DNA of 64,000 nt. It comes from Sipunculus nudus. Its lineage: Eukaryota; Annelida; Sipuncula; Golfingiida; Sipunculidae. Shown piece by piece: positions 1 through 64,000 of the stretch; position 1 is the stretch's first letter, and each line of letters starts with the position of its first letter. Made by a program: the position numbers and the translations under genes. Where the stretch lies: the NCBI GenBank assembly GCA_026874595.1, contig CM049321.1:46803797-46867796 (forward strand). The letters run 5' to 3'. Below the pieces are notes generated by a model. That model searched no databases and was not told the DNA's origin. It was given only the letters and a program-made list of their open reading frames with translations.

Positions 1-249
1 TTCAAATAATATAACAATTTCAAGTCAGCAGAACTTTCAGGAGGTATCACTAGAATATGTTTTGGAATATGATAATAATGACTAACACTAGGCAAATTAT
101 TGTCCATAAGAAAATCTTATTCTGATGATGAAAGCGGAAACGCAATAGTTAATGAAAATAAATGTGAAGCATGTAATAAAAATTTGTAACAATTAGATTG
201 ATGTCTTATATCTATAATTTGTTTGTTTTCCCATCTTAATTCTAATCAG

Positions 250-288
250 AGCCAAGTACATCCGTATTCTCCCATACAACTGAACAAG
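250..288 (+). CDS. microexon A1, PSTSVFSHTTEQ
   Basis: A 39-bp exon between acceptor ttctaatcag and donor GTAAAT, phase 1 on both sides. With the flanking phase base it encodes E-PSTSVFSHTTEQ, one of the more diverged repeat peptides. Its copy B counterpart is 27202-27240. Confidence 0.65.
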
Positions 289-3200
289 GTAAATTGTACC
301 TCCTACATCTTAGCAGAACTTATAATACATTTTGCCTTGAACAATCCTCGTCTGTTTGCGATTTATTTGACACCCTTGTATGATAAAATATTATAATTTA
401 CAATGAAGTGAATGAAATGCTCAAATCATATAAGAATGTCAAGTGAGCACAATTTTAAGCAGGTAGCAACAGGATACTTATTGCACTACATTTAATAATG
501 GCAAGAAAAAGACTTTGCCTTTCAACTGCAATTAATTTCCCATAGTTTTTGTTTAATATTACCCTTTCTAATAAATAACAATAACATCAATTTGCTTTTT
601 CTTTCCTGCAAATTTTTACAAGTAGTTTCTTTTACATGTATTAGCTACTTAACTCTTTTGATTCTTTTCCAACGACAACAGTATACTCCGGTACACTGCA
701 AACGCTTCAGTAAAAGTAAATGTTGTGAAGCGTGCTATATTTTTTCATTAGATTTTTGTTAGGTAAATTGAACCTTCAGCATTTTAGCACACGTTATAAA
801 ACACTTATCCTCAAACAATTCCTCCTCTGTATGCAAAAGATCGAATTTATTTAAATTATTTCATATTTCAAATGATACATCAATTTCAGGTTAGCAGAAC
901 TTTCAGGAGGTATTATTAGAACATGTTTTGAACATGATAATAATGACTAAAAATATGCAAATTTTTGTCCATAAAAAAATGTTATTTTGATGATAATAGC
1001 GAAAACCCAATAGTAAATGTAAACATTTGTGAAGAATGTTATAAAAAATTGTTATTATTGGATTGTTGTTCTGTATGAATATTTTATTTGTTTTATCATC
1101 TTAATTCTAATCAGAGCCAAGTACAACCGTATACTCCGATACAACTGAACAAGGTATAATTTACCTCCTGCATTTAATTAGAACTTATTATACAATTGGC
1201 CTCAAACAATCCTTATTTGTTCGTAATTTTATTTGATATCCTGGTATGATAATATATTACACTTTTCAATGAAATGAATGAATTGCCATAATCATATAAG
1301 AATCTCAAGTAAGCACAATTTTAAGCAGTTAGCAACAGAATAACTATTTCACTACATTTAATAACGGCAAGATAAAGACTATGCTTTTCAACTGGAGTTA
1401 ATCTGTCAGTTTTTTATCAGCAATTTATCATCTTTGTTTAATGTTGCCCTTTCCACTGGATAACAATTATATAAATTTGTTCTTTTTTCTACAGATTTTT
1501 TTAGTACAATTATAAATGATTACAAATGACCATGATGACTGCAGTTTATTTGCCGTAATGTTTCTTTACAGTCAAATTAATTGTTGTTTTCTAAGAACTT
1601 TTTTCATAATTTTAAAAGTTACAATTTCTGAAGAATATGAGAATTATATAAATTTGGCCGCTTGGCCTTTCTAAAAAATGATATAATTATTATTAAAACA
1701 ACAAATATAACGCCTAGTGCTGATATTAACGCTAACGCATTAGTAAATGTAAATATTGCGAAGCGTACTATATTTTTTATATTTACATTGTCGTTTTACA
1801 CGTATAACTTCCTTTTCTATTTCTTTCTAATCAGAGCAAAGGACAACCGTATACCCTGATACAACTGAACAAGGTAAATTGTACCTCCAGCATTTTATAA
1901 AACATTATAGAACACTTAGCCGCAAACAATATCTCATCTGTTTGCCTAGAATCGAAATATGTGTAACTTAATTTATTCCCTGGTACTCTTTTATAACAAA
2001 GTTTACAATTATGTTATTGGAATGTCCAGATGAAATATAAATTCAAGAAAGCAGAACTTTCAAGATGTATCACAATAATATGTTTTGGAATATTATAATA
2101 AAGACTAAAAATAGGCAGACAATTTTCCATAAGAAAATATAATTTTTATGATGTTAAGCCAATAGTAAATGGAAATTATTGCTGAGAATGTTAGAGAAAA
2201 TTGTTAAAACTGGATTGTTGTTTTATATGTATAACCTGTCTGTGTTTTTTAATTTTGATTCTAATCAGAGCCAAGTACAACTGTGTACTCCGATACAACT
2301 GAACAAGGTATATTGTACCTCCTGCATTTTGACAGAACTGAAAATACATTTGACCTTAAACAATCCATATTTGTTCGTAATGTTATTTTATATCATGGTA
2401 TGACAATATATTACATTTTGCAATGAAGAGAATAAAAAGCTTTAATCATAAAAGAATTTAAAGTAAGCACATTTTTGAGAAGGTAGCAACAGAATAACTT
2501 ATCCACTACATTTATTAATCGCAAGCTATAGACTATGTTTTCAACTTCAGTTAATTTGACACATTTTTTTACAGCATTTTATCATATTTGTTTAATGTGA
2601 TTGCCCGTTCTCATGAATAACAATTATATCAATTTGCTCTTTTCTCTGCATTTTTTTAGTCCCAGTATTTATTGTTCTTCGGATAATATACCTAGTGAAT
2701 GTATACACGCACTAGTAAATGTAATTTTTTGCGGAGCATATTTTATCAATGTGTTACAGGTAGGATGTTTTACATGTATTAGCCACTTCACTCTTTTGAT
2801 TCTTATCAGCGCCAACGACAACCGTATTCTCCGATACAACTGAACAAGGTATGTTAGCAAAAGGTATAAAACACTAACCCTCAACCAATGTCTCATCTGT
2901 TTCCACACAATAAACATATAATTCGTCATCAATTGTACCGCCTAGTGGTGATATTAACGCAAGGGCATCAGTAAATGTTAATATTGCGACGCGTTCTATA
3001 TTTTTTTAATCAGATTGTTGTTTATATGTTAAATTTCTTTTTCTATTTTAAATCTTATCAGAGCAAAGGACAACCGTATACGCCGATACAACTGATCAAG
3101 GTACATTGTACCTACAGCATTTTAACAGACGTTATAAAACACTTAGCCTCAAACAATTTCTCATCTGTTTGATTGGATTCAATTAATGTAACACATTTCG

Positions 3201-6200
3201 TACCCTGGAATTCTTTTATAACAGTGTTTGCAATTATGTGAATGAAATGTTTAAATGATCAATCAATTTCAAGTAAGCAGAACTTCCAGGAGGTATCACT
3301 ATTATATGTTTTGGAATATGATAAAAATGACTAAAAATAGGCAGACAATTGTCCATAAGAAAATATAATTTGTGTTATGTTAAGCCAATAGTAAATGTAA
3401 ATTATTCTTAAGCATGTTAGAAAAAATTGTTATAATTGGATTGTTGTTTTATATGTATAACCTGTCTGTGTGTTTTAATTTCATTATAATCTGAGCCAAG
3501 TACAACTGTGTACTCCGATTCAACTGAACAAGGTATATTGTACCTCTGCATTTTGACAGAACTTATGATACACTTGGCCTTTAAAAATCCTTATTTGTTC
3601 GTTATTTTATTTGATATCCTGGTATGATAATATATTACATTTTGCAAAGAAGTGAATATAATGCTCTAATCATATTAGCATTTCAGGTAAGCACAATCTT
3701 AAGCAGTTACCAACAGAATAACTATTTCACTACATTTAATAACGGCAAGAAAAAGACTATGCTTTTCAACTGCAGTTAATCTGCCATAGTTTTTTACAGC
3801 AATTAATCATCTTTGTTAAAATGTTGCCCTTCTACTGGATAACAATTATATCAATTTGTTCTTTTTTCTACAGATTTTTTTTTAGTACAAACAATTATTG
3901 CTCTTAAGCAAATATACCTAGGGGATGTGAAAAAGGAATAGTAAATTGGATTTTTGCAAAAAAAACTATAACAATGTGTTACAAGTAGGATGTTTAAATG
4001 TGTTACCCACTTCACTCTTTTCATTCTTATCAGAGCCAACGAAAACCGTATACTCCGATACAACTGAACAAGGTAAGCTGTTTAAGTATGGCGCATTGAA
4101 CAGAGAAAGCAGCAGACGAAGTTTAGTTTTACATTACAAATGACCATGATGACTGCAGTTTATTTGCCGTAATGTTTCTTTACAGTCAAATTAATTGATG
4201 TTTTCCAAGAACTTTTCTTCATAATTTTAAAAGTTACAATTTCTAAAGAATATGGGAATTATATAAATTTGCCAGTTATATGGACCTTTTTAGAGAAAGT
4301 TATATTTATTATTCATCAACAATTATAACGCCTAATGGTGATATTGACGCTAACGCATTAGTAAATGTAAATATTGCGAAGCGTGCTATATTTTTTTATA
4401 TTACATTGTCGTTTTACATGAATAACTTCATTTTCTATTTGATTCTAATCAGAGCAAAGGACAACCGTATACCCTGATACAACTGAACAAGGTAAATTGT
4501 ACCTCCAGCATTTTATTTAAACATTATAGAACCCTTAGCCGCAAACAATATCTCATCTGTTTGCTTAGAATCGAAATATATGTGACTTAATAAATTCCCT
4601 GGTACTCTTTTATAACAAAGTTTACAATTATGTTATTGAAGTGTCCAAAAAATATAAATTCAAGTAAGCAGAACTTTCAAGAGGTATCCCTATTATATGT
4701 TTTAGAATATGATAATAATGACTAAAAATAGGCAACATCATCCATAAGGAAAAATAATTTGTGTGATGTTATGCCAATTTGATGTAAATTATTGTTAAGC
4801 ATGTTAGAGAAAATTGTTATAATTGGATTGTTGTTTTATATGTATAACCTGTCTGTGTTTTTTTAATTTTGATTCTAATCAGAGCCAGGTACAACCGTGT
4901 ACTCCGATACAACTGAACACGGTATATTGTACCTCCTGCATTTTGGCAGAACATATAATACATTTGACCTTAAACAATACTCATTTGTTTGAAATTTTAT
5001 TTTATATCCTGGTATGACAATATATTACATTTTGCAATGAAGAGAATAAACAGCTCTAATCATAAAAGTAAGCCTAAAGTAAGCACATTTTTGAGAAGGT
5101 AGCAACAGAATAACTTATTCACTACATTAAATAATCGCAAGCTATAGACTATGTTTTTCAACTGCAGTTAATTTGTCATAATTTTTTACAGCAATTTATC
5201 ATCTTTGTTAAATGTTCGCCTTTCTCATGAATAACAATTATATCAATTTGCTCTTTTCTCTGCATTTTTTAGTCCCAGTATTTATTGTTCTTCAGAGAAT
5301 ATACCTAGTGAACGTATACACGCAATAGTAAATGTAAATTTTTGCGGAGCATATTAAATCAATGTGAAACAAGTAGGTTGTTTTACATGTATTAGCCACT
5401 TCACTCTTTTGATTCTTATCAGCGCCAACGACAACCGCATACTCTGATTCAACTGAACAAGGTAAGCTGTATCTTCGCATTTTAGCAGAAGGCATGAAAC
5501 ACATGGCCTCAAACAATTTCACATCCGTGTCCACATATTCAAAATACTCCCACTTATCTAATCCCCTGGTATGATTTGATTTTAAAATAATGGGGTTAAC
5601 ATTTTCAAATTATAAAAAAACTAGTTAAGTTAGACGAATTGAATAGAGGAAGCAGCAGAATAAGTTAAGTACTTCATAAGAAATGACAAGGATGACTGCA
5701 GTATATTTGCCGTGAAGTTTTCTTACAGACATATTCATTAATGTTTGACTTTCAATTTCGAATATTACAAAAAGAAGTTTTGTCAATCATCAATATGTAA
5801 AATTCGCCAAATGAACAGTAAACAATTCCTTACAGGATGACAGCCCAAATCTTATCCAATCTTATCACGCTCGTCATTAAAGGCACAATCCTCAGGGCAA
5901 CGCTCGCCATAATATTGGTACATCCAAAAGAGATGGACAGTCCAGGTTCTTTTTATCCGACTGAGATCATTACATGCAGAAAAATTAATGCGAGAAAACA
6001 GGATTGGTACAATCATTGAAAAATTACTATACTCTGGAGAGGCGTTCAACACTCGAGGCACAATATAAAAAACAATGAGTCTATATTGACGCACATGGAA
6101 TCATGGGTTCTTCAACTGAAAGTTTGGTACCCAGAAAGATCGCCCAAGGCAGTTTTGCCGCTGGTCATATTACTATAGCCAAACACTATCGAGCTCCGAG

Positions 6201-9034
6201 GATCCACCACAGGACACACGCCCAATCTAGGTTAATTGAGTCACACAAATACACTCGTCACGGCACCCCTCGACGTCCAACAAACCATTGGCTTACAGGG
6301 TTTTCACGGCAAATAGAAAAAAAAGTACAGACATATCATGCTTGTCTGCGGTATCGGTACCCGAAGATGTCACAGCAAAATGATATTCGGGACCCATGCG
6401 ATTAGCATATACTTGAAATTGATTTGGCCTGCAAGACTTCACCAAGGCTTTTTTTAAACCCACATCGACGGATTACCGGTTCGTTGGTTATTTCGACTCT
6501 ACTCTCATGTCCGTTAGAGGGATTCGCTTGGAAACTTTCAGACACTGACTGTCTGCGGAGAACTGTCACTTAGGGAACATATTCCATATTCTATTAGGGA
6601 ACATAACCAGATGATTGTTTTGATAATATATAATACATTTATATGGAGTATCGGGTTAGGAAATAAAGCGTGAGATCGTTGGTTAAAGAACACATCTCAT
6701 TTTTTTGTTAATTCCAAAGCAGGTTAAGAGCGTGTCTCTTTTTATGTTAATCTCGGAACAGTTTTAATTTCGTTGAAGGCGTCTCTGTTTGGCGGTCTCT
6801 CTAGTTCAGAGGGTTCGTTGCAGATTTCAAAGGAGGTGCCCCTGTGTAAGTTAGATTTTTTCAGGGTCTATCTCTAGAGGTATGTCCATATTTATATTCA
6901 AACTGTAATCGATGGTCGGCGTAATTGGAATTGGTGAATGGGCAGAAGACGAGCAAGACAATGCTCGACACAAGTGGCCGTCCAGCGTTCTGATTAGGTA
7001 CAGACAGGCGATATCAGCAGTCCGGGGACTGGTCTGATGGTGTCACGGTGAAGACAGCTGAGATGTGATGTCTACAAGCGTTAATAGTCGATGTCTGTGG
7101 AAGGAAACAAACGATTAATCTGTAAAGGTCATCAGAGGGAGTATGGCATATCTGCCGAAGGACTGGTAAATCTGTCGATGTATACCTGTTGTGAACACTT
7201 CTATGAACAGACCAGGGATTTTATTTAAACGCTTTATTGTAGAGGTACATGATATTGCAATGTGAAAGCTTATTCTGCTACCTATAACTGGATGATTCCA
7301 GGAGACATCAGCTGTAAAAGACTGTGATTCAACGCCGAGAAAGAGAAGCGATGGGTGAACTGTGTCAAACGTGTATACTTCAGCGAGTAATTATGGGTTA
7401 TTGGAGATCCATGTGTATAAAGACTGAATGTACTGCACACACAACGCGAGCCACTAAATTAGGCAAACAGTGTTACATCCCGGTATCACGTGTGCGTGAT
7501 GGTCATGATGGTCATTACTAGTAACAGAGTAATTGGAACTTTGCCGTATACTGTCATTAATGGACTCAGTGTATATTTATGTGTTATCCCCAATGTTCGT
7601 TTGTAAGAAGCGCCTCTACAGAGAATGTGAATAATTTCTTTATTTTACATAACAATTGTTTTGTTAAATCATGTCTTATTTTCTTTTTGGTATGTAGTTA
7701 TGATGAGTTCAACCTGTTGGTTTGACTTTTAAGAGAACCTGGACGTTCACATCTTGACCGGTGTGACACTGACCCTCTGGCCTCTCAGCTAATCAGTATT
7801 GGACTCTCCCCTAGACCCATGACAACCTTAGACAACTACACCAAGCGCGCTGACCCAGGAGTTTCTGACCCAGATTTCCTGATTCCATACTATATACCAG
7901 TCCTGACGTCATACCTACTGACCGACCTTGGCCCATCGTTCAAATACACTAAAATACAAACTCTGGACACGCCTCCAGAGGTAAATGTATGACAATCAAG
8001 CAGAATGGGCGCTGTCCCTGGAGGCTAGCGTATATGTGCCACCACAGGAACCGGTCAAGACAAATCTCACTGATTTACGACTGCACTGACTTCAACCCGA
8101 AGAATATATTTCGGTTCCTACTTCTAAGTTAACATCACAGTTCTCTGGTGACAACGACCAGATAGTGGCTATACATTTCAAATGCGCCTAATTTGCCATG
8201 AAGTTTCTTGACAGCCTTTCATCATCGTAAGCTTTTCTAAAATATAAACATAAAATGCTTGTTTTCACTGGATTTCTATTTTAATTCTACTCAGAAGCAA
8301 AGACAACCGGTTACTACGCTACAACTGAGCAAGGTAAGTTGAACATACACCATTGAAGCAGAAGGTATAAAAAATTGCCTCAGCAATTTCAGATACGTTT
8401 GCAAAGATTCAAATGTGTGTCATTTATTAAATACCCTTGAGCGGCATGATTACTATTAACTTCTACAAAGATGTGAAAACCACATGCCATTTTCAAGTAG
8501 GCAGAATTTTAAGTAGATAGCAACAGCATAATTAATGCACTACATTAATATCGACCAGATGAATGTTATGGTTTCAACTGCAGTTAATTAACCGTCAAGT
8601 GTCATTACTGCCTTTTACAATCATTATTATTCTTAAGTAGAAAAATGGTAAAAATTTGCTCGATTGCTCTACGATTTTTTATACAAGCAATTACTGTTCA
8701 TACTGTTCATCTAGTGGCGATGTTAACACGCAATAGTAAAAGTAAATTATTGCAAAGCTTGCTATATATAATAATTGGATTGTCCTTTTAGATGTATTAC
8801 TTGCTTATCATTTTTATTTGCCTGCTTGTTCTGCATTTTTATAAATACTATTTATTGCTCATATCGATTTTTTCTCAGAATCATCGACAATTGAAACAAT
8901 GACGATCTCTGAAGAAGGTGAAGTTTATCTTTATTTTACCTTAACTCATAAACAAACATGATAAGTTGTAGTGTTGATAACGCAAATACAATATGTAAAT
9001 CATAGATTAATATTCTTGTAAATTATAATTATTA

Positions 9035-9069
<35 letters not shown>

Positions 9070-11595
9070 ATACATTTGCGTAGCGGATTCCAGATATAAA
9101 CAAAGGAAAATTTTGAAGAATATTAATGTTAATGCCATTCAATATTTTTTTTACTGTGAATAGTCGATCTTTTTTTCTTTACGATCAAATCAAACTCAGA
9201 ATATTTTCTATTCGAGTTCATTTACACAATAGAAATTTAAACATCTTGTGATACTACATTGTAGATATTCCATGTGACCAAAGCGCTGATGGTAAGCTGA
9301 TGATCTTTATCTCTTTGGAAACACATATAGTCTTCAGCTTGAGTAAATAGGATAATCTGATAATAGGACGTAGCCAAGTGAAGGCATGAGAGGTCCTCGG
9401 TTCGTTTTTAATGACAAAATTGGCAAACCTTGATTGGACTTTGCACATGAAATATTAGGAATAACACATCAATCTTGTCGTATGATATATGTTTATACTC
9501 CTTCAACAGACAGCGATTGATATATCCTTAATAAAACATGTGAATACGTAAATCATTATCACTAGCTGTTTAGAACAAGCAGTTTTGACATCTGATAATA
9601 TTTTTCTCATTCTTTGTTTATTGTAAATCAGTGTATATTTACCACATACACACTATGTAGTTCATTTTGTTATTACTCATGAAAATGTTTCAATCAAAGT
9701 TGATAAATATGGAAAAAAAAGAAAGATGGCGGATGAGCTCCTTCAACAACTAAGAATGTCACGAATATGAGTGTTTTGCCATAACGTCCAAAAACAAAGG
9801 GTAATTGAGAAGGATATGAGAAGCTCAAATAATGATTTTTTAATATTCCCAGAAACACTTCTTGTCACTGAATAGGCACTATTGATATCCACAAGCATTA
9901 AGGTTTTTGCACCATTAAGTAATTTACGTTGTGCCATCAGGGTATGCATGTGTACTTACATTATATAAAAATGTTGTTTCGTCGGTGCGGATGAAGTGTT
10001 ATTAAGTATTTTTTTTTTTTATTTTAAATGTAAAATCCAATGATTGACATAATTGTAATTCATTACACGTATATATTAGTATCATCATATGTCACATTTA
10101 GATTATGTTCACATTTTTGTGCAGAAGGGAAGCAACCATTGCCTTATTTAAGACATGGATGTACAGCTAACGAAGAAGGTAAACATAATTTGAAAGTTTC
10201 AAATACTCACATAATGTAATACCTCGGAGAGAAACTTAATTGTAAACAAATCAGATTACCTCACATTTTATATTGCCAGTCCTTTTCATATCAGTAAATA
10301 TTAGAATTCTAGGAAGTACATACATTCTCAGAAAAAAAGATGGACTGAGGTCTTAAATAATTATAATAATTATAATTTAAATGTAATAATTATAATTATA
10401 ATAATTATTATGATTATAGTCATTATATCTTTATATTAAGAGTGAATAGTGGCTATTTTTAACAGGTTCTTTGTGAACATAACCCAGATTTCCATATATT
10501 CAGGCTCTAGAATGGACCAAGTTTACCTCATTAGGGCACCCCTCTTGAAACAAGCTCAACAATAATATCGTTCATGCTCCTATCCGAGCGGTAACGATAT
10601 AAAACAAATTTGATTGTATCCATTAGACTGATTTTAATTATAAAATATAATGAATATATGTCATATATTTCATATACATATATTTCTGTATTTCAGAAAT
10701 AAAAGAAATTGTGAACCTTGAAACATTTCTGGATATGTTCCTTGGTATCAGGGCCAGAGGGTACACTGTACTAAAGGCAGCCATTATGTGTAAAATACAA
10801 AACAGGTGGAAACAAATACTTGGGGTCGTCTTCAGAAATTGTGTGATTAATGACGCAAAACAACCTAGAACACGACATGCAGAAGAAAATCTAATGCTAC
10901 AAATGAAGCACCGAGTTGATAAAGAAAATATCAAACAGGAACGGAGAAAAACTAAGAAAGGATGTGAATTCTGGACTGTTATAAACAATCAACCTTGTAT
11001 TTTCTGCAGCGGCGCGCACCCGAGAGGTATTCCTCATATGCCTAATCTAAAGAATTATATCTTTGATCAATTTGGAATATCAACATTTAAGCTTGCATGG
11101 AGTAATTTTTGCCCAAAATTAATACTAAATCACCAAGACTGTACTCCTCGTTTTAACAAGTACATGCCTAATAAAAGCACACAGGACATTGATGCTGCTG
11201 TAAGTTCATATAACAATTTGATGGGGAGAGGGTTTAAGATGCAGGTTTGTGAATGGAGAGAATGGTTAAATCGGGCAAAACGGGAAAATATCGGAAGTAA
11301 AATTAATCAATATAAAAGGGACCGTGTACGTCAGACGGAGTGTGAAATGCAGGTGATAAGTAACAAAATTAAAACCGGTTTCTGGAAAAAAGACGATTGT
11401 TTGTATGAGACTGATGAGGAAACCGAAAGCGACAAAACGCTCATCGGCACCAAAGCCTTGCGCCCACCACAGCAACCTTTGCAATCAGGCTCCGGGGCAC
11501 AAATGCATCGTCCCCAAGCAACGTACAAAGAAAGAAGAAACACACCCGCCCCACACGCCTTAGTTTTATGTCAATCATCCGCCTCACTTTACTAA
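250..11595 (+). CDS. microexon-stalk deaminase-like gene, copy A (partial gene span)
   Basis: This is the span of a multi-exon plus-strand gene whose 5' part is left of the window. Up to twelve 39-bp exons (250-5461) encode variants of EPTTTVYSDTTEQ. They are followed by 39-bp exons at 8295 and 8879, a 54-bp exon at 10125 and a terminal exon at 10697-11595. Every junction is phase 1: an exon ends with the first base of a codon and the next begins with the last two, so all internal exons are multiples of three and interchangeable. Acceptors are typically ttctaatcag or ttcttatcag, and donors GTAAAT, GTATAT or GTAAGC. The predicted product is a Thr/Pro-rich, probably O-glycosylatable stalk fused to a C-terminal deaminase-like domain. 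Exons and phase are seen directly; stalk function and export are inference, since no signal peptide is in the window. Which exons are used in the mRNA cannot be told from sequence. Confidence 0.6.
671..715 (+). pseudogene. microexon remnant A2 (no acceptor AG, no donor)
   Basis: The exon core is recognisable (PTTTVYSG), but the bases AGAGC that span the acceptor and exon start in copy B (27621-27628) are missing. The exon also runs into sequence normally found further downstream, so the donor is lost too. It looks like a deletion remnant that cannot be spliced as a normal unit. Confidence 0.6.
1115..1153 (+). CDS. microexon A3, PSTTVYSDTTEQ
   Basis: A 39-bp exon, acceptor ttctaatcag, donor GTATAA, phase 1-1. 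It matches the repeat consensus and corresponds to 28072-28110 in copy B. Confidence 0.7.
1835..1873 (+). CDS. microexon A4, QRTTVYPDTTEQ (Q type)
   Basis: A 39-bp exon, acceptor tttctaatcag, donor GTAAAT, phase 1-1. It belongs to the Q type, in which CCA-ACG is replaced by CAA-AGG. Copy B counterpart 28792-28830. Confidence 0.7.
2269..2307 (+). CDS. microexon A5, PSTTVYSDTTEQ
   Basis: A 39-bp exon, acceptor ttctaatcag, donor GTATAT, phase 1-1. First exon of the best preserved three-exon higher-order repeat. Copy B counterpart 29183-29221. Confidence 0.7.
2810..2848 (+). CDS. microexon A6, PTTTVFSDTTEQ
   Basis: A 39-bp exon, acceptor ttcttatcag, donor GTATGT, phase 1-1. It starts with CG rather than AG, so the junction residue is Ala instead of Glu. 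Copy B counterpart 29724-29762. Confidence 0.7.
3062..3100 (+). CDS. microexon A7, QRTTVYADTTDQ (Q type)
   Basis: A 39-bp exon, acceptor tcttatcag, donor GTACAT, phase 1-1. Copy B counterpart 29976-30014. Confidence 0.65.
3494..3532 (+). pseudogene. microexon A8 with destroyed acceptor
   Basis: The 39-bp core encodes PSTTVYSDSTEQ-like sequence with donor GTATAT, but the acceptor reads taatctg instead of taatcag. The only nearby AG is inside the exon and would break the frame. Copy B (30408-30446) has the same change, so the lesion predates the duplication. Confidence 0.65.
4034..4072 (+). CDS. microexon A9, PTKTVYSDTTEQ
   Basis: A 39-bp exon, acceptor ttcttatcag, donor GTAAGC, phase 1-1. 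Thr to Lys at the third residue. Copy B counterpart 30948-30986. Confidence 0.7.
4453..4491 (+). CDS. microexon A10, QRTTVYPDTTEQ (Q type)
   Basis: A 39-bp exon, acceptor ttctaatcag, donor GTAAAT, phase 1-1. Copy B counterpart 31367-31405. Confidence 0.7.
4883..4921 (+). CDS. microexon A11, PGTTVYSDTTEH
   Basis: A 39-bp exon, acceptor ttctaatcag, donor GTATAT, phase 1-1. The final codon is CAC (His) rather than CAA. Copy B counterpart 31797-31835. Confidence 0.7.
5423..5461 (+). CDS. microexon A12, PTTTAYSDSTEQ
   Basis: A 39-bp exon, acceptor ttcttatcag, donor GTAAGC, phase 1-1, first bases CG (Ala junction). It is the last exon of the regular array before a 2.8-kb intron. Copy B counterpart 32337-32375. 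Confidence 0.7.
5745..8185. other. 2.4-kb unclassified insertion in the intron between microexons
   Basis: Array-type intron sequence ending near 5740 (...tttgccgtgaagttttcttacag) resumes near 8185 (tttgccatgaagtttcttgacag). Between these points the base composition is richer in GC and unlike the array. Open stretches occur on both strands (for example 5837-6019, 6103-6405 and 7324-7521 on plus, 5852-6094 on minus). None matches a family I recognise, and I found no clear terminal repeats or target-site duplication. An old inserted element or a captured exon cluster are both possible. Copy B carries the same block at about 32659-35099. Confidence 0.45.
7724..7990 (+). other. orphan open stretch of about 88 codons
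   Basis: An open stretch on the plus strand ending at a TGA at 7988-7990, with clearly non-repetitive, protein-like composition (it includes IGLSPRPMTTLDNYTKRADP and DFLIPYYIPVLTSY). It lacks a convincing start or acceptor. Copy B keeps it open at about 34638-34904. It could be the end of an element-encoded protein or a lost exon; I do not recognise it. Confidence 0.3.
8295..8333 (+). CDS. microexon A13, AKTTGYYATTEQ
   Basis: A 39-bp exon, acceptor ttctactcag, donor GTAAGT, phase 1-1, a diverged member of the same repeat (TT core and TTEQ end kept). It sits downstream of the 2.4-kb insertion. Copy B counterpart 35209-35247. Confidence 0.65.
8879..8917 (+). CDS. microexon A14, SSTIETMTISEE
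   Basis: A 39-bp exon after a good pyrimidine tract (gattttttctcag) with donor GTGAAG, phase 1-1. It keeps length and phase, but the peptide has drifted. Copy B counterpart 35793-35831. Confidence 0.55.
9021..10124. other. AT-rich intron with (ATT)n microsatellite
   Basis: About 1.1 kb between exons 8879-8917 and 10125-10178. An (ATT)n tract occupies about 9024-9067. The rest is AT-rich non-coding sequence; no other feature seen. Confidence 0.6.
10125..10178 (+). CDS. 54-bp linker exon, copy A
   Basis: Acceptor acatttttgtgcag, donor GTAAAC, phase 1-1. Encodes E-GKQPLPYLRHGCTANEE with one Cys. It joins the repeat-encoded part to the terminal exon without frame change. Copy B counterpart 37038-37091. 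Confidence 0.6.
10697..11595 (+). CDS. terminal exon: cytidine deaminase-like domain, copy A
   Basis: A long exon after acceptor tgtatttcag, entered in phase 1 (G+AA gives Glu, then IKEIVNLETFLDMF) and open to TAA at 11593-11595, about 299 codons. A predicted helical start is followed by HAE at 10876-10884 (RHAEENLMLQM), a Lys/Arg-rich loop, then FWTVINNQPCIFC with P-C-x-x-C at 10993-11007; 36 residues separate E from P. In the cytidine deaminase superfamily H and the two Cys bind zinc and E is the proton shuttle, and a strand usually precedes the PCxxC, as here. More Cys follow (SNFCPKL, HQDCTP, QVCEWREW). The last third is charged, then Pro/Gln-rich with no recognised domain. Subfamily (AID/APOBEC-like, secreted animal deaminase, or toxin-type deaminase) cannot be settled by eye, and zinc coordination by chance motifs cannot be fully excluded. 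Confidence 0.6.
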
Positions 11596-11867
11596 GATGT
11601 AACCAGAGTGGGGCAAAAAGTTACAAAATTATTTTTTTAAATTAACTTTCTTATATATTAACATTGGATAATGTTGCGTCACATGAAACAATACATTCTC
11701 TTAATTGAATCCATTTTCACCACAGAATGTTAGACCGCAAGATGCATATGCAGCGATCATCTAAAACGGCTCTGGACTTGCTACAAACAATGGTCAAATT
11801 GATTTAAATGGCTTATGATATCAGCTGAAAAAAAAGCTTCGACCTGTGTCACTTATTTTAATTACAA

Positions 11868-11873
11868 AATAAA
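11868..11873 (+). promoter_or_regulatory. candidate polyadenylation signal AATAAA, copy A
   Basis: AATAAA about 270 bp after the stop codon of the terminal exon. It is a plausible 3' end for the gene, but in AT-rich sequence such hexamers are common. Confidence 0.35.
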
Positions 11874-11965
11874 CAGCGCTCTCCGTGTATTTATATTGGT
11901 CTGGTGGATGAGTGTTTGCCGTATTACAATTACAATATCAGATTTACACGAACGCGTAACATAAT

Positions 11966-12385
11966 CCTTCGCACCTGCTTCTGTGGGTCAGGGGTAGAGC
12001 ACAGCACCCAAAGCCGTTCAAATCTCAGTCGAGGCGGTAAGATTTTCACAGTCGGCCAGCACCCAATGTAAGCGCTCTGCGAGCTAAATTGAAAGGCTGG
12101 TCCCCACAGCCGTGAGTCATTCACAAACCAGTGCGTCTCTGGGAAATTCCTCGGTTTCATGTCCAAGCAATGGGGATGATTACACACCATGGACCCACCA
12201 GTGCGGTAGAAACCTGACCTGGGTAACAACCGGATGCATAACTTTTATGATAGGAAGCGAGTTCTACCGCCCTGCTAAATAGTTCCACACCGAAATGGAA
12301 TTCTGCAGATGTACATTCTAAAACTAATAATTAAATGAGAAAGCATTAAAAATGGAGGTGGTTACCACTTCTAAATTAGGAAAAA
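11966..12385 (+). mobile_element. tRNA-derived SINE copy, left arm of inverted pair
   Basis: The head resembles a tRNA gene: an A-box-like gtgggtcaggggtagagc is followed about 35 bp later by B-box-like gttcaaatctc, then a body (gtgcgtctctgggaaattcc, aatggggatgattacacacc). An inverted, diverged copy lies at 12640-12930. Copy B has the same at about 38625-39035. Confidence 0.55.
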
Positions 12386-12639
12386 AAGGGAAAAAAAAAC
12401 GCGAATATATCTAAGCATCGGCTGCTTACAAATATCATCGATATTATAAACAAATACAATTATAAAGAAACACCATTTTTATTGGAAACTCCTTGTTTTG
12501 GACAAGACTGCAATAGTTGATCCTGTAACAGAGGTGTTTGTGCACGAGAATTCTGGTAGAGTGTTTTACAAATATGAAACGAAATGGACAATTACGCTTT
12601 TCTAAACATTTGCAATGGCTATACGTCTTCACTATATTT

Positions 12640-12930
12640 CTTTTATTGGAAGTGACCGCCTCCAATTTTGTAATTCTAACTAAACTACCTATGCATACAT
12701 CTGCAGAATTCCATTCTGGTTTCGGACTACGTAACAGGGCAAAATCACACGCTTCCTCTCATTGTATATCCCAGCATAAACAACGCCCGATGACTACTGC
12801 ACCTGCTGGCCCTGGGTGCGTAATCGTCCCCATTACATGGAAAATATTACTGTCTCTACTGAGAAACGAATTCAAGATCTCTCGACTTTGAGTCACGTGC
12901 TCCACCCCTGTGCATCAGAAGCCGGTTAGG
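12640..12930 (-). mobile_element. SINE-family copy, right arm of inverted pair
   Basis: The reverse complement aligns with 11966-12385: catctgcagaattccat, aggaagcg, aatggggacgattac and a head containing gggtggagcacgtgactcaaa. The two arms are separated by about 250 bp and could fold into an imperfect hairpin. Copy B: about 39303-39590. Confidence 0.5.
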
Positions 12931-13710
12931 TTGCACGTATTTATATGTAGACAGTGCTAGCTATTATGCGAGAACTGTCACAATTACAGATTCTTTATGT
13001 ACCTATTATTCCAAAAATGTTAAGTGATATGATAATTCATTTGATCCATGATATTCCAGTGAAATTCTTTGGTATAGAATGCCATGACAAGAAATAAAGG
13101 GAAGGTCGTTAATTTCTGAAGATAATAAAAATTTTAAGATTGTAATGCCTAACATTTTACGGTCTCTCTTCAGAAAGCGAAATAATAAAAGGAATATGAA
13201 CAGACGCACTACATTGTTTAAATGTTATTAATAATTTTCTAAGTCTTACCTTCATTTTAAGTTCGGGAAACTACGGAGGAAAGTCCCAAAACGTAAACAT
13301 GTGGCACCTCACGTCCGCATACCGATTTTTTTTTAAATCATACCCGCCCCTATGTAAAATAATTCAGCCAAAAAGACATATAATTCGCTTTAGTCCGCGG
13401 AGGTTGTGAGCCCAAGATCAATATTAATTAAAATACAGTTACACCGAGAGAATTTACAGTTGATTAAGAGGGCAATGTCTAAATATTAAGTTCGGAACGT
13501 AATAATAAAATAAACTGTGATGTAAATATAAGTATCGGTGTCAGTAATTCTTCTTAAATGGATTCTCACCAGTAATAGTTATATGATCAGCTCATTTTAT
13601 ATTAATTTATTCATACCAAAAATCCATCAAAATGTAAAATATCTTTTACATAAAGTTTCCGAAAGCAAACGGTATTAAAAAAAGATGTTTTAATTGTATT
13701 ATTGCTTTCG
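12931..13710. other. intergenic, no feature seen
   Basis: AT-rich sequence with scattered short open stretches on both strands and no coding-like pattern. Conserved in copy B at about 39594-40373. Confidence 0.5.
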
Positions 13711-13826
13711 TGGTGGCGGTGATGGTAAAGATGGCGGTAACGGTGATGCTATTGGTGATGCTAGTGGTTATGATAGTTGTGGTTATAGTGGTAGTGGTGA
13801 TGGTGGTGACAGTGGTGGTGATGGTA
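13711..13826 (+). repeat. GGTGRT-type coding-like low-complexity repeat, copy A
   Basis: Degenerate trinucleotide and hexanucleotide repeat (ggtggcggtgatggt...) that reads as Gly/Asp/Ser-rich in one frame (GGDGKDGGNGD). It ends at a donor-like GGTAAGTAA. Copy B (40374-40517) carries 24 extra bases in frame and has GGTTAG in place of the donor. Most likely a simple repeat; an exon is possible but unproven. Confidence 0.5.
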
Positions 13827-14137
13827 AGTAACTTTCTTCTTTCTTGGTATTAGTGGTGATTGTGGTAACGGTTAGAACCTTTCCGCTTTGATGCTACTAG
13901 TGGTGAAGGTGATAAGGGTGGTGGTATTGCTAGTAATGCCAATGATTGTCGGCGGAGGTGGGTTTACACTACAAGTATCAAACTGATACTGTGTGATAGC
14001 AGCTCTCAACATTTTCCTTTTCTTAGTATTGTATATTTCCATTACTGAGTTTATTAAAATACCTTATAATTAAAACAACGATGTATCATACTTGTTTATC
14101 AATACAATGTATAGTGTAAATGTGCATGGTTAACGGT

Positions 14138-14144
<7 letters not shown>

Positions 14145-14173
<29 letters not shown>

Positions 14174-14189
14174 ACGAGATGGTTGTACA

Positions 14190-14229
<40 letters not shown>
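14145..14229. repeat. (GT)n and (TA)n microsatellites
   Basis: (GT)n at 14145-14172 and (TA)n at 14191-14229. Both tracts differ in length from copy B (about 40838-40913). Confidence 0.9.
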
Positions 14230-14232
<3 letters not shown>

Positions 14233-14571
14233 TTTGTTCATCGTCGGGGTCTCTCATGATTATAAACCTACAGACGTCTCATTCAATGATTAGATAATAT
14301 ATTTTCGTTGATTTGTTTCATTAATTACATAAATCCGTGAACACTCAGAATTTACCAGTATAGTTAAGAACACTGATAAAGAAAAAGTACCATTTGATAG
14401 CCTATCACTGTCCTTCCGTTATCTTTGCCGGTAAAATCTTGACCACTCTTTTCGGTTGTTCATTAGTAGTCAGGTCACGCCAAATCTTAGCATATTGGAG
14501 TTATAAATGTCCAGGAGCTGGATTTGTGACCAGTGGCGCCAATTTATCTTCAAGGGTGGGGGGATAACTCC

Positions 14572-14572
<1 letters not shown>

Positions 14573-14603
<31 letters not shown>

Positions 14604-14654
14604 ATATCGCATGTATGACACATTTCAAATACATTAGCACCCATATGACACATT

Positions 14655-14697
<43 letters not shown>
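14573..14697. repeat. (CA)n and (TA)n microsatellites
   Basis: (CA)n at about 14573-14590, a short (TA)n after it, and a longer (TA)n at about 14659-14697. Copy B equivalents lie at about 41263-41393, with the last tract longer. Confidence 0.9.
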
Positions 14698-14700
<3 letters not shown>

Positions 14701-14959
14701 ATTACATTTCAAATATACTGCAATAAAGTAAAAGGTTTTAGAAAATAAGGTATTGTGTTTCCAGTATATAAATTATTCAAAACTAGTGTTAGATGTAATA
14801 TTTCATAGTAAACTCACAAATGACACAAAAGTCTATAATTCTATTCATTAATATTTTTATTTGCAATATATAAATATTATTCTCTGAATAGTGTGGGGGG
14901 GGGATGATTACATTCACTACTGGATATATACCCCCCTTCCCCCTCCCCCTATATTGACG

Positions 14960-15115
14960 CCCCTGGTGGGACCGCGTCGTTTGGTTTCGAATCCCGTTAT
15001 TCCGCGCTGAGAAGTCTTGGCCAAAGTCTTAACCATAATGATGCACTCTCTCCACCCAGAAGTGAATGGGTACTGATCGTGTATAAGCGTTCAGGCACAT
15101 GTGGAACGGATAACC
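14960..15115 (+). mobile_element. tRNA-derived SINE fragment
   Basis: B-box-like ggtttcgaatcccg followed by a body with ccacccagaagtgaatgggt, a pattern typical of invertebrate SINE bodies. Copy B has lost about 112 bp of it (from 14993), leaving only a stub at about 41671-41695. Confidence 0.5.
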
Positions 15116-16340
15116 CTAACACTTCCACAAAGGAACGTGTTAGTGTTTATGTTCAAAGAGAGCCCAGAAAAGCTGCAAGAAAAAATAGTCTGAAAGACCA
15201 AAGAGAAACGTGTAAATTCGGATGAGACTCTCTTAGTGATATCAAAACATACACAAAAACTGTTACCTTGTTCAACTAATAAATTGTTCTACGGACCCCC
15301 GAGCCAGAAATAAAAAGTAAGGGGGCGTTTTTTTTGTAACCATGAATTTAAAATACGCGAAAACGTGCGGCATTCCTGGTGGGAATGGTGCCAAACGGGA
15401 TTATCCACTTTAAATCAGACTTTTTCTTAACCCGGAAGTTTCGAGTGCAGTGTTCTCCATTTAAAAGCAATCCCCGATTTTGATCTTGATATACATAAGC
15501 AGACACAGGTTGGTTTACTACTGACCTATATTGTCTTCTATTTACAGGGGGCGTAGATGCATTAAAACCCAATGCATAAGTGTATAGCAGGTGCTAACTA
15601 GTTCATCTAACCTCTAGGAAACTCTTTTATGGTAACAGCGTCGGAGATTAAGTTATGATATTTGGATATATCGGTATAATATTTTTTAAAAAGGCTTGCG
15701 AACACTTACTGAGACCCTCACAAAAGTTCCCCGCGTTCGCGGATTGGTTAGGGAAACATCTCGATGACAAATATAACAATACACATTTGCCTGTAATTAG
15801 TATTTTAGTATATGTTCTGTTGTTAATTTAAATAATTATGTTTTTTAAAGGATAAATAAATACATTTTATCATATATTGAATATAGTTATTTTTATCCCA
15901 CTGTAAAGGTGCAGGCATCCCATTTAAGTAAGCTTCCTCGTATACATGACAGGTGGCGCCAACTGTATTCATGTATTCGTAACATACAACAATATATTTA
16001 TCTCTGGAGTGGTTTTACATATACGCCTGATATTAATACATCCTTGATACACTTACCAGGTGCATAAGTTTGGTGGTGACATATGTGATCGTTTCTTTGT
16101 AGCGTCCAACCATAAATTTGTTTGGTTAAAACATGCACATATATCAAGATGTGTTGATGAATCAACATGATATTTATTAATCTTGGTAAGCCCGGTCGTA
16201 GAAAGCATTTATCTCAGAAGTTGATAAATGAATCAAGAGATGCATTTATTTCAGGAGTGGTATGAGGTAACGCGCCTAAAATGTGCATGTCCGTACTTCT
16301 ACGAATGGGTTAAATGTAACAAGACTGGTGGCGTCACCTA
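15116..16340. other. intergenic, no gene seen
   Basis: Single-copy-looking sequence within the duplication, with short stops-interrupted frames only. Small indels against copy B near 16035 (about 9 bp extra in B) and 16075 (about 12 bp missing in B). Confidence 0.5.
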
Positions 16341-16359
16341 ATATCAATTTCATCAATCG

Positions 16360-16600
16360 ACAAGGGACAATGTTCTAGGCGTAGTGCACAATGCTCAAAG
16401 CCGGGAGATTTCGAATCTCAGCCGAGGCGGTGAGATTCATTACGGTCGGGCTGATTCATGATTTTTGCAGGAGCTCTTTGCAGGCTTACTGGGAAGGCCC
16501 TGACCCACTGCCGTGTTTCACTATCAAAAAGTGCGCCTTTCGGGGGTTATACACACATAGACCGGAGACAGATAACAGTACAAGGATGCCCTCAGGTGCT
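16360..16600 (+). mobile_element. third tRNA-derived SINE copy
   Basis: A tRNA-like head with gttctaggcgtagtgcac and B-box-like tttcgaatctcag, followed by ccgaggcggtgagatt, which also appears in the SINE at 11966. Copy B: about 42940-43181. Confidence 0.5.
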
Positions 16601-16723
16601 CCTGTCTACACATACAGCTTCGTGCAAGTATAGGAAAGGGACACACTTAAATTTACTCAAACAATGATCTACACCTCAGTGACGGTGGAACGTTGATACG
16701 AATTGGAGGGAGGAGGAAGAATG

Positions 16724-16728
<5 letters not shown>

Positions 16729-16779
<51 letters not shown>
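16729..16779. repeat. (TA)n microsatellite
   Basis: An uninterrupted TA tract of about 50 bp; the copy B equivalent is about 43305-43347. Confidence 0.9.
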
Positions 16780-16809
16780 TAATTAAATAATGCAAGTGAA
16801 ATTATCATA

Positions 16810-17045
16810 TTCTTACCTACCACTCACAAGCTCACTTCCACACCCATCCACAAGCGCATTGACTCACTTAACACATTGACTCACAAGCTCATTCACTCCC
16901 CCCCCCCCTTACTTAGTCTAAAGCTGGCTCACAAGCATTCAATTGTTAGCTCTCTCATATGCTCACTCAATCACTCATTCACAAGTTGACCCCCAGCTGG
17001 TTCACCCACAAGCTCTGAAGCTCACTCGCTCAATCACTTGCCGAC
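16810..17045. repeat. degenerate CACAAGCTCACT minisatellite
   Basis: Imperfect tandem occurrences of cacaagctcactca and variants, with a C-run at about 16897. Copy B: about 43380-43610, with the C-run much shorter. Confidence 0.65.
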
Positions 17046-18669
17046 TACATACATCCATCAAAACACAATTACACACGCAGTCCTTCATAAACACAGGGTA
17101 GTAACAAAAGCGGATACGGGGGAGGGTCCAGGGGTACCGCCCCCTTTTTTCAGCCGCCGTAATACTGGCGCCGCTCACCGGATTAATTACCTGTACCACT
17201 TCTGAATGTCTTCCCCAACTTTTATACAGTCATGCTGAGAAACAGGCCTTCTTTGGAAACAGATCCAAATGAAAATGAGATAACTAATATGTTTAATTCA
17301 AAACCCTTGCACAAAGTGTGTTTTGTAAAAATGTACATTATACAATAAATATATTGTAACTTAGCTGGACTAAGACTATTTTTATCGTTACTTGGACATT
17401 GATATACAATATGAAGTAAAGATAAATTGGTAATGTTATTTTCCTATTGACTATTAATTGCCAGTGTATCCTGGAAATTCAGCGGAGCCTTGCCATACCT
17501 TTCCAATGACGCATTGGACCCCTGTGTAACACACAACCCCGTACCAGATTTACAATTGATTAAAAAGACATCAATAAAACAGTAAACTAAGGCCAGCTCA
17601 AGAAGAGCAAGACTGCACAATCCCAGTTGACACGGAGGCCATTTTAACTATTTCGATACATGATAGAAAGTTTAGGTAGGTTTCCACGAGGGTTCTACTG
17701 AGTCCTATTACAATGGTCGTTGGACAATGTGTATTGTTCCTGCTGAGCTCCTTGCTTTAACGCGAGAATTGTTTCTTAGGTTCTTTTGATCTTTTGTAGA
17801 TATATTTTTAAGTTCAGCCTTTTGTCGTCTGCGTATAATAATCTAGTTGCTGGAATCAGAACCAGAGCTCCACGCGATCTTCTATTGTCCATTGCTGCCA
17901 ATGCTCGCGTGTCTTTCATATCCTTATATTACCGGCACAAGTCAAAAGTTTACTGGTAACCGCGCATACAAAATAAAATCACGTAGCAAAACCATTCGCA
18001 TGCAGTGGAGTCTATAAAAACTGATTTATTAATAAGGTGGATTAACTCATAATTCACAACATATATTCATCATATTTCTGGTATTTTGTTGAGCAAGCTT
18101 TTAGAATTGAATAAACTGATGTATTTATGACGTCTTTGGAGCTTATAATCTAGTGTATACTCGGATCAAATGTTCCCTATATCCTCTAGTTTTATATTGA
18201 TATTTAACTCCAACGGAAACAAAAGGATATTTACCCCTTAGACAGAGCTTCTGTACATTGTAGTATAAAAAACTAATACTAGGTCTTCACGTTTTTGCAT
18301 TGAAAGTTGTATTTATATGGAAAGTTTGAATTAATATTAATATAACAACCATCATGCTGGCATCCCTTAATTATTTTGATGTTCTTAGGCACTAAGTGCA
18401 GACGGATGACAATAATAAAAAGGGGGCCAACTGAAGAGTGCTTAAAATGAAATATAACATTGTGTTATTTACCTTAGAGTTGTTACTAGATGGATAGATT
18501 ATCGCCATCCTGGTAGTAAACCCAGTCCAGTCTTGATATGGTAATTTGCCAATATAACTTACATATCTTCGTTTAAAATAATAACCGTGAGAAAACAGCT
18601 AAGTTTCAAAAGACCGTAAGTAGGTAACTTCCGCAGATGAAGTTAAATATGCTATTATTTATGGCCTTA
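17046..18669. other. 3' flank of duplication unit, no gene seen
   Basis: AT-rich intergenic sequence without coding signal. The duplication unit ends at 18669; to the right the sequence becomes microexon-array intron. Confidence 0.5.
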
Positions 18670-18700
18670 AACACAATTCATAAGTTCTTTGTTGTTAAGG
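18655..18700. other. tandem duplication junction (A end / B start)
   Basis: Identity to the end of copy B stops after tatttatggcctta (18669 and 45234). The following bases (aacacaattcataagttctttg) match the array's own intron repeat (compare 20410-20450 and 23285-23320). The joint therefore lies within or beside array intron sequence that happens to resemble the 3' flank, consistent with a short-homology joint. Confidence 0.7.
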
Positions 18701-19546
18701 AAAACAAAACCTAACGCATTCCTTTGTTAAAATAGAAAAAAAAGGACGCTGCTCTCCATTTCCCCCATGTTCTTCGAAAAATGAGGAAATATATTTTTAT
18801 AAGCTGTGTTACAGTGACCTTCTTGTAAATAATTATTTTTAAATAAAATCACGTTTGCTGTGTCAGTTTTTAAAGCGCTTACTGTGTCAATTGTACCGGA
18901 TTTGCTTAGATATCTGAAAAGGCACACTCTTCTTACAAACAGTTTTGTTTTATATCAATCGATTATTTCCTGTGCAAGTAAAGTACAAGTAAGTTCAAAA
19001 TATGCCGAATAAAATGTATTTTCTTTCGGGTTCCCTTGCATTGTTTATGCTGATGGCCCAAGGGTGGCGGGTTTCCGAGACAGCCGAACGTAGCTATATG
19101 CAATCATTGACAAAGGAATGACGCCAAGACAAAAAAAAATATTATTCAGTTGATCTAATCTTGATTATTTTGTGCAAATAAACTATAAGCTATATTTATC
19201 CCAATATCCAACAGGTAAAAACTCAAGTAAAACTGTTACAAGTAAAATCATAAAAATCGTAGTAAAATGAATTTCTTTTGGGCTCCTTATGCTGTTTATG
19301 CTGATTGCTCATGATTGGCGCCTTTACATTGACATTTTGTTGCACATGCCCTTTTGCTAAAGTTTCATGATTCCTAAATTTCAAAAGCCCTCTTCTTGCA
19401 GCCGATTTTTTTTTTCAATCTTTGTCGGTAAACACACAAGTCAATAAACATCAATCAGATTTATCTAGCTTTATTTATGGATAGCTAAAATCAGTCAAGT
19501 GCTGTTTGTTTACTGGACATATTTTCAAGATAATGATTCTCTTCAG

Positions 19547-19585
19547 GTCCTCCTTCCTTCATACCAGGCCCGAAGACTAATCAAG
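19547..19585 (+). CDS. microexon B-L1, GPPSFIPGPKTNQ
   Basis: A 39-bp exon, acceptor attctcttcag, donor GTAAGT, phase 1-1. First two bases GT give a Gly junction residue. Confidence 0.65.
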
Positions 19586-20192
19586 GTAAGTAGTATTTCG
19601 CATATAAAAAAAATCATAAACGAAAAAGGAGTCCACAATTTCTCAATTGTTAAGCAAGCAAAACGAAGTGCATTCCTTTAATAAAATAAAATGGGCAGTT
19701 ATTTTTTTAACTCTAAACTTCGATCAGTTGTTGTGCCAAGATTTAAAGCGCTTGATTTGTTTAAGTGGATCGGATTCGCTGCAAGTGTACGTCTAGATAA
19801 TGTATATTTTGATACAATATTAAAACCAGTTATCTTGACACATGCAGGCACGTATTACTGGAAGGGACTATCACATTTTTGTTGGAACAATGTTATAAAC
19901 TTGTATTTTTTTACCAATAATTTTAATAACAGTTAACAATCGTATCGGCTTTGAAATCCGAATAGGAACATTTCATCCCGAATATATGGTAAAAATCTAT
20001 ATACGAAAAAAATCATTTTGCTAAAGTTTCTTGATCCCTCAGTGTGTAATGCTTTTCTTCTTGTAGTCAGGTGTTTTTCAATCTTTTTTAATATATAAAT
20101 CAATAAACTCTACATCAACCAGATTCATGGAGCTTAATTTATGATAAGGTAAAAATATGTCATTTGCTCTTTGTTTACTGAATCATCTTTAG

Positions 20193-20231
20193 GTCCTCCT
20201 TTATCCATACCAGCACCAAAGACTGATCAAG
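20193..20231 (+). CDS. microexon B-L2, GPPLSIPAPKTDQ
   Basis: A 39-bp exon, acceptor aatcatctttag, phase 1-1. Donor GTTATT is a weak match to consensus, so inclusion is doubtful. Confidence 0.5.
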
Positions 20232-21596
20232 GTTATTCTTCTCTCGCATGTTGAAACAAACTGCCAAAACGAAAAGGAGTCTATAATTTATCAGTTTAAT
20301 TCTTTATTCCCAATTATTGCAAAATACCAAATAATCTGATGATTTATTAATCCTTTATTAAAAGAACAATACAACCAGAATATTAATCCCTTAAAATGCT
20401 ACAAATTATATATGGCTTGAGCACAATGCAACAGTTCTTTGTTTTACAATAAGCAAAATGTAGGGCATTCCTTTGTTAAAAATAAAAAAGACACTAGAAG
20501 TTCTCCCATGTTCCTCGAAATATAACGCCCTCTTATTTTAGTCTATATTTCAGTGCGGTTCATGCATTATTTTTTAATTCTAAGCTCCGATCGATTCTTG
20601 TGCCAAGTTTAAAGGCTTGAATGAATTTTTATTTCTAAAGTCTTCGCGGATGGAAATGTGGAAAACACGGTTAACTGTGTATTGGTATCTTGATTAAATG
20701 TCTCGTGCGAAATCGGTGAAAGGACAAGAAATATCAATGTTTGACTTAGACAGACGGCGATAAAGACCCAACAAGTACCGGCCAGATAAATTATATCATC
20801 ATACTTGTTTATCTGAGCTGCTGTGTTCACTGATACTGGAAGGCAAAGTAACAATTTTAGTTGGAGCAGTGTTGTAAAATATGTAATGATATGCTTTGTA
20901 AATTATTCAATTACTTTTTGCACTCTTTGTACTGTTTATGCGGATGGTCTATGATTTGCGTCTTTCCGAGACCGCCGAACAGTATGTTGTTTCATAAATA
21001 AGACTTTCTTCAATGTCTTTGGACCCTAGTGTTTTTGACAAGGCAATAGTAATGCCAGAAAAAAAAATTCATGACTTTATTGAATAATATCATCCGTTGA
21101 AATGCATGTTTATTCTTCTGTCTCCGCTGATGGAAATGTGGCAATCATTGTAGACTGTTTTATGATGTTCTGGACTAATTGTCTTATGCCAATCAGTGCT
21201 AGGACAAAACACTATGTCTCACTTAGGCGGACGGCGGAATAGACTCTTCAAGTACAGGGGAAGATAAAATATATCATCATATTGTTTCAAATCAATTATT
21301 CGAACTCATATGACCACATATTACTGGAAGGCAATGTATCAAATCTTGGTTGGAACGATGTTATAAATTTTATTGATTTTTACTGATTCTTTTATCAACA
21401 GTATGGAATGGGGTTAGCTGTGTTATCCGAAAAACGTACATTGGAATGTTATCTTTGTTATAACAAAAGCTATATACGAATATACAATTTTGATCAGTTT
21501 AACGAATCCTCAATAGTACATGCTTTTCTATCTTGAAAAAAAAATAATGTACTCCTTGTTTATCATGTACTCCTTTTAAAGATGACGATTTTTCAG

Positions 21597-21632
21597 GTCT
21601 TCCATCCAAACCGGCATGGAAAACTTATACAG
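21597..21632 (+). CDS. microexon B-L3, GLPSKPAWKTYT
   Basis: A 36-bp exon, acceptor gatttttcag, donor GTAAGT, phase 1-1. One codon shorter than the 39-bp class. Confidence 0.65.
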
Positions 21633-22123
21633 GTAAGTCTTCTCTCACATGTATACATTTAAATCATAAACAAAAAGAGAGTCCATATTTTCTCAAATGT
21701 GCCCTTTACTCAAAGTCAACGCACATTACAAAATTATCTGATGATGAACTATTGCTATGTCAATAGAACAATACTATACTTATATCAATCCCTTCAAATA
21801 TTGGGTAAGCAGCAGTGGTTTGTTCTTCAGCAAGGAAAAATTAAGCACAATAATTTATTTAATTGATAAATAAAAATACTTTCGAAATTCAACACGCTCT
21901 CTGAAATACGATAAGCTTTATACGAAGATACTATTTTGATAAGTTTCACGAAAATCAACACTTAATGCTTTTCTCTCTTGTACTCCGATTTTATTTTTAT
22001 ATTTATTTTTCTGGTAAATATATAATTCAACAAACTCAGACTTATGGAGCTTTTTCTAGGTTAGGTTAAAATGTTATATACTGTTTTTTATTGGTAATTT
22101 TTTAAGATAAAAATTTTCTTCAG

Positions 22124-22141
22124 GTCTACCATCGCTACCAG
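22124..22141 (+). CDS. 18-bp microexon B-L4, GLPSLP
   Basis: Only 18 bp between aaattttcttcag and GTAAGT, phase 1-1. Three near-identical exons (22124, 23612, 26038) with preserved splice sites argue it is real despite its size. Confidence 0.6.
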
Positions 22142-23075
22142 GTAAGTCTTTTCTCGCATGTATAAACAAATATCATAATCGAAAAAGAGGCCCTAATTTA
22201 TTAATTCCCTTTTCTCACAGTAAACGCAAATTACAAAATCATCTGATGGCGAACTATTCCTATGTCAATAGAATAATACTATACTTAAATCATCCCTTAA
22301 AATAGTTATAATTATTAATGACTTAAAAAACAATTCAGCACTGCTTTGTTCTTCAGCAAGAAAAACGAAGCCAATTAATTTATTTAATTGATAAAGAAAT
22401 CTACTTTCGAAATTCTACACGCTCTTCAAAATACCAAAAGCTGTATACGAATATACTATTTTGATAAGGTTAACGAATGGTCAATAGTAACTGACCACAT
22501 GTGTAATATTTTATCCTATAGGCCGCATGATTTTTTTGCGATTAATATTTCAGGAATTTTTTTAAAAGTAAAATCTTTACAAGTTTACATTGTAAAATCT
22601 TTGAAAAATGTTTATTAACGTATCGGGCTCTTTCTTCTGTTTCTGCTGATGGCTCGTGATTGGCGTTTTTCCCAGACAGCCGAGCGGGATGTTCTTTCGT
22701 AAAAAGACATTCCATGCCCGAATGCTTTTGACAAAGCAATATCGATGTCACAAAAACATCTCATACTTGATTAAAATAAATGATCTTAACTCCTGCGGGC
22801 ACTGGTACTGGAAGGCAACATAAACATTTTTGGAGTAGTGTTATATAATTTTATTTTTTAATTATTATTTTTACAACAGTGGGCAATCGGATTAGCTGTG
22901 TAATCCTAACAAGATACATTTTAATGCCAACTTTGTTAAAACAAAAGCTATATACGAACATACCATGTTAATAAGGTTAACGAATCTTCAATAGTAAATG
23001 CTTTTCCATCTGAAAAAAAATATATCATGTACTCCTGTTTACTGGGCATGTTTCAAAGATGACGATTTTCTTCAG

Positions 23076-23111
23076 GTCTTCCATCCAAACCAGCACCGAA
23101 GCCTGATCAAG
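23076..23111 (+). CDS. microexon B-L5, GLPSKPAPKPDQ
   Basis: A 36-bp exon, acceptor gattttcttcag, donor GTAAGT, phase 1-1. Confidence 0.65.
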
Positions 23112-23611
23112 GTAAGTCTTCTCTCGCATGTATAAACTTAAATCATCAACAAAAAGAGGCCATAGTTTCTCAAATGTGCCCTTTACTCACAGTTAACGCA
23201 CATTACAAACTGATATGATCATGAAATATTGCTATGTCAATAGAACAATACTATACTAATATCAATCCCTTAAAATATTGGTAATTATTTATGACTTTAA
23301 CTGCAGTGCAGCAGTACTTTGTTGTTCAGCAAGAAAAACGAAGCGCATTAATTGTAAAAAGGAAACTACTTTCGAAATTCAACACGTTCTTCGAAATACC
23401 AAAAGCTATATACGAAGATACATTTTGACAGGTTTCACGAAACCTTAACAGTAAATGCTTTTTAACTTGTAGTCAGATTTTATCTATTTTTTGCTAAATG
23501 TATAATTCAACAATCTCTATTAGACTGATGGAGCTTTTTTATAGTAAGGTAAAAATATATCCTGTACGTTTTGTTTACTGGTCATGTTTTAAAGATAACA
23601 CTTTTCTTCAG

Positions 23612-23629
23612 GTCTTCCATCGCTACCAG
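23612..23629 (+). CDS. 18-bp microexon B-L6, GLPSLP
   Basis: An 18-bp exon, acceptor cttttcttcag, donor GTAAGT, phase 1-1. Same peptide as 22124 with a synonymous change (CTT for CTA). Confidence 0.6.
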
Positions 23630-26037
23630 GTAAGTCATCTCTCGCAAGTTAAACAAATGTCATTAACGAAAATAAGAGTCAAACATTTCTCAATTGTTTC
23701 CTTTACTCACAGTAAAAGCAATTTAAACAATCATCTTATGATAAATTATATCTATATCAATAGAACAATATTATACAAATATACTTCAATCAAAATAATA
23801 CCAGTCATTTATGAATAAAATAAATCTTGCAGGACTTCGCTGTTAGACAAGGAAAACGAAGCGCATTCCTTTATTAAATTCAAGAGGAAAACTACTCCAA
23901 CATTCAGCACAATTGACGGATCCGCAAATTTTTTATTAAAGTGCACTTCATGCGAATTATTTTATTTTGCATTATAAATTTGATCGATTGCTGTACCAAG
24001 TTTAAAGTGGTTAACTGTTCAACTGTAGCACATTCGCATTCTAAAAAAAATAATAAACACTCTTTTCATTGTGCACTCTTTTGATTCGTATGCATGGTTT
24101 AATTACCGTGCAGGGTCGTAGTTATATTAACCACCAACTAAAGAATGAAGCCAACACAAATTATAATTTGGTTGATATGATCTTGATCTCAAATTTTCTT
24201 TGCAATATGTACTGACCACATAAGCTATATTTAATCCTGGGAGCCGTGTTCGCATGTTTTTCTTCGCGATTAATCATTTTAAAAATTTCTTCACAGGTAG
24301 AATCTTTAAACGTTTGCCTTGTAAAATTGTTGTAAAATGTTTATTTACATATTGGGCTCCTTGTGCTCCTAATACAGATGGCCCGTAATTGACGTGTTTC
24401 CGAGACGGTCCCACAGTATGTGGATTCATATAAAAAGCCATGTCGATGGATCTGAATGCTTTTAACAAGGCAATAGTGATGTCACAAAAACATCTAATAG
24501 ACCTGTCATTCATGACTCTATTTAATTATGTCATCAGTTGAAAGGCATGCTATTTCTTCAGTCTCCGCTGATTGAAATGTGGCAAACATTGTGAACTGTT
24601 TTGTTATGTTCAGGACTAATTGTCTCATGCTTATCAGTGCAAAAAACACTGTATATCATTAAGGTAGACGGCGGAAAACACCCTGAAAGTTTAGGGGACG
24701 ATAATTTATATCATCATATTGTTTAAAATCAATTATCCAAACTTATGTGGGCACGTATAATTGGATAGCACTATAACAAATTTTGTTGGAGCAGTTTTAT
24801 AAAATTTTGCTTTTTTTGCCGATATTTGTAGGAACATTGAGCAATCGGATTAGCCGTGCAATCCAAACAAAATACATTTAATGCTGTATATTTTAACAAG
24901 AGCTATATACAATCACGCCAATTTGATAATTTTTTCATCTGTAGCAGATTCGCATGGCCTTTATTTAAATAAACTCATTTTTCATTCTGTACTCTTTTGA
25001 TTAAACATGCATGGTTTATTTATCGTGCAGGCACGTGGTTAAATTAACCACCAACATAAGGATGGAGCCAGCACAAATTATTATTTGTTTTATATATTTT
25101 TTATTTCGTGTTCTTTGTGCAATATGAACTGACCACATAAGATATATTCAATCCTAGATTCGGTGTCGGCATGTTAGTTTCGCAATCAGTCATTCAACAA
25201 TTTTCTACACAGGTAAAAGCTTTACAAAATTGCTTTATAAAAGTGTTGTAAATTGATAATTTACTTTATGGGCTTCTTGTGCTCTTTATACTGAAGGCCC
25301 ATGATTGGCGACTTTCCGAGACAGCCGAACAGCATGTTGTTTCATATAAACAAAAGTCCATTTCTATGGGTCCGAGGGCCCTTCACAAGGCAATAGTGAT
25401 GTCACAGAAACATCTCATCGACCTGGTATTCATGACTCTATTGAATGATGCCTTCAACTGAAATGCATTTTTTTTCATAAGTCCCCGCTGATTGATATGT
25501 GGCTTACATTCTAAATTTTATAGATATTCTCTGGATGAATTGTCTCAAGCGAATCAGTACAAAGACAAAAAATAGTGTATTCCACTTAGGTAGAAGGCAG
25601 AAGAGACCCTGCAACCTCAGGGGAAGATATTTTATATCATCATATTGTTCAAAATTAATTATCCGAAAGTATGTGGGCACGTATTACTGGAAGGCAATAT
25701 AACAATTTATTGTAGCAGTGTTATAAGATTTCATTTTTTTACCGATACTAAGAACAGTGCGCAATCGGATTAGCTGTGTAATCCAAACGAGGTATATCCT
25801 GATGCTGTATATTTTAATAAACGTATATAGGAACACGCCATTTGTATAAGTTTTACGAATCCTCAAAAGTAAATGCTTTTTACCTTGTAGTCAGGTTTTG
25901 TTTAATCTTTCTTTAAACATATAATTCAGCAAACGTTATCTCATTCAGAGTTATGGAGTTTTTTTTATGGTTAGGTAAAAATAAGTAATGTACTTTTTGT
26001 TTACTGGTTATGTTTTAAAGATAACCATTTTCTTCAG

Positions 26038-26055
26038 GTCTTCCATCGCTACCAG
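26038..26055 (+). CDS. 18-bp microexon B-L7, GLPSLP
   Basis: An 18-bp exon, acceptor attttcttcag, donor GTATGT. Last exon of this class; the intron immediately after it is already of the Thr-rich array type, so the two arrays meet here. Confidence 0.6.
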
Positions 26056-26495
26056 GTATGTCTTCAATCCTCATCTGTTTGCAATTTATTTGATACCCTT
26101 GTATGATTGTATAATGCATTTTAGAATGAAGTGAATGAAATACTCAAATCTTATAGGAATTTCAAGTCAGCCTAATTTTAAGCAGGTAGCAACAGAATTA
26201 TTATTGCGCTACAATTAATAACTGCAAGATAACGAATATGCTTTTCAACTGCTGTCTGTTTCCGACATTTTTAACAGCATTTTATCGTCACCGTTTCTAA
26301 TGAATAACAATTATATCAATTTGCTTTTTTTCCTGTAATTTTTTAGTCCCAGGGGTATTGTTCTTATGTGAATATATCGAGAGAATGAGTTAACGCAATA
26401 ATAAATGCAAATTATTCCGAAGCAAATTATATCAATGAATTACAAGTAGGTTGTTTTACATGTATTACCCACTTCACTCTTTTCATTCTTATCAC

Positions 26496-26534
26496 AGCCA
26501 GCGACAACCGTATACTCCAATACAACTGAACAAG
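26496..26534 (+). pseudogene. microexon B-T1 with destroyed acceptor (PATTVYSNTTEQ)
   Basis: A 39-bp core with donor GTAGGC, but the acceptor reads atcac instead of atcag. The next AG lies two bases inside the exon and would break frame. Confidence 0.6.
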
Positions 26535-26763
26535 GTAGGCTGTCGCTTCGGCATTTTAGCAGAAGGTATAAAACACTTACCCTCAAACAATGTATATTCT
26601 GTCTTCAACCATGCAAAATATTATTCCTAAACAATTATACCGCCTAGTGGTGATATTAACGCAAACGAACCAGTAAATGTAAATATTGCGAAGCGTGCAT
26701 TTTTTTATATTTACATTGTCGTTTTATATGTATAACTTCTGTTTCTATTTTGATTATAATCAG

Positions 26764-26802
26764 AGCAAAGAACAACCGTATACGGCGATACAACTGAACA
26801 AA
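26764..26802 (+). CDS. microexon B-T2, QRTTVYGDTTEQ (Q type)
   Basis: A 39-bp exon, acceptor gattataatcag, phase 1-1. The last exon base is A instead of G, weakening the donor (A|GTAAAT) and changing the junction residue to Lys if joined to an AG-type exon. Confidence 0.55.
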
Positions 26803-27201
26803 GTAAATTCTACCTCCAGTATTTAAGCAGGCGTTGTAAAACAATTAGCCTCAAACAATTTCTCATCTGTTTGCATAGGATTGAATTGATGTTACTTATT
26901 TGATACCCTATGAATCTTTTCTAACAAAGTTTACAATTATGTGAATGAAATGTTCAAATAATATAACAATTTCAAGTCAGCAGAACTTTCAGGAGGTATC
27001 ACTAGAATATGTTTTGGAATATGATAATAATGACTAACACTAGGCAAATTATTGTCCATAAGAAAATCTTATTCTGATGATGAAAGCGGAAACGCAATAG
27101 TTAATGAAAATAAATGTGAAGCATGTAATAAAAATTTGTAACAATTAGATTGATGTCTTATATCTATAATTTGTTTGTTTTCCCATCTTAATTCTAATCA
27201 G

Positions 27202-27240
27202 AGCCAAGTACATCCGTATTCTCCCATACAACTGAACAAG
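27202..27240 (+). CDS. microexon B-T3, PSTSVFSHTTEQ
   Basis: Counterpart of 250-288, identical sequence and splice sites. Confidence 0.65.
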
Positions 27241-27623
27241 GTAAATTGTACCTCCTACATCTTAGCAGAACTTATAATACATTTTGCCTTGAACAATCCT
27301 CGTCTGTTTGCGATTTATTTGACACCCTTGTATGATAAAATATTATAATTTACAATGAAGTGAATGAAATGCTCAAATCATATAAGAATGTCAAGTGAGC
27401 ACAATTTTAAGCAGGTAGCAACAGGATACTTATTGCACTACATTTAATAATGGCAAGAAAAAGACTTTGCCTTTCAACTGCAATTAATTTCCCATAGTTT
27501 TTGTTTAATATTACCCTTTCTAATAAATAACAATAACATCAATTTGCTTTTTCTTTCCTGCAAATTTTTACAAGTAGTTTCTTTTACATGTATTAGCTAC
27601 TTAACTCTTTTGATTCTTTTCAG

Positions 27624-27668
27624 AGCCAACGACAACAGTATACTCCGGTACACTGCAAACGCTTCAGT
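27624..27668 (+). pseudogene. microexon remnant B-T4 (acceptor kept, donor lost)
   Basis: Acceptor gattcttttcag and the start of the exon (PTTTVYSG) are intact here, unlike copy A. The 3' part and donor are missing, so the exon runs into downstream intron-type sequence. Confidence 0.6.
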
Positions 27669-28071
27669 AAAAGTAAATGTTGTGAAGCGTGCTATAGTTT
27701 TTCATTAGATTTTTGTTAGGTAAATTGAACCTTCAGCATTTTAGCACACGTTATAAAACACTTATCCTCAAACAATTCCTCCTCTGTATGCAAAAGATCG
27801 AATTTATTTAAATTATTTCATATTTCAAATGATACATCAATTTCAGGTTAGCAGAACTTTCAGGAGGTATTATTAGAACATGTTTTGAACATGATAATAA
27901 TGACTAAAAATATGCAAATTTTTGTCCATAAAAAAATGTTATTTTGATGATAATAGGGAAAACCCAATAGTAAATGTAAACATTTGTGAAGAATGTTATA
28001 AAAAATGGTTATTATTGGATTGTTGTTCTGTATGAATATTTTATTTGTTTTATCATCTTAATTCTAATCAG

Positions 28072-28110
28072 AGCCAAGTACAACCGTATACTCCGATACA
28101 ACTGAACAAG
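28072..28110 (+). CDS. microexon B-T5, PSTTVYSDTTEQ
   Basis: Counterpart of 1115-1153; 39 bp, phase 1-1. Confidence 0.65.
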
Positions 28111-28791
28111 GTATAATTTACCTCCTGCATTTAATTAGAACTTATTATACAATTGGCCTCAAACAATCCTTATTTGTTCGTAATTTTATTTGATATCCTG
28201 GTATGATAATATATTACACTTTTCAATGAAATGAATGAATTGCCATAATCATATAAGAATCTCAAGTAAGCACAATTTTAAGCAGTTAGCAACAGAATAA
28301 CTATTTCACTACATTTAATAACGGCAAGATAAAGACTATGCTTTTCAACTGGAGTTAATCTGTCAGTTTTTTATCAGCAATTTATCATCTTTGTTTAATG
28401 TTGCCCTTTCTACTGGATAACAATTATATAAATTTGTTCTTTTTTCTACAGATTTTTTTAGTACAATTATAAATGATTACAAATGACCATGATGACTGCA
28501 GTTTATTTGCCGTAATGTTTCTTTACAGTCAAATTAATTGTTGTTTTCTAAGAACTTTTTTCATAATTTTAAAAGTTACAATTTCTGAAGAATATGAGAA
28601 TTATATAAATTTGGCCGCTTGGCCTTTCTAAAAAATGATATAATTATTATTAAAACAACAAATATAACGCCTAGTGCTGATATTAACGCTAACGCATTAG
28701 TAAATGTAAATATTGCGAAGCGTACTATATTTTTTATATTTACATTGTCGTTTTACACGTATAACTTCCTTTTCTATTTCTTTCTAATCAG

Positions 28792-28830
28792 AGCAAAGGA
28801 CAACCGTATACCCTGATACAACTGAACAAG
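28792..28830 (+). CDS. microexon B-T6, QRTTVYPDTTEQ
   Basis: Counterpart of 1835-1873; 39 bp, phase 1-1. Confidence 0.65.
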
Positions 28831-29182
28831 GTAAATTGTACCTCCAGCATTTTATAAAACATTATAGAACACTTAGCCGCAAACAATATCTCATCTGTTT
28901 GCCTAGAATCGAAATATGTGTAACTTAATTTATTCCCTGGTACTCTTTTATAACAAAGTTTACAATTATGTTATTGGAATGTCCAGATGAAATATAAATT
29001 CAAGAAAGCAGAACTTTCAAGATGTATCACAGACAATTTTCCATAAGAAAATATAATTTTTATGATGTTAAGCCAATAGTAAATGGAAATTATTGCTCAG
29101 AATGTTAGAGAAAATTGTTAAAACTGGATTGTTGTTTTATATGTATAACCTGTCTGTGTTTTTTAATTTTGATTCTAATCAG

Positions 29183-29221
29183 AGCCAAGTACAACTGTGT
29201 ACTCCGATACAACTGAACAAG
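29183..29221 (+). CDS. microexon B-T7, PSTTVYSDTTEQ
   Basis: Counterpart of 2269-2307. The intron upstream lost 43 bp relative to copy A (near 29031), leaving the splice sites untouched. Confidence 0.65.
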
Positions 29222-29723
29222 GTATATTGTACCTCCTGCATTTTGACAGAACTGAAAATACATTTGACCTTAAACAATCCATATTTGTTCGTAATGTTAT
29301 TTTATATCATGGTATGACAATATATTACATTTTGCAATGAAGAGAATAAAAAGCTTTAATCATAAAAGAATTTAAAGTAAGCACATTTTTGAGAAGGTAG
29401 CAACAGAATAACTTATCCACTACATTTATTAATCGCAAGCTATAGACTATGTTTTCAACTTCAGTTAATTTGACACATTTTTTTACAGCATTTTATCATA
29501 TTTGTTTAATGTGATTGCCCGTTCTCATGAATAACAATTATATCAATTTGCTCTTTTCTCTGCATTTTTTTAGTCCCAGTATTTATTGTTCTTCGGATAA
29601 TATACCTAGTGAATGTATACACGCACTAGTAAATGTAATTTTTTGCGGAGCATATTTTATCAATGTGTTACAGGTAGGATGTTTTACATGTATTAGCCAC
29701 TTCACTCTTTTGATTCTTATCAG

Positions 29724-29762
29724 CGCCAACGACAACCGTATTCTCCGATACAACTGAACAAG
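29724..29762 (+). CDS. microexon B-T8, PTTTVFSDTTEQ
   Basis: Counterpart of 2810-2848; CG start, Ala junction. Confidence 0.65.
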
Positions 29763-29975
29763 GTATGTTAGCAAAAGGTATAAAACACTAACCCTCAACC
29801 AATGTCTCATCTGTTTCCACACAATAAACATATAATTCGTCATCAATTGTACCGCCTAGTGGTGATATTAACGCAAGGGCATCAGTAAATGTTAATATTG
29901 CGACGCGTTCTATATTTTTTTAATCAGATTGTTGTTTATATGTTAAATTTCTTTTTCTATTTTAAATCTTATCAG

Positions 29976-30014
29976 AGCAAAGGACAACCGTATACGCCGA
30001 TACAACTGATCAAG
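29976..30014 (+). CDS. microexon B-T9, QRTTVYADTTDQ
   Basis: Counterpart of 3062-3100. Confidence 0.6.
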
Positions 30015-30407
30015 GTACATTGTACCTACAGCATTTTAACAGACGTTATAAAACACTTAGCCTCAAACAATTTCTCATCTGTTTGATTGGATTCAATTAA
30101 TGTAACACATTTCGTACCCTGGAATTCTTTTATAACAGTGTTTGCAATTATGTGAATGAAATGTTTAAATGATCAATCAATTTCAAGTAAGCAGAACTTC
30201 CAGGAGGTATCACTATTATATGTTTTGGAATATGATAAAAATGACTAAAAATAGGCAGACAATTGTCCATAAGAAAATATAATTTGTGTTATGTTAAGCC
30301 AATAGTAAATGTAAATTATTCTTAAGCATGTTAGAAAAAATTGTTATAATTGGATTGTTGTTTTATATGTATAACCTGTCTGTGTGTTTTAATTTCATTA
30401 TAATCTG

Positions 30408-30446
30408 AGCCAAGTACAACTGTGTACTCCGATTCAACTGAACAAG
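30408..30446 (+). pseudogene. microexon B-T10 with destroyed acceptor
   Basis: Counterpart of 3494-3532, with the same ctg in place of the acceptor cag. Confidence 0.65.
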
Positions 30447-30947
30447 GTATATTGTACCTCTGCATTTTGACAGAACTTATGATACACTTGGCCTTTAAAA
30501 ATCCTTATTTGTTCGTTATTTTATTTGATATCCTGGTATGATAATATATTACATTTTGCAAAGAAGTGAATATAATGCTCTAATCATATTAGCATTTCAG
30601 GTAAGCACAATCTTAAGCAGTTACCAACAGAATAACTATTTCACTACATTTAATAACGGCAAGAAAAAGACTATGCTTTTCAACTGCAGTTAATCTGCCA
30701 TAGTTTTTTACAGCAATTAATCATCTTTGTTAAAATGTTGCCCTTCTACTGGATAACAATTATATCAATTTGTTCTTTTTTCTACAGATTTTTTTTTAGT
30801 ACAAACAATTATTGCTCTTAAGCAAATATACCTAGGGGATGTGAAAAAGGAATAGTAAATTGGATTTTTGCAAAAAAAACTATAACAATGTGTTACAAGT
30901 AGGATGTTTAAATGTGTTACCCACTTCACTCTTTTCATTCTTATCAG

Positions 30948-30986
30948 AGCCAACGAAAACCGTATACTCCGATACAACTGAACAAG
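30948..30986 (+). CDS. microexon B-T11, PTKTVYSDTTEQ
   Basis: Counterpart of 4034-4072; 39 bp, phase 1-1, donor GTAAGC. Confidence 0.65.
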
Positions 30987-31366
30987 GTAAGCTGTTTAAG
31001 TATGGCGCATTGAACAGAGAAAGCAGCAGACGAAGTTTAGTTTTACATTACAAATGACCATGATGACTGCAGTTTATTTGCCGTAATGTTTCTTTACAGT
31101 CAAATTAATTGATGTTTTCCAAGAACTTTTCTTCATAATTTTAAAAGTTACAATTTCTAAAGAATATGGGAATTATATAAATTTGCCAGTTATATGGACC
31201 TTTTTAGAGAAAGTTATATTTATTATTCATCAACAATTATAACGCCTAATGGTGATATTGACGCTAACGCATTAGTAAATGTAAATATTGCGAAGCGTGC
31301 TATATTTTTTTATATTACATTGTCGTTTTACATGAATAACTTCATTTTCTATTTGATTCTAATCAG

Positions 31367-31405
31367 AGCAAAGGACAACCGTATACCCTGATACAACTGA
31401 ACAAG
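31367..31405 (+). CDS. microexon B-T12, QRTTVYPDTTEQ
   Basis: Counterpart of 4453-4491. Confidence 0.65.
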
Positions 31406-31796
31406 GTAAATTGTACCTCCAGCATTTTATTTAAACATTATAGAACCCTTAGCCGCAAACAATATCTCATCTGTTTGCTTAGAATCGAAATATATGTGAC
31501 TTAATAAATTCCCTGGTACTCTTTTATAACAAAGTTTACAATTATGTTATTGAAGTGTCCAAAAAATATAAATTCAAGTAAGCAGAACTTTCAAGAGGTA
31601 TCCCTATTATATGTTTTAGAATATGATAATAATGACTAAAAATAGGCAACATCATCCATAAGGAAAAATAATTTGTGTGATGTTATGCCAATTTGATGTA
31701 AATTATTGTTAAGCATGTTAGAGAAAATTGTTATAATTGGATTGTTGTTTTATATGTATAACCTGTCTGTGTTTTTTTAATTTTGATTCTAATCAG

Positions 31797-31835
31797 AGCC
31801 AGGTACAACCGTGTACTCCGATACAACTGAACACG
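31797..31835 (+). CDS. microexon B-T13, PGTTVYSDTTEH
   Basis: Counterpart of 4883-4921. Confidence 0.65.
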
Positions 31836-32336
31836 GTATATTGTACCTCCTGCATTTTGGCAGAACAGATAATACATTTGACCTTAAACAATACTCATTT
31901 GTTTGAAATTTTATTTTATATCCTGGTATGACAATATATTACATTTTGCAATGAAGAGAATAAACAGCTCTAATCATAAAAGTAAGCCTAAAGTAAGCAC
32001 ATTTTTGAGAAGGTAGCAACAGAATAACTTATTCACTACATTAAATAATCGCAAGCTATAGACTATGTTTTTCAACTGCAGTTAATTTGTCATAATTTTT
32101 TACAGCAATTTATCATCTTTGTTAAATGTTCGCCTTTCTCATGAATAACAATTATATCAATTTGCTCTTTTCTCTGCATTTTTTAGTCCCAGTATTTATT
32201 GTTCTTCAGAGAATATACCTAGTGAACGTATACACGCAATAGTAAATGTAAATTTTTGCGGAGCATATTAAATCAATGTGAAACAAGTAGGTTGTTTTAC
32301 ATGTATTAGCCACTTCACTCTTTTGATTCTTATCAG

Positions 32337-32375
32337 CGCCAACGACAACCGCATACTCTGATTCAACTGAACAAG
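32337..32375 (+). CDS. microexon B-T14, PTTTAYSDSTEQ
   Basis: Counterpart of 5423-5461. Confidence 0.65.
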
Positions 32376-32658
32376 GTAAGCTGTATCTTCGCATTTTAGC
32401 AGAAGGCATGAAACACATGGCCTCAAACAATTTCACATCCGTGTCCACATATTCAAAATACTCCCACTTATCTAATCCCCTGGTATGATTTGATTTTAAA
32501 ATAATGGGGTTAACATTTTCAAATTATAAAAAAACTAGTTAAGTTAGACGAATTGAATAGAGGAAGCAGCAGAATAAGTTAAGTACTTCATAAGAAATGA
32601 CAAGGATGACTGCAGTATATTTGCCGTGAAGTTTTCTTACAGACATATTCATTAATGT

Positions 32659-35099
32659 TTGACTTTCAATTTCGAATATTACAAAAAGAAGTTTTGTCAA
32701 TCATCAATATGTAAAATTCGCCAAATGAACAGTAAACAATTCCTTACAGGATGACAGCCCAAATCTTATCCAATCTTATCACGCTCGTCATTAAAGGCAC
32801 AATCCTCAGGGCAACGCTCGCCATAATATTGGTACATCCAAAAGAGATGGACAGTCCAGGTTCTTTTTATCCGACTGAGATCATTACATGCAGAAAAATT
32901 AATGCGAGAAAACAGGATTGGTACAATCATTGAAAAATTACTATACTCTGGAGAGGCGTTCAACACTCGAGGCACAATATAAAAAACAATGAGTCTATAT
33001 TGACGCACATGGAATCATGGGTTCTTCAACTGAAAGTTTGGTACCCAGAAAGATCGCCCAAGGCAGTTTTGCCGCTGGTCATATTACTATAGCCAAACAC
33101 TATCGAGCTCCGAGGATCCACCACAGGACACACGCCCAATCTAGGTTAATTGAGTCACACAAATACACTCGTCACGGCACCCCTCGACGTCCAACAAACC
33201 CTTGGCTTACAGGGTTTTCACGGCAAATAGAAAAAAAAGTACAGACATATCATGCTTGTCTGCGGTATCGGTACCCGAAGATGTCACAGCAAAATGATAT
33301 TCGGGACCCATGCGATTAGCATATACTTGAAATTGATTTGGCCTGCAAGACTTCACCAAGGCTTTTTTTAAACCCACATCGACGGATTACCGGTTCGTTG
33401 GTTATTTCGACTCTACTCTCATGTCCGTTAGAGGGATTCGCTTGGAAACTTTCAGACACTGACTGTCTGCGGAGAACTGTCACTTAGGGAACATATTCCA
33501 TATTCTATTAGGGAACATAACCAGATGATTGTTTTGATAATATATAATACATTTATATGGAGTATCGGGTTAGGAAATAAAGCGTGAGATCGTTGGTTAA
33601 AGAACACATCTCATTTTTTTGTTAATTCCAAAGCAGGTTAAGAGCGTGTCTCTTTTTATGTTAATCTCGGAACAGTTTTAATTTCGTTGAAGGCGTCTCT
33701 GTTTGGCGGTCTCTCTAGTTCAGAGGGTTCGTTGCAGATTTCAAAGGAGGTGCCCCTGTGTAAGTTAGATTTTTTCAGGGTCTATCTCTAGAGGTATGTC
33801 CATATTTATATTCAAACTGTAATCGATGGTCGGCGTAATTGGAATTGGTGAATGGGCAGAAGACGAGCAAGACAATGCTCGACACAAGTGGCCGTCCAGC
33901 GTTCTGATTAGGTACAGACAGGCGATATCAGCAGTCCGGGGACTGGTCTGATGGTGTCACGGTGAAGACAGCTGAGATGTGATGTCTACAAGCGTTAATA
34001 GTCGATGTCTGTGGAAGGAAACAAACGATTAATCTGTAAAGGTCATCAGAGGGAGTATGGCATATCTGCCGAAGGACTGGTAAATCTGTCGATGTATACC
34101 TGTTGTGAACACTTCTATGAACAGACCAGGGATTTTATTTAAACGCTTTATTGTAGAGGTACATGATATTGCAATGTGAAAGCTTATTCTGCTACCTATA
34201 ACTGGATGATTCCAGGAGACATCAGCTGTAAAAGACTGTGATTCAACGCCGAGAAAGAGAAGCGATGGGTGAACTGTGTCAAACGTGTATACTTCAGCGA
34301 GTAATTATGGGTTATTGGAGATCCATGTGTATAAAGACTGAATGTACTGCACACACAACGCGAGCCACTAAATTAGGCAAACAGTGTTACATCCCGGTAT
34401 CACGTGTGCGTGATGGTCATGATGGTCATTACTAGTAACAGAGTAATTGGAACTTTGCCGTATACTGTCATTAATGGACTCAGTGTATATTTATGTGTTA
34501 TCCCCAATGTTCGTTTGTAAGAAGCGCCTCTACAGAGAATGTGAATAATTTCTTTATTTTACATAACAATTGTTTTGTTAAATCATGTCTTATTTTCTTT
34601 TTGGTATGTAGTTATGATGAGTTCTACCTGTTGGTTTGACTTTTAAGAGAACCTGGACGTTCACATCTTGACCGGTGTGACACTGACCCTCTGGCCTCTC
34701 AGCTAATCAGTATTGGACTCTCCCCTAGACCCATGACAACCTTAGACAACTACACCAAGCGCGCTGACCCAGGAGTTTCTGACCCAGATTTCCTGATTCC
34801 ATACTATATACCAGTCCTGACGTCATACCTACTGACCGACCTTGGCCCATCGTTCAAATACACTAAAATACAAACTCTGGACACGCCTCCAGAGGTAAAT
34901 GTATGACAATCAAGCAGAATGGGCGCTGTCCCTGGAGGCTAGCGTATATGTGCCACCACAGGAACCGGTCAAGACAAATCTCACTGATTTACGACTGCAC
35001 TGACTTCAACCCGAAGAATATATTTCGGTTCCTACTTCTAAGTTAACATCACAGTTCTCTGGTGACAACGACCAGATAGTGGCTATACATTTCAAATGC
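32659..35099. other. unclassified insertion, copy B
   Basis: Counterpart of 5745-8185, nearly unchanged, including the orphan open stretch (about 34638-34904). Confidence 0.45.
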
Positions 35100-35208
35100 G
35101 CCTAATTTGCCATGAAGTTTCTTGACAGCCTTTCATCATCGTAAGCTTTTCTAAAATATAAACATAAAATGCTTGTTTTCACTGGATTTCTATTTTAATT
35201 CTACTCAG

Positions 35209-35247
35209 AAGCAAAGACAACCGGTTACTACGCTACAACTGAGCAAG
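35209..35247 (+). CDS. microexon B-T15, AKTTGYYATTEQ
   Basis: Counterpart of 8295-8333. Confidence 0.6.
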
Positions 35248-35792
35248 GTAAGTTGAACATACACCATTGAAGCAGAAGGTATAAAAAATTGCCTCAGCAA
35301 TTTCAGATACGTTTGCAAAGATTCAAATGTGTGTCATTTATTAAATACCCTTGAGCGGCATGATTACTATTAACTTCTACAAAGATGTGAAAACCACATG
35401 CCATTTTCAAGTAGGCAGAATTTTAAGTAGATAGCAACAGCATAATTAATGCACTACATTAATATCGACCAGATGAATGTTATGGTTTCAACTGCAGTTA
35501 ATTAACCGTCAAGTGTCATTACTGCCTTTTACAATCATTATTATTCTTAAGTAGAAAAATGGTAAAAATTTGCTCGATTGCTCTACGATTTTTTATACAA
35601 GCAATTACTGTTCATACTGTTCATCTAGTGGCGATGTTAACACGCAATAGTAAAAGTAAATTATTGCAAAGCTTGCTATATATAATAATTGGATTGTCCT
35701 TTTAGATGTATTACTTGCTTATCATTTTTATTTGCCTGCTTGTTCTGCATTTTTATAAATACTATTTATTGCTCATATCGATTTTTTCTCAG

Positions 35793-35831
35793 AATCATCG
35801 ACAATTGAAACAATGACGATCTCTGAAGAAG
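35793..35831 (+). CDS. microexon B-T16, SSTIETMTISEE
   Basis: Counterpart of 8879-8917. Confidence 0.5.
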
Positions 35832-35948
35832 GTGAAGTTTATCTTTATTTTACCTTAACTCATAAACAAACATGATAAGTTGTAGTGTTGATAACGCAAA
35901 TACAATATGTAAATCATAGATTAATATTCTTGTAAATTATAATTATTA

Positions 35949-35983
<35 letters not shown>

Positions 35984-37037
35984 ATACATTTGCGTAGCGG
36001 ATTCCAGATATAAACAAAGGAAAATTTTGAAGAATATTAATGTTAATGCCATTCAATATTTTTTTTACTGTGAATAGTCGATCTTTTTTTCTTTACGATC
36101 AAATCAAACTCAGAATATTTTCTATTCGAGTTCATTTACACAATAGAAATTTAAACATCTTGTGATACTACATTGTAGATATTCCATGTGACCAAAGCGC
36201 TGATGGTAAGCTGATGATCTTTATCTCTTTGGAAACACATATAGTCTTCAGCTTGAGTAAATAGGATAATCTGATAATAGGACGTAGCCAAGTGAAGGCA
36301 TGAGAGGTCCTCGGTTCGTTTTTAATGACAAAATTGGCAAACCTTGATTGGACTTTGCACATGAAATATTAGGAATAACACATCAATCTTGTCGTATGAT
36401 ATATGTTTATACTCCTTCAACAGACAGCGATTGATATATCCTTAATAAAACATGTGAATACGTAAATCATTATCACTAGCTGTTTAGAACAAGCAGTTTT
36501 GACATCTGATAATATTTTTCTCATTCTTTGTTTATTGTAAATCAGTGTATATTTACCACATACACACTATGTAGTTCATTTTGTTATTACTCATGAAAAT
36601 GTTTCAATCAAAGTTGATAAATATGGAAAAAAAAGAAAGATGGCGGATGAGCTCCTTCAACAACTAAGAATGTCACGAATATGAGTGTTTTGCCATAACG
36701 TCCAAAAACAAAGGGTAATTGAGAAGGATATGAAAAGCTCAAATAATGATTTTTTAATATTCCCAGAAACACTTCTTGTCACTGAATAGGCACTATTGAT
36801 ATCCACAAGCATTAAGGTTTTTGCACCATTAAGTAATTTACGTTGTGCCATCAGGGTATGCATGTGTACTTACATTATATAAAAATGTTGTTTCGTCGGT
36901 GCGGATGAAGTGTTATTAAGTATTTTTTTTTTTATTTTAAATGTAAAATCCAATGATTGACATAATTGTAATTCATTACACGTATATATTAGTATCATCA
37001 TATGTCACATTTAGATGATGTTCACATTTTTGTGCAG

Positions 37038-37091
37038 AAGGGAAGCAACCATTGCCTTATTTAAGACATGGATGTACAGCTAACGAAGAAG
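37038..37091 (+). CDS. 54-bp linker exon, copy B
   Basis: Counterpart of 10125-10178 with intact splice sites and reading frame. Confidence 0.55.
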
Positions 37092-37572
37092 GTAAACATA
37101 ATTTGAAAGTTTCAAATACTCACATAATGTAATACCTCGGAGAGAAACTTAATTGTAAACAAATCAGATTACCTCCCATTTTATATTGCCAGTCCTTTTC
37201 ATATCAGTAAATATTAGAATTCTAGGAAGTACATGCATTCTCAGAAAAAAAAGATGGACTGAGGTCTTAAATAATTATAAAAATTATAATTCAAATGTAA
37301 TAATTACAATTATAATAATTATTATGATTATAGTCATTATATCTAAAGAGTGAATAGTGGATATTTTTAACAGGTTCTTTGTGAACATAACCCAGAATTC
37401 CATATATTCAGGCTCTAGAATGGACCTAGTTTACCTCATTAGGGCACCCCTCTTGAAACAAGCTCAAAAATAAAAACGTCCATGCTCCTATCCGAGCTGT
37501 AACGATATAAAACAAATTTGAGTGTATACATTAGACTGATTTTGGTTATAAAATACGGTGAATATATGTCAT

Positions 37573-37579
<7 letters not shown>

Positions 37580-37609
<30 letters not shown>
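37580..37609. repeat. (TA)n expansion next to terminal-exon acceptor
   Basis: Copy B has a 30-bp TA run where copy A has only a short one, a few bases from the acceptor tctgaatttcag. This shortens the pyrimidine tract and could weaken splicing. Confidence 0.75.
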
Positions 37610-37611
<2 letters not shown>

Positions 37612-37620
37612 GAATTTCAG

Positions 37621-38214
37621 AAATAAAAGAAATGGTGAACCATGAAACATTTCTGGATATGTTCCTGGGTATCGGGGCCAGAGGGTACACTGTACTAAAG
37701 GCAGTCATTATGTGTAAACTACAAAATAGGTGGAAACAAATACTTTGGGTCGTCTGCAGAAATTGCGTGATTAATGACGCAAAACAACCTAGAACACGAC
37801 ATGCAGAATAAAATCTAATGCTACAAATGAAGCACCGAGTGGTTAAAGAAAATATCAAACAGGAACGGAGAAAAACTAAGAAAGGATGTGAATTCTGTAC
37901 TGTTATAAACAATCAACCTTGTATTTTCTGCAGCGGAAAATATCGGAAGTAAAATTGATCAATATAAAAGGGACCGTGTACGTCAGACGGAGTGTGAAAT
38001 GCAGGTGATAAGTAACAAAATTAAAACCGGTGTCTGGACAAAAGACGATTGTTTGTATGAGACTGATGAGGAAACCGAAAGCGACAAAACGCTCATCGGC
38101 ACCAAAGCCTTGCGCCCACCACAGCAACCGTTGCAATCAGGCTCCGGGGCACAAATGCCTCGTCCTCAAGCAACGTACCAAGAAAGAAGAAAAACACCCG
38201 CCCCATACGCCTAG
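37621..38214 (+). pseudogene. decayed deaminase-like terminal exon, copy B
   Basis: Aligns with 10697-11595. The first 62 codons are open (IKEMVNHETFLDMF...). A G-to-T change then makes TAA at 37809-37811, the codon right after HAE, so the product would end before the zinc-binding PCIFC. A further 272 bp are missing after position 37936 (A positions 11013-11284), a deletion not divisible by three. It is flanked in A by matching cgg, suggesting a short-homology joint. The downstream part stays readable in another frame to a TAG at 38212-38214. An active deaminase is not expected from this copy. Confidence 0.85.
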
Positions 38215-38624
38215 TCTTATGTCAATCATACGCCTCACTTTACTAAGATGTAACCAGAATGGGGAAAAAAGTTCCAAAATTATTTTTTAAAATTAATTTT
38301 CTTATATATTAACATTGGATAATGTTGCGTCACATGAAACAATACATTCTATTAATTGAATCCATTTTCACTACAGAATGTTAGACCGCTAGATGCATAT
38401 GCAGCGATCATCTAAAACGGCTCTGCATTTGCTACAAACAATGGTCAAATTGATTTAAATGGCTTATGATAGCAGCTGAAAAAAAATCTTCGACGTGTAG
38501 GTTCCTAGTGTGTCACTTATTTTAATTACAAAATAAACAGCGCTCTCCGTGTATTTATATTGGTCTGGTGGATGAGTGTTTGCCGTATTACAATTACAAT
38601 ATCAGATTTACACGAACGCGTAAC

Positions 38625-39590
38625 ATAATCCTTCGCACCTGCTCCTGTGGGTCAGGGGTAGAGCACAGGACCCAAAGCCGTTTAAATCTCAGTCGAGGCG
38701 GTAAGATTTTCACAGTCGGCCAGCACCCAATGTAAGCGCTCTGCGAGCTTAATTGAAAGGCTGCTCCCCACAGCCGTGAGTCATTCACAAACCAGTGCGT
38801 CTCTGGGAACTTCCTCGGTTTCATGTCCCAGCAATGGGTTGATTACACACCATGACCCACCAGTGCGGTAGAAACCTTACCTGGGTAACAACTGGATGCA
38901 TAACTTTTATGATAGGAAGCGAGTTCTACCGCCCTGCTAAATAGTTCCACACAGAAATGGAATTCTGCAGATGTACATTCTAAAACTAATAATTAAATGA
39001 GAAAGCATTAAAAAATGGAGGTGGTTACCACTTCTAAATTAGGAAAAAAAGGGGAAAAAAACCGCGAATATATCTAAGCATCGGCTGCTTACAAATATCA
39101 TCGATATTATAAACAAATACAATTATAAAGAAACACCATTTTTATTGGAAACTATTTGTTTTGGACAAGACTGCAATAGTTGATCCTGTAACAGAGGTGT
39201 TTGTGCACGAGAATTCTGGTAGAGTGTTTTACAAATATGAAACGAAATGGACAATCACGCTTTTCTAAACATTTGCAATGGCTATACGTCTTCACTATTT
39301 TTCTTTTATTGGAAGTGACCGCCTCCAATTTTGTAATTCTAACTAAACTACCTATGCATACATCTGCAGAATTCCATTCTGGTTTCGGACTACTTAACAG
39401 GGCAAAATCACACGCTTCCTCTCATTGTATATCCCAGCATAAACAACGCCCGATGACTACTGCACCTACTGGCCCTGGGTGCGTAATCGTCCCCATTACA
39501 TGGAAAATATTACTGTCTCTACTGAGAAACGAATTCAAAATCTCTCGACTTTGAGTCACGTGCTCCACCCCTGTGCCTCAGAAGCCGGTT
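38625..39590. mobile_element. inverted SINE pair, copy B
   Basis: Counterpart of 11966-12930: plus-oriented arm about 38625-39035, minus-oriented arm about 39303-39590, both with scattered substitutions and small indels. Confidence 0.5.
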
Positions 39591-40373
39591 AGGCTGCACG
39601 TATTTATATGTAGACAGTGCTAGCTATTATGCTAGAACTGTCACAATTACAGATTCTTTATGTACCTATTATTCCAAAAATGTTAAGTGATTTGATAATT
39701 CATTTGATCCATGATATTCCAGTGAAATTCTTCAGTATAGAATGCCATGACAAGAAATCAAGGGAAGGTCGTTAATTTCTGAAGATAATAAAAATTTTAA
39801 GATTGCAATACCTTACATTTTACGGTCTCTCTTCAGAAAGCGAAATAATAAAAGGAAAATGAACAGACGCACTACATTGTTTAAATGTTATTAATAATTT
39901 TCTAAGTCTTACCTTCATTTTAAGTTAGGAAACTACGGAGGAAAGTCCCAAAACGTAAACATGTGGCACCTCACGTCCGCATGCCGATTTTTTTTTTAAA
40001 TCATACCCGCCCCTATGTAAAATAATACAGCCAAAAAGACATATAATTCGCTTAAGTCCGCGGAGGTTGTGAGCCCAAGATCAATATTAATTAAAATACA
40101 GTTACACCGAGAGAATTTACAGTTGATTAAGAGGGCAATATCTAAATATTAAGTTCGTGACGTAATAATAAAATAAACTGTGATGTAAATATAAGTATCG
40201 GTGTCAGTAATTCTCCTTAAATGGATTCTCACCAGAAATAGTTATATGATCAGCTCATTTTATATTGATTTATTCATACCAAAAATCCATCAAAATGTAA
40301 AATATCTTTTACATAAAGTTTCCGAAAGCAAACGGTATTTAAAAAAGATATTTTCATTGTATTATTGCTTTCG

Positions 40374-40517
40374 TGGTGGCGGTGATGGTAAAGATGGCGG
40401 TAACGGTGATGGTATTGGTGATGCTAATGGTTATGATAGTTGTGGTTATAGTGGTGGTGGTGATGGTCGTGGTTATAGTGGTAGTGGTGATGGTGGTGAC
40501 AGTGGTGGTGATGGTTA
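40374..40517 (+). repeat. GGTGRT low-complexity repeat, copy B
   Basis: Counterpart of 13711-13826, longer by 24 bp in frame and ending in a TAG where copy A has a donor-like GTAAGT. Confidence 0.5.
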
Positions 40518-40837
40518 GTAACTTTCTTCTTTCTTGGTATTAGTGGTGATTGTGGTAACGGTTAGAACCTTTCCGCTTTGATGCTACTAGTGGTGAAGGT
40601 GATAAGGGTGGTGGTATTGCTAGTAATGCCAATGATTGTCGGCGGAGGTGGGTTTACACTACAAGTATCAAACTGATACTGTGTGATAGCAGATCTCAAC
40701 ATTTTTCTTTTCCTAGTATTGTATACTTCCATTACTGAGTTTATTAAAATACCTTATAATTAAAACAACGATGTATCATACTTGTTTATCAATACAATGT
40801 ATAGTGTAAATCTGCATGGTTACCGGTGAGTTTAGTG

Positions 40838-40871
40838 TGTGTGTGTGTGTGTGTGACGAGATGGTTGTACA

Positions 40872-40916
<45 letters not shown>

Positions 40917-41335
40917 TTTGTTCAACGTCGGGGTCTCTCATGATTATAAACCTACAGACGTCTCATTCAATGATTAGATAATATATTTTCGTTGATTTGT
41001 TACATGAATTACATAAATCCGTGAACACTCAGAATTTACCAGTACAGTTAAGAAAACTGATAAAGAAAAAGTACCATTTGATAGCCTATCACTGTCCTTC
41101 CGTTATCTTTGACGGTAAAATCTTGACCACTCTTTTCGGTTGTTCATTTGCAGTCAGGTTACGCCAAATGTTAGTATATTGGAGTTATATATGTCCAGGA
41201 GCTGGATTTGTGACCAGTGGCGCCAATTTATCTTCAAGGGTGGGGGGATTGCTCCCATACACACACACATATATATATATAAAATATCGTATGTATGACA
41301 CATTTCAAATACATTAGCACCCATATGACACATTT

Positions 41336-41395
<60 letters not shown>

Positions 41396-43302
41396 ATTAC
41401 ATTTCAAATATACTGCAATAATGTAAAAGGTTTTAGAAAATAAGGTATTGTGTTTCCAGTATACAAATTATTCAAAACTAGTGTTAGATGTAATATTTCA
41501 TAGTAAACTCACAAATGACACAAAAGTCTATAATTCTATTCATTAATATTTTTATTTGCAATATATAAATATTATTCTCTGAATAGGGTGGGGGGGGGGA
41601 TGATTACATTCACTAGTGGATATATACCCCCCTTCCCCGTCCCCCTATATTGACGCCCCTGTTTGTGACCGCGTCGTTTGGTTTCGAATTTCGGATAACC
41701 CTAACACTTCCACAAAGGAACGTGTTAGTGTTTATGTTCAAAGAGAGCCCAGAAAAGCTGCAAGAAAAAATAGGTCTGAAAGACCAAAGAGAAACGTGTA
41801 AATTCGGATGAGACTCTCTTAGTGATATCAAAACATACACAAAAACTGTTACCTTGTTCAACTAATAAATTGTTCTACGGACCCCCGAGTCAGAAATAAA
41901 AAGTAAGGGGGCGTTTTTTTGTAACCATGAATTTAAAATACGCGAAAACGTGCGGCATTCCTGGTGGGAATGGTGCCAAACGGGATTATCCACTTTAAAT
42001 CAGACTTTTCTTAACCCGGAAGTTCCGAGTGCAGTGTTCTCCATTTAAAAGCAATCCCTGATTTTTATCTTGATATACATAAGCACACACAGGTTGGTTT
42101 ACTACTGACCTATATTGTCTTCTATTTACAGGGGGCGTAGATGCATTAAAACCCAATGCTAGGTGTATAGCAGGTGCTAACTAGTTCACCTAACCTCTAG
42201 GAAACTCTTTTATGGTAACAGCGTCGGAGATTAAGTTATAAAATTTGGATATATCGGTATAATATTTTTTAAAAAGGCTTGCGAACATTTACTGAGACCC
42301 TCACAAAAGTTCCCCGCGTTCGCGGATTGGTTAGGGAAACATCTCGATGACAAATATAACAATACACATTTGCCTGTAATTAGTATTTTAGTATATGTTC
42401 TGTTGTTAATTTAAATAATTATGTTTTTTAAAGGATAAATAAATACATTATATCATATATTGAATATAGTTATTTTTATCCCACTGTAAAGGTGCAGGCA
42501 TCCCATTTAAGAAAGCTTCCTCGTATACATGACAGGTGGCGCCAACTGTATTCATGTATTCGTAACATACATCGATATATTTATCTCTGGAGTGGTTTTA
42601 CATATACGCCTGATATTTTGCCTATTAATACATCCTTGATACACTTACCAGGTGCATAAGTTTGGTAATCGTTTCTTTGTAGCGTCCAGCCATAAATTTG
42701 TTTGGTTAAAACATGCACATATATCAAGATGAGTTGATGAATCAACATGATATTTATTAATCTTGGTAAGCCCGGTCGTAGAAAGCATTTATCTCAGAAG
42801 TTGATAAATGAATCAAGAGATGCATTTATTTCAGGAGTGGTATGAGGTAACGCGCCTAAAATGTGCATGTCCGTACTTCTACGAATGGGTTAAATGTAAC
42901 AAGACTGGTGGCGTCACCTAATATCAATTTCATCAATCGACAAGGGACAATGTTCTAGGCGTAGTGCACAATGCTCAAAGCCGGGAGATTTCGAATCTCA
43001 GCCGAGGCGGTGAGATTCATTACGGTCGGGCTGATTCATGATTTTTGCAGGAGCTCTTTGCAGGCTTACTGGGAAGGCCCTGACCCACTGCCGTGTTTCA
43101 CTATCAAAAGAGTGCGCCTTTCGGGGGTTATACACACATAGACCGGAGACAGAAAACAGTACAAGGATGCCCTCAGGTGCTCCTGTCTACACATAAAGCT
43201 TCGTGCAAGTATAGGAAAGGGACACACTTAAATTTACTCAAACAATGATCTACACCTCAGTGACGGTGGAACGTTGATACGAATTGGAGGGAGGAGGAAG
43301 AT

Positions 43303-43348
<46 letters not shown>

Positions 43349-43350
43349 TA
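40838..43350. repeat. copy B microsatellites and SINE
   Basis: (GT)n about 40838-40854, (TA)n about 40876-40913, (CA)n/(TA)n about 41263-41282, (TA)n about 41339-41393, the third SINE at about 42940-43181 and (TA)n about 43305-43347, each the equivalent of a tract in copy A with altered length. The remainder shows no gene. Confidence 0.75.
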
Positions 43351-43379
43351 ATTAAATAATGCAAGTGAAAGTATCATAT

Positions 43380-45234
43380 TCTTACCTACCACTCACAAGC
43401 TCACTCCCACACCCATCCACAAGCGCATTGACTCACTCAACACATTGACTCACAAGCTCATTCACTCCCCCACTTACTTAGTCTAAAGCTGGCTCACAAG
43501 CATTCAATCGTAAGCTCTCTCATATGCTCACTCAATCACTCATTCACAAGTTGACCCACCAGCTGGTTCACCCACAAGCTCTGAAGCTCACTCGCTCAAT
43601 CACTTGCCGACTACATACATCCATCAAAACACAATTACACACGCAGTCCTTCATAAAAACAGAGCAGTAACAAAAGCGGATACGGGGGAGGGTCCAGGGG
43701 GTCCGCCCCCTTTTTTCAGCCGCCGTAATACTGGCGCCGCTCACCGGATAATTACCTGTACCACTTCTGAATGTCTTCCCCAACTTTTATACAGTCATGC
43801 TGAGAAACAGGCCTTCTTTGGAAACAGATCCAATTGAAAATGAGATAACTAATATGTTTAATTCAAAACCCTTGCACAAAGTGTGTTTTGTAAAAATGTA
43901 CATTATACAATAAATATATTGTAACTTAGCTGGACTAAGACTATTTTTATCGTTACTTGGACATTGATATACAATATGAAGTAAAGATAAATTGGTAATG
44001 TTATTTTCCTATTGACTATCAATTGCCAGTGTATCCTGGAAATTCAGCGGAGCCTTGCCATACCTTTCCAATGACGCATTGGACCCCTGTGTAACACACA
44101 ACCCCGTACCAGATTTACAATTGATTAAAAAGACATCAATAAAACAGTAAACTAAGGCCAGCTCAAGAAGAGCAAGACTGCACAATCCCAGTTGACACGG
44201 AGGCCATTTTAACTATTTCGCTACATGATAGAAAGTTAAGGTAGGTTTCCACGAGGGTTCTACTGAGTCCTATTACAGTGGTCGTTGGACAATGTGTATT
44301 GTTCCTGCTGAGCTCCTTGCTTTAACGCGAGAATTGTTTCTTCGGTTCTTTTGATCTTTTGTAGATATATTTTTAAGTTCAGCCTTTTGTCGTCTGCGTA
44401 TAATAATCTAGTTGCTGGAATCAGAACCAGAGTTCCACGCGATCTTCTATTGTCCATTGCTGCAAATGCTCGCGTGTCTTTTATATCCTTATATTACCGG
44501 CACAAGTCAAAAGTTTACTGGTAACCGCGCATACAAAATAAAATCACGTAGCAAAACCATTCGCATGCAGTGGAGTCTATAAAAACTGATTTATTAATAA
44601 GGTGGATTAACTCATAATTCACAACATATATTCATCATATATCTGGTATTTTGTTGAGCAAGCTTTTAGAATTGAATAAACTGATGTATTTATGACGTCT
44701 TTGGAGCTTATAATCTAGTGTATACTCGGATCAAATGTTCCCTATATCCTCTAGTTTTATATTGCTATTTAACTCCAACGGAAACAAAAGGATATTTACC
44801 CCTTAGACAGAGCTTCTGTACATTGTAGTATAAAAAACTAATACTAGGTCTTCACGTTTTTGCATTGAAAGTTGTATTTATATGGAAAGTTTGAATAAAT
44901 ATTAATATAACAACCATCATGCTGGCATCCCTTAATTATTTTGATGTTCTTAGGCACTAAATGCAGACGGATGACAATAATAAAAAGGGGGCCAACTGAA
45001 GAGTGCTTAAAGTGAAATATAACATTGTGTTATTTACCTTAGAGTTGTTACTAGATGGATAGATTATCGCCATCCTGGTAGTAAACCCAGTCCAGTCTTG
45101 ATATGGTAATTTGCCAATATAACTTACATATCTTCGTTTAAAATAATAACCGTGAGAAAACTGCTAAGTTTCAAAAGACCGTAAGTAGGTAACTTCCGCA
45201 GATGAAGTTAAATATGCTATTATTTATGGCCTTA
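43380..45234. other. copy B 3' flank, no gene seen
   Basis: Minisatellite with CACAAGCTCACT motif to about 43610, then AT-rich non-coding sequence identical or nearly so to 17046-18669. Confidence 0.5.
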
Positions 45235-45414
45235 GATGTATCGATTGTATTTAGCACACAGGAACATAAATATTCGCGTATAAAAATCCCTTTTGGTATC
45301 GGACATAAAAATATAAATGACGGATTTCGATGAAATGTTCTCCCTGAGCTCTGTTTGCAGAAACAAATTACACACTCAGTTGTTTCATTCTATGTCATTC
45401 TATGTATTAATACT

Positions 45415-45960
45415 TTCCCATGGAACTTTGTTCCTTTTTTTTCAACTTAGCACAGTGTGTATATCAAACATCTAGAAACTGAATTTCAACATGCATTTCC
45501 ATGTTCCTATAAGGCATGTATGATCACACTTGCTTATTTCTTTTATATTTGAGGTTGTTATGTATATGGCATATATTTTAGATTGAGAGAAGTGTTAGAT
45601 GTTTATGTAATATGTGTTCTATATACATCTATGGCCATTATTTTTCTCATTCCTGTCATTTTTTTAAAGTAATTCTGGATGTGGCTATAATATGACAATA
45701 ACATTTTTATATTACATCTTTAGCAATATTTCCCCATATATAATTGTGTTCCTCTTCTCAACTTGGCACAGTGTGTTTACCAAACATATAACAAAAACTA
45801 ATTTTAACATGCATTTCCTGTATTGAATATATGACCATAAGTTTGTGTTTTTATGTAGATATGGAATTATACACACTTTACTCTTAAATGAAGAGTAATG
45901 TAAGATGTGTGTTTCCTTCAATTTACATTTAATACCAATGTTTGTCTCGTTTCATTTTGT
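45415..45960 (+). repeat. imperfect two-unit tandem repeat, about 310 bp
   Basis: The block with cttagcacagtgtgtatatcaaacat and tttcaacatgcatttcc (from about 45415) recurs from about 45745 as cttggcacagtgtgtttaccaaacat and tttaacatgcatttcc. No coding content. Confidence 0.6.
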
Positions 45961-46116
45961 AAAAATAAATTTTTGCATTCTTCTGAACTCAGGTTTGCTT
46001 TTTTTCATTTATGGAACCCCTGAACAGACATTTACTATGTCAATTTTAGATAAACGTTTGGCAAATCAAACCAAATAAATGTAAATGTAGCATAAATTTA
46101 CCATTAGTTTAAATAA

Positions 46117-46121
<5 letters not shown>

Positions 46122-46160
<39 letters not shown>
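46122..46160. repeat. (AT)n microsatellite
   Basis: An uninterrupted AT tract of about 40 bp in single-copy flank. Confidence 0.9.
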
Positions 46161-46163
<3 letters not shown>

Positions 46164-48180
46164 AATTTAAAGTTAGAGGTTCCTTTACGTTATTTAAATA
46201 ACGACACTTTCACAAAACCATTTACACAGACTTAATGCAGTTGGAACAAAAAACATAATTAAAAAAAGTTATATTAGATTTTCGACCAAGATAAATAATT
46301 GGTTTATACTTTGAAATCACCGACGCACTCATGCTTTGCTTACACGTCGCCTTTAGAGTCTCGCGGGCCCTGTATGTACCAGCAGTCTTTCTCAGATCCT
46401 ATCGAATTTCTCAGACCCCCGTCAAACATAAAAGCATCCATAAAACGTGCACTAAGGGTATTCTTTCTACATTTATGCCAGGTCTCGCGAACAGTGCTCA
46501 TACACTTCTAGTTGGTATTGGAACACCCGTGTTCTAAAACCATGACCTGGAACACCGAGAACGTTACGACTGCGAAACGTCAAACACGCTAATATCTCTG
46601 CCGCCGCTAGCTACATACACATACCGTTTGTTAAAGATAAATTTGTAGTAGAACTTTCTCCTTCTGGTCTTCATTTCTTTTTCGTAGTCAATCGAAGGCT
46701 TTGTGGTATTAGATATTCGTTGGGTTATTAGAACCACTTTGGTTACCTGTGTATCGGCTTTACTTTCTTGAATCATTTCTAGATAACTACACTTTCATAT
46801 GTTGAGCAGTAATGGTGATCTGTAGGCATTAACACGGTGAAATTGATTTTTTTAAATGGATTGTGTTGTAATATATAATCCCAATTAAGCATTGATTTGA
46901 ATCGGTTGAATTTCCAGAATACCGCAATGTCAAGAAAACATCATAGTAATTCTAGAGTATCTGAAGTAAGGTTTCCTGGGATGTTATCATGGTGACTCCG
47001 TCATCGGGTTTAGTGATAATCATCCCCCTGCGGGTCGTGAATGTATTACAGATAAGTGTAAATGTTCTATATGCTTAAATTGTATAGAGTTGATAAATTC
47101 GTCAGTTTAAAGCTGACTACCTATCAACATAGGTATTACGGGCGACGATTGAGTGACAATCAGATATATTATTTCAAGACAGCTTTCCCAGGGACGGTAC
47201 GTCTCGATTGCCCGATATATATCATTGCATTATATCCTAAATAGTGGATAGTTCGGTACCCTAATCCTCCACAAATTTTCAGAAATCCATTCCTAGCTTT
47301 TCAAATAAAGTTGCCAAATACAAACTCACAACCAACTATCGCTTCCAAGCGGCTGTTGGACACACGTTCCGCACAGCAGCAGAAGAAATAGGCCAATCAA
47401 ACATTTGTAGTATTTACTACAAGTCTGCGCATTCATGTTCATATAAATAGAAATACCTAAAGAAGAAAACAGAACTGGACCTCACATGGCGCATTTTAAA
47501 CTACAGGGACCGGGAGGGGTAAACGTTACCTATTTCCGCCCCCCCCCCCCGTGCCTCCCCGACCCCCATTCTAAAATCCTATGGCAGTCCATTTCAGGTG
47601 TCAGTCCAGTCAGACCACTGTATATACATGTATAAAAAGAGGTATTAGTAACTTACTTACATCTGGAATGATTGGGTGTGATTGCCCTATGAGTGGCGTG
47701 TCAGTGATGTTCGTAAGCCGTCGGTACACAATGAATGTGGCCAAGGGCCGCAAGGATCGAAGGAGCCATATGCACGAACATTTAAAATGATAAAACAAGA
47801 AAGAAAGTATTGATTATTATAAAGAAATATAACGTCATTCATTTAATTTCAGTGTCATGCATTTATGTGTGCAAAGAATATGTTCAAAAGCTGATAGATA
47901 AGTCGACCTGCATATTAGTCGTTTTATGGGCAGATTTACTAGGCTCATTAGGAGCTCGAGGAAACAGACGTCAGAAAGACCAGTTGATTGTCATGATAAA
48001 TACATATGATAATTGAATGGGCTCCTTTACTGTCATTTGGTAGTGGTGAATTCAGATAATCGTATCGATATTAAATAAATTTTGTCATTATAAAGATGAT
48101 ATTCTTTGTGCAGCTTCAAACATAAAGGTGCATGTAAGTGTTAAATGAGTATATGGGTTTGTTTATTAAGCAATTACCTT
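46161..48180. other. single-copy flank, no gene established
   Basis: Only short frames without protein-like features. A C-run lies at about 47540-47551. A promoter-like arrangement is listed separately. Confidence 0.45.
47393..47450 (+). promoter_or_regulatory. possible CCAAT / TATA promoter
   Basis: CCAATCA at 47393-47399 and TATAAATAG at 47442-47450, about 45 bp apart. The arrangement resembles a polymerase II core promoter, but no convincing gene follows within reach; both motifs may be chance. Confidence 0.2.
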
Positions 48181-48189
48181 TTCATCATC

Positions 48190-48310
48190 AGGGGATGGGC
48201 TGGTTTATCATCGGTTATTTAAGTAGTTAACATTTCATGTAAACATAAATTTATACATCCAGGATAAAGTTTAATTGCTACCAGACTAAATTATGTGTAC
48301 CCCGGTAAGG
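48190..48310 (+). repeat. direct repeat with empty insertion site
   Basis: Matches, with divergence, 48459-48486 plus 50897-50992 joined together (atcaggggatgggct...tttaagtagttaac...agtttaattgctaccagactaaatta). It is the same sequence without the 2.4-kb repeat that interrupts the second copy. Confidence 0.6.
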
Positions 48311-48486
48311 ACTGCAGAATCACCGGTACCTTGTACCTATATTAGAAATCAAAATTAAAATGTTAATTGAATATTCCTTTTGTGTTGCAATTAAATGCTA
48401 TGTGTATGAAGAAATCTGATGTGATGAAAAATCTGTACTGATCATTTTCTCTTTAAACATCAGGGAATCGGCTAATTTATTACCCT

Positions 48487-50897
48487 TTCTTATCCCCCCG
48501 CAACGAAGTTGCGAAGGGGATATAGTAACGTCTCCGTTCGTTCGTCCGTCTGTCCTTCCTTCCGTCTCTCCGTCCGTGCAGAGTTGGCTTGTGGATAGAT
48601 ATCAAGCTTATTCGTTTCAAATAAACCTTTCACATTGCATGTATGGCTCACCCACCCATAGATGAAAAACCCAATCGACTTTGAGGTCACGGGGTCAAAG
48701 GTCACGGCCACAGGACCCACTTCTTGAACAAGCTTGTAGACCAATTTTAAGCCAAACCGTTTGACTAAAACCTTTCCTCTTGCAAGTATGGCTCCCCTAC
48801 TCATTGATGAAGTACAAGTGACCCATGAGTCATGATGCTCAGCTGACTGGGAAGAGATTTACAAAAGGAAATTTTATCATCTGAATGGTAGTATATACCC
48901 ATTCAACTGAAGCATCAAACAGATTAACCAACAGGCTGAGATTATGTCTGTATTAATATGTCTCAAAAATAGAGAAAAAATGCGTAAACTTAAAAAAAAA
49001 TACAGGTGGCTCCACCAGTCTGCTGGTCACACTTAATGGTCAATATCCATGCAAAGAAGCATGGTGGTCTCTGGATTAGTTGTTCAGATACTTCAGCTTT
49101 TGTATCACATTTTCAATTATTCTGAGGGATACTTTGGAGTCCTATAGCTTGAAGGATATGGGTAACAGAGACCGAATTTCACGTTTCCACAGACACTTTT
49201 CATGGGCCTCCTTGCATGACAAGAATGAAGATTCTAGGTCCAGTTGTTACAATTTGTACCCTGTTGACAGATAACCACATCTTTAAAGGTCTCAAAAATA
49301 GAGAAAAAAAATCGTAAAAATTTGAAATTTTTAAAGGCAGTACCCAGTCTGCTGAAACTGATGGAACACGTCATGATCAATATGTATGCAAAAAATCATG
49401 AGCATCAGTGTTGTAGTTATTGAGATACTTGAGTTTTTGTATCAAATTTTTCATTATTCTTGGGGGTATATTGGACCCATACAGCTTAATGGATATGGGT
49501 AACAGAGACCAAATTTCAGGTTTCCATGGAGATTTTTCATGGGTCTCACTGTTTTTAAAGAATGAAGATTCTAGGTGCACTTGTTATGATTATTGCTCTG
49601 TTAACGGATGATCATATATTTAAAGGTCTCAAAAAATTCGAAAAAAGCCCGAACAAATACATGTGGTACCAAGAGGCTGCAGAAACTGATGAAACACTCC
49701 ATGATTAATATCCATGCAAACAATTAAGGTGATCTCTGCAATAGTTGTTCAGATACTTCAGCTTTTGTATCAAATTTTCCATTATTCAGATCTGTACTTT
49801 GGAGTGCCATAGCTCAAAGGATATGGGAAAAGGGACCTAATTTCAGGTTTCCATGGAGACTTTTCATGGGTCTCCCTGTGTGTCAAGAATAAAGATTCTA
49901 GGTCCAGTCGTTACAATTTGAACCCTGTTGATAGATAACTACATCCTTAAAGGTCTAAAAAATAGAGAAAAAAAAATGTAAAATTTGAAAAATATAGGTG
50001 GCGCCACCAGTCTGCAGAAACTGATGAAAAATCTCATGATCAATATGTATGCAAAAAATCATGACCATCAGTGATGTAGTTCATGAGATATTGAAGTTTT
50101 TGTATGAAATATTTTACTATTCTGGGGAGTACTTTGGGGCCCCATAGCTCGAAGGATATGGGTAACAGAGACCTAATTTCTGATTTCTACGGAGAGTTTA
50201 ATGGACCTCTCAGAATGTCAAGTTACAAGATTCTAGGTCCAGCGGTTGCAATTTGTGCCTGGTTAATGGACGGACAGACGGACAGACAGACGGACAGACG
50301 GACAAAGAGTGATCGCTATAGCTCAGCATGACTGAAAGTCAGCTGAGCTAAAAAGCTTTTGGACCCATTTGAAGCCAAACCGTTTGACTAAAACCTTTTA
50401 TCTTGAAAATATGGCACACCTACCCACGGATGAAGAACCCCTATCGGTCTTAAGGTCACACAAATGGGTCACGCATCCATGGATGAAGACCCCTATCGAT
50501 TTTGAGGGCACGGGGTCAAAGGTCACGGCCACAGGGCCCACTCCTTGAAAAAGCTTGTGGACCAATTGTACGCCAAACCGTTTGACTAAAACCTTTCGTC
50601 TTGCACATATAGCTCACCAAACATTGGATGAAGAAACCTATCAGTTTTTATGCCACGGGTTCAAAGGTCACGGCCACGGGGCCCAAATCTTAGAAAAGCT
50701 TATTGACCCATTTTAGACCAAACCGTTTTACTAACACCTCACATCTTGCTCATATGGCTGACCCACCCATGGGTGAAGAACCCTATTTAGTTTGAGGTCA
50801 CAGGAGCAAAGGTCAGAAAGCTGCCTTCTTCATTTTCACACTGTGGAATAAATCCAGCGTCACGCGAGGGGAAGCTCCCCTTTGAAGTGTCCTTGTT
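48487..50897. mobile_element. interspersed repeat with ~140-bp tandem core
   Basis: Starts with ccccgcaacgaagttgcg and ggggatatagtaacg, continues with a cgttcgtccgtctgtcc tract, and contains tandem units beginning aagcttgtggaccaatttt...gccaaaccgtttgactaaaac (about 48727, 50352, 50552 and 50693). It ends near cgaggggaagctcccc. No protein is encoded; it is probably a non-autonomous element or a satellite-cored repeat of the kind common in bivalves. A second element (48827-50350) is nested in it. Confidence 0.55.
48827..50350 (+). mobile_element. nested repeat element with four ~330-bp core units
   Basis: Left end atgctcagctgactggg and right end gaaagtcagctgagct are inverted matches (AGTCAGCTGAGC/GCTCAGCTGACT). 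Core units start at about 48958, 49290, 49624 and 49952 (ggtctcaaaaatagag). A gacggacagacggacag tract lies near the right end. A second copy is at 62634-63776. The short frames with KDMGNRD-like peptides are by-products of the repeated unit, not genes. Confidence 0.65.
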
Positions 50898-50989
50898 TTA
50901 AGTGGTAAACATTCCATATAAAAATAAACTTATACACGCTAAAGTAAAGTTTAATTGCTAGCAGACTAAATTAGGTGTACCCCTTTAAG

Positions 50990-51108
50990 GAGAGTAAGCT
51001 TTATCATGAATCATTTTTTATCTTATCCATAACTTTATTTTAAATTATAATATTTATGTCCTCAAATCTAATATCAATATTTTTTTATATGAGTATAAGA
51101 AACATTTT
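50990..51108. other. AT-rich spacer
   Basis: Short AT-rich segment between the nested repeats and the zinc-finger remnant; nothing seen. Confidence 0.4.
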
Positions 51109-51218
51109 TCACAGTTCACTTTTAAAAGGTTTCTCTCCGTGTCCTCTGCTGTGTCTGATTAGACAAGATTCATGGTAGCTACATTTGAATGTTTTCTTCA
51201 ACAGTACGCATTCTACAG
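51109..51218 (-). pseudogene. C2H2 zinc-finger remnant left of the LTR element
   Basis: On the minus strand this reads TFKCSYHESCLIRH then SRGHGEKPFKS, i.e. the end of a C2H2 finger (H-x3-H) and a TGEKPF-like linker. It stops exactly where the LTR begins at 51219. It fits being the far side of the finger array at 56640-59200, split by the inserted elements, though an unrelated finger gene is possible. Confidence 0.5.
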
Positions 51219-51719
51219 TGTAAAGGTCAACACGATAAGTCCGGATGCAGCAGATAGACACAATTGATATATGATAATAATAAGTAGACCCGTATGAACC
51301 AGACTTCCGAACGGCTCCATGTCTCACCCTCCTCCAACTCGGCCTCGCCTCTCTACTAGCCAGCCGGTATCCCTTTTGCAATTAGCTGCTGAGAAGGGAT
51401 CAGTACCTTGATAATTAGAGGAGGTGCTGACATGACTAATGGAGCAATCTTAATTACAGTGTTGTGTCACCTCAAGCTGAGCGAACAGATCGGGGGTGAC
51501 ACATAATTAGAACTATTGTTATCTAAACTGCATGGAGTCTATCTCTATATACAATACACGCTTGGATGTCGCAATAGTGTCAGCCTTTAATTATACCTGA
51601 ATGATGTAAAACTTATACAATATGACTGAATAGTTACTGGTCCTGACGTGATGAAATACAACGAAATGCTACACTAGAATATAATAATAAAACATATATA
51701 CAAGAGTTAATACATTACA
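51219..51719 (-). repeat. 3' LTR
   Basis: Reads TGTA...TACA in both orientations. Directly beyond its right edge the minus strand has gaagggggagata, a polypurine tract in the position expected for plus-strand priming. Confidence 0.8.
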
Positions 51720-52126
51720 TATCTCCCCCTTCTATTCTGCAAAATTGCAGGCATTTTTACCTTAACTGTAATATACAATTGTTTAAAGAATCAATACGAA
51801 TGCTAAGAATTAAAGTATTCCTATTTCTACGACAACCTATAATACTACCTATTATTCTCATTATATTACTAATATACAAATACATCATATCATGGTGGTA
51901 ACTAATCGGATTCACCTGGAGTATGGACGATTATGTAAAAGTGAGAAAATCCTAACGTAGGGTAATTCAAGGTAGATTCAATACGAATATTGACATAACC
52001 ATAGTGAATAAGTAACCACATGACACATATGTAATACATATTTAAAAAAAAACAAGACAAGCAAAATGTCCAATAAAATTCACAAAATAATGAAGTATAA
52101 ATCAGCTGAGCAACATTAAACTTGCA

Positions 52127-53902
52127 TTACTTGGTTTGGGATACTAGCCCAAACTTGTTGAGGTTGATTTCTTTAGTGGCTGCCTCTGAAGTCGAATTTT
52201 CCAAGTGCCAACGGCAAGCGGGAAAAACGCACTTGAGTAGAATGACACACAGGATTACAACACACAGAACTGCGACGATGAGCGAAGTGTTGACCCACGA
52301 ATGCATTTGGGAGACACTAGATTCTCCCAAGGGTCGACATAATTTAGGGGTTCTAGTGGCTGCTGTTCCGAGACGTTAGTTGCAATAATTTGGTAGAGAT
52401 TGTTCCACTCGGCTAATTTTGCTAGAAGCTGTTGTATCAAACTCAGGTACCCGCTTTCATAGTTGAGACATCAGATCGGGGATTATCAGTAGCAAGCTTA
52501 TATTAAATGTCTGTTGCTCATGGTATATACCTTTCAAAGTCCAGTTTTCAGATTTCAAGGAGCAGGAGTCTGTGAGTCGTGTAAAATACACGCCTGCCGA
52601 TAATGTCCCTTTTCTCTCAGGCTTTCCTTTATAATTTTGTTATGCAGATAGGTGCTGGGTAGCAAGGACATATACTCAAGGGTAAAGTTCATATATTGAA
52701 GGCTATCTGCACGGAATAATTTGATTCTACATTTATTTCTTAATGATACATCTCGGTTTATTATAGCTCCTTCGCAAAGGTACTGGTTCCTAGCCAAGAA
52801 TGACCCCGTACGGCATATTGTTTGAGATGACCCCGTACAAATTGTTGGAGTCAGCATAAGGCCTATTTCGGTGTGAAGGGCTATATCTGGAGCCAGCAGG
52901 AATTATGAATACAATAAGGGGGAGATGGGTAGTGGGAAAGACTGCAGACGATAACGAAGGTACTGGTCTCCATCGTGCACTGGTAACATGGGTCCATATT
53001 GGTTTTATTCGAATATGTGAATAATACCACGAAGCCCGCGCGGCGAAGTATTTGGACCCTCTCGCTTGCTTAATTATATATTCAAGTTCAGCCGGGAGTA
53101 TTTTTTCCTCTGTTAAATGTTGACTTTCTAAAGATCGTCTTTGTGTAAAATATATATGTCCATTTGACGAGCAAACAAAAATATAGCTGGTTCGAGGGAT
53201 ACTAATAAATGTTCATAATTCATTTGAAAAGATATATGTTGAATAAAATTGTGATTGATTTGAAGATGCCGGGTGACCGATATAGTAAAGTTTTTAACGT
53301 ATGAAGCGAGACTAGAAATAATGTGCTGTGTGTTAACGATCTGTAACTGTACATGCTTTGTCACTGTTAAATGGTCGATTACCATGTGCATTGTTCGATT
53401 AGTGGATTGTAGAGCGAGGTCTAATGCCCGTCGATACACGCCTAGTTGTCTTTCGACGACAGTTCCAAATAGCCAGTTGGACACAGTGCTGACACATTCA
53501 AATAGTGCCCGTTTGTTTCGTGATTGCAGACTCACGCGTGTTCCGATATCTTGCAATAGCCTGACTGCCCAGCGGATCTGGTTCTGGTTTCTGCAGTAAG
53601 ACCAGTGTTGTCCATTCCGCTTTCAGGCCATATGTATTGTCAACTATTTGGGCTGCGACACTTTTAGGATATTGAAGGATGTGAACATCGTCAGGTGTGT
53701 GTCGGCCGCTAATCATCTGAATTATCAGAAAGCACATCGTCCAAAAAACAAATAGCTTCCAACAGATTATTGTATTTAGCTCTTTTGATCTGTCCGAGTC
53801 GGGGGTCACGTACAGAGTGAGGTTTGGGTATACGGGGGAGGGTGACAAGGCATGTTTTGTGACATGCGCATGCGCCGGTTGTAAAAGATTTTGATTGGCC
53901 AA
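52127..53902 (-). pseudogene. env-like glycoprotein remnant of the LTR element
   Basis: Spread over several frames. Near the start is a hydrophobic signal-like stretch (KLFVFWTMCFLIIQMISG). Around 53509-53520 a furin-type RNKR is followed by a segment ending WLFGTV, the pattern of the F-type fusion glycoproteins of errantiviruses and baculoviruses. A Cys-containing middle part follows (52555-52857). The end has a membrane segment (about 52223-52285) with a short tail. Frame shifts between these pieces mean no intact protein is encoded. The family link is inferred from motif order. Confidence 0.6.
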
Positions 53903-54149
53903 CGGAAGGGGGGGGGGGGGCGGCTAGGCATGTCGATATCTGATTCGGGGGTGTCGGGTCTACACGTGTCATGTTCATTAGGATTGTTACTTTCGGTGTC
54001 ATGGGGGTTTGGGTCTGGGGTATTGTTCGGATTGTCCGTGGTGAGCTGATTCTGATTGGTCTGATTACTAGACAGGGTAATTGGAGCATCCCAGACAGGG
54101 TCAGGGTCGACTTATTTAACATGGTCTTTATGAACTTTTTTACATTCAC
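53709..54149 (-). pseudogene. region between integrase and env of the LTR element
   Basis: An open stretch rich in Pro, Thr and Ile, possibly the integrase C-terminal extension overlapping the start of env, as is usual in compact retroelements. No domain recognised. A G-run lies at about 53909-53918. Confidence 0.35.
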
Positions 54150-54346
54150 CGGTAACTTGATTTCGTAATTGACAACTTAGCGCATAAATTCTAAAGACTT
54201 GCCATTGAGGGTCCCACTTTGAAGAAAACGTATTTATCTCTGGAGCAAGTAAACGTACTGTGTCTCCGACCAGCTTCTGTTTTGCATTGGCCCTTTTTTT
54301 ATAGCCGCTCTGTCAGTCGCACTAGCAGAACTGGTGTTTTCATTAG

Positions 54347-55279
54347 CTATTGACAACGCTTCAGAAAGGTCGTCCAGTCTATTACCAAAAAGGGAGATTG
54401 AGGTGGTACCTTGAGGCAAGCGCACGAGAGGCAGTCACGGTTGTCTTCCACACAACAAGTAAAATGGAGAAAAGCCGTTACACTTCTAACGTTCACCCTG
54501 TGTGGAAACAATGAATCTCCTGCGTGGTTTTTCCATTGGTTTGGTTTGTTATTTACTAGCTTATGTAGAATGTCTTTGAAAGAACGGTTAAACCGTTCGA
54601 TGTAGCCATTTGAGGCGGGATGTTTTGGGGTTGAACACCCATGATCAATCCCGAGGTCTTTCATGTATTGCATAAATACACCTGCACATAACTAAGCCCC
54701 AATGCCTGTTAGGACTACTTCGGGAACCCCATGAGAGGGAATGAACTGGTAAGCAAAGGCCCTCCAGACTGCCTAATTGGATTTAGACTGCAGAGGGTAG
54801 GCTTCCGCAAACCCACTTAAATGATCAATTACTGTTAAGACATATTTATTGCCTAGTGTGGAGATCGTGAAGAGACCAAATAAGTCCATAGAAACCATCT
54901 GCATTCAGGAAAGGGGCTGTGGCATAGTACCCAATGGTGGTTCTTTTCTTTTCCATGAGTGGGCGATGCAAACTGTACAACGAGCCAAAAGAGCCCGAAC
55001 TTCCTATCGCATAGCTGGCCAGAGATAAGATTCACGCAGGCGATTTAGTGTTTTGGGAGTAGCCATTTGACGGACTTCTCTATGAACCCTATTAATGACA
55101 GAAACGCGGTAATGGCTGGGGAGTACTAAACGTGGGTATTCGACCGACTCTCCAGTCAGCCGCCTAATAGAATACAGAACGTCATGAAACAGTACATACT
55201 CAGAGGTGTTTGGGTCAGATCTTCTATCTGGGACCGCCTTTGGTTGGCGGCATGTTTGCCTGCTTGGGCTTGCATGCAA
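54347..55279 (-). pseudogene. integrase remnant of the LTR element
   Basis: The right part has the zinc-binding-domain region (VINRVHREV... RLRESYLWPAM) as in Ty3/Gypsy integrases. The left part has the end of the catalytic core (STPKHPASNGYIERFNRS), whose E is the third catalytic acid. In-frame stops lie between about 54673 and 55004. Nothing of RT or RNase H precedes it. Confidence 0.75.
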
Positions 55280-55460
55280 TTTTGAAGTAGTGCCATTTGC
55301 TCCGGGCGGATCATAACTCGTTTGGCATGGATCGTCTGCTGCTGCCCTTCATTCATGATGACGAGTAACATAAAAGTTCTCAGCAGTCACTTGTATTATT
55401 ATATCGGATGAACTTAATACTCACGGCGGAAAAGGTACACTTTTAGGCACACTCGCCAGA

Positions 55461-55965
55461 TGTAGAGGTCAACACGATGAGTCCGGATGTAGCAGATAAA
55501 TATTAAACGTTTATTTGTAGAAAATAACTTCATATAGGCACAAAGACAATTGATATATGATAATAGGAGATCTATAAGAACCGGACTCTACTAGCTAGCC
55601 GGTATCCCTGATTGGAATAAGCAGCTGAGAAGGAATCAGTACCTTCATAATTAGAGGAGGTTTTGACATGACTAATGGTAACAGGGAGCAATCTTAATTA
55701 GTTTTTTGTCACCTCAAGCCGAGCGAACAGATTGGGGTGACACATCATTAGAACTACTGTTATCTAAACTTCATGAATTTATCTCTATATACAAAACACG
55801 CTTCAATGTCACATTAGTGTCAGCATTTATATATACCTGAATGATGTAATATTTATTCAATATGTCTAAATAGTTACTGTTCCTGACATGATGAAATACA
55901 ACGAAATGCTACACTAAAATAGAATACTAAATATATAGAATATATGCAAGAGTTAATACATTACA
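55461..55965 (-). repeat. 5' LTR
   Basis: Same family as 51219-51719 (tgtagaggtcaacacgatgag ... gttaatacattaca). Just left of it the minus strand reads TGGCGAGTGTGCC, which begins with the TGG expected of a tRNA primer-binding site. Confidence 0.75.
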
Positions 55966-55966
55966 A

Positions 55967-56627
55967 TGGGACTGAAGTAGACCCGACATTCGAAATACGA
56001 TATTCGCATGCGAACATCGAGTTTCACTCAAATCAGTGATATTTGATTTTCGATATTCACATTCAAAATCGAATATCACTTATACCATGCAAATATCGAG
56101 TATCACTCAAATCAGTGATATTTGCTATTCTATATTCACATGCAAAATTTAATATGACTCATACCATGCAAATATCGAATATCACTCAAATCAGGGATAT
56201 TTGATATTCACATGGTATTCATATGGTATGAGTGATATTTGATTTTGGATGCGAATATTGAATATCGAATAGCGAATGTCCCTGATTTTAGTGATATTCG
56301 AAATTCGTATGATATGATTGCTATTTCATGTTAGCATGCAAATATCGAATATCCCTGATTTGGCTGATATTCAATACTCGCATGTGAATATCGAATGTCA
56401 ATATCCCCGATTCGAGTGATATTTGATATTGCATGCTATGAGTGATATTTTATGTTAGCATGCGAATATCGAATATCACTTATTTCGGTGGTATTTGATA
56501 TTCACATGGTATGAGTGATGTTTGATTTTGCATGCAAATATCGATTATCGAATATCCCTAATTTGCGTGATAGTCAATATTTGCATGTGAATATCGAATT
56601 TTGAATATCGGTCCAACTTCAGTCCCG
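55967..56627. mobile_element. palindrome-rich element with terminal inverted repeats
   Basis: Begins GGGACTGAAGT and ends ACTTCAGTCCC. The interior is made of variants of atatcgaatatcactcaaatc and their reverse complements, with catgcgaatat palindromes, so nearly the whole segment can fold on itself. No coding potential. It directly abuts the LTR at 55965 and the finger array at about 56640. Confidence 0.65.
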
Positions 56628-57564
56628 TCAAATTCCCTTATGTTTTGTTAAATGAGATGACCAGGAAAAACATTAACTGCATGGTAAACATTTGAATGGT
56701 TTCTCTCTTTTATGAATTCTTATGTGTTTAGTCAGAACAGTTGAGTGGTAGAAGATTTAGTATAAATTTTACATTTGAAAGGTTTCTCTCCAGTATGAAT
56801 ATTTATATGTCTAGAGAGATGAGTGAAACGTCTGCCACATTATTCACGTTTCTTCGTCTGTATGAATTTTATTGTGTTTAGTCAGGTAATATAACTGAGA
56901 GAAAGATATAACATTGTTCACATTGGTTTCATTCAAGTGTGAATCTTTTTGTGCACAGTTAGATTTTATGCCTTTTTCTAACGGGTTCTCCCCTGTATGA
57001 ATTCCAATTTGCTTTGTTACTTGATATGACCGGTAAAAACATTTGCCAAATTGTTCACATACAAATGGTTTCTCTCCTGTATGAATGCTTTTGTGTCTAG
57101 TCAGATCAGAAGAAAGAGTGAAACATTTGCCACATTGTTGTATGCATTTTATTGTGTTTCGTCAGAACAGATGAGAGGGTGAAAAATGTTCTCATTGTTT
57201 ACATTTGAAAGGTTTCTCTCCTGTATGAATTCTATTGTTAAGTCAGATCAGATGAAAAGTGAAACATTTGCCACATTATTAACTTTTAAAAGTTTTCTCT
57301 CCTGTATGAATTTTATGGTTTAGTCAGCTAATATAACTGAGAGAAAGCTATAACATTATTCACATTCGTTTCTTTCCAGTGTGAATCTTTTTCTGCACAG
57401 TTAGATTATATGAATGATGTAAACGGTTTCTTTCCTGTATAAATTACAATTTGCTTTGTTAACATTGTCACATTGTTCACATATAACTGGTTTCAATCCT
57501 GTATGAATTCTTTTGTGCCTAGTCAGATCAGAAGAAAGAGTGGAACATTTGCAAATTGTTCACA

Positions 57565-57948
<384 letters not shown>

Positions 57949-57951
57949 TTA

Positions 57952-58152
<201 letters not shown>

Positions 58153-58694
58153 TTAAAATGGTTTCTCTCCTGTGTGAATTTTATAGTTTAGTCAGCTAAT
58201 ATAACTGAGAGAAAGCTATAGCATTATTCACATTGGTTTCATTCCAGGGTGAAACTTTTTTTGCACAGTTAGATTATATGAATGGTGTGAACGGTTTCTT
58301 TCCTGTATGAATTCCAATTTGCTTTGTTAACATTGTCACATTGTTCACATATAACTGGTTTCAATCCTGTATGAATTCTTTTGTGTCTAGTCAGATCAGA
58401 AGAAAGGGTGGAACATTTGCCAAATTGTTCACATAAGAATGGTTTCTCTCCTGTATGAATCCTATTGTGTTTGGTCAGGTCAGTTGAAAGGGGGAAACAT
58501 TTGCCACATTGTTCACATTTGAATACTTTCTCTCCTGTATGAATTCCATTGTGTTTGGTCAGATCAGATAAAATAGAGAAAGATTTGCCACATTGTTCAT
58601 ATTTGAACGGTTTCTCTGCCTTATGAATTCGATTGTGATTGGCCAGATCAGATGAAAAGTTGAAACATTTGCCACATTTTTCACATTTGAATGG

Positions 58695-59528
58695 TTACTC
58701 TCCTGTATAAATTCTCTTATGCTTTGTTAGTTGAGATGAATGGGAAAAACATTTTCCACATTGTATACATTTGAATGGTTTCTCGCCTGTATGAATTCTA
58801 TTGTGTTTATTCAGATCAGATGAGTTGTAGAAGCATTTACTACAATCTTCACATTTGAAAAGTTTCTCTCCAGAATGAATCTTTTTGTGTGCAGTTAGAT
58901 TATACAACTGAGAGAAACATTTTCCACATTGTTCACATCTGAATGGTTTCTCTCCAGTATGAATTCTTTTGTGTCTAGTAAGATAATTGGAAAAAATGAA
59001 ACATTTTCCACACTGCTCACATTTGAATGGTTTCTCTCCTGTATGAATTTTATTGTGTTTAGTCAGATCAGATGAGTGGTGGAAGCATTTACGACAATCT
59101 GCACATTTGAAAGGTTTTTCTCCAGTATGAATTACATGGTGTCTGGTTAGACTAGAAGACCGGGGGAAACATTTACCACACTGTTCACATCTGAAAGTTT
59201 TCTCCTTAGTATGGTTTCTTACGTATCGTTTCACTTCACTGGGACCACAGCCATATTCATCATGTTCAATTTTCCCTATAGTTTCCTTATTGTGTGTTTC
59301 TATGTGTTTTTTTAATCTGTTTTCTTCAGAGAATTCCATCTCAGAGAGGCTACATTTAAAGGTTGTGTCATTAAGAAGCATGTTTTGTCCAAAAGGTTCA
59401 GATTTAATTGGACACCAACCTGACCCTTCCTGTGGAGTGTCAAAAATAACATTTTCCACATGTATCGTAATTTCGTCTGTCTTTTCATTTTTAATTATTG
59501 CATTGAACTTCGATTTATCAATATTTTT
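58695..59528 (-). pseudogene. open block with six zinc fingers
   Basis: After a divergent acidic N-terminal part (NVIFDTPQEGSGW) come two degenerate finger-like motifs (first lacks its second Cys), then six regular fingers. In the sixth the last His is Tyr (HKRIY). The block ends TGE-stop where the linker Lys codon AAA has become TAA at 58695-58697, after which fingers continue in the same array. If expressed, this would be a truncated six-finger protein. Confidence 0.75.
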
Positions 59529-59687
59529 TTACGTAGGTTTGTCAGGTTGTTCCTCTTTACATTTAATTAACTTAACACCGGACTCTTCAATTTGATTTGG
59601 CATGGTTATAAAATATTCCTGGTCTTTTTCTTCTTCAACATATGTATCCGGGATCACTTCATCTAAATCCATTTTACACACAAATCT
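59529..59687 (-). pseudogene. N-terminal exon start of the zinc-finger gene
   Basis: A candidate acceptor (ttctttttgtaacag) precedes ATG at 59670-59672, beginning MDLDEVIPDTYVEEEK, an acidic leader common before finger arrays. A single TAA at 59529-59531 separates it from the downstream block, which lies in the same frame, so one nonsense codon divides leader from fingers. The run of eight T next to it also makes a sequencing or allelic difference worth excluding. Confidence 0.6.
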
Positions 59688-59719
59688 GTTACAAAAAGAA
59701 AAAAATTGTACTAGCAAAC

Positions 59720-61610
59720 CTTACATAATAACATTCACTTTCAAGAATGAATTGTTCAAGCTGAACAAGAAAAACAAACACAGTGGCAAAACTGTCATCA
59801 TTTCAAATGTCTGAGGAGATTATGTTTAGAACTAAGACACCATAAATGCATGTAAAGTGTAAAAAATAGGCTCTGACGCTAATTTTATGGATTAGTTTCA
59901 TTTCTCAAGATCGATCAGATACTCAAACATGTTTTTTTCTCTCCATTGCCTAGAGGATAATGGTAACAGCAGTCTGACACAGATTTTGCTTTACAATTAA
60001 GGCTTCACATACAGAAATTTACATGGGGCACCAACTTTACTGTCCATGTGCTCTCAAATGGACTGTCCAGAGGATTGTTTTGGGGAAACAGATAGAAAGT
60101 AAGCCATGCAGTTTAGGTCTGCCCACTGTCATACCTGCCCATGCAGGTTTGGTTTGCTGCCCCGCCTATGGCAGAAATAAGGCATAAAACCATTATGCAA
60201 GGCAGAAATGTATTTTTCCTGGGCAGAAATGACAGATTTGATTATCAAAATATATTGTATTTTAATTAGAGATAGTAATCGTAATAAACCAGAAGCTGCC
60301 TTAAATACAAGCATTTATTAATATTTTAAGAAATGATAGTCATATTATTCAATTAAGTCGATGATAATAATGCACTTTCTGTAATAAGCAAGGTTTGCAA
60401 GTTTTAGAAAGGGACAGGGAAGGTTTTAGCAACAGGTTATAAACTAGTTTTTACTGCCAACTGAAACAGCATTAAAAAAAAACAAATTTGCCCTTATTTA
60501 TGAATCAGAGATTTATTACAAGAGATCCATGTGTCACGGCGCTCAGCTGAAGTTTAAAAAAAATATAGCAAATGCAAAATATGCTGATTTCTGTTGTAAT
60601 TGTGTTTCATATGTATAAGAAGCTAAGAGGAAATGGCCCTCCTACTTGGTTAAAGCAAAGTTCTACATATGTGTTTAGTTATCCAGAGTTTAGTTCACAT
60701 CAGGTCATATTATGCATATTCATATATTTTATTATTTTTAAATCACAAAATGTTTAAACTGAATTTAAAAGAATATAATGCAACAACATGGCATCTTCAA
60801 GATTATTCACTGAATCACTATAAAAAAGTGTTGTACATAGCAGTTTTCAGTACATGCTTAATTTTATTGACTAAAATAAAAGATTAAGTTAATTTGATAA
60901 AATAAAATCCCCTTCTCAAATAAGGTTTACACACTGTTGGTTGGATGAGGGAGAAACCATATCATTATACTAATTACTATCTCAGCTATAATTTAACACT
61001 GGAAGTTATATTCAATTTCACAAAGAGTGCAAAGCTTTTACTTTTCTGAAGTAAGGAAATTCCTTATCTTATGAACATTCACACCTTTATAGCAATACAA
61101 CACTTTGTGAACACAATTAAATGTGCACTTTAATCACTGTTACCCTGGTGCTACAATACAAAATCTAAAATGTAACAAAAGTCTAGAATCAAAAATGAAT
61201 CAAATACAGAAAATTAAAAAAATATATATTCATCTAGTTTATGCATCACCCTGGTAGGGGGGAGGGGATGCAGGGCAAAAGGGAAGCCTACCAGTTGTGC
61301 CCAAGCTGAGCCAAGGCAAGCTGCCTGAAGTGGGTTTCATAACACAGGTGGAGGCTGTACTGGGTGGGCTTTTATGTAAGCAACACTTGACATGGTGTAT
61401 GAAAACTTGAATAAAAGCTACTTTTTTCAAACAATTCCTATGAAATTTTAGATTAAATCCTTATGTATACATGCTGTGGAAATTAAATCAACAGTGCTTT
61501 CAGGAAAAAAACGTGCCATGGCCATAGTTAGACAAAATTTAAGCTACTGATTTTTTATTTATGCCAATAACTTTGCAAAATTCAGGTATTATTTTGGGTA
61601 TACAATTGAT
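59720..61610. other. intergenic or 5' intron of the zinc-finger gene
   Basis: AT-rich sequence without coding pattern on either strand. Likely holds upstream exons or promoter of the zinc-finger gene, but none is recognisable. Confidence 0.4.
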
Positions 61611-61611
61611 C

Positions 61612-62426
61612 CCAGCTCCCCCAGTGACCCATAACAGATCAGGTAAACAAAGAGAACAGTACTGAATGGCCTGGAGTGACCAAAGTGGGCTGCTGGACAA
61701 TGCTCATGCATGCAATAAGACCCTGAAAAAATTCAATAACTAGCCAATTTTTTAGCTTTTAGTTCCAAATTTTGAATTTTAGCAGATTACATGCTAATGT
61801 GTATATGCTGTAAAAATTACGGCCAAAGTTGGCAAAATATAAGGAAATGATTTTATATTTATGCTAATAACTTTAAAAAATTGCCAAATTCATATCTAAT
61901 TTTGGGTTTACAATTGAATCTTGATTAAATAAAGTTATATCCCTGGAAAAAAGTCTTCAGCTTCAACAATTTTCATGTTAGGTTGATGAATTTATTTTCT
62001 GATTTTTTAAAAAGTGAATTTTGTTCCGGCCCATAACTTCAAGAAATTGCAAAATACTAACCTTATTTCTAGTCTGTACATAGGAAATACACAGAGGAAT
62101 ATGTACATTAAATATGATCAAAAACAGATCAGCGGTTTTGATATCAGACACTCTTGAAGTGTAACAATGGCTTTTAAATGGGAAATTGAGGATTTTCCAT
62201 AATTACTCAAAAGAACGAAGTCATAGTGACAGCATGTAAACAAAAGTATTTAATTTGTTCAAGTCTGAAATTTGAAAATAAAAGGTTAAAAATTAGGCTA
62301 GTTATTGAATTTTTTCTTGAGGCTCTATTGTAGTCACTTGCTTTGTCCAGATGCAGATTGGCCACTCCTGGTCACTGGAGGTCAGCTATGCCAGGAATCC
62401 TGATTTGTTACAGTCACTGGGGGAGC
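61612..62426. mobile_element. foldback element with long imperfect inverted repeats
   Basis: The left arm (agctcccccagtgac ... attcaataactagcca, 61612-61800) matches the reverse complement of the right arm (ggctagttattgaa ... gtcactgggggagct, about 62238-62426), with a spacer of about 440 bp. No protein encoded. Consistent with a MITE or foldback transposon. Confidence 0.6.
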
Positions 62427-62633
62427 TCCCCTGCTGTGACAGGTGTACAGTTCTCATATCACCCTCCTCCCCCACCCCTCAGTGAATGTATAAATATACA
62501 CTTGTATGCATGATGTGGTCTTATATGACAAGATTGAGATTTGTGATAATGCAATTTGGAATTATGAATCAACTTTTATATTCAGATATATGTTATATTG
62601 TATATATGTATAAAAATTTAAACTTAGTATAAA

Positions 62634-63776
62634 ACAAGTGACCCATGAGTCATGATGCTCAGCTGACTGGGAAGAGATTCGCAAAAGGAAATTTTATCAT
62701 CTGAATGGTAGTACATACCCATTCAACTGAAGAATCAAACAGATTAACCAACAGGCCTAGATTATGTCTGTATTTATATATCTCAAAATAGAGAAAAATT
62801 GCGTAAAAAATACAGGTGGCTCCACCGGCCTGCAAAAACACATGGTCAATATGCATGCAAAGAATCATGGTGATCTCTGCATTAGTTGTTTAGATACTTC
62901 AGCTTTTGTATAAAATTATCCATTTTTCTGAGGGATACTTCTAAGTCCTATACCTTGAAGGATATGGGAAACAGAGACCTAATTTCAGGTTTCCATAGAC
63001 ACTTTTCATGGGCCTCCTTGCATTACAAGAATGAAGAATCTAGGTCCAGTTGTTACGATTTGTACCCTTTTGACAGATAACTACATCTTTACAGGTCTCA
63101 AAAAATAGAGAAAAAAATTCGTAAAAATTTGAAAAAAATTGAGGTGGCGCACCCAGTCTGCAGAAACTGATGGAACACCTCATGATCAATATGTATACCA
63201 AAAATCATGAAGCTTACAGCTTAAAGGATATGGGTAACAGAGACCTAATTTCATGTTTCCATGGAGACTTTTCATTGGTATCCCTGTGTGTCAAGAATGA
63301 AGATTCTTGGTCCAGTTGTTATGATTTGTGCCCTGGTAACAGATGTTCATATCTTTAAAGGTCTCAAAAATTGAGAAAAGAAATTGTAAAAACACCTGAA
63401 AAAATACAGATGATGCCACCAGTCTGCAGAAACTGATGAAACACATCTTGATTAATATGTATGCCAAAAATCATGAACAGTAGTTATGTAGTTATTGAGA
63501 TGTTGCAGTTTTTTTTATCAAATTTCCATTATTCTGGGGGGGGGGGGGGTAATTTGGAGCCCTACAGCTCAAAGGATATGGGTAACAGAGACCTAATTTC
63601 TGGTTTCCATGGAGATTTTTAATGGACCTCTCAGAATTTCAAGTTTCAAGTTTCTAGGTCGAGTGGTTACGATTTGTGCCAGGTTAACGGACGGATGGAC
63701 AGACAGACAGACAGCCGGACGATGGACAAAGGGTGATCGCTATAGCTCAGATGACTTACAGTCAGATGAGCTAAAA
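62634..63776 (+). mobile_element. second copy of the ~330-bp-unit repeat element
   Basis: Same ends as 48827-50350 (gatgctcagctgactggg ... cagtcagatgagcta) and the same gacagacagac tract, but only three core units (starting about 62782, 63096, 63361), one shortened. A G-run lies at about 63536-63549. Confidence 0.65.
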
Positions 63777-64000
63777 AATTGAAGATCTAATACAAACATG
63801 TGTTCGTTAATTTCCAGCCTTTTCAGAATTGGAGATCAGGCTCTGTTTGCCCCGAATGTATATACAGTAGTGTTGTTAATCCCACCATTCCCCCCCCCAT
63901 CTGCTGCCATTGATTCCTTTGCAAAGATAATTGGATTAGAAAAAATTAAGATCTAATTGAAACAAATTCTTGCCTCAGGAGAATGGAACATAAAGAGATC
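63777..64000. other. window end, no feature seen
   Basis: AT-rich sequence with a C-run near 63890; nothing recognised. Confidence 0.4.

Follow-up and report, generated by a model that had tools for sequence, protein, structure and literature searches.

The closest described counterparts of the gene reported here are AID/APOBEC-like deaminases, and in the literature cited below the target of the secreted members and the site at which they act are an open question. Of 38 SNAD1 proteins, 26 carry a signal peptide and six a membrane-anchored N-terminus (PMC11004436). SpAIDL of a sea urchin has 193-194 aa and LaAIDL1 of a brachiopod has two deaminase domains, and the zinc and catalytic signature of AID/APOBEC proteins is given as H[AVS]E-x(24-36)-PCxxC (PMC5956068). 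In the mollusc Aplysia, three APOBEC3-like loci are predicted in the genome (PMC9334734). For the layout of the gene, the nearest system is that of the schistosome micro-exon genes, in which secreted products are encoded by short exons between long introns (PMC10526429).

Here, we analyzed a 64,000-nucleotide stretch of Sipunculus nudus DNA (contig CM049321.1; hereafter the window, with negative positions lying upstream of it) in which a predicted deaminase exon is likely joined by splicing to upstream 39-nt phase-1 microexons that encode a Thr/Pro-rich stalk. The gene and its relatives resemble SNAD1 in the AID/APOBEC fold (here predicted), the HAE...PCxxC motif, weak Pfam matches to SNAD4/SNAD1 and, judging by hydrophobic start exons of the C3 and C4 relatives, perhaps a signal peptide. 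As presented in the parts of the SNAD1 report drawn on here (PMC11004436), SNAD1 consists of the deaminase with either a signal peptide or a membrane anchor, whereas the window gene likely adds a microexon stalk and its sister genes have DNase II-, thioredoxin- and trypsin-like exons before the deaminase. SpAIDL and LaAIDL share the signature and the occurrence in multiple copies in an invertebrate but, in the parts of their report used here, are described without a stalk or partner domain, unlike the present family (PMC5956068). Similarly, the Aplysia loci are of AID/APOBEC type, as here; they were named by domain annotation, and the excerpted account mentions neither stalk nor fusion (PMC9334734). 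The likeness to the schistosome genes is confined to gene layout; here a deaminase exon follows the 39-nt repeats, and ~900 nt of the coding sequence lie in that single exon. The initial annotation knew of no described protein with such an architecture, and none emerged from the literature searched, whose coverage does not take in Krishnan et al. 2018. Searches for DNase II/thioredoxin/APOBEC fusions returned one mitochondrial DNA review only, and those for secreted APOBEC domain architectures in Lophotrochozoa returned nothing.

The features of the gene and of its tandem copy, with the basis of each in brackets, are as follows.

250-5461, forward strand: array of Thr-rich 39-nt phase-1 microexons (sequence comparison)
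8295-8333, forward strand: microexon EAKTTGYYATTEQ, 39 nt, phase 1, of the array class (splice scan, array comparison)
8879-8917, forward strand: microexon ESSTIETMTISEE, 39 nt, phase 1, weak donor GTGAAG that is absent from the splice-scan listing (sequence, open joined frame)
9265-9291, forward strand: microexon candidate DIPCDQSAD, 27 nt, phase 1 (splice scan)
10125-10178, forward strand: microexon EGKQPLPYLRHGCTANEE, 54 nt, phase 1, adjoining the deaminase exon upstream (splice scans)
10697-11595, forward strand: terminal deaminase exon, 299 aa (ORF, motif, paralogs, predicted fold)
18650-45234, forward strand: copy B, a tandem duplicate of the gene's 3' part (sequence comparison)
37621-38214, forward strand: deaminase exon of copy B, broken (sequence comparison)

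The terminal exon is entered in phase 1 from an acceptor AG at 10695-10696, remains open for 299 codons and comprises a predicted AID/APOBEC-like domain (modelled residues 1-243) followed by a tail. HAE occupies residues 61-63 (10876-10884) and PCIFC residues 100-104 (10993-11007), confirming the spacing of 36 residues first noticed in the initial annotation; this arrangement satisfies the AID/APOBEC signature at the upper limit of its range. Uninterrupted by a stop, the signature occurs once in the six frames of the window and is absent from each of ten upstream stretches of 10 kb; 300 order-1 Markov copies of the window contained it a single time. In agreement with the earlier proposal of a cytidine deaminase, structure prediction yielded a deaminase fold for which the nearest structures are AID/APOBEC: these make up all 50 matches listed in the fold search, with Foldseek TM scores by query length of 0.38-0.49 at 8-14% identity, while a single-sequence AlphaFold2 run (pLDDT 35.9) gave no usable model. 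In the profile search, the sole Pfam match of the exon is PF00383 at 17.7 bits, under the cut-off of 25. Among ten family members, SNAD4 (9.4e-4) and APOBEC_N (1.8e-3) each match two, weakly; over the whole genome, the SNAD4 profile has no match at E<=1, and neither the window exon nor its paralogs are among the 19 matches of PF00383. Searches of a protein collection, viral contigs, PDB sequences and NCBIfam gave no credible relative of the exon. Because PF00383 is a general profile, its being the only Pfam match could point to a deaminase of free nucleosides or nucleotides (CDA/dCMP type) instead of nucleic acid, but the uniformly AID/APOBEC fold matches among those listed and the weak SNAD4 and APOBEC_N matches of the relatives make this very improbable. 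We describe exon 10697-11595 as encoding a domain with a predicted AID/APOBEC cytidine-deaminase fold and with HAE plus PCxxC as zinc-site residues. As a separate observation, 11 PF00383 matches have equal scores and fall in L004-L008 and at six places on contigs C67-C90; these contigs measure 1.1-2.2 Mb (sizes given for five) and are possibly bacterial contigs in the assembly.

Paralogs of the deaminase exon cluster in the genome (G000) at 10.55-10.58 Mb of C2, 39.96-40.02 Mb of C4 and 95.59 Mb of C3. The zinc-site residues HAE and PC..C are retained in all eight open-frame paralogs at identities down to 19%, lending further support to the deaminase assignment, and seven of the eight have PC-x3-C as opposed to PC-x2-C in the window exon. 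One further paralog is divided between frames (L026/L030), and its second piece, L030, was left out of the alignment. A phase-1 acceptor of the deaminase exon passed the pyrimidine cut at seven of eight loci (L023 failed), most of which also show acceptor candidates in other phases. We inspected upstream flanks of 8-9 kb at seven of nine loci, L023 and L026 being excluded, and in six of the seven a phase-1 microexon candidate of 36-51 nt, encoding a Cys, lies directly before the deaminase; the counterpart in the C3 flank is a 24-nt candidate. By eye, EGKQPLPYLRHGCTANEE resembles the C4 microexons GATNVWTHGCTIEKR and GATNVWTHDCTAEER (best tblastn E 4.0).

The initial annotation had placed the feature at 8879-11595, where its exon positions and phases hold; the interval covers only the tail of the microexon array. 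Within the window, microexons of the array start at 250, 1115, 1835, 2269, 2810, 3062, 3494 (acceptor TG), 4034, 4453, 4883 and 5423, with a decayed Thr-class copy at 667, and the array continues upstream at -188 and -456 and then, as a Pro/Thr class, to -14.9 kb. Altogether, the Thr class (EPSTTVYSDTTEQ type) has 14 recognizable 39-nt microexons besides the decayed copy and the Pro/Thr class (GPPSTISTPETDQ type) has eight; together, the two classes extend from -14.9 kb as far as 8333 and keep to the phase-1 register. The phase shared by the terminal exon and the microexons upstream, as originally claimed, is borne out at 8879-8917, 10125-10178 and 10697, and joining 8295 through the last four microexons to the deaminase exon in silico gives one open frame. 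Ser, Thr and Pro make up 44% of residues (13 microexons). Over 13 Thr-class copies, conservation is 0.915 in the exon and 0.89 in the last 15 intron bases, compared with 0.57 and 0.65 in intron stretches measured farther out. Because third codon positions (0.905) are about as conserved as the others (0.929 and 0.911), these values do not separate constraint on the protein from youth of the array copies, and recent duplication of the array may account for part of the conservation. The long Thr/Pro-rich stalk proposed earlier thus stands as sequence, on its composition and exon conservation, and its attachment to the deaminase is made less secure by a weak first-exon candidate that intervenes at 8645.

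This candidate (MVKICSIALRFFIQAITVHTVHLVAMLTRNSK; phase 1, weak donor AA|GTAAAT) was the sole row in a first-exon scan of 1-10690, with a donor score of 6 of 8 and low hydropathy. Further start-exon candidates for the gene lie at -22.7, -21.3, -20.0 and -13.0 kb, the last (MHESVLEKQTYLFVGIVLKMCTCNGTEE) within the microexon array, and none of the five is linked to it. Conceivably, then, there are two genes, the array belonging to a mucin-like gene of its own and the deaminase exon to a short secreted protein with another start exon, in the manner of the C3 paralog (L022), where a hydrophobic start exon (MECPAVLLAVTLIT; donor AG|GTAAGT) precedes the deaminase exon by 1.6 kb with at most the 24-nt candidate DGQRCNDQ between them. 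The position of 8645 between array and deaminase would suit such a split, as would the outcome of the search, in which no start exon could be connected with the array. We nevertheless consider two genes unlikely, since 8645 scores low on both donor and hydropathy, every exon between 8295 and 10178 is in phase 1 and the joined frame continues without a stop into the deaminase exon, and the exon at 8295 is itself of the array class. A single stalked gene is the reading that we retain. The gene model leaves out the Cys-rich exons of L011 and L010, whose signal-peptide candidates lie at -22.7 and -20.0 kb, since nothing was found to connect them with the stalk.

In their own right, L011 7251-8667 and L010 33-771 (-22.7 to -19.2 kb) appear to encode Cys-rich proteins, one or two in number and probably secreted, with starts MRNQTLLMLAILSA and MREFLATMLTILPKESINAQT. 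We take their exons to resemble stanniocalcin; Pfam gave no match on them. Between these exons and the microexon array, the minus strand at L010 ~1260-1870 has transposase-like open frames, presumably hAT-like.

The paralogs differ in what precedes the deaminase. In C2a, C2b and C2c, the order is DNase II-like exons, thioredoxin-like exons, a linker (C2a, C2b), the Cys-bearing phase-1 microexon and the deaminase, with matches to the DNase II profile PF03265 that all lie below the cut-off (E 0.011 for C2a, 0.035 for C2b and 0.18 for a 63-aa piece of C2c). An exon with CRFC or CRYC is present in six paralog flanks. The CRxC exons of C2 match Glrx-like (0.034 and 0.048), Thioredoxin (0.11) and, in the PDB, PDI (0.013), and the top match of C2b is Radical_SAM (0.0089), ahead of the thioredoxin-type profiles; for some exons of C2a and C2b, the splice scan gave no sites. 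The C16b paralog has, in its upstream flank, thioredoxin-like exons and one exon in common with the DNase II-like part of C2a, its single link to DNase II. In C4b and C4c, a single exon that begins like a signal peptide and continues into a trypsin-like domain (PF00089 in C4b, E 0.0096, 16.2 bits against a cut-off of 20.6) is followed by two CRYC-region exons, two 45-nt phase-1 microexons and the deaminase. From CRYC and the way the pair ends, we take the two CRYC-region exons to be thioredoxin-like, a reading that Pfam left unsupported in C4b (only DUF7114, 0.27). This part of C4b leaves off in phase 2, whereas its microexons begin in phase 1, so one further exon is needed, and none was found in the flank. 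C2a, C2b and C4b share a phase-1 acceptor just ahead of CRxC, and C2b and C4b share a phase-2 end of the thioredoxin-like part, which would fit one ancestral unit; that the CRxC exons of C4 and C2 have no mutual tblastn match at E<=1 counts against it, as does the gap of one exon in C4b. Over 100 kb of sequence preceding the window gene, no DNase II-, thioredoxin- or trypsin-like exon matched at E<=0.05 or, in a second search, at E<=1, and a further search gave chance-level matches only. From order, strand, phase and conservation, we infer that the paralog exons join into single transcripts. The same type of terminal exon is likely used as a cassette behind DNase II-like plus thioredoxin-like modules, behind degenerate trypsin-like plus thioredoxin-like modules, or behind barely more than a signal peptide.

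Copy A of the tandem duplication starts near -8.3 kb and ends at 18.65 kb, giving a unit of ~26.9 kb. Divergence from copy B per 500 bp is 0-0.6% from -8.0 to ~10.1 kb and 0.6-6% beyond. So abrupt a change suggests that gene conversion took place, that the duplication arose in two steps or that the assembly joins two haplotypes here. The deaminase exon of copy B has a stop right after HAE and has lost ~270 bp just after PCIFC; of the two copies, only copy A could thus supply the enzyme. In the stalk, two Thr-class copies have lost their acceptors (-457 and 3493), and in the Pro/Thr class a donor is lost at -8506 and poor at -8883 and -6760. Together, the dead splice sites and the broken copy mean that the locus may be decaying. 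The domain could then be a folded but catalytically idle binding module, or the gene a dying one, as might also be read from the paralog split over frames and from the C4 trypsin-like domain, which has LTALDC where active trypsin-like proteases have LTAAHC as their His motif. Retention of HAE and PC..C in every open-frame paralog, even the most diverged, and the open frame of copy A argue against this possibility, which we regard as quite improbable.

We lean, with modest confidence, toward a model whereby the predicted deaminase is carried on the stalk of a probably secreted protein and would act on foreign single-stranded nucleic acid, deaminating its cytosines outside cells or in the endolysosome. 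DNase II acts in endolysosomes, and action there or extracellularly is suggested by the signal-peptide-like starts of the relatives, by invariant cysteines beyond the zinc pair that would fit with disulfides, and by DNase II-like modules being the commonest partner. The probable extracellular location proposed at the outset accordingly draws only on relatives, through these cysteines and the hydrophobic start exons of the C3 and C4 paralogs, the start of the window gene itself not having been found. O-glycosylated Thr/Pro stalks generally hold proteins off a surface or in mucus, and the stalk here may likewise keep the enzyme at a distance from the surface, or in mucus; skipping of its symmetric 39-nt exons would vary stalk length while keeping the frame. 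A deaminase that likely shares a polypeptide with DNase II-like and thioredoxin-like parts makes extracellular or endolysosomal nucleic acid a testable target, and with the microexon stalk the family would have another means of display for the enzyme, independent of the first. If the sister architectures hold, the deaminase, with a predicted fold like that of the APOBEC enzymes, which mutate viral DNA, would be part of a modular secreted defence kit. More tentatively, and with rather more doubt than conviction, we speculate that the family is an animal counterpart of modular polymorphic toxins, in which a phase-1 exon for a secreted deaminase sits behind exchangeable modules, a splice-variable Thr/Pro stalk among them, such that cutting, reduction and mutation of extracellular foreign nucleic acid might all be the work of single proteins.

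Elsewhere in the window, Rfam gave nothing at the gathering threshold, and at 56844-59528 on the minus strand, open frames resembling C2H2 zinc fingers comprise many units of 84 bp.
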